DNA from: Glutamicibacter sp. PS
GTDB taxonomy: Bacteria; Actinomycetota; Actinomycetes; Actinomycetales; Micrococcaceae
Length of the DNA: 64,000 nucleotides
NCBI GenBank assembly: GCA_031317595.1
Contig: JANCMB010000001.1
Coordinates: forward strand, 1,854,971 to 1,918,970
Direction: 5' to 3'
Below the pieces are notes generated by a model that had not been told where the DNA came from, ran no database searches, and saw only the letters and a list, made by a program, of their open reading frames with translations. Shown here piece by piece: positions 1 to 64,000 of the stretch; the stretch's first letter is position 1; each line of letters begins with the position of its first letter. The position numbers and the translations under genes were made by a program.

Positions 1-1566
1 GCTGAGCAGGTTGCGGCTGACCGATTCGCCCTGTTGCACGCGGAGCACGGTGGTGCGCTGCTGTTCGGGGGCGGTGTTTGTCTCCTCGTCGACCACGTTG
101 AGTTTCACCGTGGCGGTATCGCGTCCGCCGCGTCCATCCTCGGTGGTGTAACTAAAGCTTCCGGCGCCCGCGGCGTCCTGCGGCACCACAATCTGGAAAC
201 CGGTGCCATCGTAGACCGGTTGCAGTTCGCCGAGCTTGGGTCCCGGCCCCTCGAGCTGGGCGGTGAGCAGATCGCCGTCGGGGTCTACATCGTTATAGAG
301 CACCGGCAGCAGGGTGGTGCGCCCGGGGCGCACGCTGAAGCTGTCGTCTTCGGCGATTGGTTCCTGGTTTTCCTCGGTGCGGTTGGGCAGCTCGATGGCG
401 TCGGTGATTTCCTTGGTTTCTTCCTCCTTCGCCTCGCCCTCGCCGGCCGGTGGCTCCAGATCGCTCCAGTTGCTTACGATCTCCATGCCCTCGTTGGCCA
501 GCCATACCTGCCCGGAGTGCACGTCATTGAGCACCACGACATCGCGGTTGACGCGGAAAGCCAGTTCGGCCCCGGTGAGCATGTCTGGAATCAGCATGCG
601 CTGGTTCTGTGATTCATCGGTGCAGTGACGCAGGTATTCGCCGCTGGTCTGCCAGGCGGAGTAGGTGCAGCTGCCGACGCGCACCGGCTGGATCGGGGTT
701 CCGGGTGTGTCCACCTGGTCGTAGCCGGTCTCCTTGCCGTCGAGTGAGACGGTGGCCAGTGACTGATCCAGCGCGATGGCCACGGCGTCGGCCTCCGGCC
801 CCGGGGCCTGCAGGCGGGCGTTGGCGGTGTTTTCAAGGTGGGCGGTGCTACCGGTTGAGGTGATGACCACCCCACTGGCCGGGTCGAAGACCACACCGGT
901 GTCACCCACGGCGGACAGCTGGGGCTCTTCGAGTTCGCTCAGTTGCGGAAGCTCTTGCTGGATGCCGGGCTGGGCCTGGCCTTCTTCATCGATGGTGAAG
1001 CTTGCCATGGTGCCGGTGGCGTAGTCCACGGTCCAGACGGTGTCGTCGGCGCCCACCACGGCGTCGACTTCGCCCTTGGATTCCACCAAGGGTTCGGCAC
1101 TTTCACCCTTGAAGTTAGAGATCTGTTTGAGGTGGGTAGCCTGCACGGTGCCGTGCTCGTCATCGGTGACGGCAACGACTTCGGCACCGAAGGAAAAGGA
1201 AGAGTTCGCCGGGAGCGCGTTATCTCCGGCGAACTGCACCATGGCCGGGTCGATGGTGGTCAGCGAGGCCTGCTCGAGGTTGCGCACGAGCACGGTTTCG
1301 GCGTTCTGGGCTAGATCGTAGTTCGCCAAGGGGGTTACCACGCCCCCGTCGATGGTGCGCGACTGGTAGTTAATGTGCCCGATTTTGCCCTCGGATTGGT
1401 TCACAACCCAGACGCCGCCGTCATTCAATTCGACATCGGCGGTTTCGAAACCCGGGTAGATGATGGCACCGGTAACGGCCAGCGCGGCCGCCACCGGAAT
1501 GGCGGTGGCCTTAAAACCGGTGCTCTTGAGCAACCCGGTCCATCCGGTCCGAGGGGCTTTCGCCAT
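1..1566 (-). CDS. Ig-like/cadherin-like repeat surface protein, N-terminal part
   Basis: The reading frame is open from an ATG at 1566 to the window edge, giving 522 residues with no stop, so the C-terminus is missing. Residues about 12-38 form one membrane segment after a basic start, so most of the chain is probably outside the cell. A long beta-rich region follows, and from about residue 440 an Ig/cadherin-like module is visible, with the patterns AEDDSFSVRPG, LYNDVDPDGD and YTTEDGRGG. Actinobacteria often carry such very large proteins beside MoxR-DUF58-transglutaminase genes, where they are annotated as Ig-like or fibronectin type III proteins. Whether those neighbours exist here cannot be seen. 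The function is unknown; a cell-envelope structural role is inferred. Confidence 0.75.
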   Translation of the reverse strand, partial: MAKAPRTGWTGLLKSTGFKATAIPVAAALAVTGAIIYPGFETADVELNDGGVWVVNQSEGKIGHINYQSRTIDGGVVTPLANYDLAQNAETVLVRNLEQASLTTIDPAMVQFAGDNALPANSSFSFGAEVVAVTDDEHGTVQATHLKQISNFKGESAEPLVESKGEVDAVVGADDTVWTVDYATGTMASFTIDEEGQAQPGIQQELPQLSELEEPQLSAVGDTGVVFDPASGVVITSTGSTAHLENTANARLQAPGPEADAVAIALDQSLATVSLDGKETGYDQVDTPGTPIQPVRVGSCTYSAWQTSGEYLRHCTDESQNQRMLIPDMLTGAELAFRVNRDVVVLNDVHSGQVWLANEGMEIVSNWSDLEPPAGEGEAKEEETKEITDAIELPNRTEENQEPIAEDDSFSVRPGRTTLLPVLYNDVDPDGDLLTAQLEGPGPKLGELQPVYDGTGFQIVVPQDAAGAGSFSYTTEDGRGGRDTATVKLNVVDEETNTAPEQQRTTVLRVQQGESVSRNLLS

Positions 1567-1833
1567 GGCTACTTTGTCCTTGCAGTGCGGGTGATGAGTG
1601 ATGGATCCGGTCCACGCGGGCGCGCAAGCTAGACCGGTTCCTCATCCAATTCTAAGGAAAAGAAAAAATCATCACCATGGAGAGAACTCCCCATAGCCGC
1701 AGAATCGCGGCTGACCAGTGGAGTTAAACTTCATCACAGGCAGGGCCGGGAGGTCACTTTTACGGCAAGCCACATAACGAGAGCCGCCAGAAATCTCTTC
1801 AACATCTGCTTCAGATCAAGTAATGTAGGCCAC

Positions 1834-3501
1834 ATGACAGCCACAGAAACCTCCCGGCAGCCCAGCGCCATTGACGCGATCGCCGACGCCTATTTCGAGC
1901 AGTCCCTCGAGCTGACGCCCGAGCTCGGCTCGGAACTCGGCCTGCCCGGCTACGAGAGCCAATACTCGGACTACTCCCCCGCCGGCCGCGAAGCCGTTGC
2001 GGATCTAGCCCGCCAAGCGCTGAGCAAGCTAGCTCAGACCCAGCCGGTCGACGAGATCGACGAGGTGACCCTCGATGCCATGACCGAGCGACTGACCCTA
2101 GCGGTCACGCTGCATGAAACTGGCCGCACCGAACTAAACAACATCGCCTCCCCGGTACAGGGGATCCGTGCAGCCTTTGACCTGATGCCACAGCACAGCG
2201 CGGAGGATTTCGGGCATATCGGCGACCGGCTACATAATGTCACCGCGGCCATCGAAGGGTACTTGAAGTCGCTGCGCGGCTCGGCGAGCGCCGGGCATAT
2301 TGCCCCGGTGCGCCAGCTGAAGATCGCTATCGAGCAGGCCACCGACTACGCCAAGGACGGAGGCTTTTTCGACCAACTCGCCAGTGCCGGCACTACCGCC
2401 GCCCCGGAGCTAGCCGAACGGCTCCAGCGCGGCGCCGCGGCGGCCAAGCAGGCATATCGCATGCTGGCCCAGTGCGTCGCCGACGAGCTGCTACCCATCG
2501 CCCCGGCCAAGGATGCGGTGGGACGCGAGTACTACCAATTGGTGTCCCAAGACTTCCTCGGGGCCGTGGTGGATCTGGAGGAAACCTACGCGTGGGGCGT
2601 GGAGGAGCTCGATCGCATCATCGCCGAGCAACAGATGGTGGCCGAACAGATCAAGCCGGGTGCCGATATCGCCGAGGCCAAACGCATTCTGAATGACGAC
2701 CCGAAACGCCGTCTGCAGGGTACCGATGCCCTGCGCGAATGGATGCAGGGCAAGGCCGACGCGGCCATTCGCGATCTAAAGGATGTGCACTTCGACATCC
2801 CGGCGCCGATGGATCAGATCGAGTGCATGATCGCCCCGACCCAGGATGGCGGGATCTATTACACCGGCCCGTCCGAGGACTTCTCCCGCCCGGGTCGCAT
2901 GTGGTGGTCGGTGCCGCCAGGAGAGGATAGCTTCACCACCTGGGCGGAGCTGACCACGGTCTATCACGAGGGCGTGCCGGGCCATCACCTGCAGATCGCT
3001 ACAAGTCAGTTGCAGCACGAGACGCTGAATAAGTGGCGCCGCTACATGTGCTGGACCAGTGGTCACGGCGAGGGATGGGCACTGTATTCGGAACGCCTCA
3101 TGGACCAGCTGGGCTACCTCTCTGATCCTGGCGACTATATGGGGATGCTCGATGCCCAAAGGTTGCGCGCCGCGCGCGTGGTCTTCGATATTGGCGTGCA
3201 CTGCGAACTGCCGATGCCCGAGCAATGGGGCGAAGGACAGTGGACCGCAGAGAAGGGATTCGCTTTCCTCGAAGCGAACCTGGATATCTCCCCCGGGCAG
3301 CTGGACTTCGAGTTCAACCGCTACCTCGGCTGGCCCGGCCAAGCCCCGGCCTACAAGGTGGGGCAACGACTTTGGGAGCAGATCCGCGATGAACTAGCTC
3401 AGCGAGCCGGCGAGCAGTTCAATGCCAAGGAGTTCCACACCCGCGCGCTGCGCATTGGGTCCGTTGGTCTCGACACGCTCAAGCGAGCGCTGCTCTCCTA
3501 A
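1834..3501 (+). CDS. DUF885 family protein, predicted metallopeptidase-like
   Basis: This 555-residue cytosolic protein has no signal peptide or membrane segment. It matches the DUF885 family, whose members resemble zinc peptidases. The hallmark is around residue 375-390, YHEGVPGHHLQIA, where His, Glu and His could bind metal, followed by GHGEGWALYSERLM, which is also typical of the family. The ATG at 1834 lies only about 10 bases after a TAATGT element (1820-1825) and has no Shine-Dalgarno sequence, so the mRNA may be leaderless. The gene stands alone between a divergent surface-protein gene and a symporter gene. Substrate is unknown; peptidase activity is inferred from the family only. Confidence 0.85.
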   Translation: MTATETSRQPSAIDAIADAYFEQSLELTPELGSELGLPGYESQYSDYSPAGREAVADLARQALSKLAQTQPVDEIDEVTLDAMTERLTLAVTLHETGRTELNNIASPVQGIRAAFDLMPQHSAEDFGHIGDRLHNVTAAIEGYLKSLRGSASAGHIAPVRQLKIAIEQATDYAKDGGFFDQLASAGTTAAPELAERLQRGAAAAKQAYRMLAQCVADELLPIAPAKDAVGREYYQLVSQDFLGAVVDLEETYAWGVEELDRIIAEQQMVAEQIKPGADIAEAKRILNDDPKRRLQGTDALREWMQGKADAAIRDLKDVHFDIPAPMDQIECMIAPTQDGGIYYTGPSEDFSRPGRMWWSVPPGEDSFTTWAELTTVYHEGVPGHHLQIATSQLQHETLNKWRRYMCWTSGHGEGWALYSERLMDQLGYLSDPGDYMGMLDAQRLRAARVVFDIGVHCELPMPEQWGEGQWTAEKGFAFLEANLDISPGQLDFEFNRYLGWPGQAPAYKVGQRLWEQIRDELAQRAGEQFNAKEFHTRALRIGSVGLDTLKRALLS

Positions 3502-3565
3502 ACTCGACACAAGCCAAGTTGTGTCCCCGCCCTGCGCAACTCGGGTGCGGGGACATCGACCCTTG

Positions 3566-3637
3566 ACGTCACATAGCGACGTTATTCCCGCTTTTGCGAC
3601 GCATTTCGTGAACCTAGACACGCGATACATGTGACGT
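3566..3637. repeat. Inverted repeat upstream of the symporter gene
   Basis: ACGTCACAT at 3566-3574 and its exact complement ATGTGACGT at 3629-3637 form a 9-base inverted repeat separated by 54 bases. It lies in the gap between the DUF885 gene and the symporter gene. A separate GC-rich hairpin (3523-3530 with 3547-3554) just upstream could end transcription of the DUF885 gene. The wide spacing suggests paired regulator sites rather than an RNA hairpin. No regulator is identified. Confidence 0.35.
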
Positions 3638-3717
3638 AAGTATCACCGGGACGATTTTTGTCATAGTGCGCAACATCCGCTGTGATTCGCTATAGTTCCG
3701 GCTCTACCGTTGAGTGC

Positions 3718-5097
3718 ATGACTTCGACATCACCCACTCGCCGCTTGCCTAAGTGGAGCACAAACTTCGGCGTGCAGGTTATCGCCGCCCTTATTCTTGG
3801 CCTAATTCTCGGCCTCGTCGCCAAGTACTCCGGCTCCACCGCGGAGGCCCCCACAGCCCTGGGGCAGACGCTGGACATCATTGGCTCCAGCTACGTGGCG
3901 CTGCTGCGCACCGCCGTCATCCCGCTGGTGTTTTTCGCAGTGGTCGCTTCCATTGCCAACCTTTCTCAGGTCACCAACGCTGCACGCCTGGCGTGGCAGA
4001 CTCTGCTCTGGTTCGCCATCACCGCCTTCATCTCCGTGATCATCGGCATGGGCTTGGGCTTGATCTTCCAGCCGGGGGTGAACACCGGGCAGGAGCAGCC
4101 GGCGGAATACGCTGGCCGCACCGGCGACTGGCTGGCATTCCTCACCGGCCTCATCCCCTCGAACTACCTCGGTTTGGGCGCTAATACCAAAATGGTTGAC
4201 GGCGCCGCGAGCACCTCGATCAGCTTCAACGTGTTGCAGATTCTGGTTATCGCGGTGGTCGTGGGCATCGCCGCACTCAAGGTTGGCGAGGCCGCCAAGC
4301 CATTCCTGGCCTTCTCCGCCTCGCTGCTGGCAATTATTCAGAAGGTCCTCTGGTGGATCATTCGCATCGCCCCGATCGGCACCATCGGTCTGATCGGTAA
4401 TGCCGTAGCCACTTACGGCTGGGACACCATCGGCGCCCTGGGCAAGTTCTCGCTGGCTATCTACGTTGGTCTTGCCCTTGTGCTGTTCGCGCTCTACCCG
4501 GTACTCGTTCGCAGCCATGGACTGAGCATTAAGCAGTACTTCTCCGGCGTTTGGCCGGCGGTGCAGCTGGCTTTCGTTTCCCGCTCCTCGGTGGGAACCC
4601 TGCCGTTGACCCAGCGCGTGACCGAACGCAATCTGGGCGTTCCTTCGGGCTACGCTTCCTTCGCGGTCCCGCTGGGCGCCACCACCAAAATGGATGGTTG
4701 CGCCGCGATCTACCCGGCGATCTCCGCGATCTTCGTGGCTCAGTTCTTCAACATTGACCTGAGCCTGACCGATTACCTGCTCATCGCTTTGGTATCCGTG
4801 CTCGGCTCGGCCGCTACCGCCGGCACGACCGGCGCCGTGGTGATGCTGACCCTGACCTTGAGCACCCTTGGTCTGCCATTGGCCGGCGTCGGGTTGCTGA
4901 TGGCCGTGGATCCGATCTTGGACATGGGCCGCACCGCGGTGAACGTGGCCGGCCAGGCTTTGGTTCCGACCATCGTGGCCAAGCGGGAAGGCATTCTCGA
5001 CGAGAATCTGTACAACGCCCGCCGTAGCGGGGATCCTTTCTCCGAGGACCAGCCCGCCGCAGCCGCAGAGGCCGGCGAACTGGCCGACGCCAAGTAG
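3718..5097 (+). CDS. Dicarboxylate/amino acid:cation symporter (DAACS family)
   Basis: An integral membrane protein of 459 residues with about eight hydrophobic segments, in the DAACS (GltP/DctA) family that couples uptake of acidic amino acids or C4-dicarboxylates to protons or sodium. Family marks are the serine-rich reentrant loop (FVSRSSVGTLP), the following PLGATTKMDGCA stretch, and the second reentrant loop SAATAGTTGAVVML, with DPILDMGRTAVNVAG near the C-terminus. An upstream GTG at 3682 would add 12 residues, but ATG 3718 gives the usual basic N-terminus. A TATAGT element at 3691-3696 suggests a very short leader. The substrate, glutamate/aspartate or a dicarboxylate, cannot be read from sequence. 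Confidence 0.9.
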   Translation: MTSTSPTRRLPKWSTNFGVQVIAALILGLILGLVAKYSGSTAEAPTALGQTLDIIGSSYVALLRTAVIPLVFFAVVASIANLSQVTNAARLAWQTLLWFAITAFISVIIGMGLGLIFQPGVNTGQEQPAEYAGRTGDWLAFLTGLIPSNYLGLGANTKMVDGAASTSISFNVLQILVIAVVVGIAALKVGEAAKPFLAFSASLLAIIQKVLWWIIRIAPIGTIGLIGNAVATYGWDTIGALGKFSLAIYVGLALVLFALYPVLVRSHGLSIKQYFSGVWPAVQLAFVSRSSVGTLPLTQRVTERNLGVPSGYASFAVPLGATTKMDGCAAIYPAISAIFVAQFFNIDLSLTDYLLIALVSVLGSAATAGTTGAVVMLTLTLSTLGLPLAGVGLLMAVDPILDMGRTAVNVAGQALVPTIVAKREGILDENLYNARRSGDPFSEDQPAAAAEAGELADAK

Positions 5098-5224
5098 GAA
5101 CACTCGACCGCGGCGATACCGGTCGAAGTCCGTTGGGCCCGCGCAACGCCCCCGCGTTGCACGGGCCCAGCGGCATTTAAAGACACCGTGTGTATGAGGC
5201 TGGTCAACCTCACACCTCAAATAT

Positions 5225-5256
5225 TTGCACATCGTGCAAAGTTGCACGTAGTGTAA
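5225..5256. promoter_or_regulatory. Two tandem palindromic operators for the TetR regulator
   Basis: TTGCAC-ATC-GTGCAA (5225-5239) is a perfect 15-base palindrome. A near copy, TTGCAC-GTA-GTGTAA (5242-5256), follows with its centre 17 bases away. The second ends four bases before the regulator's GTG start at 5261. Paired palindromes at this place are typical of autoregulated TetR genes. They would control both the regulator and the exporter gene downstream. Confidence 0.75.
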
Positions 5257-5260
5257 TTTT

Positions 5261-5938
5261 GTGACTTCTTCCGTAGCCGAGAATCGGCGCACCCTGAACA
5301 AGCAGGCCACCCGGCAGGCCATCGTCACCGCCGCCCTAGAGATCCTGCGGCAATCCGACAATGGAGGCCTCACCGCCACCGGCATTGCCGAAAAGGCGGG
5401 CATCTCACGGCGCACCTTGTTCAACTATTTCCCCAGCGTCGATGCGGTCCTCTGCGAACCACTTCAGAGCCTGCTCAATGGCCTGGTCGATTCGCTCAAT
5501 GGCGCCCCAACAGATCAACCGCTGATCAAGTCGGTCGCCTGGGCGATGAAGGCTCCTGCCGTTACCGAGCTACTAGCCCCGGTGGCGCAAATTGCCGTCT
5601 ATGCCAAACACGCCGACGACGGTCTACTCACCGTCTCGGAAGCCGCCTGGCAGCAATCGGCCACCGCGGTCATCTCCGAGGTTGCAGCACGCCACCCACA
5701 GGCCAGCGACTTCGTGGTCCGCGTCTTCGCCCATGCCGTGCTCGGCGCCGGCCAGGCCGCCTTCGATGAATGGATCGACCGCCTGGTGGCCGAGGGGGAT
5801 GCGATTTCCACCCCGAGCTTCGCTCCCTCGGCGCAACATGTTGCTTTGCTTCATGAACTGCTGAATGAAGCCATGACTGAACTCGGCGATGGCTTCGCCA
5901 CCCTTCAAACCACCAATTCCAGCGCCGAGGAGAACTAG
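5261..5938 (+). CDS. TetR family repressor of the adjacent MMPL exporter
   Basis: A 225-residue TetR-type regulator. The helix-turn-helix lies at about residues 35-65 (GLTATGIAEKAGISRRTLFNYF), followed by a divergent all-helical ligand domain. The GTG start at 5261 follows directly on two palindromic operators. The gene ends three bases before the exporter start at 5942, so both are almost certainly one transcript. The likely role is ligand-relieved repression of the exporter and of itself. The inducer is unknown. The family is certain; the target is inferred from the operator pair and the gene order. Confidence 0.9.
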   Translation: MTSSVAENRRTLNKQATRQAIVTAALEILRQSDNGGLTATGIAEKAGISRRTLFNYFPSVDAVLCEPLQSLLNGLVDSLNGAPTDQPLIKSVAWAMKAPAVTELLAPVAQIAVYAKHADDGLLTVSEAAWQQSATAVISEVAARHPQASDFVVRVFAHAVLGAGQAAFDEWIDRLVAEGDAISTPSFAPSAQHVALLHELLNEAMTELGDGFATLQTTNSSAEEN

Positions 5939-5941
5939 GCT

Positions 5942-8900
5942 ATGGCTACGCTACTCTATCGTCTCGCCTCTTGGGCGCACCGTCACCGTTACCGCATGCT
6001 GGCCATGTGGTTGGCCGCATTTATCGCCATCGGCGTCTGCGCCAGCCTCTTTATGGGGCAACTATCCAATACCTTCACGCTGCCGGGCACCGAAACGCAG
6101 CGCACCATGGACCGGCTCAAGGCCGAACTGCCCGATTTGGCAGGCGGCTCCGGTTCGATCGTTTTCCGCGAGAGCAGCAATAAGGCCCTCTCGACCACCC
6201 AACGCGAGGCGATCAACGACAGCCTCGAGCAGCTGAAGTTGCATCCCGAAGTCGTGGACGTCAAAAGCCCCTTCGAACTGCAACGCGAGCTGGACCGAGC
6301 CACCCCCGAACTCAGCAAGGCGCAACGTGAACTCGAGGACGGGCAGCGCAAACTCGAGGACGGCAAGCAGAAGGTTGCCGACGGGAAAAAACAGCTAGAG
6401 GACGCGCAGAATAAAATCACCGAGGGCTGGACCAAACTCTTTGACGGGCGCAAACAACTCGAAGCGGGTGCACCGCAACTTGCCACGGCCGAACGCGAAC
6501 TAGCCGATGGCTGGGACCAGCTACGCCGCGGAGAATTCCGTCTCGCCGAGGGCCGCAGTAAGCTCATCGACGGTGAGCGCCAGTACGCCGATGGCCTCGC
6601 CGAGTACCGTGAGGGCAAAGCGAAATACGATGCCGGGCGCAAGCAGTTCGCCGCCGGTGAAGCCGACCTCGAGAAGGCTGCTGCGCAACTCAAGGAAGGT
6701 CACAAGCAGTACGAACAGGGTGAAGCACAGTTACTCGGGGGCAAGAGCCGCAAGGAGTTCCGTGCCGAGCTAGTGCAAGGCAAATCAGATGCACAGGCTC
6801 AACTGGATCAGGTTGAGCAGGGACTGACCGAACTGGCGGATCAGCAAGAGAAGCTCACGGCGCAACGACAAGCCGCCGCAGATCAGCTCGCCGCGCTGGA
6901 AGGTTCCGAGGATGCCGAGGCAATTGCCAAACTCGAAACCACCATTTCCACATTGGATCAGGCGCTAAACCACCTCAAGGAGCAGCAGTCTCAGGCACTC
7001 GTCGGTCGCACCCAACTCACCGAGGCCCTGGCGCAAATCAAGGCTGGAGAAGACGGGTTGGCCGCCCTGGACGCCTCACGCACCAAACTGCAGAAGGCTG
7101 AGGAAAAGCTCAGCGACGGGCGCGATCAGCTGGAATCCAAACGTGGAGAACTGGACAAGGCCTCAGCGACGCGGAAATCCGCGAAGTCCAAACTGGATGC
7201 CGCGAAGCAGGAAATCGACACGAACAAGGCCAAGCTCGACGCAGCCTCCAGTCAGCTGAAGGATTCACGAGCTAAGTTGCAGGCCGGTCAGCAGCAGCTG
7301 ACGGCCAAGAAGGCAGAGTTCGAAGCCGGCAAGGCCAAACTCGACGCGGCCGAACGCGAGCTACGTGAGGGAGAGCAACAGCTCAGCGAGAAGAAGGCCG
7401 AACTCGCCCAGGCCGAAAAGGATCTGGAGCAGGGAGCCAAGGACCTAGAGTCCGGACGCGCCGAGCTGGAATTCGCCTCGCGGCAGGTCGGAGCCAGCGA
7501 GGGTATGCGCTTTGTCTCCGAGGACGGCACCACCGCCGTGGCCCAAGTCAGCTTCAAGGGCCAGACCGACGCGCTGACGGCCGCCGATCGCGAAGCGATC
7601 ACTGCCACCGCCGCCACGGCTCAGGCCACCGGAGTCGAGGTGCTCTTCTCCAAGGAGATCTTGCAGGACCTCTCCTCCGTCTTCGGCGCGGCAGAGATCA
7701 TTGGCGTTATTGTCGCGGCCGTGGTGTTGCTCGCGATGCTGGGCACACTTGTCGCGGCCGGCTTGCCCCTGCTCTTAGCAATCCTGGGCGTCGGCGCGGG
7801 TGTGGGCACCACACTGGCATTCTCATCGCTGGTCGATATGGCCTCGATTACCCCGGCACTGGCCATGATGCTAGGGCTCGCCGTGGGGATCGACTATGCG
7901 TTGTTCATCATTCATCGGCATCGTAGCCAGCTGCTGACCGGCATGGAGGTCGGCGAGTCCATCGCCCGTGCCGTGGGCACCAGCGGCAACGCGGTGGTCT
8001 TTGCGGGCCTGACGGTCATCATCGCGCTCGCGGCCTTGGCCGTACCCGGGCTACCGTTCCTGACCGTACTTGGACTCTCGGCGGCCTTCACCGTCTTTAT
8101 GGCCGTCCTACTGGCCGTCACCCTGCTTCCGGCCCTGCTGGCCATAGCTGGCCCACGCTTGGTCTCCAAACGAGCCCGGGCCCGGGCGGCGAACCCGATC
8201 ATCCGTGACCCCTTTGCCTCACGCTGGGCACGGATCGTAACGAAGGTGGCAATTCCCGCCACCCTAGTGGTCATCGCCGCATTGGGCGCCATCGCCCTTC
8301 CCGCCGCGCAGATGCGCACCGCCCTTCCCGATGGTAGTGCCGAGCCGGTCGACTCACAGGCTTTCCAGGCCTACCAGCAGACCAGCGACAAGTTCGGCGC
8401 CGGATACAACGGCCCACTATTGGTTCTAGCCGATCTGCCAGCCGGTCTCGACCAGCGGCAGGCCGACTCCGCTGCTCTAGACGTCGCTGAACGTCTGCGC
8501 GACTACGACGGAGTGATTACCGCCATCCCGGTAACGCTGACCGACGATCGTGCGCTGGCGGCCATTCAAGTCCTACCCGCCGACGGGCCGGCCTCGGCGG
8601 GAACCGAGGCCCTCGTTCATCAATTGCGCGCCGATGCCGATCAGATCGTCGGGGCCACCGAGGCCACGCAGATCGCGGTGACCGGACAGGTCGCCGCCCA
8701 GATCGACGTGTCGCAGAAGGTCACCGAGGCGCTACCCCCGTACCTCGCGATCGTGGTAGGACTGTCCCTGGTTCTCCTGCTCTTGGTCTTCCGGTCGATC
8801 GTCGTGCCGCTGATGGCTACCGGCGGCTTCCTGCTGTCGCTGGCTGCGGCCTTCGGCGCGAGCGTCATGGTCTACCAGTGGGGCTGGTTTGCCCCGGTCT

Positions 8901-9394
8901 TCGATGTGGCGGTCCCTGGCCCGCTGCTTAGCTTCCTGCCGATCTTGCTCACCGGCATCCTCTTCGGGCTGGCCATGGACTATCAGGTCTTTCTGGTCTC
9001 GGCCATGCGTGAACGCTACGCCCATGGGGAGCCCTCCCGCGATGCGGTCCGATCCGGCTTCGTCATGGCAGCCCCGGTGGTCACGGCCGCTGCGCTGATT
9101 ATGATCTCGGTCTTCGCCGGCTTCATCTTCTCCCACCTGTCGATGATCCGCCCGCTGGGCTTCGCGTTGGCCTTCGGCGTGCTCTTCGACGCGTTCGTGG
9201 TGCGCATGACGCTGATTCCAGCACTCATGCATCTGCTCGGTGACAAGGCCTGGTACCTGCCGCGCTGGCTGGCCAAGATCTTGCCCGATGTCGATGTGGA
9301 AGGCGCCAAGCTCGAACGCAATCTCCCGCAGCCAACGGATGCCGACGATGCATCGGATGAACTTGGTCAGGATCGGACCAACGTGGGAGTCTAG
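5942..9394 (+). CDS. MMPL/RND family exporter with long extracytoplasmic coiled coil
   Basis: A 1150-residue membrane protein. One membrane helix (about residues 15-35) is followed by a very long hydrophilic insert, about residues 115-515, built of degenerate repeats such as LEDGKQK, LADGWDQ and LEAGAPQ with heptad spacing, predicted to be coiled coil. A first group of membrane helices follows (about 580-740), then a second outer domain and a second helix group up to about 1110, the duplicated RND plan with MMPL domains. Both GxxxDY helices are seen (VGIDYALFIIHR, LAMDYQVFLVSAMRER). MMPL proteins export lipids, peptides or drugs using the proton gradient. The upstream TetR gene and operators suggest induction by the exported compound. 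Confidence 0.9.
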   Translation: MATLLYRLASWAHRHRYRMLAMWLAAFIAIGVCASLFMGQLSNTFTLPGTETQRTMDRLKAELPDLAGGSGSIVFRESSNKALSTTQREAINDSLEQLKLHPEVVDVKSPFELQRELDRATPELSKAQRELEDGQRKLEDGKQKVADGKKQLEDAQNKITEGWTKLFDGRKQLEAGAPQLATAERELADGWDQLRRGEFRLAEGRSKLIDGERQYADGLAEYREGKAKYDAGRKQFAAGEADLEKAAAQLKEGHKQYEQGEAQLLGGKSRKEFRAELVQGKSDAQAQLDQVEQGLTELADQQEKLTAQRQAAADQLAALEGSEDAEAIAKLETTISTLDQALNHLKEQQSQALVGRTQLTEALAQIKAGEDGLAALDASRTKLQKAEEKLSDGRDQLESKRGELDKASATRKSAKSKLDAAKQEIDTNKAKLDAASSQLKDSRAKLQAGQQQLTAKKAEFEAGKAKLDAAERELREGEQQLSEKKAELAQAEKDLEQGAKDLESGRAELEFASRQVGASEGMRFVSEDGTTAVAQVSFKGQTDALTAADREAITATAATAQATGVEVLFSKEILQDLSSVFGAAEIIGVIVAAVVLLAMLGTLVAAGLPLLLAILGVGAGVGTTLAFSSLVDMASITPALAMMLGLAVGIDYALFIIHRHRSQLLTGMEVGESIARAVGTSGNAVVFAGLTVIIALAALAVPGLPFLTVLGLSAAFTVFMAVLLAVTLLPALLAIAGPRLVSKRARARAANPIIRDPFASRWARIVTKVAIPATLVVIAALGAIALPAAQMRTALPDGSAEPVDSQAFQAYQQTSDKFGAGYNGPLLVLADLPAGLDQRQADSAALDVAERLRDYDGVITAIPVTLTDDRALAAIQVLPADGPASAGTEALVHQLRADADQIVGATEATQIAVTGQVAAQIDVSQKVTEALPPYLAIVVGLSLVLLLLVFRSIVVPLMATGGFLLSLAAAFGASVMVYQWGWFAPVFDVAVPGPLLSFLPILLTGILFGLAMDYQVFLVSAMRERYAHGEPSRDAVRSGFVMAAPVVTAAALIMISVFAGFIFSHLSMIRPLGFALAFGVLFDAFVVRMTLIPALMHLLGDKAWYLPRWLAKILPDVDVEGAKLERNLPQPTDADDASDELGQDRTNVGV

Positions 9395-9398
9395 GGCC

Positions 9399-10028
9399 AT
9401 GACTACTGCACCGCGATTGCTTTTGGCCTCGGCCTCCTGGGGCCGGAAGAAGATCCTCTCCGAGGCCGGCTTAGACTTCGGCACACAGGTATCGAGTGTG
9501 GACGAAGACCTAGTACTGGCCGAGGCAGAAGCAACGCACGGGTCACGAAGCCCCGCACAAACCGCGCTGCTACTCGCTCGAGCAAAGGCCGAGAATGTTG
9601 CGTCCCACGAGCATCCGGCCGGAACCCTGGTGCTCGGATGCGATTCGGTATTTGAGCTCAATGGGATGGCTTACGGCAAACCACACACCACGGCGGTCGC
9701 ACGTGAACGCTGGCATCAGCTCTCGGGCGCCACCGGCATCCTGCACTCGGGGCACTGGCTGATCGACGTTAGCAACCCGCAGGAAGCCCGTGGAGAGGTC
9801 TCCTCAACGATCGTGCACTTTGCCACGGTCTCCCCGGCCGAGATCGAGGCCTATGTGGCCAGCGGTGAACCGCTGCCCTGCGCGGGGGCTTTCACCATTG
9901 ACGGCCTCGCTTCGGCCTTCATTCACTCGATTGAAGGCAACTACCAAAATGTGGTGGGACTAGATGTCTCGGTGCTGCGCAAGCTACTGGATCAAAATGG
10001 CACCGCCATTACCGAACTGTGGAAGTAA
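9399..10028 (+). CDS. Maf family nucleotide pyrophosphatase
   Basis: A 209-residue Maf-type nucleoside triphosphate pyrophosphatase, which hydrolyses non-canonical or modified NTPs in the cytosol. The N-terminal LLLASASWGRKKIL corresponds to the usual LASxSPxR motif, with Trp where Pro is common; the Arg and Lys that contact phosphate are kept. LVLGCDSVFELNG matches the family's acidic substrate motif, and LPCAGAFTIDGLASAF the C-terminal one. The ATG at 9399 lies five bases after the exporter stop, so maf is probably read from the TetR-exporter transcript as well as its own. An in-frame ATG at 9240 lies inside the exporter and is not needed. Confidence 0.9.
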   Translation: MTTAPRLLLASASWGRKKILSEAGLDFGTQVSSVDEDLVLAEAEATHGSRSPAQTALLLARAKAENVASHEHPAGTLVLGCDSVFELNGMAYGKPHTTAVARERWHQLSGATGILHSGHWLIDVSNPQEARGEVSSTIVHFATVSPAEIEAYVASGEPLPCAGAFTIDGLASAFIHSIEGNYQNVVGLDVSVLRKLLDQNGTAITELWK

Positions 10029-10300
10029 CACTCAAGAGGTCTGAGCTAAACAATATTCGACCGACCGCGTCCGGTGTCCAAGACCTGACGCACTAGCGAC
10101 AACGGCCCAGACAGATTACTCATGGCAACCTCCGCGCGCTAAGCGGCTAAGATTTCAAAGAAGTCTCGACAGGCTATGCCTTCTCAATCGCACCAGTAAG
10201 TGCCGCTAACGTACACGCTCGCATTTATCGACGGGCTGCCATGCGCTGGACACTTTTCATGACGAGGCGGATTACAGCTCGGGTAAAGCGCAATCAGGCG
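10029..10300. other. Intergenic region without clear features
   Basis: I see no convincing gene here. No strong hairpin terminator for maf is evident, and base composition is slightly more AT-rich than in the neighbouring genes. Short frames present have no recognisable protein character. Confidence 0.5.
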
Positions 10301-10534
10301 TCATCCCTCGCCATTTAGTGAAATCGGCTCGGAGTGTCCAAGATCGTGGCTCTGTAGCGGAAGTTGTTCGGAGAAAGCACGCAGGCGTACTCGGCGGACC
10401 CGACAGTCGGCGCAGCGAAGGTACTCGACAATTCCGTCCGCGGTACCGTGTCGAGATTCGATCATCCACTGGTGAGCAACTTCGCGGGGGTGCGCTGGTG
10501 GATCGGCGGGCTGGAGGCTGGTTTCACATGTCAT
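10301..10534 (-). CDS. Small zinc-ribbon-like hypothetical protein
   Basis: A 77-residue frame read from ATG 10534; an ATG at 10570 would add 12 residues but would overlap the divergent gene. The centre, HQWMIESRHGTADGIVEYLRC followed by ADCRVRRVRL, looks like a small actinobacterial protein type with a CxxC pair and a basic, aromatic pattern. This suggests a genuine, possibly metal-binding, protein. The tail after residue 50 has no recognisable character and may be degenerate. The start lies only 25 bases from the start of the divergent CGNR gene, so the two would share one short promoter region. No function can be assigned. Confidence 0.45.
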   Translation of the reverse strand: MTCETSLQPADPPAHPREVAHQWMIESRHGTADGIVEYLRCADCRVRRVRLRAFSEQLPLQSHDLGHSEPISLNGEG

Positions 10535-10559
10535 GAATTCAGCATGATGTAATGGCCTT

Positions 10560-11075
10560 ATGCATCTCAACCCTTACGGCGAGTACGCTGTGTTGCTCGC
10601 TGCATCACTAGCCAACGACTGGCCCGCCGATCGGGACGGCATCGAGGCTCGCACCCGCGAGGTCGGCATGACCATGCCCTTCCCACGATGCGCCGAGGAC
10701 CATGCTGAGACACGCAAGGTCATTGACGACTGGTTGCACATAGTGGATGCCACCTCGGATACTGCGCGCGCCGAGCTACTCAATATCCAGATGGCTCGGG
10801 CCGCCGCCTATCCGCGACTGGTTGACCACGACCAGGAAGGTTGGCATCTGCATTATCGCGATAACGGACAGCCATTGCCCCACGTATTACGCTCGGTCAT
10901 CAGTGTAGGCACGGCACTGCACCTCACCACACGCGGCATGCATCGACTACGACGTTGCGCAGCCGAACCGTGCACACATGTGGTCGTCGATGTGACGCGC
11001 AACGGTCGCCAACGTTTCTGCTCGGTTCGTTGTGCTAACCGTGCAGCGGTGCGCCGCCATCGGGCGCGCGGCTGA
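10560..11075 (+). CDS. CGNR zinc finger (ABATE domain) regulator
   Basis: A 171-residue protein of the ABATE plus CGNR zinc finger type, common in actinobacteria and thought to be a stress-linked transcription regulator. The N-terminal half (about 1-125) is the alpha-beta ABATE domain. The C-terminal finger is visible as RRCAAEPCTHVVVD, then RFCSVRCANRAAVRRHRAR. Two cysteine pairs are in place and the usual CGNR signature reads CANR. The ATG at 10560 follows a TGTAAT box by a few bases with no Shine-Dalgarno sequence, suggesting a leaderless mRNA. Target genes are unknown. Confidence 0.85.
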   Translation: MHLNPYGEYAVLLAASLANDWPADRDGIEARTREVGMTMPFPRCAEDHAETRKVIDDWLHIVDATSDTARAELLNIQMARAAAYPRLVDHDQEGWHLHYRDNGQPLPHVLRSVISVGTALHLTTRGMHRLRRCAAEPCTHVVVDVTRNGRQRFCSVRCANRAAVRRHRARG

Positions 11076-11245
11076 TTCTGTCGAACCAGTCACAAAACCG
11101 TCCCCGTACGGTAGTCCGCACTTTGTAGGAAACCTCCAAAGTTTTACACCCGTTAGCCCGAAAAGGGCCCGTTTGTACATTGATATCCCACAAAAACGAT
11201 AGGCTCAGGGATAGCAGTCCGTAATTTTTCGAAGGCAAGGTTCCG

Positions 11246-13021
11246 ATGAATCCATTGACGAAGGTGCTGGTCGCCAACCGCGGCGAGATCGCAGTACGAA
11301 TCATCCGTGCGGCACGCGACGAAGGCATCGAGTCCGTGGCAATCTACGCAGACTCCGACCGCGAGGCCCTACATGTGCGTCTAGCCGACGAGGCCTACGC
11401 CCTCGGCGGCACCACCGCCGGTGAGTCCTATCTCCGTATCGAAAAGATCCTCGATATTGCCGAACGCTCCGGTGCCGATGCGGTGCACCCCGGCTACGGC
11501 TTCCTCGCCGAAAATGCCGAGTTCGCCCAGCGTGTGATCGACGCCGGCCTCACCTGGATCGGCCCCTCCCCAGAGGCCATCGACAAGCTCGGCGACAAGG
11601 TGCAGGCTCGCCACATCGCTGAGAAGGTCGGCGCCCCGCTGGTGCCCGGCACCAAGGATCCGGTGGCCTCCGCCGACGAGGTCTACGCCTTCGCCGATGA
11701 GCATGGCCTCCCGATCGCGATCAAGGCCGCCTACGGTGGCGGTGGCCGCGGTATCAAGGTTGTCCGCGACCGCGCCGAAATCGGTGAACTTTACGAGTCC
11801 GCAGTACGCGAAGCCACGGCTGCATTCGGTCGCGGCGAGTGCTTCATCGAGCGTTTCTTGGACGCACCACGCCACGTGGAAACCCAATGCTTGGCCGATT
11901 CGGCCGGCAATGTCGTGGTGGTCTCCACTCGTGACTGCTCTCTGCAGCGCCGCAATCAGAAACTCGTTGAAGAAGCACCTGCCCCGTACTTGAGCGATGA
12001 GCAGGTCTCACGTCTCTACGAGGCTTCCAAGGCCATCTTGAAGGAAGCGAAGTACGTCGGGGCTGGCACCTGCGAATTCCTCGTTGGTCAGGATGGGGTT
12101 ATCTCGTTCCTAGAAGTCAACACGCGCTTGCAGGTTGAGCACCCGGTTTCCGAAGAAGTGACCGGACTGGATCTGGTGCGTGAACAGTTCCGCTTGGCCC
12201 GTGGTGAGCAGCTGGGGTACGACGACCCTGAGATCCGTGGGCATTCCTTTGAATTCCGCATCAACGGCGAAGATGCCGGCCGTGGGTTCATGCCCACCCC
12301 GGGCACCATCACGGCCATGAACACTCCTTCGGGCCCAGGCGTGCGCATCGATTCGGGGATTGAAGCCGGTGAAACCGTCTCAGGTAACTTCGACTCGATG
12401 ATCTCAAAACTCATCATCACCGGCCCCACCCGCGAGGTCGCCGCCCAGCGTGCCCGCCGCGCGTTGGAGGAGTTCACTATCGAGGGTATGCCCACCGTGC
12501 TGCCCTTCCACCGCGCCGTGATGAGCGACCCGGCGTTCATCCCTGAAGAGGGTCCATTCTCGGTACACACCCGCTGGATCGAAACCGAATTCTCCGCCGA
12601 TATCGCACCGTTCACCCCGACCGGTGCCGCGGATGCCGAGGAAGCCGAACGAACCGCGATCACCGTTGAAGTTGGCGGCAAGCGCCTCGAGGTGACCTTG
12701 CCGGCATCCCTCGGCCAGGTTTCCGAAGCTCTGGCTGCTAAGAACGGGGCCAAGAAGAAGCGCAAGAACACCCGCAAGGCAGGGGCCGCAGCCGGTGGCG
12801 GTAATGAGCTGCTCTCGCCAATGCAGGGCACCATCGTGAAGGTCGGTGTCGCCAATGGCGATGAGGTTGCCGAAGGTGATCTGATTGTGGTGCTGGAGGC
12901 CATGAAGATGGAACAGCCGATCACCGCGCATCGCGCGGGCGTCGTCGAAGGCCTTGAGGTCTCCCCCGGTGAGACGCTGTCCGCCGGCGCGGTCATCGCG
13001 ACGATCGCCGACGCTTCCTAG
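11246..13021 (+). CDS. Acetyl-/propionyl-CoA carboxylase alpha subunit (biotin carboxylase + BCCP)
   Basis: A 591-residue fused protein that carboxylates its own biotin with ATP and bicarbonate, for transfer to an acyl-CoA by a separate beta subunit. Residues 1-450 form the biotin carboxylase with the ATP-grasp loop [12 protein letters not shown] and the [16 protein letters not shown] active-site region. After an Ala/Lys-rich linker (about 495-520), the C-terminal 75 residues are the biotinyl domain, with the biotin Lys in EAMKMEQ near residue 554. This is the actinobacterial AccA3/BccA architecture. No carboxyltransferase gene is next to it, so the beta subunit is encoded elsewhere. A strong terminator follows. 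Confidence 0.95.
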
Positions 13022-13032
13022 CACGTACCAGT

Positions 13033-13073
13033 CAGGTTGGGCCGGGCCGCTTCATGCGGCCCGGCCCAACCTG
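13033..13073 (+). terminator. Terminator after the biotin carboxylase gene
   Basis: A perfect 18-bp stem (13033-13050 with 13056-13073) with a TTCAT loop starts 11 bases after the stop codon. The T-run is weak, which is common in high-GC genomes. Confidence 0.8.
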
Positions 13074-13150
13074 TATCTGCACGAGGGTTCAGAGTTCATC
13101 CGTGGCGAACCGCTCTAGCGCCCGGGGCTACCAGCAACAAGGATGGGCTC

Positions 13151-14158
13151 ATGCGACTCCTCGTACTTGGCGGTACCGCCTGGCTCGGCTCCCAATTGGT
13201 TCAAACGGCCCTCGCACAGGGTCATCAGGTCACCTGTGTGGCGCGAGGTAGCACCATTCCCGAGGGCGCAGAACTCGTTAGGCTCGATCGAGACCAGGCA
13301 GACGCGCTGCATACGCTGGGCACCGCGCGGTGGGATGCGGTCCTCGATGTTTCCCGGCAACCCGGCCACGTACGCCGTGCGGCCCGCTACCTCGAACCCT
13401 ACGCCCGCCACTACTTATTTATCTCCTCGGGAAACGTCTATCGCGACCTCTCGGTGGCTGGAACTACCGAGAAGGCTCCGCTATTGCCGCCGCTGGAGGC
13501 GGACATCATGCAGAGCATGGAGGACTACGGCTCGGCCAAGGTCGCCTGCGAAGAGGCCATACTCGACCAGTTCACCGAACAACGGGCCACCATACTGCGT
13601 GCCGGGCTTATCGCGGGCCCCGCGGACCCGACCGACCGTACCAGCTATTGGCCCACCCGCATGCTCGATCCACACCGCCGCACCCCGGCAATTGTACCCG
13701 ACGCACTCGAGCAGGATGTCTCAATGATCGATGTGCGAGACCTAGCGGCTTGGGCCATCGATTTATTGGAAACGCAGACCAGCGGCATCTATAACGCCGC
13801 GGGAGAGCGTCATTCTTTCGCCGAACATCTACGTGTAGCGCGGTCCATGGCCGAGCATGCCCCGGCGCTGTGCCGCGCTCCGGAGACCTGGCTACACGAG
13901 CACGGCGTACAACAGTGGGCCGGGGCGCGGTCCTTACCGCTCTGGCTCACCGAAAATCATATGCAAGGCATGAACGCTATGGATAATTCACTGGCGGTGG
14001 CGGCAGGACTCTGCACTCGACCGCTCCAGGAAACTCTGCGTGATGCGGCAACCGAGCGTCTAGCCCGGCTGGCTTCCGACCCGTGGCGTTCAGGTCTGCA
14101 GCCGCATGAAGAGCAAGAACTTATCGCCGCACTGGCAACCACACGACCCGTGGGCTAA
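13151..14158 (+). CDS. NAD-dependent epimerase/dehydratase (extended SDR)
   Basis: A 335-residue extended short-chain dehydrogenase/reductase. The N-terminal Rossmann motif reads LVLGGTAWLG. The catalytic Tyr-Lys pair is in YGSAKVACEEAIL, with the upstream serine in LFISSGNVYRD. It resembles actinobacterial proteins annotated as NAD-dependent epimerase or isoflavone-reductase-like. The ATG at 13151 is preceded by an AAGGA site (13139-13143); the longer frame from 13037 would run through the terminator hairpin and is rejected. The gene is monocistronic. Substrate and direction of reaction are not predictable. Confidence 0.85.
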   Translation: MRLLVLGGTAWLGSQLVQTALAQGHQVTCVARGSTIPEGAELVRLDRDQADALHTLGTARWDAVLDVSRQPGHVRRAARYLEPYARHYLFISSGNVYRDLSVAGTTEKAPLLPPLEADIMQSMEDYGSAKVACEEAILDQFTEQRATILRAGLIAGPADPTDRTSYWPTRMLDPHRRTPAIVPDALEQDVSMIDVRDLAAWAIDLLETQTSGIYNAAGERHSFAEHLRVARSMAEHAPALCRAPETWLHEHGVQQWAGARSLPLWLTENHMQGMNAMDNSLAVAAGLCTRPLQETLRDAATERLARLASDPWRSGLQPHEEQELIAALATTRPVG

Positions 14159-14353
14159 GCGGCGCCGAGTCCCTTCCGCCTCGCTCGCCTGTTGCAAATA
14201 CGCACGCAACATTATTGGATACCGACTACACATTAACCGCTTCGGCGAGCTTTGCGGCACCAATTCTCCCAAAAGGCTCATCAATGGGCGCGGTTGGATA
14301 TAGTGCCGGTGATCCTTGGTACCGGTAAATCCGACGTTGGGTCGCTAACTAGC

Positions 14354-14394
14354 AAAAAACGACCGCGGGCACCGGAGTGATCTCCGGTGCCCGC
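14354..14394 (-). terminator. Rho-independent terminator of the MHS transporter gene
   Basis: A 13-bp GC-rich stem (14365-14377 with 14382-14394) with a 4-base loop. On the minus strand it is followed after five bases by six T residues (14354-14359). Confidence 0.85.
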
Positions 14395-14414
14395 GTTCAT
14401 TGAGAATGACTGAC

Positions 14415-15803
14415 TTAGTCGACGAAGTTCTCGATGTCGACATCCTTGGTGTCACGGGTCAAGACCAAGGCGCCGAGGGTCAGCAATGCGGCGATGGCGA
14501 GGTAGATACCCACGCCGACAGTGCTACCGCTTCCGGCGTTCCACAGCGCGATGGCCACGAAGGAGGCTGGAGCGGCGCCGATGACCGAGGACAGGTTGTA
14601 GGCAACGGCCGAGCCCGTGTAGCGCACATTCGAAGGGAACAGTTCGGGCAGGTAGGCGGCCATCGGACCAAAGGTCAGGCCCATGAGTGCGAAGCCAACG
14701 ATCAAACCGACCATGGCCGCAGCCTGGCCCGGACCGAAGAACAGGCTCCACGCGGCGCCGAATACCAAGATGCCGATGCTGACCCAGATCAGGAACTTGC
14801 GGCGGCCGTACTTCTCGGCCAATGGCCCGGAGACGACGGTGAAGATCCCGAAGAACACCACGCCAATAATCAACATGGTCAAGAAGACCGGACGCTCGAT
14901 ACCAAGACCTGGCACGAAGCTTGCGGCGTCGAAGGCCTTGCCCTTGGCTTCGGCGGCAGCTCGTGCGGCCTCAGCCGTTGCCGGGGCGGTGCCGTAGGTC
15001 AGGGTGAAGGAGGTCATCAGATAGAAGAGCACATAGGTGGCCAACATGATGAAGGTACCGGCCAGCACCGGACGCCAATGCTTCTGCATGGTGACCTTGA
15101 ACGGCGACTTCACGACCTTGTCTTGTGCCACGACCTTCTGGAAAGAGTTCGACTCAACGAGTTTCAGACGAACCCACAGGCCGATCAGAACCATAACGGC
15201 CGAGAACCAGAAGGGAACGCGCCAGCCCCAGGCGAGGAACTGCTCCGGGCTCAGACCGGTCTGCAGACCCACAAACATCAGGTTAGCGATGATGAAACCG
15301 GCGGGAGCCCCAAGCTGCGGGAAGGTGCCGTAGACCGCACGACGGTTCTTCGGCGCGTTTTCGGTGGCCAGCAAGGCGGCACCCGACCACTCGCCACCCA
15401 GCGCCAGACCCTGGGCAAAACGCAACAGCACCAACGCTAACGGTGCGAGGATGACCCAGAAACCCTGTGCCGGAGGCAGGAAGCCAATGAGGAAGGTCGC
15501 GATACCCATGGTCAGCAACGAGGCAACCAAGGTCCCCTTGCGGCCCAGCTTGTCGCCATAGTGGCCGAAGACGATGGAGCCCAGCGGCCGGGCCAGGAAG
15601 GCCACACCGAAGATGGCAAAGGAGGAGAGAATCGCGTTAATGGTGGACGCGTTGGGGAAAAACAGCGCCGGGAAAACCAACACCGATGCGGTGGCATAGG
15701 CATAGAAGTCGAAGAATTCGACGGTGGTGCCGATCATGCTGGCAAAGAGCACGCGTCCACGGGTGTTTTCCTTGGGCGCCGCCACCTGGCTTGGCTGAGA
15801 CAT
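14415..15803 (-). CDS. MFS transporter, metabolite:H+ symporter (MHS) type
   Basis: A 462-residue membrane protein with 12 predicted helices. The start, ASMIGTTVEFFDFYAYATA, and the loop HYGDKLGRKGTLV are typical of the MHS family (ShiA, ProP, KgtP relatives), proton-coupled importers of organic acids, shikimate or osmolytes. A hydrophilic segment at about residues 265-295 (AEAARAAAEAKGKAFDAASF) interrupts the second half and is longer than usual. The gene stands alone with its own terminator. The substrate cannot be determined from sequence. A long frame on the opposite strand is a composition shadow. Confidence 0.9.
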   Translation of the reverse strand: MSQPSQVAAPKENTRGRVLFASMIGTTVEFFDFYAYATASVLVFPALFFPNASTINAILSSFAIFGVAFLARPLGSIVFGHYGDKLGRKGTLVASLLTMGIATFLIGFLPPAQGFWVILAPLALVLLRFAQGLALGGEWSGAALLATENAPKNRRAVYGTFPQLGAPAGFIIANLMFVGLQTGLSPEQFLAWGWRVPFWFSAVMVLIGLWVRLKLVESNSFQKVVAQDKVVKSPFKVTMQKHWRPVLAGTFIMLATYVLFYLMTSFTLTYGTAPATAEAARAAAEAKGKAFDAASFVPGLGIERPVFLTMLIIGVVFFGIFTVVSGPLAEKYGRRKFLIWVSIGILVFGAAWSLFFGPGQAAAMVGLIVGFALMGLTFGPMAAYLPELFPSNVRYTGSAVAYNLSSVIGAAPASFVAIALWNAGSGSTVGVGIYLAIAALLTLGALVLTRDTKDVDIENFVD

Positions 15804-15997
15804 ATTCGTAAGCCCCTTGGGTTGCGGTCGGTGATGAACGATTTCATCCTAGACCCGGCCGGTCATATCGTGGACACTAGCGTCCAACATGTGAGATGAA
15901 TTCAACGGGATCTATCTCACATCATGATCGGCAGGCAACGCGCGATCGACGATACTTTCGCCTGACCTGACCTAACGCACCCGAGGCGGGTTAACGC

Positions 15998-16042
15998 CCA
16001 CGGGGCGGGTCCAACGCTTAACGCGTCGGACCCGTCCCGTGG
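15998..16042 (-). terminator. Hairpin terminator downstream of the LpdA-like gene
   Basis: A long GC-rich inverted repeat of about 20 bp (15998-16017 with 16023-16042, one mismatch and one wobble pair) lies 11 bases past the lpdA stop. The rest of the 15804-16053 gap carries the transporter promoter region. Confidence 0.7.
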
Positions 16043-16053
16043 AATCTCGGTGT

Positions 16054-17475
16054 CTAGCGGTGCCGGTGCAATCGGCGCGCGGCCTCTGACAGCGAACCGG
16101 CCAAGGAGGGGTAGACCGTAAAGGTCTCGGCGACATCGTCGACATGCAGACCGTTCTGCACGGCCAACGCCAGCGAGAAGATCAGTTCACTGGCGCGCGG
16201 TGCAACGACCACGCCGCCAATTACGGTACCCGAACCCTTGCGCGAGAGGATCTTGACGAACCCCTCTTCCATGTTCATCATCTTGGCGCGGGCGTTGCTG
16301 CCCAGATCCACCTTGACGATATTGGCCTGGTACTTACCCTCGGCCACTGCACGCTGGGACACACCGACGGTAGCGATTTCCGGGCTCGTGAAGATGTTGG
16401 AGGAAACTTCCTCAAGGTTGATCGGCTTCACCGAGTCACCCAGCAGGTGAGCCACGGCAATGCGGCCCTGCATGGCGGCTACCGAGGCCAGCGCGAAGAC
16501 ACCGGTGCAGTCGCCGGCCGCGTAAACGTTGTTGGCGGTGGTGCGCGAAACGCCATCGACCTTGATGTGACCGGATTCGGTCAAATGCACGCCGGCTTCC
16601 TCCAGGCCAATTCCCTCAGTGTTCGGGATCGAACCCACGGCCACCAAGCAGTGGCTTCCTTCGAGCACGCGACCATCGGCCAGGGTCACGAAAACGCGAT
16701 CGCCCTTGCGATCTACGGCCTCGGCACGTGCCTGGGCGACGACGTTCACGCCGTTGCGCTTGAACACGTCTTCGAGCACGGCCGCCGCGTCGGCGTCCTC
16801 ACCGGGAAGCACTCGGTCGCGTGAGGAGACGAGGGTGACCTTGGCCCCGAGGAGGTTATAGGCCGAAGCGAACTCGGCACCGGTCACACCGGAACCGATC
16901 ACAATCAGGTGCTCGGGCACCTCGTTCATGTTGTAAATCTGGGTCCAGTTGAAAATGCGCTCGCCATCGGGCTTGGCGGTGGACAGCTCGCGAGGGTGAG
17001 CACCGACAGACAAGAGCACCGCGTCGGCTTCCAGCACACGGGTGGAGCCATCGGCGGCGGTGACCTCAACGTGGTGGCGATCGATCAGACGGCCCTCGCC
17101 GATGACGATCTGCACGCCTGCGCGCTCTAGCCCATTACGAATATCGGCGGACTGTTCCTTGGCCAAGGCCAGCAGCCGTCGGTTAACCACCGAGAAATCG
17201 GTGACGGCGTTGTCCAGTCCGTCGACCTTGACTCCGAAGGATTCGGCGTGCTTGACCCGACGCACCGCATCGGCAGTGGCGATCAGGGTCTTCGAGGGCA
17301 CCACGTCGGTCAGTACCGCCGAACCACCCATACCGGCACGTTCCACGATGGTTACCTGGGCTCCCAGCTGGGCTGCTCCCATGGCGGCTTCGTAGCCACC
17401 GGGGCCGCCACCGAGAATCACTAAACGGGTTGCTTCATTCGTACGATCTGCGCTCACCCCACCATTCTCTACCAT
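16054..17475 (-). CDS. lpdA: NAD(P)H-quinone dehydrogenase, LpdA-like flavoprotein
   Basis: A 473-residue flavoprotein of the disulfide reductase fold: an FAD-binding GGGPGGYEAA motif near the N-terminus, an NAD(P) motif IGSGVTGAEFASAY near the middle, an FAD-binding YAAGDCTG motif, and a C-terminal dimer domain. The place where lipoamide dehydrogenases carry CxxxxC reads GGSAVLTDVVPSK, so both redox cysteines are missing. The same trait, in weaker form, marks mycobacterial LpdA (Rv3303c), which reduces quinones. A quinone reductase role is therefore more likely than lipoamide oxidation. ATG 17475 and GTG 17457 are both possible starts; neither has a clear ribosome site. It is divergent from the nucleoside phosphorylase gene. 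Confidence 0.85.
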   Translation of the reverse strand: MVENGGVSADRTNEATRLVILGGGPGGYEAAMGAAQLGAQVTIVERAGMGGSAVLTDVVPSKTLIATADAVRRVKHAESFGVKVDGLDNAVTDFSVVNRRLLALAKEQSADIRNGLERAGVQIVIGEGRLIDRHHVEVTAADGSTRVLEADAVLLSVGAHPRELSTAKPDGERIFNWTQIYNMNEVPEHLIVIGSGVTGAEFASAYNLLGAKVTLVSSRDRVLPGEDADAAAVLEDVFKRNGVNVVAQARAEAVDRKGDRVFVTLADGRVLEGSHCLVAVGSIPNTEGIGLEEAGVHLTESGHIKVDGVSRTTANNVYAAGDCTGVFALASVAAMQGRIAVAHLLGDSVKPINLEEVSSNIFTSPEIATVGVSQRAVAEGKYQANIVKVDLGSNARAKMMNMEEGFVKILSRKGSGTVIGGVVVAPRASELIFSLALAVQNGLHVDDVAETFTVYPSLAGSLSEAARRLHRHR

Positions 17476-17569
17476 GGGGTTGTGATTGCGCACATCCTGA
17501 GCGGGAAAAGCAAGCAATCACACGCTCGGTCACCTGACAAAGCCCCCGGGCGCGAGTACCGTATTGCTC

Positions 17570-18379
17570 GTGACTGATACTCAAGTTGACCCGCAGATTC
17601 TTGCCGACCAGGCAGCACGCTACATCGCCGAACAGACCGGCGTCGCCTCCCACGACATCGCCGTCGTGCTGGGCTCCGGCTGGGGGCAGGCAGCCGACCT
17701 CATCGGTGAGCGCACCCATGTGCTCGACGCAACCGATATCCCCGGTTTTCATGCCTCCGCCGTACCCGGACATAAGGGGCATATTTCCTCGATCCTCACC
17801 CCAGATGGCAAGCGCGTACTGGTCCTCGGCGCCCGCACCCACTTCTACGAGGGTCGCGGGGTCCGTGCCGTGGTACACCCGATCCGTACCGCCGCGGCGG
17901 CCGGCTGCACCAAATTGGTGCTGACCAACGGCTGTGGCGGGCTGAATCCCGCATGGGGCCCGGGCACCCCGGTGATGATCTCCGATCACATCAATCTGAC
18001 GGCCACGTCCCCGCTCGAGGGAGCAACCTTCGTCGACCTCACCGACCTGTACTCGCAGCGCCTTCGCGATATCGCACGGGAGATCGATCCGAGCCTCGAC
18101 GAGGGCGTGTATTGCCAGTTCACCGGCCCGCACTATGAGACCCCGGCCGAGGTGCAGATGGCTAAGCGTATCGGCGGTGACCTCGTGGGCATGTCTACCG
18201 CGCTCGAAGCCATTGCCGCGCGTCATGCCGGGATGGAAATCTTCGGCATCTCGCTGGTCACCAACCTGGCCGCGGGCATCAGCGAAACCCCGCTGAGCCA
18301 CGAAGAAGTGATCGAAGCCGGGCAGGCCGCCGGACCGCGCATTTCGAAGCTTCTGGCGCAGATCGTCGCCCGCTTCTAA
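17570..18379 (+). CDS. Purine-nucleoside phosphorylase
   Basis: A 269-residue trimeric-type purine nucleoside phosphorylase, which splits inosine or guanosine and their deoxy forms with phosphate into base and (deoxy)ribose 1-phosphate. Visible are the phosphate loop VVLGSGWGQ, HYETPAEVQ with the base-binding glutamate, and MSTALEAIAARHAGM. GTG at 17570 is the preferred start; a TTG at 17564 would add two residues. It heads an operon with a phosphosugar mutase and deoC. The three products together turn nucleosides into free bases plus central metabolites. Confidence 0.95.
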   Translation: MTDTQVDPQILADQAARYIAEQTGVASHDIAVVLGSGWGQAADLIGERTHVLDATDIPGFHASAVPGHKGHISSILTPDGKRVLVLGARTHFYEGRGVRAVVHPIRTAAAAGCTKLVLTNGCGGLNPAWGPGTPVMISDHINLTATSPLEGATFVDLTDLYSQRLRDIAREIDPSLDEGVYCQFTGPHYETPAEVQMAKRIGGDLVGMSTALEAIAARHAGMEIFGISLVTNLAAGISETPLSHEEVIEAGQAAGPRISKLLAQIVARF

Positions 18380-18425
18380 ACATAGCTCGCGCAGTTTCGA
18401 GACCAAACCTCCAGAGAAGAAGAGT

Positions 18426-20138
18426 ATGGAACAGACCGTAGACCTGCTGGCCGCCGCCAGCGACTGGGCCGCCCAGGACCCGGATGAGCACACCCGTCAC
18501 GAACTGACCGAGTTGCTCGAGTCGGCCCGAGCCGACGATCCAGCGGCCCTCGCCGACCTGGCCGACCGTTTCGGCGGAGTCTTGGCCTTTGGCACCGCGG
18601 GCTTACGGGCCGAACTGGGGGCCGGGCCGATGCGCATGAACCGGGTCGTTGTCTTGCGCACCGCGGCGGGCATCGCCCGCTATTTGATCGGGCAGGCCGC
18701 CGGGGCATACACCCCGAAGGTGGTGATCGGCTTCGATGCGCGCACGAATTCCGATGTCTTCGCCGAAGATTCGGCGGCGGTATTCGCCGCCGCCGGGTTC
18801 GAGGTGCTACTTATGCCCTCGGCGCTACCCACCCCGGTCTTGGCGTGGGCGGTACGGCGCTTCGAAGCGGAGGCCGGAATCATGGTCACCGCAAGCCACA
18901 ACCCACCGCGGGATAACGGCTATAAGGTATACACCGGCGGCCGTGTCACCGACGAAGCCGGACGCGGAGCGCAGATTGTCTCCCCCGTGGACGCACAGAT
19001 TGCCGAACTCATTGACCACACGCAGCCGGTCAGCGACATTGCCCGCGCGGAGTCCGGCTGGCAGGTCCTGCCCGACGACATCGCGGCGCACTACCTGCGC
19101 GATACCCAGCCGGTCATACCCGCCGCCGAGGGCCGCACCGCGACCGCACGAGCGGCACTACGCATCGTGTTGACCGCGATGCACGGGGTTGGCGGACAGA
19201 CGATGGCCCGCGCACTACGCAACACCGGGTTTACCGACCTGCACCTGGTTGCGGAGCAGTTCGAACCGGATCCGCTCTTCCCCACCGTGGACTTCCCGAA
19301 TCCCGAAGAACCCGGGGCCATGGATCTAGCGTTGGCCTTGGCCGATAAGGTCGAGGCGGACCTGGTCATCGCCAACGACCCGGATGCGGATCGCTGTGCC
19401 GCGGCCTTACTGGATCGGGGGCGCTGGCGCATGCTGCGCGGCGATGAGGTTGGGTGGTTGCTCGGCGATCATGTGGCCGCCTCGCTGCCCAAGGACCGGC
19501 GTCTGGCTAATTCCATCGTCTCCTCGCGGATGCTTGCTGCGATTGCCAAGGAGCATTCGTTGGAGCACCGGGAAACGCTCACCGGGTTCAAGTGGATTTC
19601 TCGGGTTCCCTCGCTCGGATTCGGGTACGAGGAGGCGCTGGGCTACTGCGTGGCCCCCGATGTGGTTCGCGATAAGGACGGCATCAGCGCAGCCTTGGTG
19701 TTGGCCGATATCGCCGCCACGCTCAAGGCCGCCGGGTCTTCGCCGGTCGCCCGCCTCGACGAGCTGGCCGCGGCTCATGGAGTACATGTCACCGACCAGC
19801 TTTCGCTGCGATTCTCCGAGCTTTCACTGATCCCGGCACTGATGGATCGACTGCGTACGCAGCCTCCGAAGACTCTCGCCGGGCAACAGGTCAACGAGAT
19901 TCGTGACCTGTCTACCGGTTCGGATGAGCTGCCGGCCACCGATGCGCTCATGCTGTTCTGCACCGACGGCACCCGAGTCATCATTCGGCCCTCCGGTACC
20001 GAGCCGAAGTTGAAGTGCTACTTGGAAAGCATCGAGCCGGCCGCATCCCTCGAGGCCGTTCCGGAAGCACGCGACCGCGCCCGGGCCCGATGCCTGAAGA
20101 TCAAGGACGAATTGGCCGATTTTCTGGCAACAGACTAG
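18426..20138 (+). CDS. Phospho-sugar mutase (phosphopentomutase/phosphomannomutase type)
   Basis: A 570-residue alpha-D-phosphohexomutase. The catalytic phosphoserine loop is TASHNPPRDNGYKVY at about residue 155-170, the metal loop is NDPDADRCA near 317, the sugar loop GYEEALGYCV near 400, and the C-terminal phosphate loop RPSGTEPKLKCY near 520. It lies 46 bases behind the nucleoside phosphorylase and ahead of deoC. The context points to interconversion of ribose 1- and 5-phosphate, although glucose or mannose phosphates are also possible substrates for this family. An AGAAGAAG site precedes ATG 18426. Confidence 0.9.
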   Translation: MEQTVDLLAAASDWAAQDPDEHTRHELTELLESARADDPAALADLADRFGGVLAFGTAGLRAELGAGPMRMNRVVVLRTAAGIARYLIGQAAGAYTPKVVIGFDARTNSDVFAEDSAAVFAAAGFEVLLMPSALPTPVLAWAVRRFEAEAGIMVTASHNPPRDNGYKVYTGGRVTDEAGRGAQIVSPVDAQIAELIDHTQPVSDIARAESGWQVLPDDIAAHYLRDTQPVIPAAEGRTATARAALRIVLTAMHGVGGQTMARALRNTGFTDLHLVAEQFEPDPLFPTVDFPNPEEPGAMDLALALADKVEADLVIANDPDADRCAAALLDRGRWRMLRGDEVGWLLGDHVAASLPKDRRLANSIVSSRMLAAIAKEHSLEHRETLTGFKWISRVPSLGFGYEEALGYCVAPDVVRDKDGISAALVLADIAATLKAAGSSPVARLDELAAAHGVHVTDQLSLRFSELSLIPALMDRLRTQPPKTLAGQQVNEIRDLSTGSDELPATDALMLFCTDGTRVIIRPSGTEPKLKCYLESIEPAASLEAVPEARDRARARCLKIKDELADFLATD

Positions 20139-20184
20139 GCTGACGCCCCGAAGCCCTATTCAACATATTGTGTGAGGACCACTT

Positions 20185-20871
20185 ATGACCGAACTCAGTG
20201 TCCAGCAGATCGCCGGCTACATTGACCACACCTTGCTGGCCCCGAACGCGTCGCTCGAGCAGATCGTTCAGGTCTGCGAAGAGGCCAAACAGTACCACTT
20301 CAAGTCGGTGTGCGTGAACCCGGTATGGGTCGCTACCGTGGCCCGCGAGCTGAAGGACTCCGACGTGCTGACCTGCTCGGTGATCGGGTTCCCGCTGGGT
20401 GCCTCGACCACCGCGATCAAGGTGGCCGAAACCCGTGGCGCCATCGAAGACGGTGCCAACGAAATCGATATGGTCATCAACATCGCCGCGGCGCTGCGCG
20501 GCGATCGCGATGCACTGGTCAACGAGATCTTCGCAATCGCGCAGGCCGCACATGACGGCGGGGCTATTTTGAAGGTCATCATCGAGACCTGCCTGCTCAC
20601 CGAGGAGGCTAAGGTGCTGGCCTGCGAGGCGGCCAAGGCAGCCGGCGCCGATTTCGTGAAGACCTCCACCGGGTTCTCCACCGGCGGTGCCACCGTCGAG
20701 GACGTAGCCCTGATGCGCCGTACCGTGGGCGAAGAGCTCGGCGTGAAGGCGTCCGGTGGCGTACGTAGCGCAGAAACCGCACGGGCCATGATCGCCGCGG
20801 GCGCCACGCGTCTCGGGTCCAGCTCCGGAGTTGCTATTCTAGAGGGAGAGCAAGGCGGAAGCGGCTACTAA
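20185..20871 (+). CDS. deoC: Deoxyribose-phosphate aldolase
   Basis: A 228-residue class I aldolase that cleaves 2-deoxyribose 5-phosphate into glyceraldehyde 3-phosphate and acetaldehyde. The Schiff-base lysine lies in [17 protein letters not shown], and the second catalytic lysine in [23 protein letters not shown] at the start and NEIDMVIN are also typical. It is the third gene of the nucleoside salvage operon, which explains how the sugar part of deoxynucleosides enters glycolysis. The AGGACC site lies seven bases before ATG 20185. Confidence 0.95.
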
Positions 20872-20906
20872 GCCACACGCACCTACATAACTTCCAAGGA
20901 GATCAC

Positions 20907-21146
20907 GTGTACTCGAACGGCAAGAACGTCACCCACTCCGGTTCAGGTCGCCTGGCTGGCAACCTGATTACCTTCGCGGTCTTCTTTGTGTTGTTCGTCG
21001 GTGCCATCTACTCGCTGTCCTTCTGGACTCTCGAGAACGCGTGGCTGCCTACCATCGCCTGCTTCGTGCTGACCCTGTTGGCCTTCGCAGTCCCGATGAC
21101 CTTCATGGGCCGCGGCGATTCGCACGAGGTCTCCGCACAGAAGTAA
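20907..21146 (+). CDS. Small two-helix membrane protein
   Basis: A 79-residue protein with a short polar start, a membrane helix at about residues 18-38 (LITFAVFFVLFVGAIYSLSFW) and a second at about 46-67, and a polar tail. GTG at 20907 has an AAGGAG site six bases upstream. It follows deoC by 35 bases and is probably the last gene of that operon, since a strong terminator follows. No family function is known to me. It may be an unrelated small membrane protein that merely shares the transcript. Confidence 0.75.
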   Translation: MYSNGKNVTHSGSGRLAGNLITFAVFFVLFVGAIYSLSFWTLENAWLPTIACFVLTLLAFAVPMTFMGRGDSHEVSAQK

Positions 21147-21163
21147 GTGCCAGTGACGCATCC

Positions 21164-21196
21164 ACAGGGAGCCACCCCACCGGGGTGGCTCCCTGT
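21164..21196 (+). terminator. Terminator of the nucleoside salvage operon
   Basis: A perfect 15-bp stem (21164-21178 with 21182-21196) with a three-base loop lies 18 bases after the stop of the small membrane protein gene. Confidence 0.85.
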
Positions 21197-21243
21197 CTGC
21201 GTTAACTTCTCCACCGGCGTGCGCTAAGGGCCTAGGAGTCACC

Positions 21244-22317
21244 ATGCGCCACGGACCACGAGCTACCCGGATTGTTCCACTGGTCGGACTGCTCCTGCTA
21301 CTTGGGGCATGCCAAACACCCCCAGAAGCTCAGCGTGAATCCCCCACCCCGGAACCAACGGTGGAAGTACTCGCCGAAGGGTTGCAGGCTCCATGGTCGC
21401 TGGCCAGCTACCGTGACGCCTTGCTGGTCAGCGAGCGTGACACCGGAAAGATCAGTGAGCTACTAGCCGATGGGAGCACCCGCGTCCTCGGGACTGTCCC
21501 GGATCTCGAACCGGCCGGAGAAGGCGGACTACTGGGCCTGGCGGTGCAGCGGGATTCGCTGTTCGCCTACTACACCACGGCGAGAGACAACCGCGTCCTG
21601 CGCTTTAGCCTGGAGGGAGACCCCGGGGAACTAGCGCTTGGCCGTTACACCGTGATCCTCAGCGGCATTCCTGCCGGACGCATCCATAATGGTGGCCGCA
21701 TGGCCATAGGCCCAGATGACCTGTTGTATGTGAGCACAGGAGACGCCGGAATACCGGCCAATGCTCAGGACCTGAAGTCCCTTGGCGGCAAGATTCTGCG
21801 TGTGGACGCCGATGGGCAGGTCCCCGAGGATAACCCTTGGCCGGATTCGCCGGTGTATTCACTGGGCCACCGCAATGTCCAGGGTTTCGATTGGGCCGAC
21901 GACGGCACCCTGTACGCCAGCGAGTTCGGGCAGAACACCTGGGACGAACTCAACGAGATCCGACCGGCCAGGAACTACGGCTGGCCTCAGGTCGAAGGGT
22001 TCGGCGCGGATGCAGATTTCCGTGATCCGCTACAGGTATTCGCACCGGCCGAGGCCAGCCCCAGCGGCCTGTGTGTCGGCAACGACGCCATCTATCTAGC
22101 TGCCCTGCGCGGCGAACGGCTCTACCGGGTTCCGCTCACCGACCCACAGCATTCCCAGGCGCTACTTACCGAGCAATACGGTCGGCTCCGCGAGGTACAG
22201 TGCGCGGCGGACGGCTCACTACTGATCCTGACCAATAACACCGACGGTCGCGGCACACCAAGCGATACCGACGACCGTTTGCTGCGCTTCACCCCTCGCC
22301 CCGCACCCCTGCCCTAG
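21244..22317 (+). CDS. Lipoprotein, PQQ-type glucose/sorbosone dehydrogenase family
   Basis: A 357-residue beta-propeller protein of the soluble aldose dehydrogenase family (Pfam GSDH). The N-terminus has a basic start, a hydrophobic stretch and a lipobox LLGAC with Cys about residue 23, so it is an exported lipoprotein. Family marks are GLLGLAV, IHNGGRMAIGPDDLLYVSTGD, and GHRNVQGFDWADDGTLYASEFG. Such enzymes oxidise aldose sugars with PQQ outside the membrane. No PQQ synthesis gene is visible, so the cofactor may come from outside or the activity may differ. It ends nine bases before the TPR gene. Confidence 0.85.
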   Translation: MRHGPRATRIVPLVGLLLLLGACQTPPEAQRESPTPEPTVEVLAEGLQAPWSLASYRDALLVSERDTGKISELLADGSTRVLGTVPDLEPAGEGGLLGLAVQRDSLFAYYTTARDNRVLRFSLEGDPGELALGRYTVILSGIPAGRIHNGGRMAIGPDDLLYVSTGDAGIPANAQDLKSLGGKILRVDADGQVPEDNPWPDSPVYSLGHRNVQGFDWADDGTLYASEFGQNTWDELNEIRPARNYGWPQVEGFGADADFRDPLQVFAPAEASPSGLCVGNDAIYLAALRGERLYRVPLTDPQHSQALLTEQYGRLREVQCAADGSLLILTNNTDGRGTPSDTDDRLLRFTPRPAPLP

Positions 22318-22326
22318 GCTGAGATT

Positions 22327-22806
22327 ATGCACACCACCTTTGAACAAGCCATCGACGCATTCTGGGAACAAGCCGAAACGCGGGATCCACAACAGCTCGC
22401 CGAAGAGGTCACCCCGCTCTGCCACCAGTGGGACGTACCTGCGGCACGGCTGGCCTTTGAGCAGGCCTCGGTGCACGACTTCCTTGGCCACGAGGCCCTC
22501 GCGGTGGAAGGCTACCGGCGAGCGCTAGCCGCCGGGCTCGAGGCGCCGCACCACCACAACGCACGCATCCAACTAGCCAGTACGCTACGCAACCTCGGGC
22601 GGGCCGACCAAGCGATCGACCTTCTGCGCTCCATGGAAGATACTCCACAGGAGCTATTGCCCGGCGCGCAAGCATTTCTCGCGTTGGCACTCTACGACGA
22701 TGGACAACCGGCGGAGGCGTTACGTACGGCCCTGCTCACGTTGGCCCCACATCTGCCGACCTACCGGCGCTCGATTATCGACTATGCGCACGAGCTCGAT
22801 AGCTAG
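22327..22806 (+). CDS. Tetratricopeptide-repeat protein
   Basis: A 159-residue cytosolic all-helical protein with about three TPR-like units, for instance DFLGHEALAVEGYRRALAAG, LASTLRNLGRADQAIDLL and FLALALYDDGQPAEALRTAL. This fits a small TPR family known from bacteria as a protein-interaction scaffold. It is co-transcribed with the upstream lipoprotein gene (nine-base gap). Its stop codon interlocks with the mfd stop on the other strand in the palindrome CTAG at 22803-22806, so the two converge with no spacer. Confidence 0.8.
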   Translation: MHTTFEQAIDAFWEQAETRDPQQLAEEVTPLCHQWDVPAARLAFEQASVHDFLGHEALAVEGYRRALAAGLEAPHHHNARIQLASTLRNLGRADQAIDLLRSMEDTPQELLPGAQAFLALALYDDGQPAEALRTALLTLAPHLPTYRRSIIDYAHELDS

Positions 22807-25800
22807 GCTTGCGTCGACGACTCGGCCTTGGCTGGGGTCGGTTCAAAAATGCCGTAGAGCAAGCGTTCGGCCCAATCGAGGATGTCGCCGTCGGCCAGAT
22901 CCCGCCCGCCGACCGGGCTGGTCCGTGGCTTCGGGATGAAGATCGCTCCCAGCGCCGGTTTATTAGCCGACCCCGGGTAGAGCCGCTCCAAACGCACCTG
23001 CCGTGAGGCCGGAAGATCTTCGATCTTGGCCGGCGAGACCTTGATGTGGTTACCGATCTGTTGAATATCGCGTAGCCCCACGGTCCGGGCCCGAATGCGT
23101 AGGGCCGCCACCCGCAGCAAGTACTCCACCGGCTGTGGCAGGGCACCGTAGCGGTCCTCAAGCTCGGCACGCACCTCGGCCAAGGCCTCGTCGGTTTCTG
23201 CCGCCGCGATATTCCGGTAAGCCTCTAGACGTAGACGCTCGCCCGGTATGTACTCATGAGGCAGGTGTGCGTTCACCGGCAACTCGATCTTCATTTCGGT
23301 GGATTCGGTCTCGCCCTCGCCCTTGTAGTCTGCGACGGCTTCGCCGACGAGTCGCAGGTACAGATCGAATCCAACTCCGGCGATATGCCCGGATTGTTCG
23401 CCGCCGAGCAGGTTTCCGGCCCCGCGCAATTCCAGATCCTTCATCGCCAGCTGGTAGCCCGAACCCAGTTCGTTGTGCGCCGCGACCGCCTTCAAACGCT
23501 CGAGCGCCACCTCACCGAGTGGCTTATCCGAATCCCAGAGGAAGTAGGCGTAGGCCCGCTCGCGGCCGCGGCCCACGCGCCCACGCAGCTGATGCAGCTG
23601 CGAAAGGCCGTAATTATTCGCCCGATCCACAATCAGGGTGTTCGCATTCGAAATATCCAGACCGGTTTCGATAATGGTGGTGGAGACCAGCACATCGAAT
23701 TTCTTTTCCCAGAAGTCTTGGATGATGCGTTCAAGCCGGGATTCGCTCATCTTGCCGTGCGCGACTTCCACCCGAGCTTCGGGGATCAGTTCACGCAATT
23801 CGGCAGCCACCCGTTCGATGGAGGAAACGCGGTTGTGCACAAAGAACACCTGTCCATCGCGCATCAGCTCACGGCGCACTGCGGCCGAAATTTGCTTCAC
23901 GCTCCGCGGCCCAACATAGGTCAGTACCGGGTGGCGTTCTTCCGGTGGGGTAGCCAAGGTCGAAGTTTCGCGGATCCCGGTCAGGCTCATCTCCAAGGTA
24001 CGCGGGATCGGGGTGGCGCTCATGGCCAGTACGTCAACGTTGGTGCGTAGCTTCTTGAGCTCTTCCTTGTGTTCAACGCCGAAGCGCTGCTCCTCGTCAA
24101 CGATAATCAGTCCGAGGTTCTTGAACTCAACATTCTTCGAAAGTAGCCGGTGCGTGCCGATCACAATATCGACGCTGCCGTCCTTAAGCCCGGCAATGAT
24201 TTCCTTGGCTTCTTTGGCGGTCTGGAAACGCGAGAGGGTTTTCACCCGCACCGGGAAGCCCGAGTATCGTTCCGTGAACGTCTGATAGTGCTGCGAGGCC
24301 AGCAGGGTGGTGGGTACCAGCACGGCCACCTGACGCGAATCCTGCACCGCCTTGAAGGCAGCCCGTACCGCGATTTCGGTTTTGCCGAAGCCCACGTCAC
24401 CGGAAATCAGCCGGTCCATCGGCACTTCGCGTTCCATATCGGCCTTGACCTCGTTGATCGCGGTGAGCTGATCGGGGGTTTCGATATAGGCGAAGGCTTC
24501 TTCTAATTCATGTTGCCACGGGGTGTCCTCGGCAAAGGCATGCCCACGGCTGGCCATGCGCGCGGAGTACAGCTTGATGAGATCTGCGGCGATCTCCTTG
24601 ACCGCTTTGCGGGCCTTCTTCTTAGTATTCGACCAGTCCGCGCCGCCCATCTTCGACAGCGTCGGGGCTTCACCGCCAACATAGCGGGTGATCTGATCGA
24701 GCTGATCCATCGGCACAAAGAGCCGGTCGCCGGGTGCCCCACGCTTGCTGGCGGCATACTCCACAACCAAATACTCACGCTTGGCATCCTGCGAGGAACC
24801 ATTGACCTTACGCGCAATGAGCTCCACGAATTTACCGATGCCATGCTGCTCATGCACGACATAGTCCCCGGCCTGGAGCGTCAATGGGTCTACTGCATTG
24901 CGCTTCCGTTTGGCGCTGAGTTTGCGGGTGCCACGTGCGGCGTAGGCGCTCGAACGCCCCAGCAGGTCCGCCTCGGTAAGTAGACCAAATTTCAGGTCCT
25001 CGAAGACGAAGCCCCGTCCGGCGCTGGCCTGGGTAATTTCGATAAGACCGGGGGTTGGTTCGGCCTCAATGCTGGGCACCCGGTGCGCCGGGATCTGGTA
25101 TTCGGCGAACAGCTCGGAGAGACGGGCGGCAGGACCAGGGCCTTCGGTGGCCACCACGACTCGCCATTTGTCCTTGACTCGCCCAGAGATGAACTCCATC
25201 ATCGCGTCCACATCGCCCTGGTAGCCGCGTGGTTCGCGGGCCTGGATGCGGATGGTTGAGGCCCCGACTTCGAGCTCCTCGTCGGCGCCCAGCGAGGTCA
25301 CCGACCACCACGACACCTTGGCCTTGGTCGCCTGCTCGACCGTATCGGCTAGCGTGGCAAAGTCCCCGGATTCGAGTTTCCGGGTGCTCTCTGCCGTGCT
25401 CAAATCCAAGGGCGCGGCGGCACCGTCGGAGGCCGAGGCCCATGCGGCGGCCAAAAACTCCGCGTTCGTTTCGTTCAAATCATGAGCTCGAGCGCGCACC
25501 CGCTCCGGTTCCATGACCAGAGCGATTGACGATTCGGGCAGCAGGGAGAGGAACGGAACCATGGAGTCGACCAGCAGCGGGGCGAGGGATTCCATGCCTT
25601 CGACGGCGATGCCACCGGCGATTTTGGTCAACATTTCGCGGGCTGCGGGGAATTTGTCCTGCAGGTTCGCCGCCCGGGACATGACCTTAGGGGTGATCAA
25701 CATTTCGCGGCAGGGCATTGCCACGACCCGCTGCGGGCCTTGCCCCTCCATGGAGCGCTGGTCGGCAACCGCGAAGTAGCGGATGGAATCGATCTGGTCG

Positions 25801-26426
25801 CCAAAGAAGTCCACACGCACCGGGTGATCCAGCGTTGGGGGGAAAACATCGATGATGCCTCCGCGGACCGCGTATTCGCCGCGGTGGGTCACCATCTCCA
25901 CCCGTGCGTAGGCGGCCTCGGACAGAGCCTTAATCACTGCGTCAAAACCGGGTTCTTCATCAACGGCCAACACCACCGGGCGCAGCTGCCCCAAGCCTTC
26001 GACCAAGGGCTGTAAGACCGCACGAATTGGCGCGATGATGACCTTCAACCGCTCATCGCCTTCATGCAGGCGGCGCAGAACCTCCAGTCGGCGTCCCACG
26101 GTGTCGCTACGTGGAGACAACCGCTCATGCGGCAACGTCTCCCAGGAGGGGAATTCGGCAATCTGTTCGGCCGGCAGGTACGCACCTAACGCCGAGGATA
26201 CTTCTTCGGCTTCGCGTCCGGTCGCGGTGACCACCAACGTCACTGGGTGCCCGTTAACTGTCTCGAGCGCGGAACTGACATGTGCACTGAGTAATCCACG
26301 TAGCCCGGCCGGAGCCGCGATTTCCAGTTCCTCGCTACGTTCGGCGTATCCCCGGGAGGCGCTACCTGCCACCCGCCGGAAGGACGGCTCCTCGCGCAGG
26401 AATTCGTGAAGTCCAACCAGACTCAT
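22803..26426 (-). CDS. mfd: Transcription-repair coupling factor Mfd
   Basis: A full-length, 1207-residue Mfd, which removes RNA polymerase stalled at DNA lesions and recruits the UvrA repair complex. In order: the UvrB-like module (about 1-420), the RNA-polymerase interaction domain around GDYVVHEQHGIGKFVEL (about 515), the translocase with Walker A SGDVGFGKTEIAVRA and Walker B DEEQRFGVEHKE, the TRG region with LHQLRGRVGRGRERAYAYF, and a C-terminal UvrA-masking domain. No domain is missing. The ATG at 26426 follows a short promoter gap. It is convergent with the TPR gene, sharing a CTAG stop. Confidence 0.97.
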   Translation of the reverse strand: MSLVGLHEFLREEPSFRRVAGSASRGYAERSEELEIAAPAGLRGLLSAHVSSALETVNGHPVTLVVTATGREAEEVSSALGAYLPAEQIAEFPSWETLPHERLSPRSDTVGRRLEVLRRLHEGDERLKVIIAPIRAVLQPLVEGLGQLRPVVLAVDEEPGFDAVIKALSEAAYARVEMVTHRGEYAVRGGIIDVFPPTLDHPVRVDFFGDQIDSIRYFAVADQRSMEGQGPQRVVAMPCREMLITPKVMSRAANLQDKFPAAREMLTKIAGGIAVEGMESLAPLLVDSMVPFLSLLPESSIALVMEPERVRARAHDLNETNAEFLAAAWASASDGAAAPLDLSTAESTRKLESGDFATLADTVEQATKAKVSWWSVTSLGADEELEVGASTIRIQAREPRGYQGDVDAMMEFISGRVKDKWRVVVATEGPGPAARLSELFAEYQIPAHRVPSIEAEPTPGLIEITQASAGRGFVFEDLKFGLLTEADLLGRSSAYAARGTRKLSAKRKRNAVDPLTLQAGDYVVHEQHGIGKFVELIARKVNGSSQDAKREYLVVEYAASKRGAPGDRLFVPMDQLDQITRYVGGEAPTLSKMGGADWSNTKKKARKAVKEIAADLIKLYSARMASRGHAFAEDTPWQHELEEAFAYIETPDQLTAINEVKADMEREVPMDRLISGDVGFGKTEIAVRAAFKAVQDSRQVAVLVPTTLLASQHYQTFTERYSGFPVRVKTLSRFQTAKEAKEIIAGLKDGSVDIVIGTHRLLSKNVEFKNLGLIIVDEEQRFGVEHKEELKKLRTNVDVLAMSATPIPRTLEMSLTGIRETSTLATPPEERHPVLTYVGPRSVKQISAAVRRELMRDGQVFFVHNRVSSIERVAAELRELIPEARVEVAHGKMSESRLERIIQDFWEKKFDVLVSTTIIETGLDISNANTLIVDRANNYGLSQLHQLRGRVGRGRERAYAYFLWDSDKPLGEVALERLKAVAAHNELGSGYQLAMKDLELRGAGNLLGGEQSGHIAGVGFDLYLRLVGEAVADYKGEGETESTEMKIELPVNAHLPHEYIPGERLRLEAYRNIAAAETDEALAEVRAELEDRYGALPQPVEYLLRVAALRIRARTVGLRDIQQIGNHIKVSPAKIEDLPASRQVRLERLYPGSANKPALGAIFIPKPRTSPVGGRDLADGDILDWAERLLYGIFEPTPAKAESSTQA

Positions 26427-26650
26427 GCTCTTTAGGTCCCCTCGCTTAGGTCAGTTCTCAACCGCTCACGCTACTGCGGCCGACCTTGCCAGCGGGCGGG
26501 GTCGGCTTGGTGGAAGTATTGTGTTTGTCGGTGTCTTCCTAGCCTACCTAAAGCACCTGAACGGCTAGGCTAGAAGTGACCATTCGTTCGGAACTTCGAA
26601 TTTTAACATGTTTCGAATGACGCCATTTTGAAGATTGGGACACGACATCC

Positions 26651-27145
26651 ATGGCTCTTAACGCAAGTACCCAGATCGCGCATCCGGCCGAGCAGGTTAT
26701 CGCAACGCTCGCCAACCGCGATTTCGCCGAGCACCTAACTTCGCTGGCCCAGGGGACGCTGAGTAACTTCACTGTGGAGGGCGACCTGAACGGTGCCTTC
26801 ACGCTGACCTCGGTACGCGCCATGCCAACCGACCGCGTTCCGGACATCGCCCGGAAGTTCGTCGGAGAATCCATTAACGTCACGCAGGTGGAGAGCTGGA
26901 GCGCCCCGGATGCGCAGGGTAACCGTAGCGCCGAGGTCAAAATCTCGGTGGCTGGTGTGCCGGTGAACGTCAATGGCACCGAGCGCCTAATCGCAGCCGG
27001 TGATTCCACCGAGTTCGCCATCGACGCTCAGGTTTCTTCCTCTATCCCCTTCATCGGCGGCAAGCTGGCCTCGGCGGCCGAACCCTATCTGGGCAAGGCC
27101 CTGAACCTGCAGGCCTCACAGGTCAGCGCCTGGCTGTCCAAGTAG
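26651..27145 (+). CDS. DUF2505 domain protein
   Basis: A 164-residue cytosolic protein covering the whole DUF2505 family, found mainly in actinobacteria and related in fold to START/SRPBCC lipid-binding proteins. It starts MALNASTQIAHPAEQVIATLANRDF, where a hydrophobic-ligand domain begins, and ends with an amphipathic helix (AEPYLGKALNLQASQVSAWL). No catalytic residues are evident. It lies alone, divergent from mfd, with its own terminator. The function is unknown. Confidence 0.85.
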   Translation: MALNASTQIAHPAEQVIATLANRDFAEHLTSLAQGTLSNFTVEGDLNGAFTLTSVRAMPTDRVPDIARKFVGESINVTQVESWSAPDAQGNRSAEVKISVAGVPVNVNGTERLIAAGDSTEFAIDAQVSSSIPFIGGKLASAAEPYLGKALNLQASQVSAWLSK

Positions 27146-27166
27146 TCTCCTTTCCCGGTTACTCAG

Positions 27167-27210
27167 CTCCCGGACGATGGTTGCCTAGCGCGCCATAGTC
27201 CGGGAGTTTT
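27167..27210 (+). terminator. Terminator after the DUF2505 gene
   Basis: A 9-bp perfect GC-rich stem (CTCCCGGAC 27167-27175 with 27198-27206) is followed by TTTT at 27207-27210. The loop of 22 bases holds a smaller ATGG/CCAT pairing. Confidence 0.8.
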
Positions 27211-27309
27211 CCCGCCTGTGACGCACGACGCGATAGGGTTAAGACTTAGGTGTGCCGGGAAGTCTGGTCGGCGTGTAAGACAGTTCAACGACATTAGGTG
27301 AGTTCACTT

Positions 27310-28662
27310 ATGACTCCAAACCCATCTCCGGGTTCACCACGCAAGCTTTTCTCACGGCCCAGTTACGGAGAATCCGTCCGCATCGGCGATATCCTGCGCA
27401 AGGAAACCGTCGGCGGTATGGTGCTGATCGCTGGCGCCATCATCGCACTGATCTGGGCCAACACCCCGCTACGTGAGTCCTATTTCGCATTGCGCGACTT
27501 CCACCTGGGAGTCGACTTCGAGAGCATCGGACTGCACCTCGATCTCTCGCTGGGCCACTGGGCCGCCGACGCACTGCTGGCGGTATTCTTCTTCCTCACC
27601 GGCTTGGAATTGAAGAAAGAATTCGTCGTCGGCGACTTGAAGGATATGAAGACCGCCGCCGTTCCGGTGGCGGCTGCCTTCGGCGGCGTGATCGTCCCCG
27701 CGTTGATTTTCGTGGCAATGAACCTGGCTAATGGTCCAGAAACCCTCAAGGGCTGGGCCATCCCCACCGCCACCGATATCGCCTTTGCCGTGGCCGTCTT
27801 GGCCGTCATTGGCTCGGCACTGCCGGCCGCGCTGCGCATCTTCTTGCTGACCTTGGCCGTGGTCGATGACTTGATCGCGATCGTCATTATCGCCTTTGTC
27901 TTCACCGATGATGTCCAGTGGGGCTACCTGGCGCTAGCGATCATCCCGGTTGCGCTCTTCGCCCTGCTATCGCATAAGGCGCGCAAGCTCTTCGGATACC
28001 ACCCTTGGGCGGCCTGGGTTATCCTCTTACCGCTGGGCATTATTACCTGGGTCTTCTTCTTCGGTTCCGGCATCCACGCTACGATCGCCGGTGTGGTGCT
28101 CGGCTTCTGCGTCCCGGTTCGACGCAAGGATGGCCTGCCCGGACACGGGCTGGCCGAAGAGTTCGAACATCGTTTCCGCCCGCTGTCCTCGGGCTTCTGT
28201 ATTCCGGTTTTCGCCTTCTTCTCGGCCGGCGTGACGGTCTTCAACCCAGAGGGGGGCAGCAATGGCCTGTTCACGGATCCGGTGCTGTGGGGCATTATTC
28301 TCGGTTTGGTGCTCGGTAAGCCGATCGGCATCATGGCATTCACCTGGATTCTGACCAAGTTCACCAAGGCGAACTTGGATAAGGACGTCAAGTGGGGCGA
28401 TCTGCTGGGTGTTACCTTCTTGGCAGGTATCGGATTCACCGTGTCCCTGCTGGTTTCCGAGCTGTCCTTCGGCCTCGAGTCCGAGCACTACGAGCACGCG
28501 AAGGTCGCGATCTTAACCGGGTCCTTCCTCGCAGCAATCCTCGGTGCGCTCTGGCTGGTGCCGCGTAACCGCCGCTACAAGGTTCTACTCGCCCGGGAAA
28601 CCGCCGATGAAAACCGCGACGGCATTCCGGACGTCTACGAGCAGGAAGAAAAGAACTCCTAA
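27310..28662 (+). CDS. nhaA: Na+/H+ antiporter NhaA
   Basis: A 450-residue inner-membrane Na+/H+ antiporter of the NhaA family, which keeps sodium and pH balance. The two unwound-helix motifs are present: TATDIAFAVAVLAVIG and the catalytic aspartate pair in LAVVDDLIAIVIIA. A C-terminal hydrophilic tail (about 430-450, DENRDGIPDVYEQEEKNS) is extra to the core. ATG 27310 is chosen because AGGTGAG lies eight bases upstream; a GTG at 27298 overlaps that site. It converges with the TetR gene, and the two stop codons interlock at 28659-28662. Confidence 0.93.
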   Translation: MTPNPSPGSPRKLFSRPSYGESVRIGDILRKETVGGMVLIAGAIIALIWANTPLRESYFALRDFHLGVDFESIGLHLDLSLGHWAADALLAVFFFLTGLELKKEFVVGDLKDMKTAAVPVAAAFGGVIVPALIFVAMNLANGPETLKGWAIPTATDIAFAVAVLAVIGSALPAALRIFLLTLAVVDDLIAIVIIAFVFTDDVQWGYLALAIIPVALFALLSHKARKLFGYHPWAAWVILLPLGIITWVFFFGSGIHATIAGVVLGFCVPVRRKDGLPGHGLAEEFEHRFRPLSSGFCIPVFAFFSAGVTVFNPEGGSNGLFTDPVLWGIILGLVLGKPIGIMAFTWILTKFTKANLDKDVKWGDLLGVTFLAGIGFTVSLLVSELSFGLESEHYEHAKVAILTGSFLAAILGALWLVPRNRRYKVLLARETADENRDGIPDVYEQEEKNS

Positions 28663-29249
28663 CGCCCCGAAAGCTCGACTAATAGCTCCCGTGCGGTGCG
28701 CAGCAATGCCTGCGCCTGCGCGGGAGTTATTCGTATCAGCGCATAAGCGGCGATGATCAACCCGGTGATCGCTTCGGCCATTCGTAGGCTGCAACGCTCT
28801 TCGACCTCCGGACGGCTGGCGCATACCCCGCGCAGCACGGCGGCGTAGAGTTCATCACGGTAGCCACCGATGACCTCCGCGATGTGCTCATCGTGCCCCA
28901 TAGGGGCCCCGGCGGTATTGATCAACAGGCAGCCGTTAGCCGTAGGCAGCGAGTCGGGGTCTGCAAAAAGCCCTTCCAGCGATTCCAGGTAGTCCCCCAG
29001 CGCACTGGCGTTGACCGGATCGGTCTGCAGCGCCGCTAGGCGCGGACGCAAAACCTCTTCAAGGTAACTCTGCACTGCGGCATCGAACAGGCCGCGCTTG
29101 GACCCGAATTCGTTGTAGAGACTTGACCGGCTCAGCCCCGTGGCGCGCTCCAAGGCTGGGATCGAGGCGTTCTCGAAGCCCTGTTCCCAGAAGACGCCTC
29201 GGGCCGCTCGCACCACGGCGTCTCGCTCGAATTCCTGCACGCGTGGCAT
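28659..29249 (-). CDS. TetR family repressor of the divergent oxidoreductase gene
   Basis: A 196-residue TetR regulator. The DNA-binding domain holds FENASIPALERATGLSRSSLYNEFGSK at about residues 24-50, with the N-terminal helix starting VVRAARGVFWEQG. ATG 29249 has a GGAGAG site; a TTG at 29270 lies within the operator and is rejected. It diverges from the NADP-dependent oxidoreductase gene with only 69 bases between starts, filled by a nested palindrome. It very likely represses itself and that gene, and responds to a reactive electrophile or quinone; the inducer is inferred. Confidence 0.9.
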   Translation of the reverse strand: MPRVQEFERDAVVRAARGVFWEQGFENASIPALERATGLSRSSLYNEFGSKRGLFDAAVQSYLEEVLRPRLAALQTDPVNASALGDYLESLEGLFADPDSLPTANGCLLINTAGAPMGHDEHIAEVIGGYRDELYAAVLRGVCASRPEVEERCSLRMAEAITGLIIAAYALIRITPAQAQALLRTARELLVELSGR

Positions 29250-29258
29250 AACTCTCCT

Positions 29259-29306
29259 TTTCTGTAACAACCATTCCAGTATATATTGGAATGACCGTTA
29301 CAGAAA
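29259..29306. promoter_or_regulatory. Nested palindromic operator between TetR and oxidoreductase genes
   Basis: Two inverted repeats share one centre at 29282.5. The outer arms are TTTCTGTAAC (29259-29268) and GTTACAGAAA (29297-29306); the inner arms are CATTCCA (29272-29278) and TGGAATG (29287-29293). Both divergent genes also have a GGAGAG ribosome site just outside. The symmetry suggests two TetR dimers bound across both promoters. Confidence 0.8.
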
Positions 29307-29318
29307 GGGAGAGTACTC

Positions 29319-30329
29319 ATGACCGAGTTCACCAGCACGCAGATTCTTTTGGCCGCACGCCCCACCGGTTGGCCCACCGAAGAGAACTTCGAAACCCGCA
29401 CCGTCACCTATGCAGAACTCCCTGCAGGACAGGTACGCGTGCGCAACGAGTTCCTCTCCGTGGACCCCTACATGCGTGGCCGCATGAGCGATGCACGCAG
29501 CTATGTGGCTCCCTACGAAATCGGTGAGCAGATCACCGGCGGTGCCGTGGGCCGCGTCGTCGAATCGAATGCCGAGACCCTGCCGGTCGGCGCGCTCGTG
29601 CTGCACCAGCACGGCTGGAGCGACACCGTTCAGGCCCCAGCCGAAACCTTTCGCCAGGTTCCCGATCGCCAAGACCTGCCTTCCTCGCTGAACCTACACA
29701 TGCTGGGGATGACCGGAATGACCGCCTATGTCGGCCTAAAGGAAGTGGCCGGCCTGCAGGAAGGCGAGACCGTCTTCATTTCCGGTGCCGCCGGGGCTGT
29801 AGGAAGCGCCGCAGGGCAAATTGCCAAGCTCATGGGCGCCAAGCGCGTGGTCGGCTCGGCCGGCAGCGACGAGAAGGTGGAACTACTCACCAGCAAGTAC
29901 GGCTACGATGCCGCCTTCAATTACAAGAACGGGCCAGCCATCGAATTGCTCGCCGAGGTAGCCCCGGAAGGCATTGATGTCTTCTTCGACAACGTGGGTG
30001 GGGAGCAACTTGAGGCGGCCCTGGAGTCATTCAACAATGGCGGCCGCGCCGCACTGTGTGGTGCGATCTCCAGTTACAACAGCACCGACACCGCCAAGGG
30101 CCCACGCAACATGTCGCACTTGATCACGCGCGGACTGAAGCTTCAGGGCTTTACCCTCGGCAGCTACCTGCAGCACGCCAACGCCTTCTACGCAGATATG
30201 GGCCGCTGGTTCTCCGAAGGAAAGATCGCCTACGACGAGACCATCGTCGACGGTCTAGAGAACACCGTGGATGCCTTCATTCAGATGATGCGCGGGGCTA
30301 ACACCGGCAAGATGCTGGTTCGCCTCTAG
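29319..30329 (+). CDS. NADP-dependent oxidoreductase (zinc-independent MDR)
   Basis: A 336-residue medium-chain reductase of the zinc-free group that includes leukotriene B4 dehydrogenase and curcumin/alkenal double-bond reductases. Marks are the N-terminal GroES-like domain with SVDPYMRGRM, the nucleotide motif SGAAGAVGSAAGQIAKLMGAK, and DNVGGEQLEAAL. No zinc-binding cysteines are present. It reduces alpha,beta-unsaturated carbonyls with NADPH. Control by a divergent TetR gene through a shared operator fits induction by toxic aldehydes or quinones. ATG 29319 has GGGAGAG seven bases upstream. Confidence 0.92.
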   Translation: MTEFTSTQILLAARPTGWPTEENFETRTVTYAELPAGQVRVRNEFLSVDPYMRGRMSDARSYVAPYEIGEQITGGAVGRVVESNAETLPVGALVLHQHGWSDTVQAPAETFRQVPDRQDLPSSLNLHMLGMTGMTAYVGLKEVAGLQEGETVFISGAAGAVGSAAGQIAKLMGAKRVVGSAGSDEKVELLTSKYGYDAAFNYKNGPAIELLAEVAPEGIDVFFDNVGGEQLEAALESFNNGGRAALCGAISSYNSTDTAKGPRNMSHLITRGLKLQGFTLGSYLQHANAFYADMGRWFSEGKIAYDETIVDGLENTVDAFIQMMRGANTGKMLVRL

Positions 30330-30336
30330 GCCACCC

Positions 30337-30374
30337 GTGCTTTCGGGCCGCCGTGGTTGCGGCGGCCCGAGCAC
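30337..30374. terminator. Bidirectional terminator between oxidoreductase and aspA
   Basis: A 10-bp perfect stem (30344-30353 with 30360-30369) around a TGGTTG loop, flanked by a GTGC/GCAC outer pair. It lies between two convergent genes and can serve both. Confidence 0.8.
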
Positions 30375-30378
30375 CGCG

Positions 30379-31800
30379 TTAACGCCGCACGGCTTGAGCA
30401 GGGGTTGCTTGTACGGCGCCCGTGAGCGTCCCGGGATCGAGCAACCGGGCCAGCTCTGCCGGCTCGAGCAACTCGGTTTCGCCCACCAGTTGCGTCACCG
30501 GCCGATGGGAACTCAACGCCAGCTTGGCTAATTGCGCGGCCCGCGCATAACCAAGGACCGGCGCCAGCGCGGTAATGACCGTGGCGGAGCGTGCCACGGA
30601 ATCCCTCAGACGCTGCTCATTGGCGGTGATTTCTTGGACACAGTGACGGTGCAGAGTGCCACAGGCCTGCTGAAGCCACGTCATGGACTGCAGCAGCGAG
30701 TGGGCGATTACCGGCTCGAAGGCGTTGAGTTGCAACTGACCGGACTCGACCGCCATGGACACCGTCACATCCGCACCGGCCACGGCGAAGGCCACCTGGT
30801 TCACCGCCTCCGGAATTACCGGATTCACCTTGCCCGGCATGATCGAGGAGCCAGCCTGACGTGGGGGCAAATTGATCTCGGCAAAGCCCGCTTGCGGCCC
30901 GGAAGAAAGCAGCCGCAGATCATTGCAAATTTTCGAGAGCTTCAACGCGGTGCGCTTCAGCGCCCCAGAGAAGGTAACGAAAACCCCGGTATCGCTCGTG
31001 GATTCGATCAAATCTCCGGAGCTGACCACCGCAAGCCCGGTCACCGCGCGCAGTTGCCGGATAACCTCCTGCCGGTACCCTTCCGGGGCATTGATCCCGG
31101 TTCCAATCGCCGTGGCGCCCATGTTGACCTCGTGCAATAGTGCCACGGCCTCACGTAACCGTTGCACGTCTTCGTGCAGCGTCACCGAGAAGGCCTGAAA
31201 CTCCTGCCCCAGCGTCATCGGCACGGCGTCCTGTAGCTGCGTGCGGCCAATTTTGAGAATGCCGGAAAACTCCTCGGCCTTGGCACCAAAGCCATCGGCT
31301 AACGCCTCGAGTTCACCCAACAGGCCTTCGAGGGCAAAGGCCAGCGCGAGTTTTACCGCGGTGGGATAAACATCGTTGGTTGACTGGCTGCAGTTGGTGT
31401 GGTCGTTGGGATGCAACCAGGCGTAGTCGCCCTTCTGCCGACCGGCAAGCTCCAGCGCGCGGTTGGTGATCACTTCGTTGGTGTTCATATTCGTTGAGGT
31501 GCCTGCGCCGCCCTGAATGATGTCAACGATGAACTGATCATGTAGCTGCCCGTCGATCACCTCTTGGCACGCGGCCTCGATCAACTTCGCGCGGCCGGCC
31601 TCTAGGACCCCAATCCGGGCATTGGCGCGGGCCGCGGCCTGTTTGATGCTGGCCAGTGCACGGATGAGGGTGGGATAGATGTTGATGGGGCGGGCGGAAA
31701 TGGGAAAGTTCTCACAGGCCCGTACGGTATGGATCCCATAGTACGCATCGGCCGGAATCCGGCGGCTACCAAGAGAATCGCTTTCTTCGCGGGTAGTCAT
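30379..31800 (-). CDS. aspA: Aspartate ammonia-lyase
   Basis: A 473-residue member of the aspartase/fumarase superfamily, which eliminates ammonia from L-aspartate to give fumarate. The signature GSSIMPGKVNPVIPEAVNQ holds the catalytic serine loop, and the start DSLGSRRIPADAYYGIHTVRA and GGAGTSTNMNTNEVI are typical of aspartases rather than fumarases. ATG 31800 is preceded by AAGGAA; the longer frame upstream lacks a ribosome site. It lies 75 bases downstream of the flavin monooxygenase gene and in the same direction. Its place by amine-degrading genes fits feeding of amino nitrogen and carbon to the TCA cycle. Confidence 0.9.
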   Translation of the reverse strand: MTTREESDSLGSRRIPADAYYGIHTVRACENFPISARPINIYPTLIRALASIKQAAARANARIGVLEAGRAKLIEAACQEVIDGQLHDQFIVDIIQGGAGTSTNMNTNEVITNRALELAGRQKGDYAWLHPNDHTNCSQSTNDVYPTAVKLALAFALEGLLGELEALADGFGAKAEEFSGILKIGRTQLQDAVPMTLGQEFQAFSVTLHEDVQRLREAVALLHEVNMGATAIGTGINAPEGYRQEVIRQLRAVTGLAVVSSGDLIESTSDTGVFVTFSGALKRTALKLSKICNDLRLLSSGPQAGFAEINLPPRQAGSSIMPGKVNPVIPEAVNQVAFAVAGADVTVSMAVESGQLQLNAFEPVIAHSLLQSMTWLQQACGTLHRHCVQEITANEQRLRDSVARSATVITALAPVLGYARAAQLAKLALSSHRPVTQLVGETELLEPAELARLLDPGTLTGAVQATPAQAVRR

Positions 31801-31875
31801 CACCCGAAATTCCTTTCCAGGGGATCTCAGCGCGGTAGCGCGCACCAATTCCGGCGGACGCTACCGAATCGCGAT

Positions 31876-33150
31876 CTACGCCTGTGCTAGCTCGCTCAGT
31901 TCATACTGCTGGTAGCTTCGCTGGATACCGATGTGATCGGCGAGGTACTTTGCATCGTGCCAGACACCCCAGATGAAGCTCGAACCACGGCGGGACTGCC
32001 ACGGTAGCCCAAGGAAGTAGATACCCGGTTCACGCGAGACCCCGCGAGCCTGCACCGGTCGCCCACGCTCATCGAAGGCGTCGACGTCCAACCAGGAGTA
32101 ATCGGAGCTAAAGCCGGTAGCCCACAGCACCGAATTGACCTCAGCCTGCTTAAGATCGAGCTCGCGCAATGGATTAACCATGCATTCGGGATCGGGTCCG
32201 ATGACCTTGGCCTCGGGCTCCTCGGGTAGGTCCAACCCATTGCGCTCGATGTATTCGTCGGCCTCGGCGAGCAGTGAGAGGTAATTATCGTCGCCACGGT
32301 TCACGTTGGTTACGAGATCGTCACCGAACTTCATCACGCCATCGACATACTCATTGGCCCGACCCACCAGGGTGATTCCGGACTTTGCGAGCTCACGGAA
32401 ATCGACGGTGCGTCCGCCGTGTGCTCCGCTGACGGCGATGGTGACATGTTCGGCACCCGCGGCCGGGGCCGAAGCTTCCCATTTATTCAGAACGCCAAGC
32501 CACCAGACGAAGTCGCGGGAGCGGTAGCTACGGGGCGGACGATCGTGCGGGCCTACGGCTAGGTAAACCTGACGCCCCGAGCGCTGGATTTCATCGGCAA
32601 TCTGCACCCCCGAGGACCCGGCCCCGACCACGAGTACCGCGCCTGCGGGCAGCTGCTTCGGATTGCGGTAGGAACTCGAATGCAATTGCTCCAATTCGGC
32701 AGATTCCGGAATGAGCTCCGGTATCACCGGCTGCTGGAAGGCGCCGGTGGCGGCGACCACGAAGCGGGCCTCGATGGTACCGGCCGAGGTCTGGACAATA
32801 AATCCTTGAGCCCCTGGCTTCTTGGTCACCTTGGTGACCTCTACCCCGCATCGAATCGGCGCCTGGAATTTTTGCGCGTAGGCGGCTAAGTAGTCGGCCA
32901 CCTGATCCTTGGTGGCGAATTCATCGGGCTGCACGGACTCGAATTCGAGGCCGGGGAACCGATCGTGCCAGGCCGGGCCGTTGGCCACGAGGGAGTCCCA
33001 ACGTTCATTGCGCCAGCGTTCGGCGATGGCATAGCGCTCTAGTACAAGATGCGGGATCTGCATCGAGCTTAGATGCTCGCTCATGGCGATACCGGCTTGC
33101 CCGGCACCCACCACGAGAACTTCGGTCGTTTCGATGACTTCTTCAGCCAT
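31876..33150 (-). CDS. Flavin-containing monooxygenase-like oxidoreductase
   Basis: A 424-residue two-dinucleotide-domain flavoprotein of the flavin-containing or N-hydroxylating monooxygenase group. FAD motif: LVVGAGQAGIAMSEHL near residue 10. NADPH motif: VLVVGAGSSGVQIADE near 170. The ATG motif (ATGF-type) is seen as LWATGFSSDYSWLD. Such enzymes oxygenate soft nucleophiles such as amines, sulfides or imines. ATG 33150 is the start by comparison with the FAD motif position. It is divergent from the RidA operon across a gap holding a palindrome, suggesting joint control. Substrate is not predictable. Confidence 0.88.
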   Translation of the reverse strand: MAEEVIETTEVLVVGAGQAGIAMSEHLSSMQIPHLVLERYAIAERWRNERWDSLVANGPAWHDRFPGLEFESVQPDEFATKDQVADYLAAYAQKFQAPIRCGVEVTKVTKKPGAQGFIVQTSAGTIEARFVVAATGAFQQPVIPELIPESAELEQLHSSSYRNPKQLPAGAVLVVGAGSSGVQIADEIQRSGRQVYLAVGPHDRPPRSYRSRDFVWWLGVLNKWEASAPAAGAEHVTIAVSGAHGGRTVDFRELAKSGITLVGRANEYVDGVMKFGDDLVTNVNRGDDNYLSLLAEADEYIERNGLDLPEEPEAKVIGPDPECMVNPLRELDLKQAEVNSVLWATGFSSDYSWLDVDAFDERGRPVQARGVSREPGIYFLGLPWQSRRGSSFIWGVWHDAKYLADHIGIQRSYQQYELSELAQA

Positions 33151-33540
33151 AGGTTTCACTCCGCTCGGTGAAGGCTTCGCACACGAGGCCCAGGCTCGCG
33201 GGGGAGCTCTGGTCTCGTACATCTAGAAGGGAAGGTTTTTGATTGGTGATAACACCAAGCAAACCGTCGAGCGGAGGTAACTGTCCAACAGTCTTATGTG
33301 TTCCAGTTCATCAGAAAATTAGATCATTTGCTCTGCTTGTCATCAAGAAAGCCAATGAAGCGCGGCTCGCACCACTGAGCCGCCTACGCGCGGGCCACGC
33401 GTTCCGTCGCAGACCCCTCGTGCCGCATAAATCAGAAAAAGTGATGCAGTTCGTAGATTTTGACTATTTTACAGATACATGGCGTGCATCAAGAATGGTC
33501 ACAGGCACCGCCTCACCTCTCATCCTAAGGAGCCATGACC
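33151..33540. promoter_or_regulatory. Divergent promoter region with palindrome
   Basis: This gap of about 390 bases separates the monooxygenase gene from the RidA operon. No gene is convincing in it. A perfect palindrome, TTGGTG-ATAA-CACCAA, lies at 33243-33258 and is a good operator candidate. The 33430-33480 part is AT-rich and suits the RidA operon promoter. AAGGAG at 33524-33529 serves the RidA start. Confidence 0.5.
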
Positions 33541-33963
33541 ATGCCGACACATACCCGGTTGCGACCATTCAATACCAAAGAGACCTACCCCGAACAGAAC
33601 CTCGATAACGACCTGTGCCAAGCGGTAGTGGCCAATGGGGTCGTGTACCTGCGCGGCCAGATTGGTCAGGACCTCGACACCCGCGAATCGGTCGGGATCG
33701 GCGACGTTGTGGCGCAGACCGAGCAAGCCATGGCCAATATCGACATGCTGCTCAAGGAAGCGGGCAGCAGCCTCGCCGACATCGTCAAAGTCACCGTCTA
33801 CATCATCGACCCGCGCTACCGCGAGGACGTATACCGCACCATGGGGCGCTGGCTCAAGGGTGTCTACCCGGTTTCGACCGGCATCGTCGTGCAAGCATTG
33901 GCCCGACCCGAATGGCTGGTCGAAATCGATGCCACCGCGGTACTGAGCCAGGACGGAGCCTAA
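33541..33963 (+). CDS. RidA/YjgF family protein
   Basis: A 140-residue protein of the Rid (YjgF/YER057c/UK114) family, which hydrolyses reactive enamines or imines made by amino-acid and amine metabolism. The pattern VVANGVVYLRGQIGQD and the C-terminal VVQALARPEWLVEIDATAVL match. The arginine in the usual RxxVE/ARPEWLVEID position is present in ARPEW. Of two in-frame ATGs (33535 and 33541), the second is better spaced from AAGGAG. It is the first gene of a tight four-gene operon, followed by DUF1028 after two bases, which suggests it clears an unstable imine in that pathway. Confidence 0.88.
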   Translation: MPTHTRLRPFNTKETYPEQNLDNDLCQAVVANGVVYLRGQIGQDLDTRESVGIGDVVAQTEQAMANIDMLLKEAGSSLADIVKVTVYIIDPRYREDVYRTMGRWLKGVYPVSTGIVVQALARPEWLVEIDATAVLSQDGA

Positions 33964-33965
33964 CG

Positions 33966-34646
33966 ATGACTTTCTCACTGATTCTGCGCGACGAACGCAC
34001 CGGAGAAATCGGCTCGGCGATCTCCTCTTCCTCCCCGGCCGTGGCCGCCCGTTGCCTGAACCTGGCCGACGGGTTCGGAGCGGCGCATTCGCAGAATGTC
34101 ACCGATCCCCGACTCGGCCAGCAGTTGCTTGCCCAGTTGCAGGCCGGAGCGACGGCACAACAGGCCCTCGACGCCGTTCTCGCCGACGCGGATGACCAGG
34201 CCATTGACTACCGGCAGCTGCTGGTCCTCGATGCCGACGGTAATACCGCCGTGCACTCCGGCGCCCAGGCGCTAGGGATTTACGGCTCGGTGCAGCACCC
34301 CAATGCGGTCGCTGCCGGCAACATGCTCTCCAGCCTCGAGGTGCTCGACGCCATGGTGCAAGCGGCGCTGCAAGACACCGGAACCATCGAAGAACGGCTC
34401 CTGGCAGGGCTCCGGGCAGCCATGGATGCCGGCGGCGAAGCCGGTCCGGTGCATTCGGCCGGGCTCAGCGTGGTGGGGAACGCCGGCTGGCGCGTGACCG
34501 ATCTCCGCGTGGACTGGGACGAAACCGACCCCGTTGGCAAACTGGCCGAGCTGCTGGAGATTTGGCTACCGCAGCGCCAGGACTACATTAACCGTGGCCT
34601 TGATCCGCTCCTTGCCCCTTCCTACGGGGTGCCCGGCGATGAATAA
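33966..34646 (+). CDS. DUF1028 family protein (Ntn-hydrolase-like)
   Basis: A 226-residue protein of the DUF1028 family, related in fold to N-terminal nucleophile hydrolases. It starts MTFSLILRDERTGEIGSAIS and has an internal segment HSQNVTDPRLGQQLLAQLQAG, both as in the family. The exact reaction is unknown; relatives occur in operons for breakdown of amides or cyclic compounds. It follows the RidA gene by two bases and its end overlaps the M20 gene start by eight bases, so translation is coupled. It does not carry a signal peptide. Confidence 0.85.
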   Translation: MTFSLILRDERTGEIGSAISSSSPAVAARCLNLADGFGAAHSQNVTDPRLGQQLLAQLQAGATAQQALDAVLADADDQAIDYRQLLVLDADGNTAVHSGAQALGIYGSVQHPNAVAAGNMLSSLEVLDAMVQAALQDTGTIEERLLAGLRAAMDAGGEAGPVHSAGLSVVGNAGWRVTDLRVDWDETDPVGKLAELLEIWLPQRQDYINRGLDPLLAPSYGVPGDE

Positions 34647-35817
34647 CGACGTCAAGACGGCAGCGCACGAGCGCATCAGCGAACTTCTGGGTGAGCTCAT
34701 CGGCCTATCCAACCGGTTACATGCCCATCCCGAACTGGGCTGGCAAGAACACCGATCGAGCGCCGACGTTGCCGGAGTACTCGCCGACCACGGCTTCACG
34801 ATCGAACAACCCTATCTCGGGCTCGAAACCTCCTTCCGGGCCCGCTACACGCCCACCGGCGACACCCGATTCACCGTTGGGCTCATGGCCGAGTACGACG
34901 CCTTGCCGGGTCTTGGCCACGCCTGCGGCCATAATCTCATCTCCGCGATGTCTACCGGCGCCGCTCTGGGCCTGGCCCGGGTCGCCAATCGGCTGGGACT
35001 CGAAGTACAGGTCATCGGCACGCCGGCCGAAGAAGGTGGCGGCGGAAAGATCGAACTCATGGATCGTGGCGCCTTCCGCGATCTTGATTTTGCGCTGATG
35101 GCCCATCCGGCGCCCGTGGACGTGGCCGAGGCGCGACCCTTCGCGGTGACGCACTGGCATGTGACCTACACCGGACGAGCGGCACATGCAGCGGCGTACC
35201 CGCAACGCGGTATCAACGCCAACGACGCCTTCCTCATCGCCCAGGTAGCCCTGGGCCTGTTGCGGCAACAGCTGCCCTCCACGGTTCGTGTTCACGGGGT
35301 GCAGACCAACGGCGGTCAGGCACCGAATGCCATCCCCGAGCGCACGGAGGGACGCTGGTACGTGCGTGCCGAAACTACCGAGGAACTACTCGAACTTGAG
35401 CAGCGGGTGCGCCGTTGTTTCGAAGCCGGCGCGCTGGCCACCGGCGCGACGCTGGAAATCACCGAAGAAAGCCAACGCTACGCCGAGATGCGCACCGATG
35501 AGCAGGCGCTGGATTTCTACCGGGCCAATGCGCAGGCGCTGGGAAGGGACTTTTCCGTGGATCCCGCCGCGGCGACCATGAATCGTGCCTCGACCGACAT
35601 GGGAAATGTGTCCCAGCTCGTCAACGCCATTCACCCCTATATCGGGGTCGGCGGTACGGCCAGTAACCACCAACCGGAGTTCGCCGCCGCCTGCGTGGGC
35701 GAAGGTGCCGAACGGGCCCTGCGTGACGGTGCCATCGCTTTAGCTCACACGGTGATCGATGTCGCCCTCAGCCGCCTCGGCACACGCCCTGCCCAATCCC
35801 TAGGAGTCTCATCATGA
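34639..35817 (+). CDS. M20 family amidohydrolase
   Basis: A 392-residue zinc peptidase-like amidohydrolase of the M20 clan (AbgB/ amidohydrolase type). LPGLGHACGHNLISAM carries a metal-binding Cys/His pair, GTPAEEGGGGK holds the catalytic glutamate, and the dimer domain follows (about 175-290). M20 enzymes cleave N-acyl amino acids, peptides or aminobenzoyl-glutamate. ATG 34639 overlaps the DUF1028 stop, and its own TGA overlaps the ATG of the aldehyde dehydrogenase (ATGA at 35814-35817). This ties amide hydrolysis to oxidation of an aldehyde product; the substrate is unknown. Confidence 0.88.
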   Translation: MNNDVKTAAHERISELLGELIGLSNRLHAHPELGWQEHRSSADVAGVLADHGFTIEQPYLGLETSFRARYTPTGDTRFTVGLMAEYDALPGLGHACGHNLISAMSTGAALGLARVANRLGLEVQVIGTPAEEGGGGKIELMDRGAFRDLDFALMAHPAPVDVAEARPFAVTHWHVTYTGRAAHAAAYPQRGINANDAFLIAQVALGLLRQQLPSTVRVHGVQTNGGQAPNAIPERTEGRWYVRAETTEELLELEQRVRRCFEAGALATGATLEITEESQRYAEMRTDEQALDFYRANAQALGRDFSVDPAAATMNRASTDMGNVSQLVNAIHPYIGVGGTASNHQPEFAAACVGEGAERALRDGAIALAHTVIDVALSRLGTRPAQSLGVSS

Positions 35818-37274
35818 GTCAGGTCAATACAGCCGTGTTCGATGGACGCGCCGTCATCGGCGAGCGCCAAGAACAACGAGCCTACATCGACGATATTTCA
35901 CCGATCGACGGCTCACTTATCGCGCGGATCTCGGACTGCACCGACCGCGAGGTCGATCGAGCGGTCGCCTTGGCCCGGAGCACCTTTGAGTCCGGTGTTT
36001 GGTCCCGGATCTCGGCCGTTGACCGACGGAAAGCGCTCCTGAGACTGGCCGAGCTCCTCGAGGAGAACGCCGCAGAGCTGGCCGAACTCGAAACGCGCGA
36101 CATGGGCAAACCCATCGCGCAGAGCCTTACGGTCGATATTCCCGGGGCCGCTGCCACCTTTAGGTGGTACGCGGAGCTAGCCGATAAGACGCATGACGAA
36201 ATTCCGGTCACCCCGCCGGGGTCCACCGCGCTGGTCACCAGCGAGCCGCTGGGTGTCATAGCCGCCATCACTCCATGGAATTATCCGTTGGAAATCGCGG
36301 CCTGGAAATTGGCGCCGGCTCTCATGCTGGGCAATAGTGTGGTGCTCAAACCCGCAACACAGTCCTCGTTGACCGCGCTTCGTCTTGCCGATTTCGCTCA
36401 GCAGGCCGGGATCCCGGCTGGCGTACTAAATGTTGTGACCGGGCGTGGGTCGGTGGTCGGTGACCGGCTGGCACGTCACCCAGACGTTGATGCACTAACC
36501 TTCACCGGCTCGACGCAGGTAGCTAAGTCCCTGCAGGTGGCTGCCGGGCAGTCCAATATGAAACGTCTATGTCTCGAGGCCGGCGGAAAGAGCGCTAACC
36601 TCATATTCGCCGATACCGCCGAGTTACGTGTCGCTGCCGCCAAGGCGGCCTTTGGTGCCTTCTACAACCAAGGCGAAGTCTGTTCGGCCAATTCTCGAAT
36701 ACTCGTCGAACGCTCGGTCTTCGAACCATTTGTGCAGTTGCTCATCGAAGAAGCCGGTGCCTACGCAGTGGGCGACCCCTTGGACCCGGACAACGCGGGC
36801 GCCGGCGCGCTGGTCGATGAGGCACACGCCGACACCATTCAGGGTTTCATCGGCCGGGCGGCCGAAGAAGGTGTGGTGCGTTGCGGCGGAGAACGCCTGA
36901 GCTTTCACGGTTCGACCGCGTACATCCAGCCCACGGTGATTACCGGACTTCCGGACGATCACGAGCTGCACCGCGTTGAAGTTTTCGGACCGGTGGCCAC
37001 CGTGCAGGCCTTTGACAGCGAAGATGAGGCCATTGCCCTGGCCAATGAGACCGAGTTCGGGTTGGCCGCCTCGGTGTTCACCGCCGATCTGGCTCGGGCC
37101 CACCGGGTCTCGCAGCGGCTGGTCGCCGGTACGGTATCCGTCAATACCGTCGATGCATTGGGGTTGACCACTCCCTTCGGCGGCTTCAAGCAATCGGGTT
37201 TCGGCAAGGACCTTTCGGTGCACGCCCTCGATAACTATTCCGCGCTGAAAACAACCTGGATTCAATTCGGCTAA
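35814..37274 (+). CDS. Aldehyde dehydrogenase family protein
   Basis: A 486-residue NAD(P)-dependent aldehyde dehydrogenase. The catalytic cysteine lies in FYNQGEVCSANSRILVE, the general base in CLEAGGKSANLIF, and the cofactor region in TPWNYPLEIAAWKLAPAL and FTGSTQVAKSLQ. It resembles gamma-glutamyl-aminobutyraldehyde dehydrogenases (PuuC) and betaine aldehyde dehydrogenases. It is the last gene of the RidA-DUF1028-M20 operon, overlapping its neighbour by four bases. The context suggests oxidation of an amino- or amido-aldehyde. The LysR gene follows 130 bases later. Confidence 0.93.
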   Translation: MSQVNTAVFDGRAVIGERQEQRAYIDDISPIDGSLIARISDCTDREVDRAVALARSTFESGVWSRISAVDRRKALLRLAELLEENAAELAELETRDMGKPIAQSLTVDIPGAAATFRWYAELADKTHDEIPVTPPGSTALVTSEPLGVIAAITPWNYPLEIAAWKLAPALMLGNSVVLKPATQSSLTALRLADFAQQAGIPAGVLNVVTGRGSVVGDRLARHPDVDALTFTGSTQVAKSLQVAAGQSNMKRLCLEAGGKSANLIFADTAELRVAAAKAAFGAFYNQGEVCSANSRILVERSVFEPFVQLLIEEAGAYAVGDPLDPDNAGAGALVDEAHADTIQGFIGRAAEEGVVRCGGERLSFHGSTAYIQPTVITGLPDDHELHRVEVFGPVATVQAFDSEDEAIALANETEFGLAASVFTADLARAHRVSQRLVAGTVSVNTVDALGLTTPFGGFKQSGFGKDLSVHALDNYSALKTTWIQFG

Positions 37275-37403
37275 GGTTTCTAGCAGTAGACGCGCGGTGG
37301 CACACCGGTCGGTGGGCCATCGTGCGTTTAACTGTGTGTAATCGCCCAATTGACCGGACGGTCCGATGGGGCCACGAGGCGAGGAGAATGCGAGACTTTG
37401 ACC

Positions 37404-38333
37404 ATGGATGTGACGCTTACCCAGTTGCGCTACTTCTCTGAGGCCGCCGCCCGTCTTTCAATGACGGCCGCGGCCGAGCGACTGAACGTGGCACAATCGG
37501 CGGTCTCCAGCGCGGTGGCCCAGTTGGAGAAACACATCGGTTCCCAGCTGTTCATCCGCCAGCGTTCCAAAGGTCTGGTGCTCACGCAGGCCGGTGAGCT
37601 GTTTCTCCGGGACGCAAACTCGGTACTGGCACATATGGAAGAAGTGGTTGAGAACGCCAAGGGTGACCAAAGCAGCGTTTCGGGCACCGTGCGCCTCGTC
37701 TGCTTCACGACGCTGGCACCCTTCCATATTCCGGATCTCGTCTCCCGGCTCCAAGACACCCACCCCAAGTTGCGCCTGGAGGTGCTCGAAGCCGACGCCG
37801 CCGGCTGCTCCCAGGCACTGCTCGAGGGCCGAGCCGATTTGGCCCTAAGTTATGACTTGGGGATCCCACCAACGGTGCTGGCCTCCCCGGTGAATTCGGT
37901 ACGCCCCTATGTGGCGCTCCCGGCCGAGCACCGGCTCGCTGGCAAGCAAGAGATTGATTTGCGCCAGCTCGCCGATGAACCCTTTATCTTGCTCGATATG
38001 CCGCACTCCAAAGAACTCATGCTGTCGATTTTGCACGAGGCCGGGGTGCAACCAGAGATTCGTTTTCAATCGGCCAGCTATGAGACGGTTCGCACCTTTG
38101 TCGCCCATGCCCATGGGTACTCGATTCTGCACCAGCGGCCAGCGCATCAATTGACCTATGACGGCAGCTCAATTGCCACCGTGCAGATTTCCAATGAGGT
38201 GCCTTCGTTGCGCACCGTGCTCGCCCGATTACGCACCCAACGTCCGACCGCGAGAATGCGTGTGGTTGCGCAAGCCATTCGAGCCCAAATCGCCGAGCGT
38301 CAAGGCACCGGCCCGGCTGAAACTAAGCCTTAG
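37404..38333 (+). CDS. LysR family transcription regulator
   Basis: A 309-residue LysR-type regulator with the N-terminal winged helix (LRYFSEAAARLSMTAAAERLNVAQSAVSSAVAQLE) and a C-terminal effector-binding domain. ATG 37404 is taken as start; an AGGAGA lies 16 bases upstream and would suit an in-frame TTG at 37398 better. It follows the aldehyde dehydrogenase gene in the same direction and is the obvious candidate activator of that operon, perhaps through the palindrome at 33243-33258. Its stop codon interlocks with that of the convergent TetR gene (TTAG at 38330-38333). Confidence 0.88.
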   Translation: MDVTLTQLRYFSEAAARLSMTAAAERLNVAQSAVSSAVAQLEKHIGSQLFIRQRSKGLVLTQAGELFLRDANSVLAHMEEVVENAKGDQSSVSGTVRLVCFTTLAPFHIPDLVSRLQDTHPKLRLEVLEADAAGCSQALLEGRADLALSYDLGIPPTVLASPVNSVRPYVALPAEHRLAGKQEIDLRQLADEPFILLDMPHSKELMLSILHEAGVQPEIRFQSASYETVRTFVAHAHGYSILHQRPAHQLTYDGSSIATVQISNEVPSLRTVLARLRTQRPTARMRVVAQAIRAQIAERQGTGPAETKP

Positions 38334-38926
38334 TGCACCTGCAGCGCGTCGATCATGGCGCGCAGCAGGCGTCGCTGGCCACTTTCGCTCATCTGCTGTG
38401 GGTCTAGCATCGAGGTGATATGTAGGCCCATCATCACGTTGAGTAGCTCATCGACCACCTGATCAACGCGTATCGACTTGGCGGCCTCTCCCGCTACCTG
38501 CGCTTGGGAGAGGTAGCTGAGCATTCGTGCCCTCCATTGCCCCAGCGTGGCGGCACCGACGGCACGGAGCTTGGAATCTGTCTGCGCGCGCTGCCAAAAG
38601 GCCACGGCCACCCTGGCCTCGGTGCGGGTCAGTTCCTCGGCGGGAATGATTTCAAGACACATGGCAAGAAGCGCCCGGAGCCCGGTTTTCTGCATCACCG
38701 CACGATCGATCCGCTCATTGGTGCGCTGGCAGATCAGTTCATATGAGGCCAGTAGCAGCGCGTCCTTACTCGGAAAATAGTGGCCAATAACCCCGGGGCC
38801 GGCATAGCCGCAGGCGGCAGCGATGTCCCGCATGGTGGCGTTCTCCATGCCTTGCGAGGCGATAATCTCCCAGGTGGTCTGGATAATCGTGGTACGTCGC
38901 TCGTCGTGATCAACCAATTTGGGCAT
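38330..38926 (-). CDS. TetR family regulator
   Basis: A 198-residue TetR regulator, similar in outline to BetI-like proteins. The helix-turn-helix is in NATMRDIAAACGYAGPGVIGHYFPSKDALL at about residues 25-54. ATG 38926 is preceded by AAAGGA; an upstream ATG at 38971 lacks a site. It lies between the LysR gene and the copper amine oxidase gene and could control the amine genes. The target is not certain because no clear operator is seen near its start. Confidence 0.87.
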   Translation of the reverse strand: MPKLVDHDERRTTIIQTTWEIIASQGMENATMRDIAAACGYAGPGVIGHYFPSKDALLLASYELICQRTNERIDRAVMQKTGLRALLAMCLEIIPAEELTRTEARVAVAFWQRAQTDSKLRAVGAATLGQWRARMLSYLSQAQVAGEAAKSIRVDQVVDELLNVMMGLHITSMLDPQQMSESGQRRLLRAMIDALQVH

Positions 38927-38989
38927 CGGCACCCGTCCTTTCACTGCGTGTACACAACTCTGTCCGATCATACGTGCAGCCCACGCAGC

Positions 38990-39030
38990 ACTATGGGTGG
39001 CGGCGCCGCACCGGCGCCACCACCCATAGT
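38990..39030 (-). terminator. Terminator of the copper amine oxidase gene
   Basis: An 18-bp stem (38990-39007 with 39013-39030) with one mismatch and a GCACC loop, 42 bases past the amine oxidase stop. It is one of the strongest hairpins in the window. Confidence 0.8.
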
Positions 39031-39071
39031 TCTAGTCACCGGTAACCGGTGTATTCAGCGAGGGCCAAAAC

Positions 39072-41024
39072 CTAGTGGCATCCGCCGCTCTGTGTTTCGC
39101 TGGCGCAGTGCGAGCTGACGCTGGCCGGGAGGTTAAGTGTTGGGTTCTCATCAAAGAAGCCATGCGGTTTGAGAGTGAAACCCACGGTGTCCACCGGCAT
39201 GATCGGCCAGTCTTCGGGGCGTGGGAAGTGCGTCAGCCCGAAACTGTGCCACAGCACGATGTCCTCTCCGTCAAGTTCACGGTCCTGGGCCACATAGCTT
39301 GGTAGGCCGGCTCCCCCGGGATGGCGGTTGACCAAGTCTCCGGCTGCATACAGTTCTTCGGCTGCGTAGCGAGTCACCCAGAGGTCGTGCCGGGTGAATC
39401 CGGCGCGGGCGGCAATTGACGAATCGTCGGCCATTGCCAGGGTTGGGTTGTTCTCCGGGTACAGCGTGTAGCCAACCGGTTGTCCCAGCTTGTTGAGCGA
39501 ATTCGGGTTGCTGACATGCCAAACGCGTCCGGCGGCGGCGTTAGCGTCGCGCACGGCTTCGCTCTCGCGAGCGAGCAGGGTTCGGCGCTGGGTGAAGGCG
39601 TTGCCGTGCGGGTTACCGTCGGACTTGGGCAGGCGGACCACTTCGAGTTCTTCGACCGAGTTGGTCGCGCCGTCGAGCATCATGTCCAGGCGTGCGCCAA
39701 ACAGGTGCTGGTGGAAGGGAGCGCCCAGTCCCGGGGCGATTTCCGAGGCGTAGGGGTAGCTGTTATCCGGCAGTGCGGCGGTGAAGACGATGCCGGTGGC
39801 CTTGGCCTCGAATTCGATGGTGCCATCGAGGTAGAGGTACCAGTAGAAGCCGTAGTCGTAGTTGCCCACGGTGGTGAAGAAGGAGATCACCAGGCGGCGA
39901 TTGCGGCGCACTTCGTTGGATCCGGCCCACTCGTCGGTGTGTTTCCAGGCGATACCGGTGTCCTCTTCGTGGATGCAGATGCCGTTGTCGATAACGCGTG
40001 GGTTGCCGAAGTCATCGGCGACTACCGGCGACATGTAGGTGATGTCGCCTAGGCAGTCGCAGCCAAGACGCAGGGAGTTGGCATCCCGGCCGACCAGATA
40101 CTCGCCGGTGTCGAAGTAGTTCTGCCAGCTGCGGTAGGGGGCGGGGTCGCCGTAGGGTACGACCATTTCGGAGATCGAGGCACGGTGGATCACCGGACGA
40201 CGACGCTGGCCGTGCGTGTGGTGGATCTGGTACAGCACCAGCCCTTCGCGCGCGTCGAATCCCACGCGAAGATCCCAGCCAAGCCACGACAGGTGATTGC
40301 CGTCCAAGGTGAAGCTGGGCCCCTCGGGCTGGGTGATCTCGATTGGCTTCAGGTCGGTGCGAACGGGGCCGCTCACCTGTGGGTCGGTGTAGTTGCCGTT
40401 GACCTCAGGTACCGGTACCGGGCCGTCATCGATCAGCCGATCGACACATCGGTTTTCAAGGTCAACAAAGGCAACTAAACGGTCGATCGGGTGAGCCCAC
40501 GCATGATCTTGGGCATCGTATTGGACAAAGCCCAACCCACGCAGCAGACGCTTGCCCTCTTCGTTCTCATAGTCGAAGACACCCGCAGAGAGTGGAGCAA
40601 CGCGTACCTGCTGCGGGCTCAAGCCACGATCGGCCAGCGCCTTGATCCATCCTTCATCGTTTGCGAGGATCTCCTCGACGGTCTCGAATTCCTCGAGCAA
40701 CACCGGCACTTGGCCGTCGTTCGCCGGATCAATTTCACGCTGCGTCTCCACGCGCTCTTCGCTCAGGGACAGCGTGAGATCTAGAGATTCGGGAATGCTG
40801 GGGTCATAGAGCATCACACGGACCTTGCGATCGACGGGCTGCGGTGCGGCGGCGTACAGCTCTTCCTTACTTGGATCGACCAAACCCACATAGGCGAAGC
40901 GCGAGGTCTCACGCAACAAGCCTGCCCTATCGAGGATCGTGCGAGTGAGGCGAATTTCCTCCGCGGTGATCTGGTTCAGCGGATGGTCGATCGTGGTGCG
41001 CAGATCCTGATCTTGGACCGTCAT
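39072..41024 (-). CDS. Copper-containing primary amine oxidase (TPQ)
   Basis: A 650-residue copper amine oxidase, close in size and layout to the Arthrobacter phenylethylamine and histamine oxidases. It oxidises primary amines to aldehydes, ammonia and hydrogen peroxide. Visible: the catalytic aspartate in [12 protein letters not shown], the tyrosine that becomes topaquinone in [12 protein letters not shown], the copper pair in [10 protein letters not shown], and the third copper His in [12 protein letters not shown]. No signal peptide is seen, so it is likely cytosolic as in Arthrobacter. The C-terminal tail ([14 protein letters not shown]) is rich in Cys and His and may bind metal. The gene is divergent from a small membrane protein and an amine/amino-acid permease. 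Confidence 0.95.
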
Positions 41025-41133
41025 GGTATTCCTCCGAAGAAGTTTTGGTGATACAAGTGTTCAATAAAGATTGTTACAGGAGTCACGCGGATCCGTAAAG
41101 AGCATCACTCAAAAACTTCACGAGGGAGAAAAC

Positions 41134-41607
41134 ATGGCCGCACATGCCGACCACCCCCGAATTGCCTCATGGCGACCACCCGGCCCGTCATCGCGCATGG
41201 TTAGCGCGGCCGGATACAGCACCCTCACACTGCACTTAGTGGCGACCTTAGCAAGTCAGGGTTCCATGCGAATTAGCATGTTGATCACCGGGATCATCTG
41301 CCTAGTCTGCACCGTGCATATGCGACTGACGCGATGCGCGGAAGAGAAGAAGGCACGGGAAACCATGCTGATGTGCGCCGCTTCGGCACTCGTTCACATG
41401 GGACTGCTCACGGCCATGTATTCCAACGGAGGGCACCACGGCACCGCGACGAGCCGAAACCTTAGCCACAGCTCAACGCACGGCCACTGGATGCTTGCGC
41501 TCATCGCACTAGACCTGTGCGCGGCCCTCGTCTGCGCCATGTCACTACGCGGGCATTCCAGGGGGCGACAGCTCATCGCGGGCTCGGCAGTCTCTTCATC
41601 AAATTAA
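41134..41607 (+). CDS. Small His/Met-rich membrane protein
   Basis: A 157-residue membrane protein with about four helices (roughly 27-45, 47-64, 77-94 and 118-137). The loop between helices 3 and 4 is rich in histidine (MYSNGGHHGTATSRNLSHSS), and Met and Cys occur in the helices. ATG 41134 has a GAGGGAG site. It lies divergent from the copper amine oxidase gene and ahead of the permease. I do not recognise a family. Metal handling, perhaps copper for the oxidase, is only a suggestion from composition and position. Confidence 0.7.
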   Translation: MAAHADHPRIASWRPPGPSSRMVSAAGYSTLTLHLVATLASQGSMRISMLITGIICLVCTVHMRLTRCAEEKKARETMLMCAASALVHMGLLTAMYSNGGHHGTATSRNLSHSSTHGHWMLALIALDLCAALVCAMSLRGHSRGRQLIAGSAVSSSN

Positions 41608-41816
41608 TGCATGATAATCATCTCAATAAACCTGTTTACCCGATGTAACGCGCGTCATAGGCTTGAGCAATCAGCACGGCCCCGGTTCCCGCGACGCATC
41701 CACCGCGGGCACCCCGGGACATACTTCGCCCCTCGCAAAGGCGGAGCAACTGACCACAGTAGCCCCGAGGGAGCACCCGCACGGGACTTCAGGAATCTCG
41801 CATTTAAGGACTGAGG

Positions 41817-43370
41817 ATGTCAACGAGATCATCAGCCACGCAGCTGGCCCAAGAACAAACCAAACATCTGCAAAAGAGTCTGGGGAGGATGGACATCCTT
41901 CTGCTTGTCGTTGCAGCGGTTGTATCCATCGAAGTACTCGGCCAAGTCTCCGGCTACGGCCCCGAAACCTTTACCTGGACGCTGGTATTAGCTTTCACTT
42001 TCATGATCCCCTATGGGCTAATCTTTGCCGAGACCGGCGGAGCATTCACCGAAGAAGGCGGCGTCTATATCTGGACCAAAATGGCCTTCGGTCGGGTGGT
42101 GGCGGCCATCGCATCGCTGCTGACTTGGGTGACTCAGCCCGTGTGGGTGGGCGGGGCCATGGCCTTCGTGGCCGTAGAGACCTGGTCGGAATTCGTCTCC
42201 CCCATTGCTGCCGGGTCGCTCACCGACTACCTGTTCAAACTCGGATTCATTTGGATCACGGTCAGCTCGGCCATTGTCAGCTTGAAACACGGCAAGTGGC
42301 TCCCCTCCCTCGGTGCCATCCTCAAGCTGGCCTTCCTCGCATTCTTCCTAATTGTCACCTTGATCTACGGTTTCATTCACGGCTTCAACGGGCTGAATCT
42401 TGGGGACTTTAGCCCGACCATGGGCGGCTTTTTGGGCCTGACGCCGCTGTTGCTGTTCTCCTTCCTCGGTTTCGAATCCGGGAACAGTGCGGCCGGTGAA
42501 ATGAAGAATCCTGCCAAGGACGTACCGGTCTCGATTATGCGCACCTCGCTCTTGGCCGCCGGAAGCTATCTTCTGCCGGTGCTGGCCATTTTGATGGTGG
42601 TGCCGCTGGATGAGATCACCGGCATCGGTGGGCTTTTTGGAGCCGTGGCTACCGTGTTCACTATTTTCGGTCCGGCAACCGATGCGATACTTGCGATCAG
42701 CGCGGTGGTCTTCTGCTTCGTCCTTGTCTCACAGGGAGGGGCGTGGATGATCATTTCAGACCGTATGCAGGCCATGGCAGCGGCCGATGGTTCATTCTTC
42801 GGCGGCTTCTTCGGCCGCTTCCACGAAAAGCTCGGTACACCCGTGAGAGTCAATACGCTCTCTGGAGTCGTCTCCACCGTATTCATGCTCGCCGCGATGC
42901 AGCTTTCGGGTACCAGTGGCGCCGTCTTCTCGGTGGTGCTGACCATTTCGATCTCAACTTTCTTGCTCAGCTACCTCATTGCCATTCCGGCCGCGACCAA
43001 ATTGCGCAGTAAGTATCCGGATGCCGTGCGCCCGTTCCGAGTCCCGGTTTCCGATGGCGTCTTCAAGTTGCTCGGCGGCATCTGCTTCGCATGGATCTTG
43101 TTGGGCTCATGGGTAGCGATCTTCCCCGGTACCCTCGAGGCGCTGTTCAACGTGGAGTATGACTTCGTTGAGATCTGGGGCGTTTCGCAGCTGTCCTTCG
43201 AGGTCTTCGCGCTCGGCACCCTCGCGGCGATCCTCCTGCTGGGCATCATTGGTTACCTGCGCGGCGCGAAGGTTCGTGCGGCGGTCTCAACCGACCCGAA
43301 CGAGCCCCCGTTCCTACAAGCAGCCACGGTCGATTCTGAGCCTGATCCTCTCGCCACACCGCGGGGCTAA
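41817..43370 (+). CDS. APC family amino acid/amine permease
   Basis: A 517-residue membrane protein with 12 predicted helices in the APC superfamily, nearest in pattern to the glutamate:GABA antiporter group (GadC/YjeM). The start MDILLLVVAAVVSIEVLGQ, the conserved first loop FAETGGAFTEEGGVYIW, and LLLFSFLGFESGNSAAGEMKNPAKDVP are characteristic. Position next to the copper amine oxidase suggests import of an amine or an amino acid. AAGGA at 41806-41810 serves ATG 41817. A terminator follows the stop. Confidence 0.9.
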   Translation: MSTRSSATQLAQEQTKHLQKSLGRMDILLLVVAAVVSIEVLGQVSGYGPETFTWTLVLAFTFMIPYGLIFAETGGAFTEEGGVYIWTKMAFGRVVAAIASLLTWVTQPVWVGGAMAFVAVETWSEFVSPIAAGSLTDYLFKLGFIWITVSSAIVSLKHGKWLPSLGAILKLAFLAFFLIVTLIYGFIHGFNGLNLGDFSPTMGGFLGLTPLLLFSFLGFESGNSAAGEMKNPAKDVPVSIMRTSLLAAGSYLLPVLAILMVVPLDEITGIGGLFGAVATVFTIFGPATDAILAISAVVFCFVLVSQGGAWMIISDRMQAMAAADGSFFGGFFGRFHEKLGTPVRVNTLSGVVSTVFMLAAMQLSGTSGAVFSVVLTISISTFLLSYLIAIPAATKLRSKYPDAVRPFRVPVSDGVFKLLGGICFAWILLGSWVAIFPGTLEALFNVEYDFVEIWGVSQLSFEVFALGTLAAILLLGIIGYLRGAKVRAAVSTDPNEPPFLQAATVDSEPDPLATPRG

Positions 43371-43389
43371 CCAGAGGCTAGCGACAGCG

Positions 43390-43432
43390 AAGGCACCTCG
43401 ATCCGAACATCGTTTCGGTTCGAGGTGCCTTT
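43390..43432. terminator. Bidirectional terminator between permease and sufU
   Basis: An 11-bp stem (43390-43400 with 43421-43431) continues into an inner CCGAA/TTCGG pairing with a six-base loop. It lies between two convergent genes. Confidence 0.85.
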
Positions 43433-43457
43433 ATCGCGTGGAGGTCAGCGCGGCGAA

Positions 43458-43907
43458 CTAAGAACTGGCTCCGAACATGGCCGCTTCGGCCGCAACCCAG
43501 GCCAACATCGCGCATTTGACTCGCGCCGGGAACTTCGAGACGCCAACGAAGGCCGCTGCGTCCTCGAGCACTTCCTCATCCGGGGTCGCGGTTCCCTTCG
43601 AGCGCATCATCTCTCGGAAGGCGTCAAGGGTGGTTAAGAACTGATCGCGTCCCATGCCCGGAAGCATTTCGCTCAGTACCGAGGCTGAGGCCATGGAGAT
43701 CGAACATCCCTCGCCCTCCCAGCTCACGGAGGTAAACACGTTCTGTTCATCCAGACCAACCCGCACGCGGATCTGATCGCCGCAGATCGGGTTGTGCTGA
43801 TGCGATTCGCCCTGAGCCGCCGCGGCAGGTTCTACCAGAGGCGAACCCACGCGGCGCTTGGCGTGATCCAGGATCACTTGCTGGTAAAGCTGATCAAGCT
43901 CGTTCAC
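43458..43907 (-). CDS. sufU: Fe-S cluster assembly scaffold/sulfur acceptor SufU
   Basis: A 149-residue SufU, the zinc-bound sulfur acceptor of the cysteine desulfurase SufS. The three cysteines are in place: HNPICGDQIRVRV, EGEGCSISMAS and ARVKCAMLAW. The insert typical of SufU rather than IscU is present after residue 85. GTG 43907 immediately follows the sufS TAA stop, with TTGGAG in the end of sufS as ribosome site. The SufBCD scaffold genes are not next to this pair and must lie elsewhere. Confidence 0.93.
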   Translation of the reverse strand: MNELDQLYQQVILDHAKRRVGSPLVEPAAAAQGESHQHNPICGDQIRVRVGLDEQNVFTSVSWEGEGCSISMASASVLSEMLPGMGRDQFLTTLDAFREMMRSKGTATPDEEVLEDAAAFVGVSKFPARVKCAMLAWVAAEAAMFGASS

Positions 43908-45209
43908 TTAAACTCCAAAATATTCACGAACCGAGCCGACGGCGGCGATCAACGCGGCGACGTCTTCTTCGGTGTTGTACAGGTAGGTACTGGCACGTGT
44001 CGTGGCGGTGACGCCTAGCGCCCGGTGCAGCGGCTGCGCGCAGTGGTGGCCTACACGTACCGCAATTCCGCGAGAGTCTAGATACTGCCCGACATCGTGT
44101 GGGTGCACCCCCATGACTTCGAAGGGTACAGTGCCGATGCGTGGGGCGTCCGTGGGGCCAAAGACGCGTACACCGTCAAGTTGCGAGAGCCCTTCGAGCA
44201 GTAGGGTTCCTAGGTGCTCTTCCCAAGCGGCAATGCGCTCCATCCCGATCTCATCGAGGTAGCTAGCCGCGGTGGCCAGCGAGTGTGCCTGCGCAATGCG
44301 TTGCGTGCCGGCTTCGAAGCGCTGCGGCGAGGGCAAGTATTCGGCGTGTTCCATATCCACCACGGTGATCATGGAGCCGCCGGTCAAGAATGGCGGCATC
44401 GCGTCGAGGAGCTCGGCGCGGCCGTAGAGAGCACCGATGCCGGTGGGGCCGAGCATCTTGTGTCCCGAGAAAGCCATGAAGTCGATATCTAGCGCTTTGA
44501 CGTCGACCGGCAGGTGCGGCACCGACTGGCACCCATCGAGCACGGTCAGCGCACCGACGCGGCGAGCGGCCTGCACGAAACGCTCCACGTCGGTGATTGT
44601 GCCAAGCACATTGGACACATGAGTGAATGCGATGAGTTTCGTGCTCTCGGTGACCAGCTCGTCGAGCAGGTCATAGCGTAGTGCGCCGTCTTCGGTCACC
44701 GGCACGTACCGTAGTGTGGCACCGGTGCGGAAGGCCAATTCCTGCCAAGGAATCAGGTTCGCGTGATGCTCCAGTTCGGTCACGAGAATCTCGTCACCGC
44801 GGGTTAGCCGAAAGCGTTCTGCCGCGCTGCCGCCAAGTCCGGCCGAGGCGTTGGACAGCGAATAGCTGATGAGGTTCAGGGCCTCGGTGGCGTTCGAGGT
44901 CCATACGACCTCGTTCGACCGGGCCCCGATGAAAGAGGCCACCGTTTCACGGGCCTGTTCGAAAAGTTCGGTAGCTTCCACCGCTAAGCTGTGAGCGCCG
45001 CGGTGTACCGCCGCGTTGGCCGTCTCATAGTAGTGTTGTTCAGCCTCGTAGACGCACCGCGGTTTCTGACTGGTGGCGCCGGAATCCAGGTACACGAGAT
45101 CGGTACCGTTAATCGGGTGCTCGAGAATCTCAAAGTCTGCTTTGATCCGGGCGACCTCGCTGCTGGACAGCGGGTGCTGGGTGTCTGCGTGACCGGTTAC
45201 CGACGTCAC
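43908..45209 (-). CDS. sufS: Cysteine desulfurase SufS
   Basis: A 433-residue PLP enzyme that takes sulfur from cysteine for Fe-S clusters and passes it to SufU. The PLP lysine is in AFSGHKMLGPTGIG, and the active-site cysteine in RVGHHCAQPLHRALG. The start is set at GTG 45209 because AGGGAG lies five bases before it; an in-frame ATG at 45224 overlaps that very site and would leave it unused. The protein is in the group II (SufS) size range. It is directly joined to sufU and is transcribed away from pth. Confidence 0.93.
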   Translation of the reverse strand: MTSVTGHADTQHPLSSSEVARIKADFEILEHPINGTDLVYLDSGATSQKPRCVYEAEQHYYETANAAVHRGAHSLAVEATELFEQARETVASFIGARSNEVVWTSNATEALNLISYSLSNASAGLGGSAAERFRLTRGDEILVTELEHHANLIPWQELAFRTGATLRYVPVTEDGALRYDLLDELVTESTKLIAFTHVSNVLGTITDVERFVQAARRVGALTVLDGCQSVPHLPVDVKALDIDFMAFSGHKMLGPTGIGALYGRAELLDAMPPFLTGGSMITVVDMEHAEYLPSPQRFEAGTQRIAQAHSLATAASYLDEIGMERIAAWEEHLGTLLLEGLSQLDGVRVFGPTDAPRIGTVPFEVMGVHPHDVGQYLDSRGIAVRVGHHCAQPLHRALGVTATTRASTYLYNTEEDVAALIAAVGSVREYFGV

Positions 45210-45328
45210 TGGTATCTCCCTCATAGCGGCTTCGAGCGTCTAATCGACGATTAGACCATGCGTTCTTATGCTAATTATTCCACCGCTGACCGCGTGAGAC
45301 ATCTAAGCAGGTCCTTAGTAAGGACGGG

Positions 45329-45913
45329 CTACGATCCGGTGTGGAACTTGGCCTGCGCCGCTTCTAGGCCGTGGGCGATAAGAAATTCCACGGCGTCGGC
45401 CGCAGAGTCCACCAGCATGGGCAGGGTCTGCCGTTCGGCCTTAGAAAAGTCCTGTAGCACCCAGTCCGCGGTATCCATACGTCCAGGAGGACGTCCTACC
45501 CCGGTACGCACCCGCAGGTAATCCTTGGACCCCATAACCTTGGAGATATCGCGCAACCCGTTGTGCCCGCCTTCTCCCCCACCGCGCTTGAGCTTGATGC
45601 TGTCGAAGGGGATATCGATCTCATCGTGCACCACAATCAGGTGCTGCACATCAATATTGAAAAATTTGGCCAGCTTGCCCACCGGCGCCCCAGAGACGTT
45701 CATATAGGTCATGGGCTTGGCCAACACCACACGGGGACCGCCGACGCCGAGCCGCCCTTGAATGATCTGGGCCCGCGAGGGGTGGGTTTTGAATTTGGAA
45801 CCGGCACGGTGCGCCAGTTCATCGAGCACCATCTGCCCGACATTGTGCCTATTGCCAGCGTAGCCGGGCCCGGGATTCCCGAGCCCGGCTACCAGCCAAG
45901 TGTCATTGTTCAT
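45329..45913 (-). CDS. pth: Peptidyl-tRNA hydrolase
   Basis: A 194-residue Pth, which recycles peptidyl-tRNA released from stalled ribosomes. The family signature is complete: [22 protein letters not shown] with the catalytic His, [10 protein letters not shown], and [20 protein letters not shown] with the catalytic Asp. It lies 28 bases behind rplY, so they are probably co-transcribed, the usual order in actinobacteria. Confidence 0.97.
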
Positions 45914-45941
45914 GAATTTTGGCGAAAGCTGCGCGCGTTGC

Positions 45942-46226
45942 CTACTTGGCGATGACCAGGTCGATGTGATCGACGGTGCGGTGCAGGGCGTGGATCTGCA
46001 GATCCTGAACCGAGGTGGAAACTTCCTTGCCCTCGATGTTCAGCACCAGGGTGACGCTGCGATCACGAACGGCCAGGGTGGTCTCCTGAGCCGGCAGCAG
46101 CACGTGCTGCGGCTCGGTGCCTGCACCGTATACAACGGCCGGGATCTGGCCATCGCGACGGGCCTGGCGGGCTGCGCCCTTACCGAAATCGGTGCGGACA
46201 ACGGCGTCAAGGTTGACAGATGCCAT
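45942..46226 (-). CDS. rplY: 50S ribosomal protein L25, short form
   Basis: A 94-residue L25, the 5S rRNA-binding protein. ATG 46226 has AAGGAGA six bases upstream. The N-terminal domain is intact ([54 protein letters not shown]). Many actinobacteria have a long CTC/TL5 form of about 200 residues with a second, acidic domain; here the gene stops at the end of the first domain, 28 bases before pth. There is no room or trace for the missing domain, so the short form seems genuine, like that in E. coli. Confidence 0.9.
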
Positions 46227-46401
46227 AGTTATTCTCCTTAGGTAATGAATGCTTCGGTTACGCCCTTGCGTGGACTCGGGAAGCATCCAACATCCAAGGG
46301 ATGAAAGAGCTTTTCCGGCCTTGTCGATAACGGTCCCGCTCATAAAAGCGTTTCCCTCGCCTGGGCACAGTCAATAATTCTACCACCGTCGCCGGAAGCT
46401 T

Positions 46402-46448
46402 AAAAACCGATGGCCGGCCTCCCCCGCGCAGAGGGAAACCAGCCATCG
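46402..46448 (-). terminator. Rho-independent terminator of prs
   Basis: CGATGGC (46408-46414) pairs with GCCATCG (46442-46448), with an inner CCTCCC/GAGGG stem. On the minus strand a TTTTT run (46402-46406) follows. It closes the glmU-prs unit. Confidence 0.85.
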
Positions 46449-46461
46449 ATTCCAGCGACGT

Positions 46462-47442
46462 TTAGGCGCGACCGTCAAACAGGTTGGTCACGGAGCCATC
46501 GTGGAAGACCTCGGAGATCGCACGAGCCAAGACCGGAGCGATGGAGAGCACGGTGAGGTTCTCGAAGCGCTTCTCTTCCGGAATCGGCAGGGTGTCGGTA
46601 ACGACAACTTCGCGGGCGCCGCACTCGGCCAGACGCTGCGCGGCCGGATCCGAGAACACTGCGTGAGTTGCGGCGATGATCACGTCCTTGGCGCCGGCTT
46701 CCTTCAGCACGCGCACCGCACCGGCAATGGTTCCACCGGTATCGATCATGTCATCGATCAGCACGCAGGTACGACCCTCAACCTGGCCCACAACGGTCTT
46801 GGACTCGGCCTGGTTCGGCACGGTCAGATCGCGTGACTTGTGCACGAAAGCCAGCGGGGCACCGCCCAGACGCTCGGCCCACTGCTCGGCTACACGTACG
46901 CGGCCGGTGTCCGGGGACACCACGGTGATCTCATCGACATCAACCTTGGTACGGATGTAATCGGCCAAGACCGGGAAAGCGAAGAGGTGATCGACCGGAC
47001 CGTCGAAGAAGCCCTGGATCTGCGCGGTGTGCAGGTCGCACGAGATGATGCGGTCGGCACCGGCAGTCTTGTACAGGTCGGCGATCAGACGGGCCGAGAT
47101 CGGCTCGCGACCGCGTCCCTTCTTGTCCTGGCGAGCGTAGGGGTAGAACGGAGCCACCACGGTGATCCGACGAGCCGAGGCGCGCTTCATCGAATCGATC
47201 ATGATCAACTGTTCCATCAGCCAGTTGTTCATCGGTGCCGGGTAGGACTGAATCAAAAAGACGTCCTTACCGCGCACGGATTCGTCCGAACGGACGTAGA
47301 TCTCGCCGTTGGCGAAGTCATACGCGTTCAGCGGCAGTAGCTCGGTTTCCAGCTCCTTGGCCACCTTGGCGGCAAGTTCCGGGTGGGCACGCCCGCTGGC
47401 CAAGACCAGCTTCTTATCGACGTTATGGCTGATTTCACTCAT
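46462..47442 (-). CDS. prs: Ribose-phosphate pyrophosphokinase
   Basis: A 326-residue PRPP synthetase, making phosphoribosyl pyrophosphate from ribose 5-phosphate and ATP for nucleotide, His and Trp synthesis. Signature regions are complete: catalytic flexible loop FYPYARQDKKGRGREPISARLIADL (about 105-129) and the PRPP loop VLIDDMIDTGGTI. It lies 70 bases downstream of glmU on the same strand, an order common in Gram-positive bacteria, and ends at a strong terminator. Confidence 0.97.
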   Translation of the reverse strand: MSEISHNVDKKLVLASGRAHPELAAKVAKELETELLPLNAYDFANGEIYVRSDESVRGKDVFLIQSYPAPMNNWLMEQLIMIDSMKRASARRITVVAPFYPYARQDKKGRGREPISARLIADLYKTAGADRIISCDLHTAQIQGFFDGPVDHLFAFPVLADYIRTKVDVDEITVVSPDTGRVRVAEQWAERLGGAPLAFVHKSRDLTVPNQAESKTVVGQVEGRTCVLIDDMIDTGGTIAGAVRVLKEAGAKDVIIAATHAVFSDPAAQRLAECGAREVVVTDTLPIPEEKRFENLTVLSIAPVLARAISEVFHDGSVTNLFDGRA

Positions 47443-47512
47443 GGTTATGCTTTCTCGCTCGCTTCGCTGTCACGTTGAGGTGATTCTGAGGAAATGTATG
47501 ATCTTCGATGGA

Positions 47513-48964
47513 TTACTCGGTGGCCGAGGAGTCCAGCGAGGCCTTGAAAGCAGCGTCCGCCGAGGAGGAACCCGGGCGTTTTGCCAGCGTCCAGCCCTCC
47601 GAATTTCGCTGCGGAGCCACGGATAGCGCCAACGCGCCAGCCGGGACGTTCTTTCGTACTACCGCACCCGCGCCGGTGTAGGCACCGTCGCCGATTTCAA
47701 CCGGTGCCACGAACACGGTGTTCGAGCTGGTGCGCACATGCGAGCCGATCTTGGTCCGGTGCTTCTTCTCGCCGTCATAGTTGGCGGTGATGTTGCCGCA
47801 ACCGATGTTGGTGAATTCGCCAACCTCGGCGTCGCCGACATAACCCAGGTGCGATAGCTTCGATCCGCGCCCGATCGTCGCGTTCTTGGTTTCGTAGAAG
47901 GCGCCGATCTTGCCATCGGCACCCAGCTCGGTGCCCGGGCGTAGGTAAGTGAAAGGTCCAACGGTGGCGGCCGCGCCAATGCGTGCATCGGTCGCGTCGG
48001 TTCGCTTCACGACGGCATTCTGGCCCACCATGACGTTAGTCAGCGTCGAGTCTGGGCCGATGATGGCACCGGTACCGACGGCGGTACGGCCATGAAGCTG
48101 CGTACCGGGCTTCAGGGTGACGTCCTGGCTCAGCACGACCTCAGCATCGATCCAGGTGCTGGACGGGTCGATAATGGTCACGCCTTCACGCATCCAGTAC
48201 TCGCAGCGGCGCTCGTTGTAGACGCGTGCCAGACGCGATACCTGCACCCGGTCGTTTGCGCCTTCGATCTGCCAGCGATCCGAGATCTGGGCGGTCGCTA
48301 CGCGGCCTCCGTTGCGGCGCGCGATGGCCAGCACGTCGGTGAGGTACTTCTCGCGCTGCGCGTTTTCAATGGTCACTTCCTTCAACGCGGCGCGAAGCAT
48401 GGCAGCGTCGAAGGCATAGATCCCCGAGTTGATTTCGCGGATGGACAGTTCGGCCTCGCTGGCGTCCTTCTGCTCGCGGATGCCCACGACATCGCCGGCT
48501 TCGTCGCGCAGAATACGACCGTAGCCGCTCGGGTCATCCAATTCGGTGGTGAGCACGGTGACGGCGTTGCCCTGCGCGTCGTGGGTGGCCACGAGCTCGC
48601 CGAGCACTTCGCTAGTGAGCAACGGCACATCGCCATAGGTCACCACGACGGTTCCTTCAAGGCCCTCGTCCAGTGCTTCGAGGCCCTGCTCGACGGCGCG
48701 ACCGGTTCCCGGAATCTCGTCCTGGTCGGCGATGGTGATCTGTGGGAATTCGTTGAGGATGTGCTCGGCCACCAGATCACGCTGGTGACGAACGACGGCA
48801 ACCAAGTTGCCTGGTTCCAGGGCCGAAGCCGCGTGTAAAGCGTGGGAAACCATGGAACGACCTGCAATTTCATGCATGATCTTCGGTTTCGTAGATTTCA
48901 TCCTGGTGCCGGCTCCTGCGGCGAGGACGATCACGGCGACTGGTGCTTGGGCCTGACTGCTCAA
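47513..48964 (-). CDS. glmU: Bifunctional GlmU (GlcN-1-P acetyltransferase / GlcNAc-1-P uridylyltransferase)
   Basis: A 483-residue bifunctional enzyme making UDP-GlcNAc for peptidoglycan. The N-terminal pyrophosphorylase has VLAAGAGTRMKSTKPK and VTYGDVPLL; the C-terminal left-handed beta helix carries hexapeptide repeats and the acetyltransferase motif YVGDAEVGEFTNIGCG. The start is a TTG at 48964, with GGAGAA upstream; no ATG is better placed. The C-terminal 30 residues are low-complexity and poorly conserved as in other actinobacteria. It precedes prs and follows tRNA-Gln. Confidence 0.95.
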   Translation of the reverse strand: MSSQAQAPVAVIVLAAGAGTRMKSTKPKIMHEIAGRSMVSHALHAASALEPGNLVAVVRHQRDLVAEHILNEFPQITIADQDEIPGTGRAVEQGLEALDEGLEGTVVVTYGDVPLLTSEVLGELVATHDAQGNAVTVLTTELDDPSGYGRILRDEAGDVVGIREQKDASEAELSIREINSGIYAFDAAMLRAALKEVTIENAQREKYLTDVLAIARRNGGRVATAQISDRWQIEGANDRVQVSRLARVYNERRCEYWMREGVTIIDPSSTWIDAEVVLSQDVTLKPGTQLHGRTAVGTGAIIGPDSTLTNVMVGQNAVVKRTDATDARIGAAATVGPFTYLRPGTELGADGKIGAFYETKNATIGRGSKLSHLGYVGDAEVGEFTNIGCGNITANYDGEKKHRTKIGSHVRTSSNTVFVAPVEIGDGAYTGAGAVVRKNVPAGALALSVAPQRNSEGWTLAKRPGSSSADAAFKASLDSSATE

Positions 48965-49061
48965 GTGCGTTCTCCTGCAACATCGACTAGGAGGAATTCA
49001 TGGATGAAGAAAACCCCTCGTGACAGTCTAGCGCGCGGCTGACCCAGCCATAAACTGCCGG

Positions 49062-49092
49062 GTACAAGAAAGCCCGCGCCGTAGCGCGGGCT
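49062..49092 (-). terminator. Terminator of tRNA-Gln
   Basis: A perfect 9-bp stem (49071-49079 with 49084-49092) with loop CGTA lies nine bases beyond the tRNA 3' end and is followed on the minus strand by TTTCTTG. Confidence 0.8.
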
Positions 49093-49100
49093 GTGAAATG

Positions 49101-49172
49101 TTCCGCCCCTAGGATTCGAACCTAGAATGCACGGCTCCAAAGGCCGGCGTGTTGCCATTACACCAGGGCGGA
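49101..49172 (-). tRNA. tRNA-Gln (anticodon UUG)
   Basis: The minus strand folds as a 72-base tRNA. The acceptor stem is TCCGCCC with GGGCGGA plus discriminator A; the T arm reads CTAGGTTCGAATCCTAG; the anticodon loop is CTTTGGA, giving UUG. The CCA end is not encoded. It lies 136 bases upstream of glmU and has its own terminator. Confidence 0.95.
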
Positions 49173-49294
49173 TCGTGCCTGAAACCCGCATGGGGTCATC
49201 CGACACGCTAAGTATTCTGCCACGTCCGCCCCCAACAGTGCGAATTGACCTTGGTTCGGCGTGCTCGATTTGCCCTCGAAAGTAAAATGGAACC

Positions 49295-51079
49295 GTGGCT
49301 CATTTACTCGGGGGCGAATCCCTACATCTGGAATATCCCACCCATGTCGTCTTTGACTCGGTAACCATCGGCATTTCCGACGGCGACCGCATCGGTCTCG
49401 TGGGACGCAACGGCGAAGGCAAGTCCACGCTGTTGGGCATGCTCGCCGGTACGATCGAGCCGCATTCCGGTCGAGTCACCCGACGCAGCGGGCTGCGGGT
49501 GGGCGTGCTGGATCAGTCCGACACCCTAGACCCCGAAAACACGGTGCATTACAGCGTAGTTGGCACCATGGATGACCACGAGTGGGCCGGTGAAGCCCGC
49601 ATCCGTGACATTATCGCCGGGCTTGTGGCCGACTTGGATTGGGAAGCTAAAGTCAGCACACTGTCCGGTGGCCAGCGCCGACGCGTGGCTTTGGCTGCAC
49701 TGCTCGTGCAGGACTGGGATGTCATCATCCTTGACGAGCCAACCAACCACCTAGACGTTGAAGGCATCTCCTGGCTCGCCGAGCACCTGAACAACCGCTG
49801 GCCGCGGAACACCGGCGGCCTCATGGTCGTCACCCACGATCGCTGGTTCCTTGACGCGGTCTGCACGAGCACTTGGGAAGTGCATGACCGCCTGGTGGAG
49901 CCCTTTGAGGGCGGTTACGCCGCCTACGTGCTGCAGCGTGTGGAACGTGATCGCATCGCTGCGGTCACCGAATCCAAGCGGCAGAACATGATGAAAAAGG
50001 AACTGGCCTGGTTGCGGCGCGGTGCTCCGGCCCGTACCTCCAAGCCGAAATTCCGTATCGAGGCGGCTAACCAGTTGATTGCCGACGTGCCTCCGGTGCG
50101 CAATCCCCTGGAACTGAAGAAGATGGCCACCGCGCGGCTGGGCAAGGACGTGGTGGATCTGATCGACGCCGAGGTGAGTTTCGGCGCTAAGCGGGTGCTC
50201 AAGCCCTTTACCTGGCGCATCGGTCCGGGTGAGCGTACTGGCCTCCTCGGAGCCAACGGCGCGGGAAAGTCCACGCTACTGGGTTTGATCGCTGGCACCG
50301 TGCAGCCCACCGGCGGCCAGGTTAAGCGTGGAAAGACCGTAAAGCTCGCGGTGCTGGATCAGCAGTTCAGTGCCTTGGAACAGATCGGCGAAGATCGTGT
50401 CCGCGAGGTATTGGCGCGTTTTAAGACGACCTTCAACGTCGATGGCAAGGATCTGACCCCCTCGCAGCTGCTCGAGCGTCTCGGGTTCTCGCGTTCGCAC
50501 CTCTCAACCAAGGTCGGCGAGCTCTCCGGCGGCCAGCGCCGCCGGCTCCAGTTGCTGATGATCCTCATGGACGAGCCAAATGTGATGATCCTCGACGAGC
50601 CGACCAACGACGTGGACACCGACATGCTCGCGGCGCTTGAAGATCTCCTGGATTCGTGGCCGGGCACGCTGATCGTGGTGTCGCACGACCGCTACCTGCT
50701 CGAACGCGTCACCGATCAACAGTATGCGATCCTCGACGGCTCGTTCCGTCACGTGCCCGGTGGGGTGGACGAATACCTCAAGCTGCGTAGCGCCACCCCG
50801 GCCCAACGCCAGCCCGCGGCGATGGCTGCGGAAACGGCCCCGAAGCCCGCAGGCCCCTCCGGAGCCGAACTGCGTGCCGCGCAGAAGGAAATGAACGCCA
50901 ACGAGCGCAAGCTGAAGCAACTGACCGAAAAGATTGAAGCGGTACACGAGAAAATGGCCGCACACGATCAGTCCGACTATGAAGGCTTGGCCACGTTCAC
51001 CGCCGAGTTGAACGAGTTGCAGGCGCAGGTCGATGAGCTCGAAGAGCGCTGGCTGGAACTCTCCGAAATCCTAGGCTAG
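49295..51079 (+). CDS. ABC-F family ATP-binding protein
   Basis: A 594-residue soluble protein with two ABC ATPase domains and no membrane segment, the ABC-F architecture of ribosome-associated factors (EttA, Uup and related). Walker A sites are GRNGEGKST and GANGAGKST, signatures are LSGGQRRRV and LSGGQRRRL, and the Walker B sites are DEPTNHLD and DEPTNDVD. A short linker lies between them (about 215-265), and the C-terminus from about 530 is coiled coil, as in Uup. The start is GTG 49295. Whether it acts in translation regulation, ribosome rescue or drug protection is open. Confidence 0.93.
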   Translation: MAHLLGGESLHLEYPTHVVFDSVTIGISDGDRIGLVGRNGEGKSTLLGMLAGTIEPHSGRVTRRSGLRVGVLDQSDTLDPENTVHYSVVGTMDDHEWAGEARIRDIIAGLVADLDWEAKVSTLSGGQRRRVALAALLVQDWDVIILDEPTNHLDVEGISWLAEHLNNRWPRNTGGLMVVTHDRWFLDAVCTSTWEVHDRLVEPFEGGYAAYVLQRVERDRIAAVTESKRQNMMKKELAWLRRGAPARTSKPKFRIEAANQLIADVPPVRNPLELKKMATARLGKDVVDLIDAEVSFGAKRVLKPFTWRIGPGERTGLLGANGAGKSTLLGLIAGTVQPTGGQVKRGKTVKLAVLDQQFSALEQIGEDRVREVLARFKTTFNVDGKDLTPSQLLERLGFSRSHLSTKVGELSGGQRRRLQLLMILMDEPNVMILDEPTNDVDTDMLAALEDLLDSWPGTLIVVSHDRYLLERVTDQQYAILDGSFRHVPGGVDEYLKLRSATPAQRQPAAMAAETAPKPAGPSGAELRAAQKEMNANERKLKQLTEKIEAVHEKMAAHDQSDYEGLATFTAELNELQAQVDELEERWLELSEILG

Positions 51080-51105
51080 CTCCATCGCTCGGGGCCCAAT
51101 GGTTA

Positions 51106-51131
51106 GCAGTGGCCGGTAAACCGGTCACTGC
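51106..51131 (+). terminator. Hairpin after the ABC-F gene
   Basis: GCAGTG-CCGGT pairs with ACCGG-CACTGC (51106-51117 with 51120-51131). It starts 26 bases past the stop and has no T-run; it lies between convergent genes. Confidence 0.5.
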
Positions 51132-51151
51132 CAAGGGCTCCGGGCTATCGC

Positions 51152-51646
51152 TCAGCGACCGTACCGTGCGGCGAGCAGCTGCTCGCTTTCGCTCCCCGAA
51201 GCCGCCAATGCCGCCCGACGTAACACCCTGCGCCCCCAGTAGAGACCGCCGCCGGCGAGGAGCACCGCCAACGGGCCATGCAGTACGCCAAGGTCAAGTA
51301 TGGTCAACAGCATGAATTCATCGGCGCTCGATACTCCGCCGATCGCGGCCTGCCACACCGGCAGCACATAGAGCAGCCCACACAGCCACAGGTATAGCGC
51401 CCACCGCAGCGGCGACTGAGGCTTGAACTTCAGGGCACAGCCGACCAAAACAAGCACGAGCAGTGAACCGACCCAACGCGGCCCACTACCCAGGGGGAGC
51501 GAAAGGAAACTGGGCGCGTCCTGCGCGGCGTCAAAGGCGCCCCCGAAGTCAAGAAGTATCGCCGGAAGCGCCGGCACGGTTAGTAGCAAGGCAAGTAGCC
51601 CCAACAAGATCAGTGACACCTTGAGCCACAGCCGAACTACTGGCAT
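51152..51646 (-). CDS. Four-helix membrane protein, unknown
   Basis: A 164-residue membrane protein with about four hydrophobic segments, for instance VSLILLGLLALLLTVPALPA near the N-terminus and VGSLLVLVLVGCALKF near the middle, and a short polar C-terminus. ATG 51646 has GGAGGG five bases upstream; the longer frame from 51706 is not supported. I recognise no family. It is monocistronic and convergent with the ABC-F gene. Confidence 0.75.
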   Translation of the reverse strand: MPVVRLWLKVSLILLGLLALLLTVPALPAILLDFGGAFDAAQDAPSFLSLPLGSGPRWVGSLLVLVLVGCALKFKPQSPLRWALYLWLCGLLYVLPVWQAAIGGVSSADEFMLLTILDLGVLHGPLAVLLAGGGLYWGRRVLRRAALAASGSESEQLLAARYGR

Positions 51647-51788
51647 TGTTGCCCTCCAATTCCCCTGCGCCACGCGACGCGCAGCCACCGAGTTGATCAC
51701 CGGCACGTTGTGGACCGGACGATGGCCTCAGTATATGCCCGGCGGGCGCGCAGAATTCTCCTCCGGCGCCGGTAGCTCGGGCACGCCG

Positions 51789-52172
51789 CTAGAAGGGCAC
51801 GCCGCTACCGAGGATCACGTTGGCATATGCCGTCGCTTCCCCGGTGCGAATCACCAGCTTGGCTCTGGGGATCTCGGCCTTGAGCTGTTCGTGGCTGATA
51901 AAGCCCGGGGTCAGCCCGACCGCGTGGCACCAGCCTTCCACGGTGGTGCCACGGGCTTCGCTGGCCAGGAGGCTACGCTCGATCACTAGATGGCGTGCCA
52001 GCACCTCAAGTACGGCGGGGAAACTCAACTGACCGCGCACGAAGGCCAGATCAACGACGGGCGTTCCGGTCGGCAACGGCAGTCCATAGTCTGCGATGAT
52101 CACCGTATCCGTATGCCCCAAGGTCGCTAATCCCGCCAGAAGCGGCGCATTGAGTATTTCTGTTTTAAGCAC
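51789..52172 (-). CDS. rbsD: D-ribose pyranase
   Basis: A 127-residue RbsD, which converts beta-pyranose ribose to the furanose form used by ribokinase. It starts MLKTEILNAPLLAGLATLGHTDTVIIADYGLPLP, with the catalytic His in the GHTD segment, and ends with the typical ANVILGSGVPF. The start is GTG 52172, 18 bases after the rbsK stop. Its substrate would normally arrive through the ribose ABC transporter, whose genes are deleted at this locus. Confidence 0.95.
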   Translation of the reverse strand: MLKTEILNAPLLAGLATLGHTDTVIIADYGLPLPTGTPVVDLAFVRGQLSFPAVLEVLARHLVIERSLLASEARGTTVEGWCHAVGLTPGFISHEQLKAEIPRAKLVIRTGEATAYANVILGSGVPF

Positions 52173-52190
52173 GAAAAAGCGGTACTTTCC

Positions 52191-53087
52191 TTAGAGCTCG
52201 TCGAGGCTGCGCGGGTACGAGGACTGGGCCCCGTGATGCTGCACGGTCAAAGCCGCGAAACGACCGGCGAACTGTGCCGCCTCGCTCAAGGTTTGGCCCG
52301 CCGCAAGCCGCGCGGCCAACGCGCCGGTGAACGCGTCGCCGGCTCCGGTGGTGTCCACCGCCTGCACTTTGACCGCCTCAAGCTGCTCGACGGTGCCGTT
52401 CTCGGCAACCAAGCATCCCTTGCCACCGAGGGTTATCACCACGGAAGAAACACCATGCTCAAGCAGCTTGGCGGCCACCGCGGTCTCAGGTTCTGTGGAG
52501 AGCTCGGCGGACCCATCGAGTTGCGCCAGAATCAAGGCCGCCTCGTGCTCGTTGACGACCAGCGGGTTAGCGGCCAGCAGGTATTCACGATCCAGCTCAA
52601 TCACCGGGGCTAGATTTAGCACCACGCGGGAGGTCGCCGCGGACATTGCCGTAGCAATGCCCGAAGACGGGATCTCCCCCTGAAGCACCACGATGCCTTG
52701 CAGCTCGCCCGCCTCGGCCACAACCTCACCGGTCACCATGGCGTTGGCCCCGGGAACCACCGCGATGGAGTTCTCTGCGGCCTGGTCCACCTGAATGATG
52801 GCCACTCCGGTCGGTGCCTGCACGCGTTGCACGCGGTTCAGGACCACTCCGGCCTCGGCCAACTGGCTCAGCGCCACCTCGGCGTGGGAGTCGTGACCGA
52901 CCGCGCCAATGAATTCGGTGTCGGCGCCGGCTAGCCGTGCGGCAAGTGCCTGGTTTGCTCCCTTACCGCCGGGCGAAAGCTGATAGGACTCAGCCAACAC
53001 GGTTTCGCCGGGGCCAGGTAGGCGTGCCATTAAGGCCGTGATGTCCACGTTGCTCGAACCGACGACGGTGACCTTGTGCTGCTGCAT
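52191..53087 (-). CDS. rbsK: Ribokinase
   Basis: A 298-residue PfkB-family kinase that phosphorylates ribose at C5. The N-terminal GGKGANQALAARLAGA and the C-terminal VDTTGAGDAFTGALAARLAAG, with the anion hole and catalytic Asp, are complete. ATG 53087 has GAAGGAA six bases upstream; a TTG two codons earlier overlaps that spacing. It reads as functional. It may now salvage ribose released inside the cell, for example from nucleosides split by the phosphorylase at 17570. Confidence 0.93.
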   Translation of the reverse strand: MQQHKVTVVGSSNVDITALMARLPGPGETVLAESYQLSPGGKGANQALAARLAGADTEFIGAVGHDSHAEVALSQLAEAGVVLNRVQRVQAPTGVAIIQVDQAAENSIAVVPGANAMVTGEVVAEAGELQGIVVLQGEIPSSGIATAMSAATSRVVLNLAPVIELDREYLLAANPLVVNEHEAALILAQLDGSAELSTEPETAVAAKLLEHGVSSVVITLGGKGCLVAENGTVEQLEAVKVQAVDTTGAGDAFTGALAARLAAGQTLSEAAQFAGRFAALTVQHHGAQSSYPRSLDEL

Positions 53088-53141
53088 ATGCAATTCCTTC
53101 GTGCTTTGCGCCCGGCGTTCCGGGCCTCATCGATTATGTAA

Positions 53142-53300
53142 TTAGTTGCCGAGGTAGTCGGCGATGTTGTCGCTGTCGACGGTGTCCACCGCAACCTGAA
53201 CGGTCGGCTCGACCTCCTCGGACTTAATGGCCTTGGCCATCAGCTGTACGGACTGCTTGCCCAGTTCGGCGGGACTCTGGACATCCACGACGGGCCCCGT
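53142..53300 (-). pseudogene. Remnant of rbsB (ribose-binding protein), C-terminal end only
   Basis: Reading from about 53300 down to a TAA at 53142-53144 gives about 50 residues that look like the C-terminus of a ribose-binding protein: VDVQSPAELGKQSVQLMAKA, then a stretch ending DSDNIADYLGN. The residues match the usual C-terminal pattern of sugar ABC binding proteins (AELGKQ...AVDTVDSDNIADYL). There is no start codon, signal peptide or main domain. It lies immediately upstream of rbsK, the place of rbsB in related operons. It is in a different frame from the rbsA remnant upstream. Confidence 0.7.
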
Positions 53301-53304
53301 CCCG

Positions 53305-53448
53305 CAGGTCGACAAAGAAGAATGTGCATTCCGCTGTGGACGACGTCACCTTGCCTGCACGGATCTCAGATGCGACCTCGTTGATGACCTCATTCGGCCC
53401 GCAGAACTTGTTGGCTTTCTCTAGAAGAAGTGGTGCGCCATTTCTCAT
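53305..53448 (-). pseudogene. Remnant of rbsA (ribose ABC ATPase), N-terminal end only
   Basis: From ATG 53448, which overlaps the lacI stop (ATGA), about 40 residues resemble the start of a sugar ABC ATPase: a LLLE opening, then GPNEVINEVASEIRAGKV, where functional proteins have a GP-x-VL-x-DVSFEIRAGEV pattern. The Walker A that should follow is absent, and sequence character is lost near residue 45. The joined frame continues through the rbsB remnant in the wrong phase to a stop at 53224. This reads as the other edge of an internal deletion. Confidence 0.55.
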
Positions 53449-54503
53449 GGGGTTGCGGATCCTTGAGTCATCGTCGACGTTATGGGGCGCGCGGTAGCGA
53501 GCGAGCTCCGCGGGGTGAAGTGGCTGGTGAATTGCTCTGATTCGGGTTGCCGCCCGGCCATAACTGCCTGCAGGGCGGTCACGGCGGCCCGCCCCATCTG
53601 CGAGAGATCGTGGCCGATGGTGGCAATCGGCGGGTCATGCATCAGCAGGGTGTCCACCTCGTCGAAGCTGAGCACCGAGAGCTCGGGGCCGATCCGCACC
53701 CCGGCCTCGCGCCACACGCCCAGCGCCCCGATGGCCATCGGCGCATCGGCAATGACCACCGCTGTCGGCCGTGCGGGATGAGCCGCCACCCAACGCGCCC
53801 CCTCCGCGCCGGAGGCGGCCTTGAAATCGCCTGCGAAGTGCAGGCAGGCCTCCGGGGCCAGGCCATTGGCTTCGAGGGCCGCGTCAAAGGCCTCGCGGCG
53901 TTCGCGGGCCGTCGAGGCATGGGCCGGCCCGCCGATGAAGGCGATGCGGCAGTGCCCCAGCCCGGCCAGCCGCGCGATGCCCTGCTCCAGAGCCCGGGCG
54001 CTGGAAACCGTGACGGAGGGGACCTCGACGCCCGCCAGCGTGCGGTCGACGAAGACCATGGGCGTCCCGGAGGCGATCATGCGCTGCATCATCTCACTGG
54101 GGCGTCCGGCGTCCTCGCCCAGGCCCTGCGGGACGATGATCAGCCCGTCGACACGACGCGAGAGCATGGCGGCCAGAAAGTCGTCCTGCTGTCCGGAGTC
54201 CTCGTTGGCATTGCCAATGAAAGTCATAATTCCAGCGGCCCGCGCCTGCTGCTCCACGGCGTGGGCCAGGTCGGAGAAGTAAGGGTTGCGCACGTCCGAG
54301 ATCAATAGGGCGATCGTGTCGGTCCTGGTGGAGCGGAGCGAACGGGCCTGTGCGTTGGGGACGAAGCCCAGGCGCGTGGCGGCCGCCTCGACCCCGGCAC
54401 GGGATTCGGGAGACGTGGCCGGGTTCCCGGACAGGACGCGCGAGGCGGTCGCGGACGACACACCCGCGGCCTTGGCCACATCCTTAATGGTGACGGCACG
54501 CAT
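53445..54503 (-). CDS. LacI family regulator, RbsR-like
   Basis: A 352-residue LacI-type repressor. The N-terminal helix-turn-helix and hinge are complete (TIKDVAKAAGVSSATASRVLSG), followed by a periplasmic-binding-protein-like sensor domain that fits ribose or a related sugar. ATG 54503 has AAAGGAGG nine bases upstream. It is the first gene of the ribose locus and its start is preceded by a 34-base perfect palindrome, so autoregulation is expected. The gene is intact although the transporter it would control has gone. Confidence 0.92.
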   Translation of the reverse strand: MRAVTIKDVAKAAGVSSATASRVLSGNPATSPESRAGVEAAATRLGFVPNAQARSLRSTRTDTIALLISDVRNPYFSDLAHAVEQQARAAGIMTFIGNANEDSGQQDDFLAAMLSRRVDGLIIVPQGLGEDAGRPSEMMQRMIASGTPMVFVDRTLAGVEVPSVTVSSARALEQGIARLAGLGHCRIAFIGGPAHASTARERREAFDAALEANGLAPEACLHFAGDFKAASGAEGARWVAAHPARPTAVVIADAPMAIGALGVWREAGVRIGPELSVLSFDEVDTLLMHDPPIATIGHDLSQMGRAAVTALQAVMAGRQPESEQFTSHFTPRSSLATARPITSTMTQGSATP

Positions 54504-54523
54504 TGTCGATAACCTCCTTTCAG

Positions 54524-54557
54524 CTATGAAATCGATTCCATGGAATCGATTTCATAG
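54524..54557. promoter_or_regulatory. 34-base perfect palindromic LacI operator
   Basis: The arms CTATGAAATCGATTCCA (54524-54540) and TGGAATCGATTTCATAG (54541-54557) are exact complements. The site can be read as two abutting LacI-type operators, each with a central CG flanked by AAAT/ATTC-type half sites. It lies 20 bases before the lacI start and would regulate the ribose locus. Confidence 0.85.
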
Positions 54558-54975
54558 TCTCCATGAGAAAGAGGAGACTTGTCAATGAGCGTGCCGCAAC
54601 GCCAAAACACGGCCCGGGCCACGGTCTGGAAATCCGGATAACGACTACACGACTGCCAGGCCGTAATGATGCCAAGTGGAAGTGCATATTGTCCGTGTGC
54701 GCTCGATTCCACTGCCCGCCGAACGGGGTGCTGCTCCCGGGCACTCACCTAAATCACGGGCGAACGATCGTGGCATAGAAAACCTGAACTCGCGGCACGG
54801 AGCATGTTTCGGCACAACCGATAATCATTGGGTAACTTCACAGAACCGACTCAACGTCTGGTTCCAATTGTTCGCGAAAGGAACGAAGTTAGGGGATACC
54901 ACATGACCTTCGCGGAAACTTGTCTGCATCCCGGAAGGATGGCAAGACGCATTTTCGGCGGCAGCATCCGGTAGC
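54558..54975. other. Intergenic region upstream of the ribose locus
   Basis: About 420 bases without a convincing gene. A 23-codon frame at 54903-54974 on the plus strand has an AGGGGAT site before its ATG, but no coding character. The region is more AT-rich than the flanking genes. Confidence 0.4.
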
Positions 54976-55167
54976 TCAGCATCCGGGATTGAAGAAGCAG
55001 TAGATGGGGCGCAAGGTGGCCGGATTCGCCTGGTCGGTCATCACTCCGTACGTGTCAAAGCTGGTTTCGGCAACCGACGCGGCGGCAACCGGCTGCGACG
55101 ATGGAATGTCGGCGACTCCGCCAAAGGACGAAAAAATGATGGAAAGTACTGCGAGTTTCTTAATCAC
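54976..55167 (-). CDS. 63-residue secreted-looking peptide with C-terminal Cys loop
   Basis: From GTG 55167, with AAGGAG nine bases upstream, to TGA at 54976. Residues 1-18 have the character of a signal sequence (two lysines, then LAVLSIIFSSFGG). The middle is Ala/Ser/Pro-rich and then acidic. The chain ends RPIYCFFNPGC, where two cysteines five residues apart could form a small disulfide or thioether loop at the very C-terminus. It is divergent from a histidine kinase gene whose start is 172 bases away. This is the layout of a peptide signal and its sensor, but no processing or transport gene of the Agr kind is near. I recognise no family; coding is supported by the ribosome site and protein character. 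Confidence 0.6.
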   Translation of the reverse strand: MIKKLAVLSIIFSSFGGVADIPSSQPVAAASVAETSFDTYGVMTDQANPATLRPIYCFFNPGC

Positions 55168-55339
55168 GCTGGTCAATCTCCTTGTGCGAAATGATGGTCG
55201 ATGCCTTGAATAAGTCCATAATTTCCCGGCTTTCACTTCGCGCACCTGTACTAAAGTTCAATTCCGCTTTGATCAAAAGTGCAGAAATAGTCACGCGCTG
55301 ACTTGCTATGGAAGCCCCAAACTCCTCTATGATCATGAC

Positions 55340-56578
55340 GTGACAGATCGACTTACCGCCTGGGTTGGCCGCATTCGCCCCGTCCCGGGCGGCATGATCT
55401 TCAAGATCTTCATCGTGGCAATCTTGTTATATTCAGCCATCGGTGATCTTCTGGTGGGCGCCGTCCATTTGGATTCCTTCGCAGGCTGGCTCGAGTACGT
55501 GGTCCCCTACGTGCCGCTGGCGATGCTGACAGTCCGGACGCTGCCCAGCGTCATCGCGTGGATCATTGCCTGTTTGTTGATCATCTTTCTCGGCCCGACA
55601 ATCCCGCTCCTCGCGGCATTCGCGATGCCCACCCTGCTGGTGGCAGCCGTGGCCACGGCAACACTTCCACGTGCCGCAGCAATCGGCTTTGCCGGGCTCA
55701 CATTCGCCATGTTGTTGTGGTGCACGCTGGCAGCTCCCGGTGTCGCGCCGGTTGTCGCAATCTTGGCGATGTTGACCGTCTTCTCCATTGCGGCTGGTCT
55801 TGGCCTCAGGACGTTTTGGACAAGGGCCGAGCGCAGCGAACGCCGTGTAGACGAGCTTCGTGAGGCTCAACTGAAGGTGCGTGAACAAGAGCGCACGCTC
55901 TTGGCCCACGAATTGCACGACATCGTCGCTCACGAAGTGACCATCATCGCCATGCAAGCCCGTCGTGCCGAATTCACGAACGACCCGGAGAAAACCTCAC
56001 GCATCCTCTCGGAGATCGGGGATGCCGCATCGCAGACGCTACAAGATCTTCGTAGCCTCGTGCTCCTGCTCAAGGATCACGAATCCGACGGACAGCACGA
56101 CATTCTTGACAGCACCGACGAGGAACAGCGCTTCACTCCCTCCGGCGAAACAACTAATGCCACCGCGTTGGTCCACGATGTCCGCCACGTCGCGGACGCC
56201 ATCGAACGTTCCGGTTATCAGGTATTACTGGAAATCGAGGGACCGGTTTCCGTGCTTGCCACCAGCCTGTGTCAGGTATTGCGCCGCACGGTGCGGGAGA
56301 TCGGCACCAATGTGCTCAAATATGCCGACCCTGCAGAGCAGGTCTCGCTCCGGCTGACGGTACGTGGCGGTCAAGTTACCTTGAGTTCGCGCAACGCTGT
56401 CTCGAAAGAACGTCGACTGACCTCCTCGGGCACCGGGCTGGAGGCTATGCGCACCCGCTGCAAGGTCTTCGGCGGCACCCTCAACACGCACGCTGAGGAC
56501 GGTTTTTGGTCGGTAGCGATCACCCTGCCGTTCAAGGAACAATCACTCGACCCAGCCAATCAAGGAGCTATTTCATGA
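55340..56578 (+). CDS. Histidine kinase (NarL/LuxR-type two-component sensor)
   Basis: A 412-residue sensor kinase. Residues about 20-155 contain five or six membrane helices with very short loops, so it probably senses a small or membrane-inserted ligand. The dimerisation/phosphoacceptor box is ELHDIVAHEVTIIAMQARR (HisKA_3 type) near residue 195. The ATPase domain has REIGTNVLKYADPAEQ as N-box and GTGLEAMRTRCKVFGG as G2-like box. The start is GTG 55340. Its TGA overlaps the ATG of the response regulator (ATGA at 56575-56578). It lies divergent from a small secreted-looking peptide and convergent to a lanthipeptide-like cluster. Confidence 0.9.
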   Translation: MTDRLTAWVGRIRPVPGGMIFKIFIVAILLYSAIGDLLVGAVHLDSFAGWLEYVVPYVPLAMLTVRTLPSVIAWIIACLLIIFLGPTIPLLAAFAMPTLLVAAVATATLPRAAAIGFAGLTFAMLLWCTLAAPGVAPVVAILAMLTVFSIAAGLGLRTFWTRAERSERRVDELREAQLKVREQERTLLAHELHDIVAHEVTIIAMQARRAEFTNDPEKTSRILSEIGDAASQTLQDLRSLVLLLKDHESDGQHDILDSTDEEQRFTPSGETTNATALVHDVRHVADAIERSGYQVLLEIEGPVSVLATSLCQVLRRTVREIGTNVLKYADPAEQVSLRLTVRGGQVTLSSRNAVSKERRLTSSGTGLEAMRTRCKVFGGTLNTHAEDGFWSVAITLPFKEQSLDPANQGAIS

Positions 56579-57252
56579 CCCGTGTTTTGCTCGTAGATGA
56601 TGAACCGATGACCCGAGAAATCCTCAAGGACTACCTCGGTTCCGACCCCAGTATTGAAGTGGTGGGCGAGGCCGCCGATGGGCTTGCCGCAGCAAAACAG
56701 GCAACAGCTTTGAGCCCCGATGTCATTTTGATGGATATGCAGATGCCGCGGGCCGACGGTGTACAGGCGACGGCCGCCATCCACACCCGTCACCCCGAGA
56801 TTCGCATTCTCGGACTCACCACTTTTGCCACGGACCGTTATGTGGTCGATCTGCTCCGTGCCGGTGCCTCCGGATACCTTGTGAAGGACACCAAACCGCA
56901 GGAAATTATCGCGGCGGTGCACGCGGTGGCCAACGGCGATTCGGTGCTCTCCCCCGAGGTGACGCGATTTGTGGTGAAGGGCCTGGAGGAGTCTGTGCCT
57001 TCGCATGTCCAGCCCGATGAGCAGCTACTGGCCGCGCTCAGCGATAAAGAGCTCGAGGTCATCCAACTATTGGCGCGCGGCAAAAACAACCGCGAGATGA
57101 GCCAGGAATTATTCGTCACGGAATCTACGATCAAGGCCCGTTTCGTGAGAATCATGGAGAAACTCGGCGTCCGTGACCGGGTACAGATCTTGGTGCTCGC
57201 CGCTCAAAACGGATTGGTAGATCTCGGCAAGAACCCAAGTTCGCTAGCCTAG
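56575..57252 (+). CDS. LuxR/NarL-type response regulator
   Basis: A 225-residue response regulator. The receiver domain has the acidic pair in LLVDDEPMTRE, the phospho-acceptor Asp in VILMDMQMPRADG, and the conserved Lys in GYLVKDTKPQE. The C-terminal HTH is LuxR type (LSDKELEVIQLLARGKNNREMSQELFVTESTIK). ATG 56575 has AAGGAG eight bases upstream and overlaps the kinase stop. It converges with the M16-like gene of the RiPP cluster after 18 bases. Its targets may include that cluster or the divergent peptide gene; nothing in the sequence proves it. Confidence 0.93.
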   Translation: MTRVLLVDDEPMTREILKDYLGSDPSIEVVGEAADGLAAAKQATALSPDVILMDMQMPRADGVQATAAIHTRHPEIRILGLTTFATDRYVVDLLRAGASGYLVKDTKPQEIIAAVHAVANGDSVLSPEVTRFVVKGLEESVPSHVQPDEQLLAALSDKELEVIQLLARGKNNREMSQELFVTESTIKARFVRIMEKLGVRDRVQILVLAAQNGLVDLGKNPSSLA

Positions 57253-57270
57253 GCACGCTCGCGCCGACCA

Positions 57271-58209
57271 TTACCGTTCGGGGTGCCCCAGCACTTCGCG
57301 GATCGGTCTGCCCAGTTGCCCGAGCGCCTGAGCTAGCTCGGCTCCGCTGACATTTCGTACCAATGCGGGATCCTGTATGAGCTCACCTCCCCAACCCATC
57401 GCCGCGTATTCCGCCAGAGTGCCAACCAGCGACGTGGGCGAGAGCCATGCACGACAGAGATTGGCGTAGGCGAAACGCAAGATATGCTCGGGCGCGGCCT
57501 GTGCGCGCTGAGCCATCACCGTAAGAACTTCGAGCACGAGGTCGAGGGCCTGCAAACTCGATTCGGCTCGAGTGATCACCGTCCACTCGATACTCGGTGA
57601 GCCGTGCTGCGTTCGCCGTGACAACGCCACTTGCGACGGGTCGCCGGCCGCTTTGAGAGCTGCCTGCACATCCGGTGCTCCCGCAGCCATGACCGCACAG
57701 AGCGCGGCAAAGGTAGCCGCAGATCCGATAGTGCCTGCCGGGTCAGCTCCGGTAATCGTGCTTTGCTCATATCCGGCCTCTCTGCGCTGGGACAGCATGC
57801 TACGAGTAGGCTCCGGTAGTGGAAGGGCTACACCGGGAAATTGCTCGGCCAGCTCGGACACCGCCTCGATGCTTGCGGCCGCACCGGCTTGGGCCAGCAC
57901 CACCGGCACCGTCGAAGGCAACGCATTCAACACCGGGTATAGGGCCTCGATGGACCAACGTTGCGCCTGAGCGTTGGGCACGACCAACTGGAACCGATGT
58001 ATCTGAGCACCCGGGCTCCACTGGTGCTCTACGATCCATGGTTCAACCGCGTCGGATTGCACCACTGAGGTGAGCTGTTCCTGCAATCGGGCCGGGCTCC
58101 ATCCTTGGTCGCTGGCTGATTCGGCCGAAATCGCCAGTGACAGGGCGGCGTAATCGCCACGGTCATCTTGCACAGATAAATGTTCTCGGGTGCTCGGTAT
58201 TGCGTTCAC
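57271..58209 (-). CDS. M16-like peptidase partner without zinc motif
   Basis: A 312-residue protein with the look of an M16 peptidase half but no HxxEH, so it cannot bind zinc in the usual way. M16 enzymes often work as a pair of one catalytic and one substrate-holding chain, and it follows the catalytic M16 gene directly. Start GTG 58209 is chosen because AGGTGG sits just before it; ATG 58224 overlaps the previous stop but has no ribosome site of its own. It is the last gene of the RiPP cluster. Its role is probably leader removal with its partner. Confidence 0.7.
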   Translation of the reverse strand: MNAIPSTREHLSVQDDRGDYAALSLAISAESASDQGWSPARLQEQLTSVVQSDAVEPWIVEHQWSPGAQIHRFQLVVPNAQAQRWSIEALYPVLNALPSTVPVVLAQAGAAASIEAVSELAEQFPGVALPLPEPTRSMLSQRREAGYEQSTITGADPAGTIGSAATFAALCAVMAAGAPDVQAALKAAGDPSQVALSRRTQHGSPSIEWTVITRAESSLQALDLVLEVLTVMAQRAQAAPEHILRFAYANLCRAWLSPTSLVGTLAEYAAMGWGGELIQDPALVRNVSGAELAQALGQLGRPIREVLGHPER

Positions 58210-58220
58210 GGGTCCACCTT

Positions 58221-59471
58221 TCATGACGCAAAACGGATGGTGAGCGTGGCCATGGGCTGGCCCGCCAGTCGCTGGCACGATTCGTCGATCAGGGTCTTCG
58301 AACGCTGGATGTCCTGACGCAAGCCGCCCAGCTGGGCACTCAGGTGCAGGGTGAACTCCGGGCAATCGCGCAACACCAGATCGCGGGCGACGGTACGGAC
58401 CAGGCGTTCGTCGTCGACGACGAACTTTTGGGCACGATAGTGAGCTCGGCGCACCGCCTGCTGCACTTTCTCTTCCTTGGCCGTACTCACCGCCCGCAGC
58501 CGCTCGGCTGGATCAAGAGTGAAATTCGTGTCATCGATCAGGACAAAAAGATCCGGCAACGTGCTGTCTCCGAGTCCGAAAATACCCGCCGCAGCATCGA
58601 TTCCTGGCTGGCCGGCCAAGAGCTCGGCGGTGAGCGTATCGCCAAGGAACGCATCGGTTACCGTACGCGCCGGCGCGGCCTGTGTCACCGCAATCAGCCG
58701 GTGCCGGTCACCGTGCCCGTGCTGATCGTGTGGAGGGTTAGGCGCGGCACGCGGCGTACGAAGTGGCTCAGACTCGGTGTCCTGGGCAGTCACCGTCACC
58801 TCGGCCATCACGTCGGCCAACTCAACGACGGTCTCCAGCGGATCACGGGGCGTCAGGGCAACCAGAACGCAGTGTTCGGGGCGGTAGTACCGCCGATGGA
58901 TACGTCGAAGTTGCTCCGCATGGACCCGCCCACGCAGGTCGGTGTCTCCGCTGCCGTCATGTCCGGAGCCGTAGTCGCTCCAGTAAAGGCCCGTCAGGTG
59001 TGGCCAGGGTAGCCGCTGCCCGGGAACGCCGTGCAGGCGATGCGCGCGTTCGGCCGCAACTGCCTGAATCTGCTCCTCGATCTGGTTCTCGCTTAAACGC
59101 GGGTAGAAAACCTGCTCAATGAGGCGTCGCGCCACCGGTGTGGCGGAGCCGACCGGTCCAGTTTCGTAGAACTCGGTGTAGTCCATATGCGTGTTACCGC
59201 CCAAGGTGCCACCGGCTGCGGCGACGGTGCGTTGGCGTTCAAGACCACCGATCTGTGCGCTGTCTTGATAGACCAGGTGTTCGATCAGGTGCATGGTGCC
59301 GTGCTCCATCGCCTGTTCATGCCGCATCCCGGCCGGTATGGTCAACGACAGACTGAGATTCTTGGCGCGCGGATCGGAAATCGCCAACACGCGGGCCCCC
59401 GAAGGCAGAGTGCATTGTTTGGCCTCGAGCCCGCGGAGCGTCAGGTTATCGATAGTTGGTGCGCAGCTCAT
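58221..59471 (-). CDS. M16 family zinc peptidase
   Basis: A 416-residue M16 metallopeptidase. The inverted zinc motif is HLIEH (His61, Glu64, His65), and the third ligand is Glu141, 75 residues after the second His, the usual M16 spacing. The second half lacks such residues. ATG 59471 has GGAGGAG five bases upstream and overlaps the previous stop (ATGA). Pairs of M16 peptidases remove leader peptides in several lanthipeptide systems, and here the pair lies directly behind the maturation genes. It therefore probably cuts the leader of the four precursors. Confidence 0.85.
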   Translation of the reverse strand: MSCAPTIDNLTLRGLEAKQCTLPSGARVLAISDPRAKNLSLSLTIPAGMRHEQAMEHGTMHLIEHLVYQDSAQIGGLERQRTVAAAGGTLGGNTHMDYTEFYETGPVGSATPVARRLIEQVFYPRLSENQIEEQIQAVAAERAHRLHGVPGQRLPWPHLTGLYWSDYGSGHDGSGDTDLRGRVHAEQLRRIHRRYYRPEHCVLVALTPRDPLETVVELADVMAEVTVTAQDTESEPLRTPRAAPNPPHDQHGHGDRHRLIAVTQAAPARTVTDAFLGDTLTAELLAGQPGIDAAAGIFGLGDSTLPDLFVLIDDTNFTLDPAERLRAVSTAKEEKVQQAVRRAHYRAQKFVVDDERLVRTVARDLVLRDCPEFTLHLSAQLGGLRQDIQRSKTLIDESCQRLAGQPMATLTIRFAS

Positions 59472-60322
59472 AACCACTCCTCCTGCTGTGGGTGATCAAG
59501 ATAGTTCAGGGCTTCGGTGATCAGTAGTTGTGCGTGCGGTAGCGCAGCACCGGCATAGTGGTGCCAATCGAAGGCGTGCTGGACTAGTCGATAGGCGATG
59601 CCGGTGCGCAGATGTTGGGGGTCTAGATCCGCTCCGTAACCCTGTGCGATGCCGCTGCGCAGCCGGTACAGCGCCGGTCGCCGGGAAGGGTAGAAGGCCG
59701 CTAGTTCGGCTAGTTCTCCGTAGATCCAGGCGAGGTCGTAAGCCGGGTGTGCCAAGCCGGTGTCTTCCCCGGTGAGCAGGGCACCGGCGGTTGCTTCCTC
59801 GTTCAACGTCCAGTGCGCCATCCCTGGGCTACCGTGGACGAAGATCGTCTCCGGGGTGTGCGGACCAATGTGCTGTGCCCAGCGTTCAAGCTGGGCTGCA
59901 CGGCGAGCGCCAAGAACGTCTAGCATCGGCCGCCACCGGCCGGTGATCCAGCGCTCGGCCCGTAGTAGGGTCCGTGGGGCCTGGCCTTCGAGGCCGGATC
60001 GTTTCTGCTCATGCACCGCGCGCACGGCCTGACCCCAGAGCAATCCGATTTTTTCCAGCGTGGCGGGCCGCGCCACCGGCAGGATCTCTGTCAGGCCCTG
60101 GGTGGTACAGGTCCTATAGGACCGCTCGGTGGTGCTTCCATGCCCCCAGCACACACCGTCGCGGTCGATCCGTTGTATGGGTAGCTCGACGAAATCTCGC
60201 GGAGCGTCCGTCCCCAGACGGTGGATCCACCGTGCGCCGGCCCCTTCTTGGGTGACCATGGTTTCGAGCAGTCCGGTGCGCGCTGTGCGCAGCACCTGTT
60301 CCGCCGGTGCACAAGGCATCAT
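59468..60322 (-). CDS. APH-fold protein lacking catalytic aspartates (pseudokinase)
   Basis: A 284-residue protein with the aminoglycoside phosphotransferase fold. The catalytic motif normally HGDxxxxN reads HGSPGMAHW, and the metal-binding LLDWEE segment reads LLTGED, so both key aspartates are replaced; the following GLAHPAYDLAWIYGEL keeps the family pattern. It is therefore probably inactive as a kinase and may bind peptide or regulate its partner. The ATG overlaps the flavoprotein stop (ATGA). A second APH-fold protein of unknown exact role is also found in class V lanthipeptide and thioamitide clusters, to which it may correspond. Confidence 0.75.
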   Translation of the reverse strand: MMPCAPAEQVLRTARTGLLETMVTQEGAGARWIHRLGTDAPRDFVELPIQRIDRDGVCWGHGSTTERSYRTCTTQGLTEILPVARPATLEKIGLLWGQAVRAVHEQKRSGLEGQAPRTLLRAERWITGRWRPMLDVLGARRAAQLERWAQHIGPHTPETIFVHGSPGMAHWTLNEEATAGALLTGEDTGLAHPAYDLAWIYGELAELAAFYPSRRPALYRLRSGIAQGYGADLDPQHLRTGIAYRLVQHAFDWHHYAGAALPHAQLLITEALNYLDHPQQEEWL

Positions 60323-60954
60323 GCGCTACGTTCCTCGCTCACTTGTTGGTGAGTGGTTCGGTGCTCTTCCAGTCGCCGTAGCACATCGGGAAGTAGCGGG
60401 GGGATCCAGGCTAGCGCGGTGTCACTGGATTCGCTGGGGCCGGGCACCGGATCGATGACAATAAAGTTCTTTGGTTTCCGAAGCCGTTCGAAGACCTCAC
60501 GAACCAGTGGGTTATCCCAAGAGCGCGGCGGCAAGGACGGGGCGATGCAGACCACGGCTTCAGTGGAGAGCGCGGCAAGTAGCGACGGGGATTCGGTGAC
60601 ACAGTGGGAAAGTTTGGCGGAATAGTCCAGCGTGGCCGGGTAAATGATGATCAGTTCGGCCCACTCGGCCAATTCGATGTGACTGGCAATGATCTCGTCT
60701 TCCCAGCAATCGTCTTGGACGTGTGCGCGTAGCCGCGATTCAAGGTTGTGCCGTGTGGTGAAGCGATAGGCGGTTTCGCGGACGATAACCCGGAATTCCG
60801 TGTTCGGTGCCGCTGCTCGGGCCCACTCGATCCAGTACGGCATCGCCTGGGTCATGGCCGAACCGGTCAGCACCAGCGCAACGCGTGAGTACCCGAAGCT
60901 TTCGAGACTTACAGCCGAGATCGTAGCCCGGGTGGAGTTCTTGGTGTGGCTCAT
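60319..60954 (-). CDS. Flavoprotein cysteine decarboxylase (LanD-like, HFCD family)
   Basis: A 211-residue flavoprotein of the HFCD family, which includes phosphopantothenoylcysteine decarboxylases and the peptide decarboxylases EpiD/MrsD/TvaF. Family marks are LVLTGSAMTQAMPYWIEWAR near the N-terminus, the central ELIIIYPATLDYSAKLSHC region in which a catalytic segment lies, and an APSLPPRSWDNP loop. In RiPP clusters it oxidatively removes the C-terminal carboxyl group of cysteine so that an aminovinyl-cysteine ring can form. All four precursors in the cluster end in Cys, which fits exactly. ATG 60954 has an AAGG site. Confidence 0.8.
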   Translation of the reverse strand: MSHTKNSTRATISAVSLESFGYSRVALVLTGSAMTQAMPYWIEWARAAAPNTEFRVIVRETAYRFTTRHNLESRLRAHVQDDCWEDEIIASHIELAEWAELIIIYPATLDYSAKLSHCVTESPSLLAALSTEAVVCIAPSLPPRSWDNPLVREVFERLRKPKNFIVIDPVPGPSESSDTALAWIPPLLPDVLRRLEEHRTTHQQVSEERSA

Positions 60955-61001
60955 GGCCTTGCCCTTCTGCAGCGGTTCGTTCTGTGTGGTGTGAGTGCCT
61001 G

Positions 61002-61031
61002 AGCGGGCACCGGTGCTGACCGGCGCCCGCT
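61002..61031 (-). terminator. Hairpin between precursor genes and maturation genes
   Basis: A 13-bp stem with one mismatch (61002-61014 with 61019-61031) and loop GCTG lies 17 bases past the last precursor stop and before the flavoprotein gene. No T-run follows. It looks like a partial terminator or RNA stabiliser, letting precursor mRNA exceed enzyme mRNA. Confidence 0.65.
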
Positions 61032-61047
61032 GAGACTTTCGGTGTGG

Positions 61048-61218
61048 CTAGCAGCCCACGGTGAGAGTGGCCCCGATGACGACGCCAGCGCAGAACGGGC
61101 TAGTCGCCGGTGCCTCGGTGGCGGCCTCGCCGCCGATTTCGGCCGCGGTGGTGAAGGTGTCGTGGCCGGCAGCGAGTTCGGAGAGGCTGGCGGTGGTGGC
61201 TGGAGTGTTGGTGGTCAT
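61048..61218 (-). CDS. RiPP precursor peptide A (core type 1)
   Basis: A 56-residue precursor. The leader contains SLSELAAGHDTFTTAAEIGG and EAATEAPA; the core region is TSPFCAGVVIGATLTVGC. The chain ends in Cys directly before a TAG. Thr, Ser and two Cys in the core could give a small thioether ring (S-P-F-C) and a C-terminal aminovinyl-cysteine ring from T-L-T-V-G-C. AGGGA precedes ATG 61218. It is the last of the four precursors and nearest to the flavoprotein gene. Its core is identical to that of peptide C. Confidence 0.85.
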   Translation of the reverse strand: MTTNTPATTASLSELAAGHDTFTTAAEIGGEAATEAPATSPFCAGVVIGATLTVGC

Positions 61219-61313
61219 GGTGGGTTTTCCCTTCGGTTGTTCCTGTTACTGAATGCACCTAGAAGCGTGATCGCATGGGTGCGAGATGAATGATGTGGTG
61301 TTCGTGCAGGTGC

Positions 61314-61481
61314 TTAGCAACCGGCGCCGAGGGTTGCCCCGACGATGACGCCGACGCAGAAGGGGCTGGTGGCTGGCGATTCGGTGGCGGCCTCGCCGCC
61401 GATTTCGTCCGCGGTGGTGTAGGTGTCGTGGCCGGCAGCCAGGTCGGAAAGGCCAGCGGCGGTGATCTGGGTGTTGCTCAT
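61314..61481 (-). CDS. RiPP precursor peptide B (core type 2)
   Basis: A 55-residue precursor. The leader holds GLSDLAAGHDTYTTADEIGG and EAATESPA; the core region is TSPFCVGVIVGATLGAGC. Compared with peptides A and C, the core swaps Ala-Gly-Val-Val-Ile for Val-Gly-Val-Ile-Val and LTVGC for LGAGC. ATG 61481 has AAAGGA upstream. Its end is TAA, unlike the TAG of the other three. It pairs in order with peptide A. Confidence 0.85.
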   Translation of the reverse strand: MSNTQITAAGLSDLAAGHDTYTTADEIGGEAATESPATSPFCVGVIVGATLGAGC

Positions 61482-61573
61482 CTGCGAATCCTTTGGTTAG
61501 TTGTGTTGCGTGAGAATGCACCTAAATACGTTGTCGTGCCGGTGCGAGGTGATGGATGTGGTGAAGGGAGTGC

Positions 61574-61741
61574 CTAGCAGCCCACGGTGAGGGTGGCGCC
61601 GATGACCACTCCGGCACAGAACGGGCTGGTCGCTGGTGCCTCGGTGGCGGCCTCGCCGCCAATCTCGGCTGCGGTGGTGTAGGTGTCGTGGCCGGCGGCC
61701 AGCTCGGAGAGGCCGGCACTTGGGTTCTGGATGTTGTTCAT
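61574..61741 (-). CDS. RiPP precursor peptide C (core type 1)
   Basis: A 55-residue precursor. The N-terminal 8 residues differ from peptide A, the following leader is the same except for Tyr in place of Phe at GHDTY, and the core TSPFCAGVVIGATLTVGC is identical. ATG 61741 has AAAGGAATC upstream; an in-frame ATG at 61774 lies before this site and is rejected. Identical cores in two copies would raise the dose of one product. Confidence 0.85.
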   Translation of the reverse strand: MNNIQNPSAGLSELAAGHDTYTTAAEIGGEAATEAPATSPFCAGVVIGATLTVGC

Positions 61742-61816
61742 CTGTGATTCCTTTGGTTGTGTGTTGCGGTGCACCGTCGGTGTGGTGCGAGGTGATGTGA
61801 GTGTTGTGGTGTTGTT

Positions 61817-61993
61817 CTAGCAGCCGGCGCCGAGGGTGGCGCCGACGATGATGCCGACACACAGCGGGCTGGTGGCTGGTGCCTCGGTGGCGGCGTCTGC
61901 ACCGATCTCGGCGGCGCTGGTGAAGGCGTCGTGGCCGGCAGCCAGGTCGTTCAGGCCCTGCACGTTGGATTCGTTGAGGTTAATGGCGGTCAT
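61817..61993 (-). CDS. RiPP precursor peptide D (core type 2)
   Basis: A 58-residue precursor and the most divergent. The leader is GLNDLAAGHDAFTSAAEIGA with DAATEAPA, the core is TSPLCVGIIVGATLGAGC, close to peptide B but with Leu before the first Cys and Ile-Ile-Val. ATG 61993 has AAAGGA six bases upstream. It is the first of the four, 79 bases behind the HopA1-like lyase gene. The conserved leader segment LAAGHD and AAEIG in all four is the probable enzyme-recognition part. Confidence 0.85.
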   Translation of the reverse strand: MTAINLNESNVQGLNDLAAGHDAFTSAAEIGADAATEAPATSPLCVGIIVGATLGAGC

Positions 61994-62071
61994 GGTGTTC
62001 CTTTCGTTGTGGCCGGTGCTCCGGCCGGTGGGTGGGTTTCCCCAGCGTCGCTGGGAAATCTGTGGCGGACG

Positions 62072-63013
62072 CTATCGGTTCAGGTTGCGTCCGGGATTAT
62101 GTGGGTCGATTCGAGCCTGGTTGGCGGCTTGTTGCCATACGTCGCGCAGCGTGGTTCCGCTGCGGGCCGAGCTCAGGAGCGCTTCGGCCAGTACCCGTGA
62201 TCGGTGTTGTCCGAAGCTCAGTCCCCGGTAGGCCGGGCGCGGGTCGACCGGCTCCTGTGCGGTGGCGAGTTGGCCGCCCAGTGCCTCGGTAAATATCGAG
62301 GTGGGTGTCGTCGCGCGGTGCGGCCCGGCGAGAGCTTCTTCGCAGATCATGTGCACGGCGTTCACCTCGGTCCGCGGGAGGTAGAGGACGATGGCGTCCG
62401 ATCGCGGGTGGCTGGCCGCGGTGGAAAGTGCCTTGGCCTGGTACCCACAACCGGTGGCATTTAGCGCCTGGAGCAGCGGGCCCCAGTACCGCACGGTATC
62501 CGATGCCGAGCTTGAGGAGATGTAAATCCGGCTGATCTCCCCCGGGCCGGGTCCGTGCTCGCCAAGCGCGAGAACGTAGCCCGGTGTGGTGTTAGTGCGG
62601 TAGCTAGGAAAGTACGCCCCGGTGATCGTTCCTTGTGCATCACGGACCAGGTGTTCGGGGTGGATCAGGACCTTGAGTCCGGCCACGTCTACCGGGGTCG
62701 GTGAGCCCGTCTCGGCCAGCTGTAGGCCTAGCGCAGCCACCGGCTGGTACACCTGACGGTGCGGGATCTCTGCGATGAGGCGTTCGACGAGTTCGGGTTC
62801 GCCGGTCGGTGGTGTTTGCGCAGCGGTCTCCGAGTGCCTGATGTGAAATTTCCGGTAGATGGCCGCCGACAACTCGGCCCGCAGTTCCGCCTCGCTGCCG
62901 GCCTGAATCCGTTCGGAGCCAACCGTGGCAGCGGTACCGTTCGCCGCGACCGCAAGCTCGATCTCGTCGAGTACATCGAGGAAGTTCTGGGTGAGGCAGA
63001 TGCTACTACTCAT
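62072..63013 (-). CDS. HopA1-like lyase (class V lanthipeptide-type)
   Basis: A 313-residue protein resembling the HopA1 effector family, as used by class V lanthipeptide synthetases to eliminate phosphate from phospho-Ser/Thr. The residues IYRKFHIRHSE near 60-70, PSYRTNTTPGYVLALGEHGP near the middle, and AYRGLSFGQHRSRVLAEALL near the C-terminus fit that family's pattern. ATG 63013 has GAAGGA eight bases upstream; a far longer frame upstream is a shadow of the kinase gene. It lies 13 bases behind the kinase gene and just ahead of the precursors. With the kinase it would make dehydro-residues. Confidence 0.8.
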   Translation of the reverse strand: MSSSICLTQNFLDVLDEIELAVAANGTAATVGSERIQAGSEAELRAELSAAIYRKFHIRHSETAAQTPPTGEPELVERLIAEIPHRQVYQPVAALGLQLAETGSPTPVDVAGLKVLIHPEHLVRDAQGTITGAYFPSYRTNTTPGYVLALGEHGPGPGEISRIYISSSSASDTVRYWGPLLQALNATGCGYQAKALSTAASHPRSDAIVLYLPRTEVNAVHMICEEALAGPHRATTPTSIFTEALGGQLATAQEPVDPRPAYRGLSFGQHRSRVLAEALLSSARSGTTLRDVWQQAANQARIDPHNPGRNLNR

Positions 63014-63026
63014 TGGTGTCGTTCCT

Positions 63027-64000
63027 TCAGAATCCCAGGGCCACACGATAGGCGGCCGGAGCGAGTAGAATTTTCCGCCCGATGCCGGCGGCGGCTCGTT
63101 CAATACCCGGCAGCCGGGAGACGGTCGCGGCTCGGGCGATGGTTCGATCCACCAAGTGCCATCCCAGGTGCGCGGTGGCACGCAGGGCGAGCTCGGGATC
63201 GTCGCGCTTGGCTTCGCGTCGATAGGCCTGCCACATCTGGCTGATGCGTGGGGCGAGGTGTTCCATGCGTTCGGTGATGCGCCGGGTGGCGCTGGCCGCA
63301 TCGAAACTCAGTGGTGGGGCTCCGGCTCCGCCGCGACTGGTGACGGTGTCGAGCACCGCGCGATAGATCCATTCGCCGGCGAAGGTTCCCAGGTCGCGGG
63401 CCGGATCTCCGAGGCCGAATTCTTCCCAGTCCAGCAGCACCGGGCGGCCGTCGCTGAGGTGGAACTGATCAAGTCGCAAATCTCCGTGGATGGGGGCTAC
63501 CTGATATGCCGCCTCCCAGGCCCGAAGTTCCTCGGCGGCGGTTACCAGCGCCTGATCCTCTTGCAGTTGTGGCCACAGGGCCAGCTCGGCCAGCGTGAAT
63601 CGTACATAACGCTCTTGTGAGACCCCGTGGCGCAGCATCTGCGTGGGTGGACTCGGGTGATAGCTGGCGGTGAGCCCGTCGGTGGGAGCCCGATGAAGGC
63701 GTGCCATGCGGCGTCCGGCTTGTGCGGCAAAGTCTTCCGGGATTGCTTCCCGGATCAGCAGTTCGGCAAGGTTGATTCCACCGCAGTGTTCGAAGATCAA
63801 CAATCCGTCGGCTTTGCGGTGGGCGATCAGTTGAGGGCTAAGTGGTGCCAGTGCGCTATGGCGCTGGGAGAACTCGGCGAAGGCCACTGAGCGTTCGAAG
63901 GCTCGGTCCCCGGAGACCTCCGCCGAGATGTGTTTGACGAAGATACGCTGCCCCGAGGTCAGGCTCATGCTCCAGGCGCCGTTGCGGCCGTTGAATGCTG
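63027..64000 (-). CDS. APH-fold kinase of the RiPP cluster, N-terminus outside window
   Basis: The frame stays open to the window edge, so the start is missing; 323 residues are seen. It has the aminoglycoside phosphotransferase fold with the catalytic loop HGDLRLDQF and the metal-binding LLDWEEFGLGDPARDLG, both aspartates intact; the usual Asn of the loop is Gln. The N-lobe lysine appears in RIFVKH. In class V lanthipeptide clusters such a kinase phosphorylates Ser/Thr of the precursor before elimination by the HopA1-like lyase, which is the next gene, 13 bases on. Drug phosphorylation is a less likely role in this context. Confidence 0.85.
   Translation of the reverse strand, partial: AFNGRNGAWSMSLTSGQRIFVKHISAEVSGDRAFERSVAFAEFSQRHSALAPLSPQLIAHRKADGLLIFEHCGGINLAELLIREAIPEDFAAQAGRRMARLHRAPTDGLTASYHPSPPTQMLRHGVSQERYVRFTLAELALWPQLQEDQALVTAAEELRAWEAAYQVAPIHGDLRLDQFHLSDGRPVLLDWEEFGLGDPARDLGTFAGEWIYRAVLDTVTSRGGAGAPPLSFDAASATRRITERMEHLAPRISQMWQAYRREAKRDDPELALRATAHLGWHLVDRTIARAATVSRLPGIERAAAGIGRKILLAPAAYRVALGF

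What the first reader, a model, noticed from the sequence alone, without database searches (positions are those of the whole stretch)
57271..64000. Class V lanthipeptide-like gene cluster in a Micrococcaceae-type chromosome
Seen: APH-fold kinase, HopA1-like lyase, four small Cys-ended precursors, HFCD flavoprotein, APH-fold pseudokinase and an M16 pair, all on one strand, tightly packed and partly overlapping. Known: kinase plus HopA1-like lyase plus flavoprotein are the marks of class V lanthipeptides (lexapeptide, cacaoidin) and occur in thioamitide clusters. Inference: the locus makes a thioether peptide with a C-terminal aminovinyl-cysteine. Such clusters are mainly described from streptomycetes, so a version with four short precursors in this group may be new.
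Basis: partly seen in the sequence, partly recalled or inferred. Interest (0 to 1): 0.95.

Follow-up and report, generated by a model that had tools for sequence, protein, structure and literature searches.

The report
Paired class V lanthipeptide gene cluster
An actinobacterium carries a complete gene set for making two related, very small, double-ringed peptides of a recently defined antibiotic-like family (class V lanthipeptides), and the same pair of peptides is kept in related bacteria of two other genera, which suggests that the two may work together.

Summary
Window 57271-64000 is most of a class Va lanthipeptide cluster: the kinase passes NCBI's LxmK cut-off, all four short ORFs pass the LxmA-leader cut-off (no other site in the genome does), the lyase is HopA1/LanY with its catalytic residues, the flavoprotein is CypD/LanD-like, the APH pseudokinase folds like TvaE (a LanX homologue), and P1/P2 are an active/inactive M16 pair. 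No YcaO or LanC gene passes its cut-off anywhere in the genome. The unit is larger than stated: an ABC transporter lies beyond 64000, and a convergent histidine kinase/response regulator (55340-57252) belongs to it. In the window's genus 8 of 18 genomes carry the cassette; so do three Rothia genomes and one of a third genus, in at least five neighbourhoods. New here: precursors encode two 18-residue core types, A and B. Cores are conserved by type across genera while leaders are most alike within each genome; 9 of 10 readable clusters keep both. Predicted products resemble massatide without methylation or reduction. Joint action is inferred, not shown, and was already suggested for sistertides. 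New member of a known kind.

The parts
63027..64000 (-). LanK, Ser/Thr kinase of class V (LxmK type); start codon lies outside at window-equivalent 64124
   Evidence: NF038156 LxmK equivalog 347.8 bits vs cut-off 315; PDB 9dk1_A E 1.3e-50; R47, K64, D215, Q220, D232 invariant in 13 of 13 aligned kinases
62072..63013 (-). LanY, HopA1-like phosphoSer/Thr lyase
   Evidence: PF17914 E 1.4e-25; PDB 9dk1_B E 1.3e-23; H57, R162, K194, R204 invariant in 13 of 13
61817..61993 (-). precursor A1 (58 aa), core TSPLCVGIIVGATLGAGC
   Evidence: NF038146 LxmA_leader 36.7 bits, cut-off 25
61574..61741 (-). precursor B1 (55 aa), core TSPFCAGVVIGATLTVGC
   Evidence: NF038146 33.9 bits (searched without its Met codon)
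61314..61481 (-). precursor A2 (55 aa), core TSPFCVGVIVGATLGAGC (A-type ring 2, first part partly B-like)
   Evidence: NF038146 32.4 bits
61048..61218 (-). precursor B2 (56 aa), core identical to B1
   Evidence: NF038146 30.5 bits
60319..60954 (-). LanD, HFCD flavoprotein peptidyl-cysteine decarboxylase
   Evidence: PF02441 E 5e-09, over its cut-off; CypD model 59.9 bits, below that model's equivalog cut-off of 215; PDB cypemycin decarboxylase 6jdd and MrsD 1p3y
59468..60322 (-). LanX, kinase-fold AviMeCys cyclase (pseudokinase)
   Evidence: PF01636 exactly at cut-off; AlphaFold model pLDDT 87.1, best PDB match TvaE with leader peptide 8jsu, E 8.8e-10; catalytic and Mg Asp positions not Asp in 13 of 13
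58221..59471 (-). P1, active M16B peptidase subunit, likely leader removal
   Evidence: PF00675 E 6.1e-13; HxxEH at residues 61-65; PDB 3amj active subunit
57271..58224 (-). P2, M16-fold partner subunit, probably inactive
   Evidence: no Pfam match at E 0.01; no HxxEH; AlphaFold model pLDDT 84.6, PDB matches M16-fold chains incl. TTHA1264/1265 and PA0372
56575..57252 (+). response regulator (REC + LuxR/GerE), convergent to the operon
   Evidence: PF00072, PF00196; next to P2 in the nine complete related loci and two split ones, 67-73% identical
55340..56578 (+). histidine kinase (HisKA_3), about 5 hydrophobic stretches
   Evidence: PF07730; close homologue in exactly the 8 of 18 genus genomes that have LanK; hydropathy

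Best explanation
It is a complete class Va lanthipeptide locus. K phosphorylates Ser/Thr of the core and Y eliminates phosphate, giving Dhb/Dha. Cys5 adds to Dhb1 (TSPxC motif) to give an N-terminal methyllanthionine ring. D oxidatively decarboxylates the C-terminal Cys18, and X guides the enethiol onto Dhb13 to close an AviMeCys ring. The P1/P2 M16 heterodimer removes the leader after ...PA, and the T1/T2 ABC transporter exports the peptide and/or protects the cell. The histidine kinase/response regulator probably controls the operon through a dyad (CTGTAC-N4-GTACAG type) about 67 bp upstream of T2. The cluster makes two kinds of small, uncharged, very hydrophobic bicyclic peptides, A and B, which I expect to be membrane- or cell-wall-active bacteriocins. 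Shown by computation: gene identities, catalytic residues, leader and ring motifs, conservation, dyad position. Inferred: chemistry on these substrates, cleavage point, regulation, activity.
For: LxmK equivalog and LxmA leader models over their cut-offs. PDB chains of the lexapeptide LxmK/LxmY complex as best sequence relatives. CaoY R187/K219/R229 (PMC9486802, passages) map with a constant offset of 25 onto R162/K194/R204 (mapping by spacing, mine), invariant in 13 of 13. X's best fold match is TvaE bound to leader, and it lacks both kinase Asps in 13 of 13, as described for RosX (PMC12291118, parts 1-3 of 6). Core ring spacings are those of massatide A (Thr1-Cys5; Thr n to Cys n+5; PMC11162475 section 7) and cacaoidin (passages). 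Leader positions -17 (Phe/Tyr), -12 (Glu), -3 (Ala; Ser in A2), -2 (Pro) agree with the type-A leader rules in PMC9486802, which points to Thr1 as core start. Same gene order in nine complete related loci, and in two more that are split over contigs. No LanC match in the genome. My mass arithmetic returns massatide's published 817.8965.
Against: No product has been detected. D does not reach the CypD equivalog cut-off, Y matches no NCBIfam model and X only just reaches PF01636. There is only one ABC transporter where the rosin cluster has three transporter genes. Position -17 is Phe in two of the window's four precursors, although Tyr is reported as fully conserved in known type-A leaders.
Confidence: 0.9

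Rival explanations
1. Same chemistry, but A and B are independent products (two separate bacteriocins, or a substrate-tolerant pathway making a small library) with no joint action.
For: Kebanetides A1 and A2 from one class V cluster are each active alone (PMC11162475 section 9); G014 has only one precursor; window A2 and the G014 core are intermediate in sequence; in the window itself leaders are only 81-89% identical at DNA level, so homogenisation is weak there.
Against: 9 of 10 clusters with a readable precursor region, in the window's genus and two others, keep both types, with an A first and a B last; leaders are most alike within a genome while cores group by type.
Confidence: 0.45
2. 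The peptides are signals or self-produced envelope modulators sensed by the adjacent histidine kinase, not mainly antibiotics.
For: Histidine kinase/response regulator co-inherited with the cassette; core sequence far more conserved than most of the enzymes; rosin A1 showed no antibacterial activity on the strains tested (PMC12291118).
Against: Autoinducing antibiotics also carry such systems (recalled); the transporter and patchy distribution fit a bacteriocin; nothing here tests activity.
Confidence: 0.15
3. Thioamitide or linaridin cluster rather than class V lanthipeptide.
For: Kinase, HopA1-like, HFCD and APH-pseudokinase genes are shared with thioamitides; X's best fold match is TvaE.
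Against: No YcaO match over the cut-off in the whole genome (one partial 19.9-bit match 93 kb away, cut-off 25.7); TfuA was not searched for by itself. K passes the class V LxmK equivalog; the core has the N-terminal (S/T)2-x-x-Cys lanthionine motif.
Confidence: 0.02
4. A decayed, non-functional cluster.
For: None seen in the window; one Rothia MAG (G191) has a disrupted X frame and a disrupted first precursor.
Against: The window frames are open with catalytic residues in place and core residues strongly conserved.
Confidence: 0.02

Closest known systems
Rosins (ros cluster, class Va; PMC12291118)
   Same: several A genes, K, Y, D, X, two M16B peptidases, ABC transporters; Lan plus C-terminal AviMeCys with Thr to Cys i+5; no N-methyltransferase (one of 151 such clusters counted there)
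   Different: ros has the F420H2 reductase RosJ, three transporter genes and a 25-residue RosA1 core with nine dehydrations; here no reductase, one ABC transporter, 18-residue cores with 3-4 Ser/Thr, and a linked two-component system
Massatide A (mat cluster; PMC11162475 section 7)
   Same: 17-residue core, Thr1-Cys5 MeLan and Thr12-Cys17 AviMeCys; almost the same ring layout and size
   Different: massatide is N,N-dimethylated and has three reduced residues; core less hydrophobic (GRAVY 0.88 against 1.48-1.57)
Sistertides/kebanetides and pristinins (class V with two or more precursor types; PMC11162475 sections 8-9, PMC7794033 passages)
   Same: one enzyme set, two precursor types; joint action of sistertides A1 and A2 suggested by the authors; pristinin authors note that two distinct precursor genes are typical of two-component lanthipeptides
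   Different: sistertide and kebanetide types differ in length and number of rings; here A and B have the same length and ring layout and differ at a few positions
Cacaoidin (PMC8068269, passages)
   Same: leader pattern and N-terminal ring at core positions 1-5, AviMeCys at the C-terminus
   Different: 23-residue core, glycosylated and N-dimethylated; [quoted passage not shown]
Thioviridamide-type thioamitides (TvaE/TvaF)
   Same: LanX/TvaE-like pseudokinase and HFCD protein
   Different: no YcaO here; lanthionine motif present

Membership tests
Class Va lanthipeptide | stand-alone LanK kinase (LxmK) | tested here: met
   NF038156 equivalog over cut-off; catalytic residues invariant in 13 of 13
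Class Va lanthipeptide | LanY of the HopA1 family (PF17914) | tested here: met
   E 1.4e-25, over gathering score; lyase residues invariant in 13 of 13
Class Va lanthipeptide | LanD flavoprotein cysteine decarboxylase | tested here: met
   PF02441 over gathering score; CypD, MrsD, EpiD structures among the relatives; CypD equivalog cut-off not reached
Class Va lanthipeptide | LanX: kinase fold without kinase catalytic residues | tested here: met
Class Va lanthipeptide | no LanC-type cyclase (separates Va from Vb) | tested here: met
   no LANC_like match (PF05147) at E 0.001 in the whole genome
Class Va lanthipeptide | LxmA-type leader and core with C-terminal Cys | tested here: met
   NF038146 over cut-off for all four
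Class Va lanthipeptide | product with (Me)Lan and AviMeCys | not testable with these tools
   needs mass spectrometry and NMR; motifs and spacing are present
Thioamitide | YcaO/TfuA thioamidation genes | tested here: not met
   no YcaO (PF02624) match over cut-off in the genome; one partial 19.9-bit match 93 kb away; TfuA not searched by itself, none among the proteins scanned
Two-component lanthipeptide | two distinct, conserved precursor types in one cluster | tested here: met
   9 of 10 clusters with a readable precursor region
Two-component lanthipeptide | synergy of the two peptides | not testable with these tools
   needs purified peptides
Two-component lanthipeptide (class II type) | one synthetase per precursor | tested here: not met
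   one K/Y/D/X set in the cluster

The most novel reading that the evidence does not exclude
The cassette encodes an obligate two-peptide class V lanthipeptide: A and B are different-sequence, same-topology, 18-residue bicyclic peptides that act as a pair, and selection has kept the two cores apart across three genera while gene conversion keeps their leaders matched to each lineage's own enzymes.
Probability: 0.4. Interest if true: 0.6.

Novelty: new member of a known kind. Interest (0 to 1): 0.42.

Why it matters
It gives a compact (10.8 kb) class Va cassette from Micrococcaceae, including Rothia, with a massatide-sized scaffold and no linked methyltransferase or reductase. That makes it a handy system for testing AviMeCys formation by LanX and for asking whether class V lanthipeptides really work as pairs, a point so far only suggested for sistertides. 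The contrast between leader and core evolution is natural evidence that the leader follows the enzymes and the core follows its target.

Tried and rejected
Thioamitide reading: rejected. Rfam at gathering threshold on the 19 kb locus L002: no match. Operator upstream of the histidine kinase: a two-mismatch site sits 78 bp upstream in the window, but the window has two such sites with 0.88 expected, and none of 11 relatives has a site with two mismatches or fewer in the 250 bp there (G017 has one with three), so I treat it as chance. Operator upstream of K, D or T1: best matches have 4 or more mismatches. Orphan immunity in non-producers: of the 10 genus genomes without the cluster, 4 have no T1 match at E 1e-20 and 6 have one at 31-32% identity. 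Plasmid linkage: LxmK homologues on 28 plasmid records; the 20 listed are at most 37.6% identical, against 45-58% among the cassette kinases; 8 lower-ranked records, one of them Arthrobacter, were not listed, and records near this genome may be left out. D: three Streptomyces plasmids at E 1e-20. One common insertion site: rejected, flanks differ. Promoter/terminator scan: nothing clearly above shuffles. Genus name not established; the only named relatives are Rothia. Searches for lexapeptide with Micrococcaceae genera and lanthipeptide with Rothia or Glutamicibacter were seen as listings, with passages read in three of their papers; PMC11162475 does not name Rothia, Arthrobacter, Glutamicibacter or Kocuria in its main text. 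PMC10449522 shows a predicted Rothia aerolata lanthipeptide cluster in a figure that I could not see; 'class V' does not occur in its text, so I cannot say whether it is this one.
Full report
WHAT IS THERE. Reading the minus strand, the window ends inside a kinase gene (full frame window-equivalent 63027-64124) followed by a HopA1-like gene (62072-63013), four ORFs of 55-58 codons (61993 down to 61048), a flavoprotein (60954-60319), an APH-like protein (60322-59468), an M16 peptidase (59471-58221) and a further protein P2 (58224-57271). Beyond 64000 come an ABC permease and an ABC ATPase on the same strand, then an XRE-cupin regulator, an EamA transporter and genes of unrelated function. Left of the operon and convergent with it are a response regulator and a histidine kinase.

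IDENTITY OF THE GENES. The kinase scores 347.8 bits against NCBIfam NF038156 (class V lanthionine synthetase subunit LxmK; cut-off 315), and all four short ORFs pass NF038146 (LxmA leader; cut-off 25); in the whole genome the four are the only sites over that cut-off. The nearest solved structures by sequence are the kinase and lyase of the lexapeptide complex (9dk1). The five LxmK residues named in PMC12291118 (Arg49, Lys66, Asp221, Gln226, Asp241) correspond to R47, K64, D215, Q220 and D232, invariant in 13 of 13 aligned kinases; the correspondence is mine, from motif order and spacing. In the lyase, R162, K194 and R204 keep the spacing of CaoY Arg187, Lys219 and Arg229 and are invariant in 13 of 13. 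X has no Asp at either kinase Asp position in 13 of 13 aligned proteins; its AlphaFold model (mean pLDDT 87.1) best matches TvaE bound to its leader peptide (8jsu, E 8.8e-10), with LxmK at rank 36. PMC12291118 (parts 1-3 of 6 read) reports that RosX, a LanX protein, controls closure of the AviMeCys ring. P1 carries HxxEH. P2 has no Pfam match, but its model (pLDDT 84.6) matches M16-fold chains, as expected of the inactive half of a heterodimer; the three Rothia P2 proteins do contain an H-x-x-E-H string at residue 25, which I take as chance but did not test. No LanC-like match exists in the genome at E 0.001 and no YcaO match over its cut-off.

CORE PEPTIDES. The alignment of 20 precursors and the cacaoidin boundary (passages) place the core at TSPxC... 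Counting back, Phe/Tyr-17, Glu-12, Ala-3 (Ser in A2) and Pro-2 agree with the class V leader rules in PMC9486802 (passages). The cores are 18 residues, uncharged and hydrophobic (GRAVY 1.48-1.57). Thr1-Ser2-x-x-Cys5 fits the (Dha/Dhb)2-x-x-Cys lanthionine motif of PMC12291118, and Thr13 to Cys18 has the spacing of the AviMeCys rings of rosin, massatide and cacaoidin. Massatide A (PMC11162475 section 7) has the closest known layout. With all Ser/Thr dehydrated and the C-terminus decarboxylated, the neutral masses are 1530.805 (A1), 1550.774 (A2) and 1576.789 (B1 = B2); the same arithmetic gives the published massatide value. No reductase or methyltransferase gene is in the unit; lack of the methyltransferase alone is not new (151 of the 851 clusters in PMC12291118).

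DISTRIBUTION. LxmK at E 1e-40 or better occurs in 14 of 395 genomes sampled from the family: 8 of the 18 in the window's genus and 6 of the other 377. Twelve of the 14 are this cassette (8 in the genus, G078 of another genus, three Rothia); G383 and G227 carry other arrangements. The ten complete loci (window included) have the order T2-T1-K-Y-A(n)-D-X-P1-P2 and then, convergent, RR-HK; two more (G016, G017) are split over contigs at the precursors and agree on both sides. In G191 the X frame is disrupted. Flanks of about 3.6-4.7 kb fall into at least five groups; a few protein matches at 30-33% between groups, and at 46% between G191 and the other Rothia, remain. I conclude that the unit of inheritance runs from T2 to HK. 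Close HK homologues (40-47% identity, E 4e-77 or better, besides the window's own) occur in exactly the 8 genus genomes with LxmK; the other 10 have only paralogues at E 3e-31 or weaker. For T1 the 8 have 59% or more; of the 10, 6 have a match at 31-32% and 4 have none. Precursor-profile searches of samples gave 3 of 396 order genomes (own, G078, one weak) and 5 of 394 class genomes (own and four weak); at most 16 candidates per genome were scored. Of the five weak genomes I opened two (G558, G1077): their cores are of other types, those of G1077 longer and sistertide-like. The other three match only the leader part.

THE A/B PAIR. Ten genomes have a readable precursor region; nine encode both a TLGxGC (A) and a TLTxGC (B) core, with an A first and a B last; G014 has a single B-type precursor with an intermediate core. 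For 24 precursors of these ten genomes, leader identity (28 residues) averages 0.91 between A and B of one genome but 0.65 between the same type in different genomes, while core identity averages 0.63 and 0.87 (the 19-residue G318 A core drops out of the core figures). One disrupted G191 ORF was left out. To limit circularity, types were taken from ring 2 and only core residues 1-12 compared across lineages: same-type identity 0.837, A against B 0.560; 2 of 5000 within-genome label shuffles reached the difference (2592 distinct labelings). For leaders the difference was 0.008, reached by 262 of 5000 (22 of 23 rows used, the G318 A core dropped; G014 not included). These genomes fall into five lineages, so they are not independent. 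At DNA level the G010 leaders of A1, A2 and B are identical in all 28 codons while A and B cores are 70% identical; in G191 the values are 99% and 65%. The contrast is weaker elsewhere: in the window itself leaders are 81-89% and cores 72-87% identical, and in G078, G015 and G318 A/B leaders are about 85-86%. Between genomes, same-type leaders are 52-79% identical at DNA level in the pairs listed. Gene conversion of leaders with selection holding the cores apart explains the strong cases best. Synonymous identity of cores between genomes is also high and may reflect codon bias. Also against a clean dichotomy, window A2 and the G014 core mix A and B residues.

REGULATION. A dyad CTGTAC-N4-GTACAG, picked out by eye from these same upstream regions, lies 64-70 bp upstream of T2 in 12 of 12 loci (0-1 mismatch in 9, 2 in the three Rothia); single-base shuffles of each 250-base region did as well in 0-3 of 200. 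It is not seen upstream of K, D or T1, nor upstream of HK in 11 relatives. Taken alone, the single site in L002 at up to two mismatches is not unusual (54 of 200 shuffles have one). In the 18 genus genomes sites with at most one mismatch number 1 to 5 per genome, about as many as the backward control (0 to 5), but each of the 8 cassette genomes has one at T2, and in the own genome it is the only one. I propose it as the response-regulator site; binding is untested.

WHAT IS KNOWN. Class V is established (PMC7794033, PMC8068269 and PMC9486802 as passages; PMC12291118 parts 1-3); 851 putative class Va clusters were counted in taxid 1760, so this is a new member. Multi-precursor class V clusters are known, and the sistertide authors suggest that A1 and A2 act together (PMC11162475 section 9); the pristinin authors note that two distinct precursor genes are typical of two-component lanthipeptides. 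An antiSMASH class V call in Paenarthrobacter is in print. Among the papers returned by my searches I saw no description of this cassette or of the A/B cores, but most were seen only as listings, and supplements could not be read.

VERDICT. The finding is correct, and the unit is more complete than stated. In its enzymes it is an ordinary member of a recently defined family; it is a good test case for two-peptide class V action.

Noticed in passing
L002:9216-9231 (window-equivalent 66245-66260): Conserved dyad of the CTGTAC-N4-GTACAG type 64-70 bp upstream of the ABC ATPase gene in 12 of 12 related loci; likely operator of the linked response regulator.
   Followed up: yes
window 55340-57252: Histidine kinase/response regulator pair, convergent with the operon, present beside the cassette in the ten complete loci and two split ones.
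   Followed up: yes
L034:8772-8921 and L034:10979-11371: Rothia MAG (G191) has a disrupted first precursor frame and a disrupted X frame; assembly error or decay.
   Followed up: no
L037:8963-9121: Rothia G318 A-type precursor has a 19-residue core with an extra residue between the two rings.
   Followed up: no
L038 (G383): A genome of another genus carries a different class V cluster with ORFs that by eye look like a methyltransferase and a luciferase-like oxidoreductase, two precursor-like ORFs without a C-terminal Cys and one with it.
   Followed up: partly
L035:6945-7112 (G227): Divergent LxmK/HopA1/flavoprotein locus with a 55-aa Cys-ended ORF that lacks the TSPxC motif; possible different AviCys peptide.
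   Followed up: no
L058:8244 onward (G558): LxmA-like precursor near a response regulator and D- and P1-like genes in another family of the order; core of a different type, no K or Y match in the 18 kb fetched.
   Followed up: no
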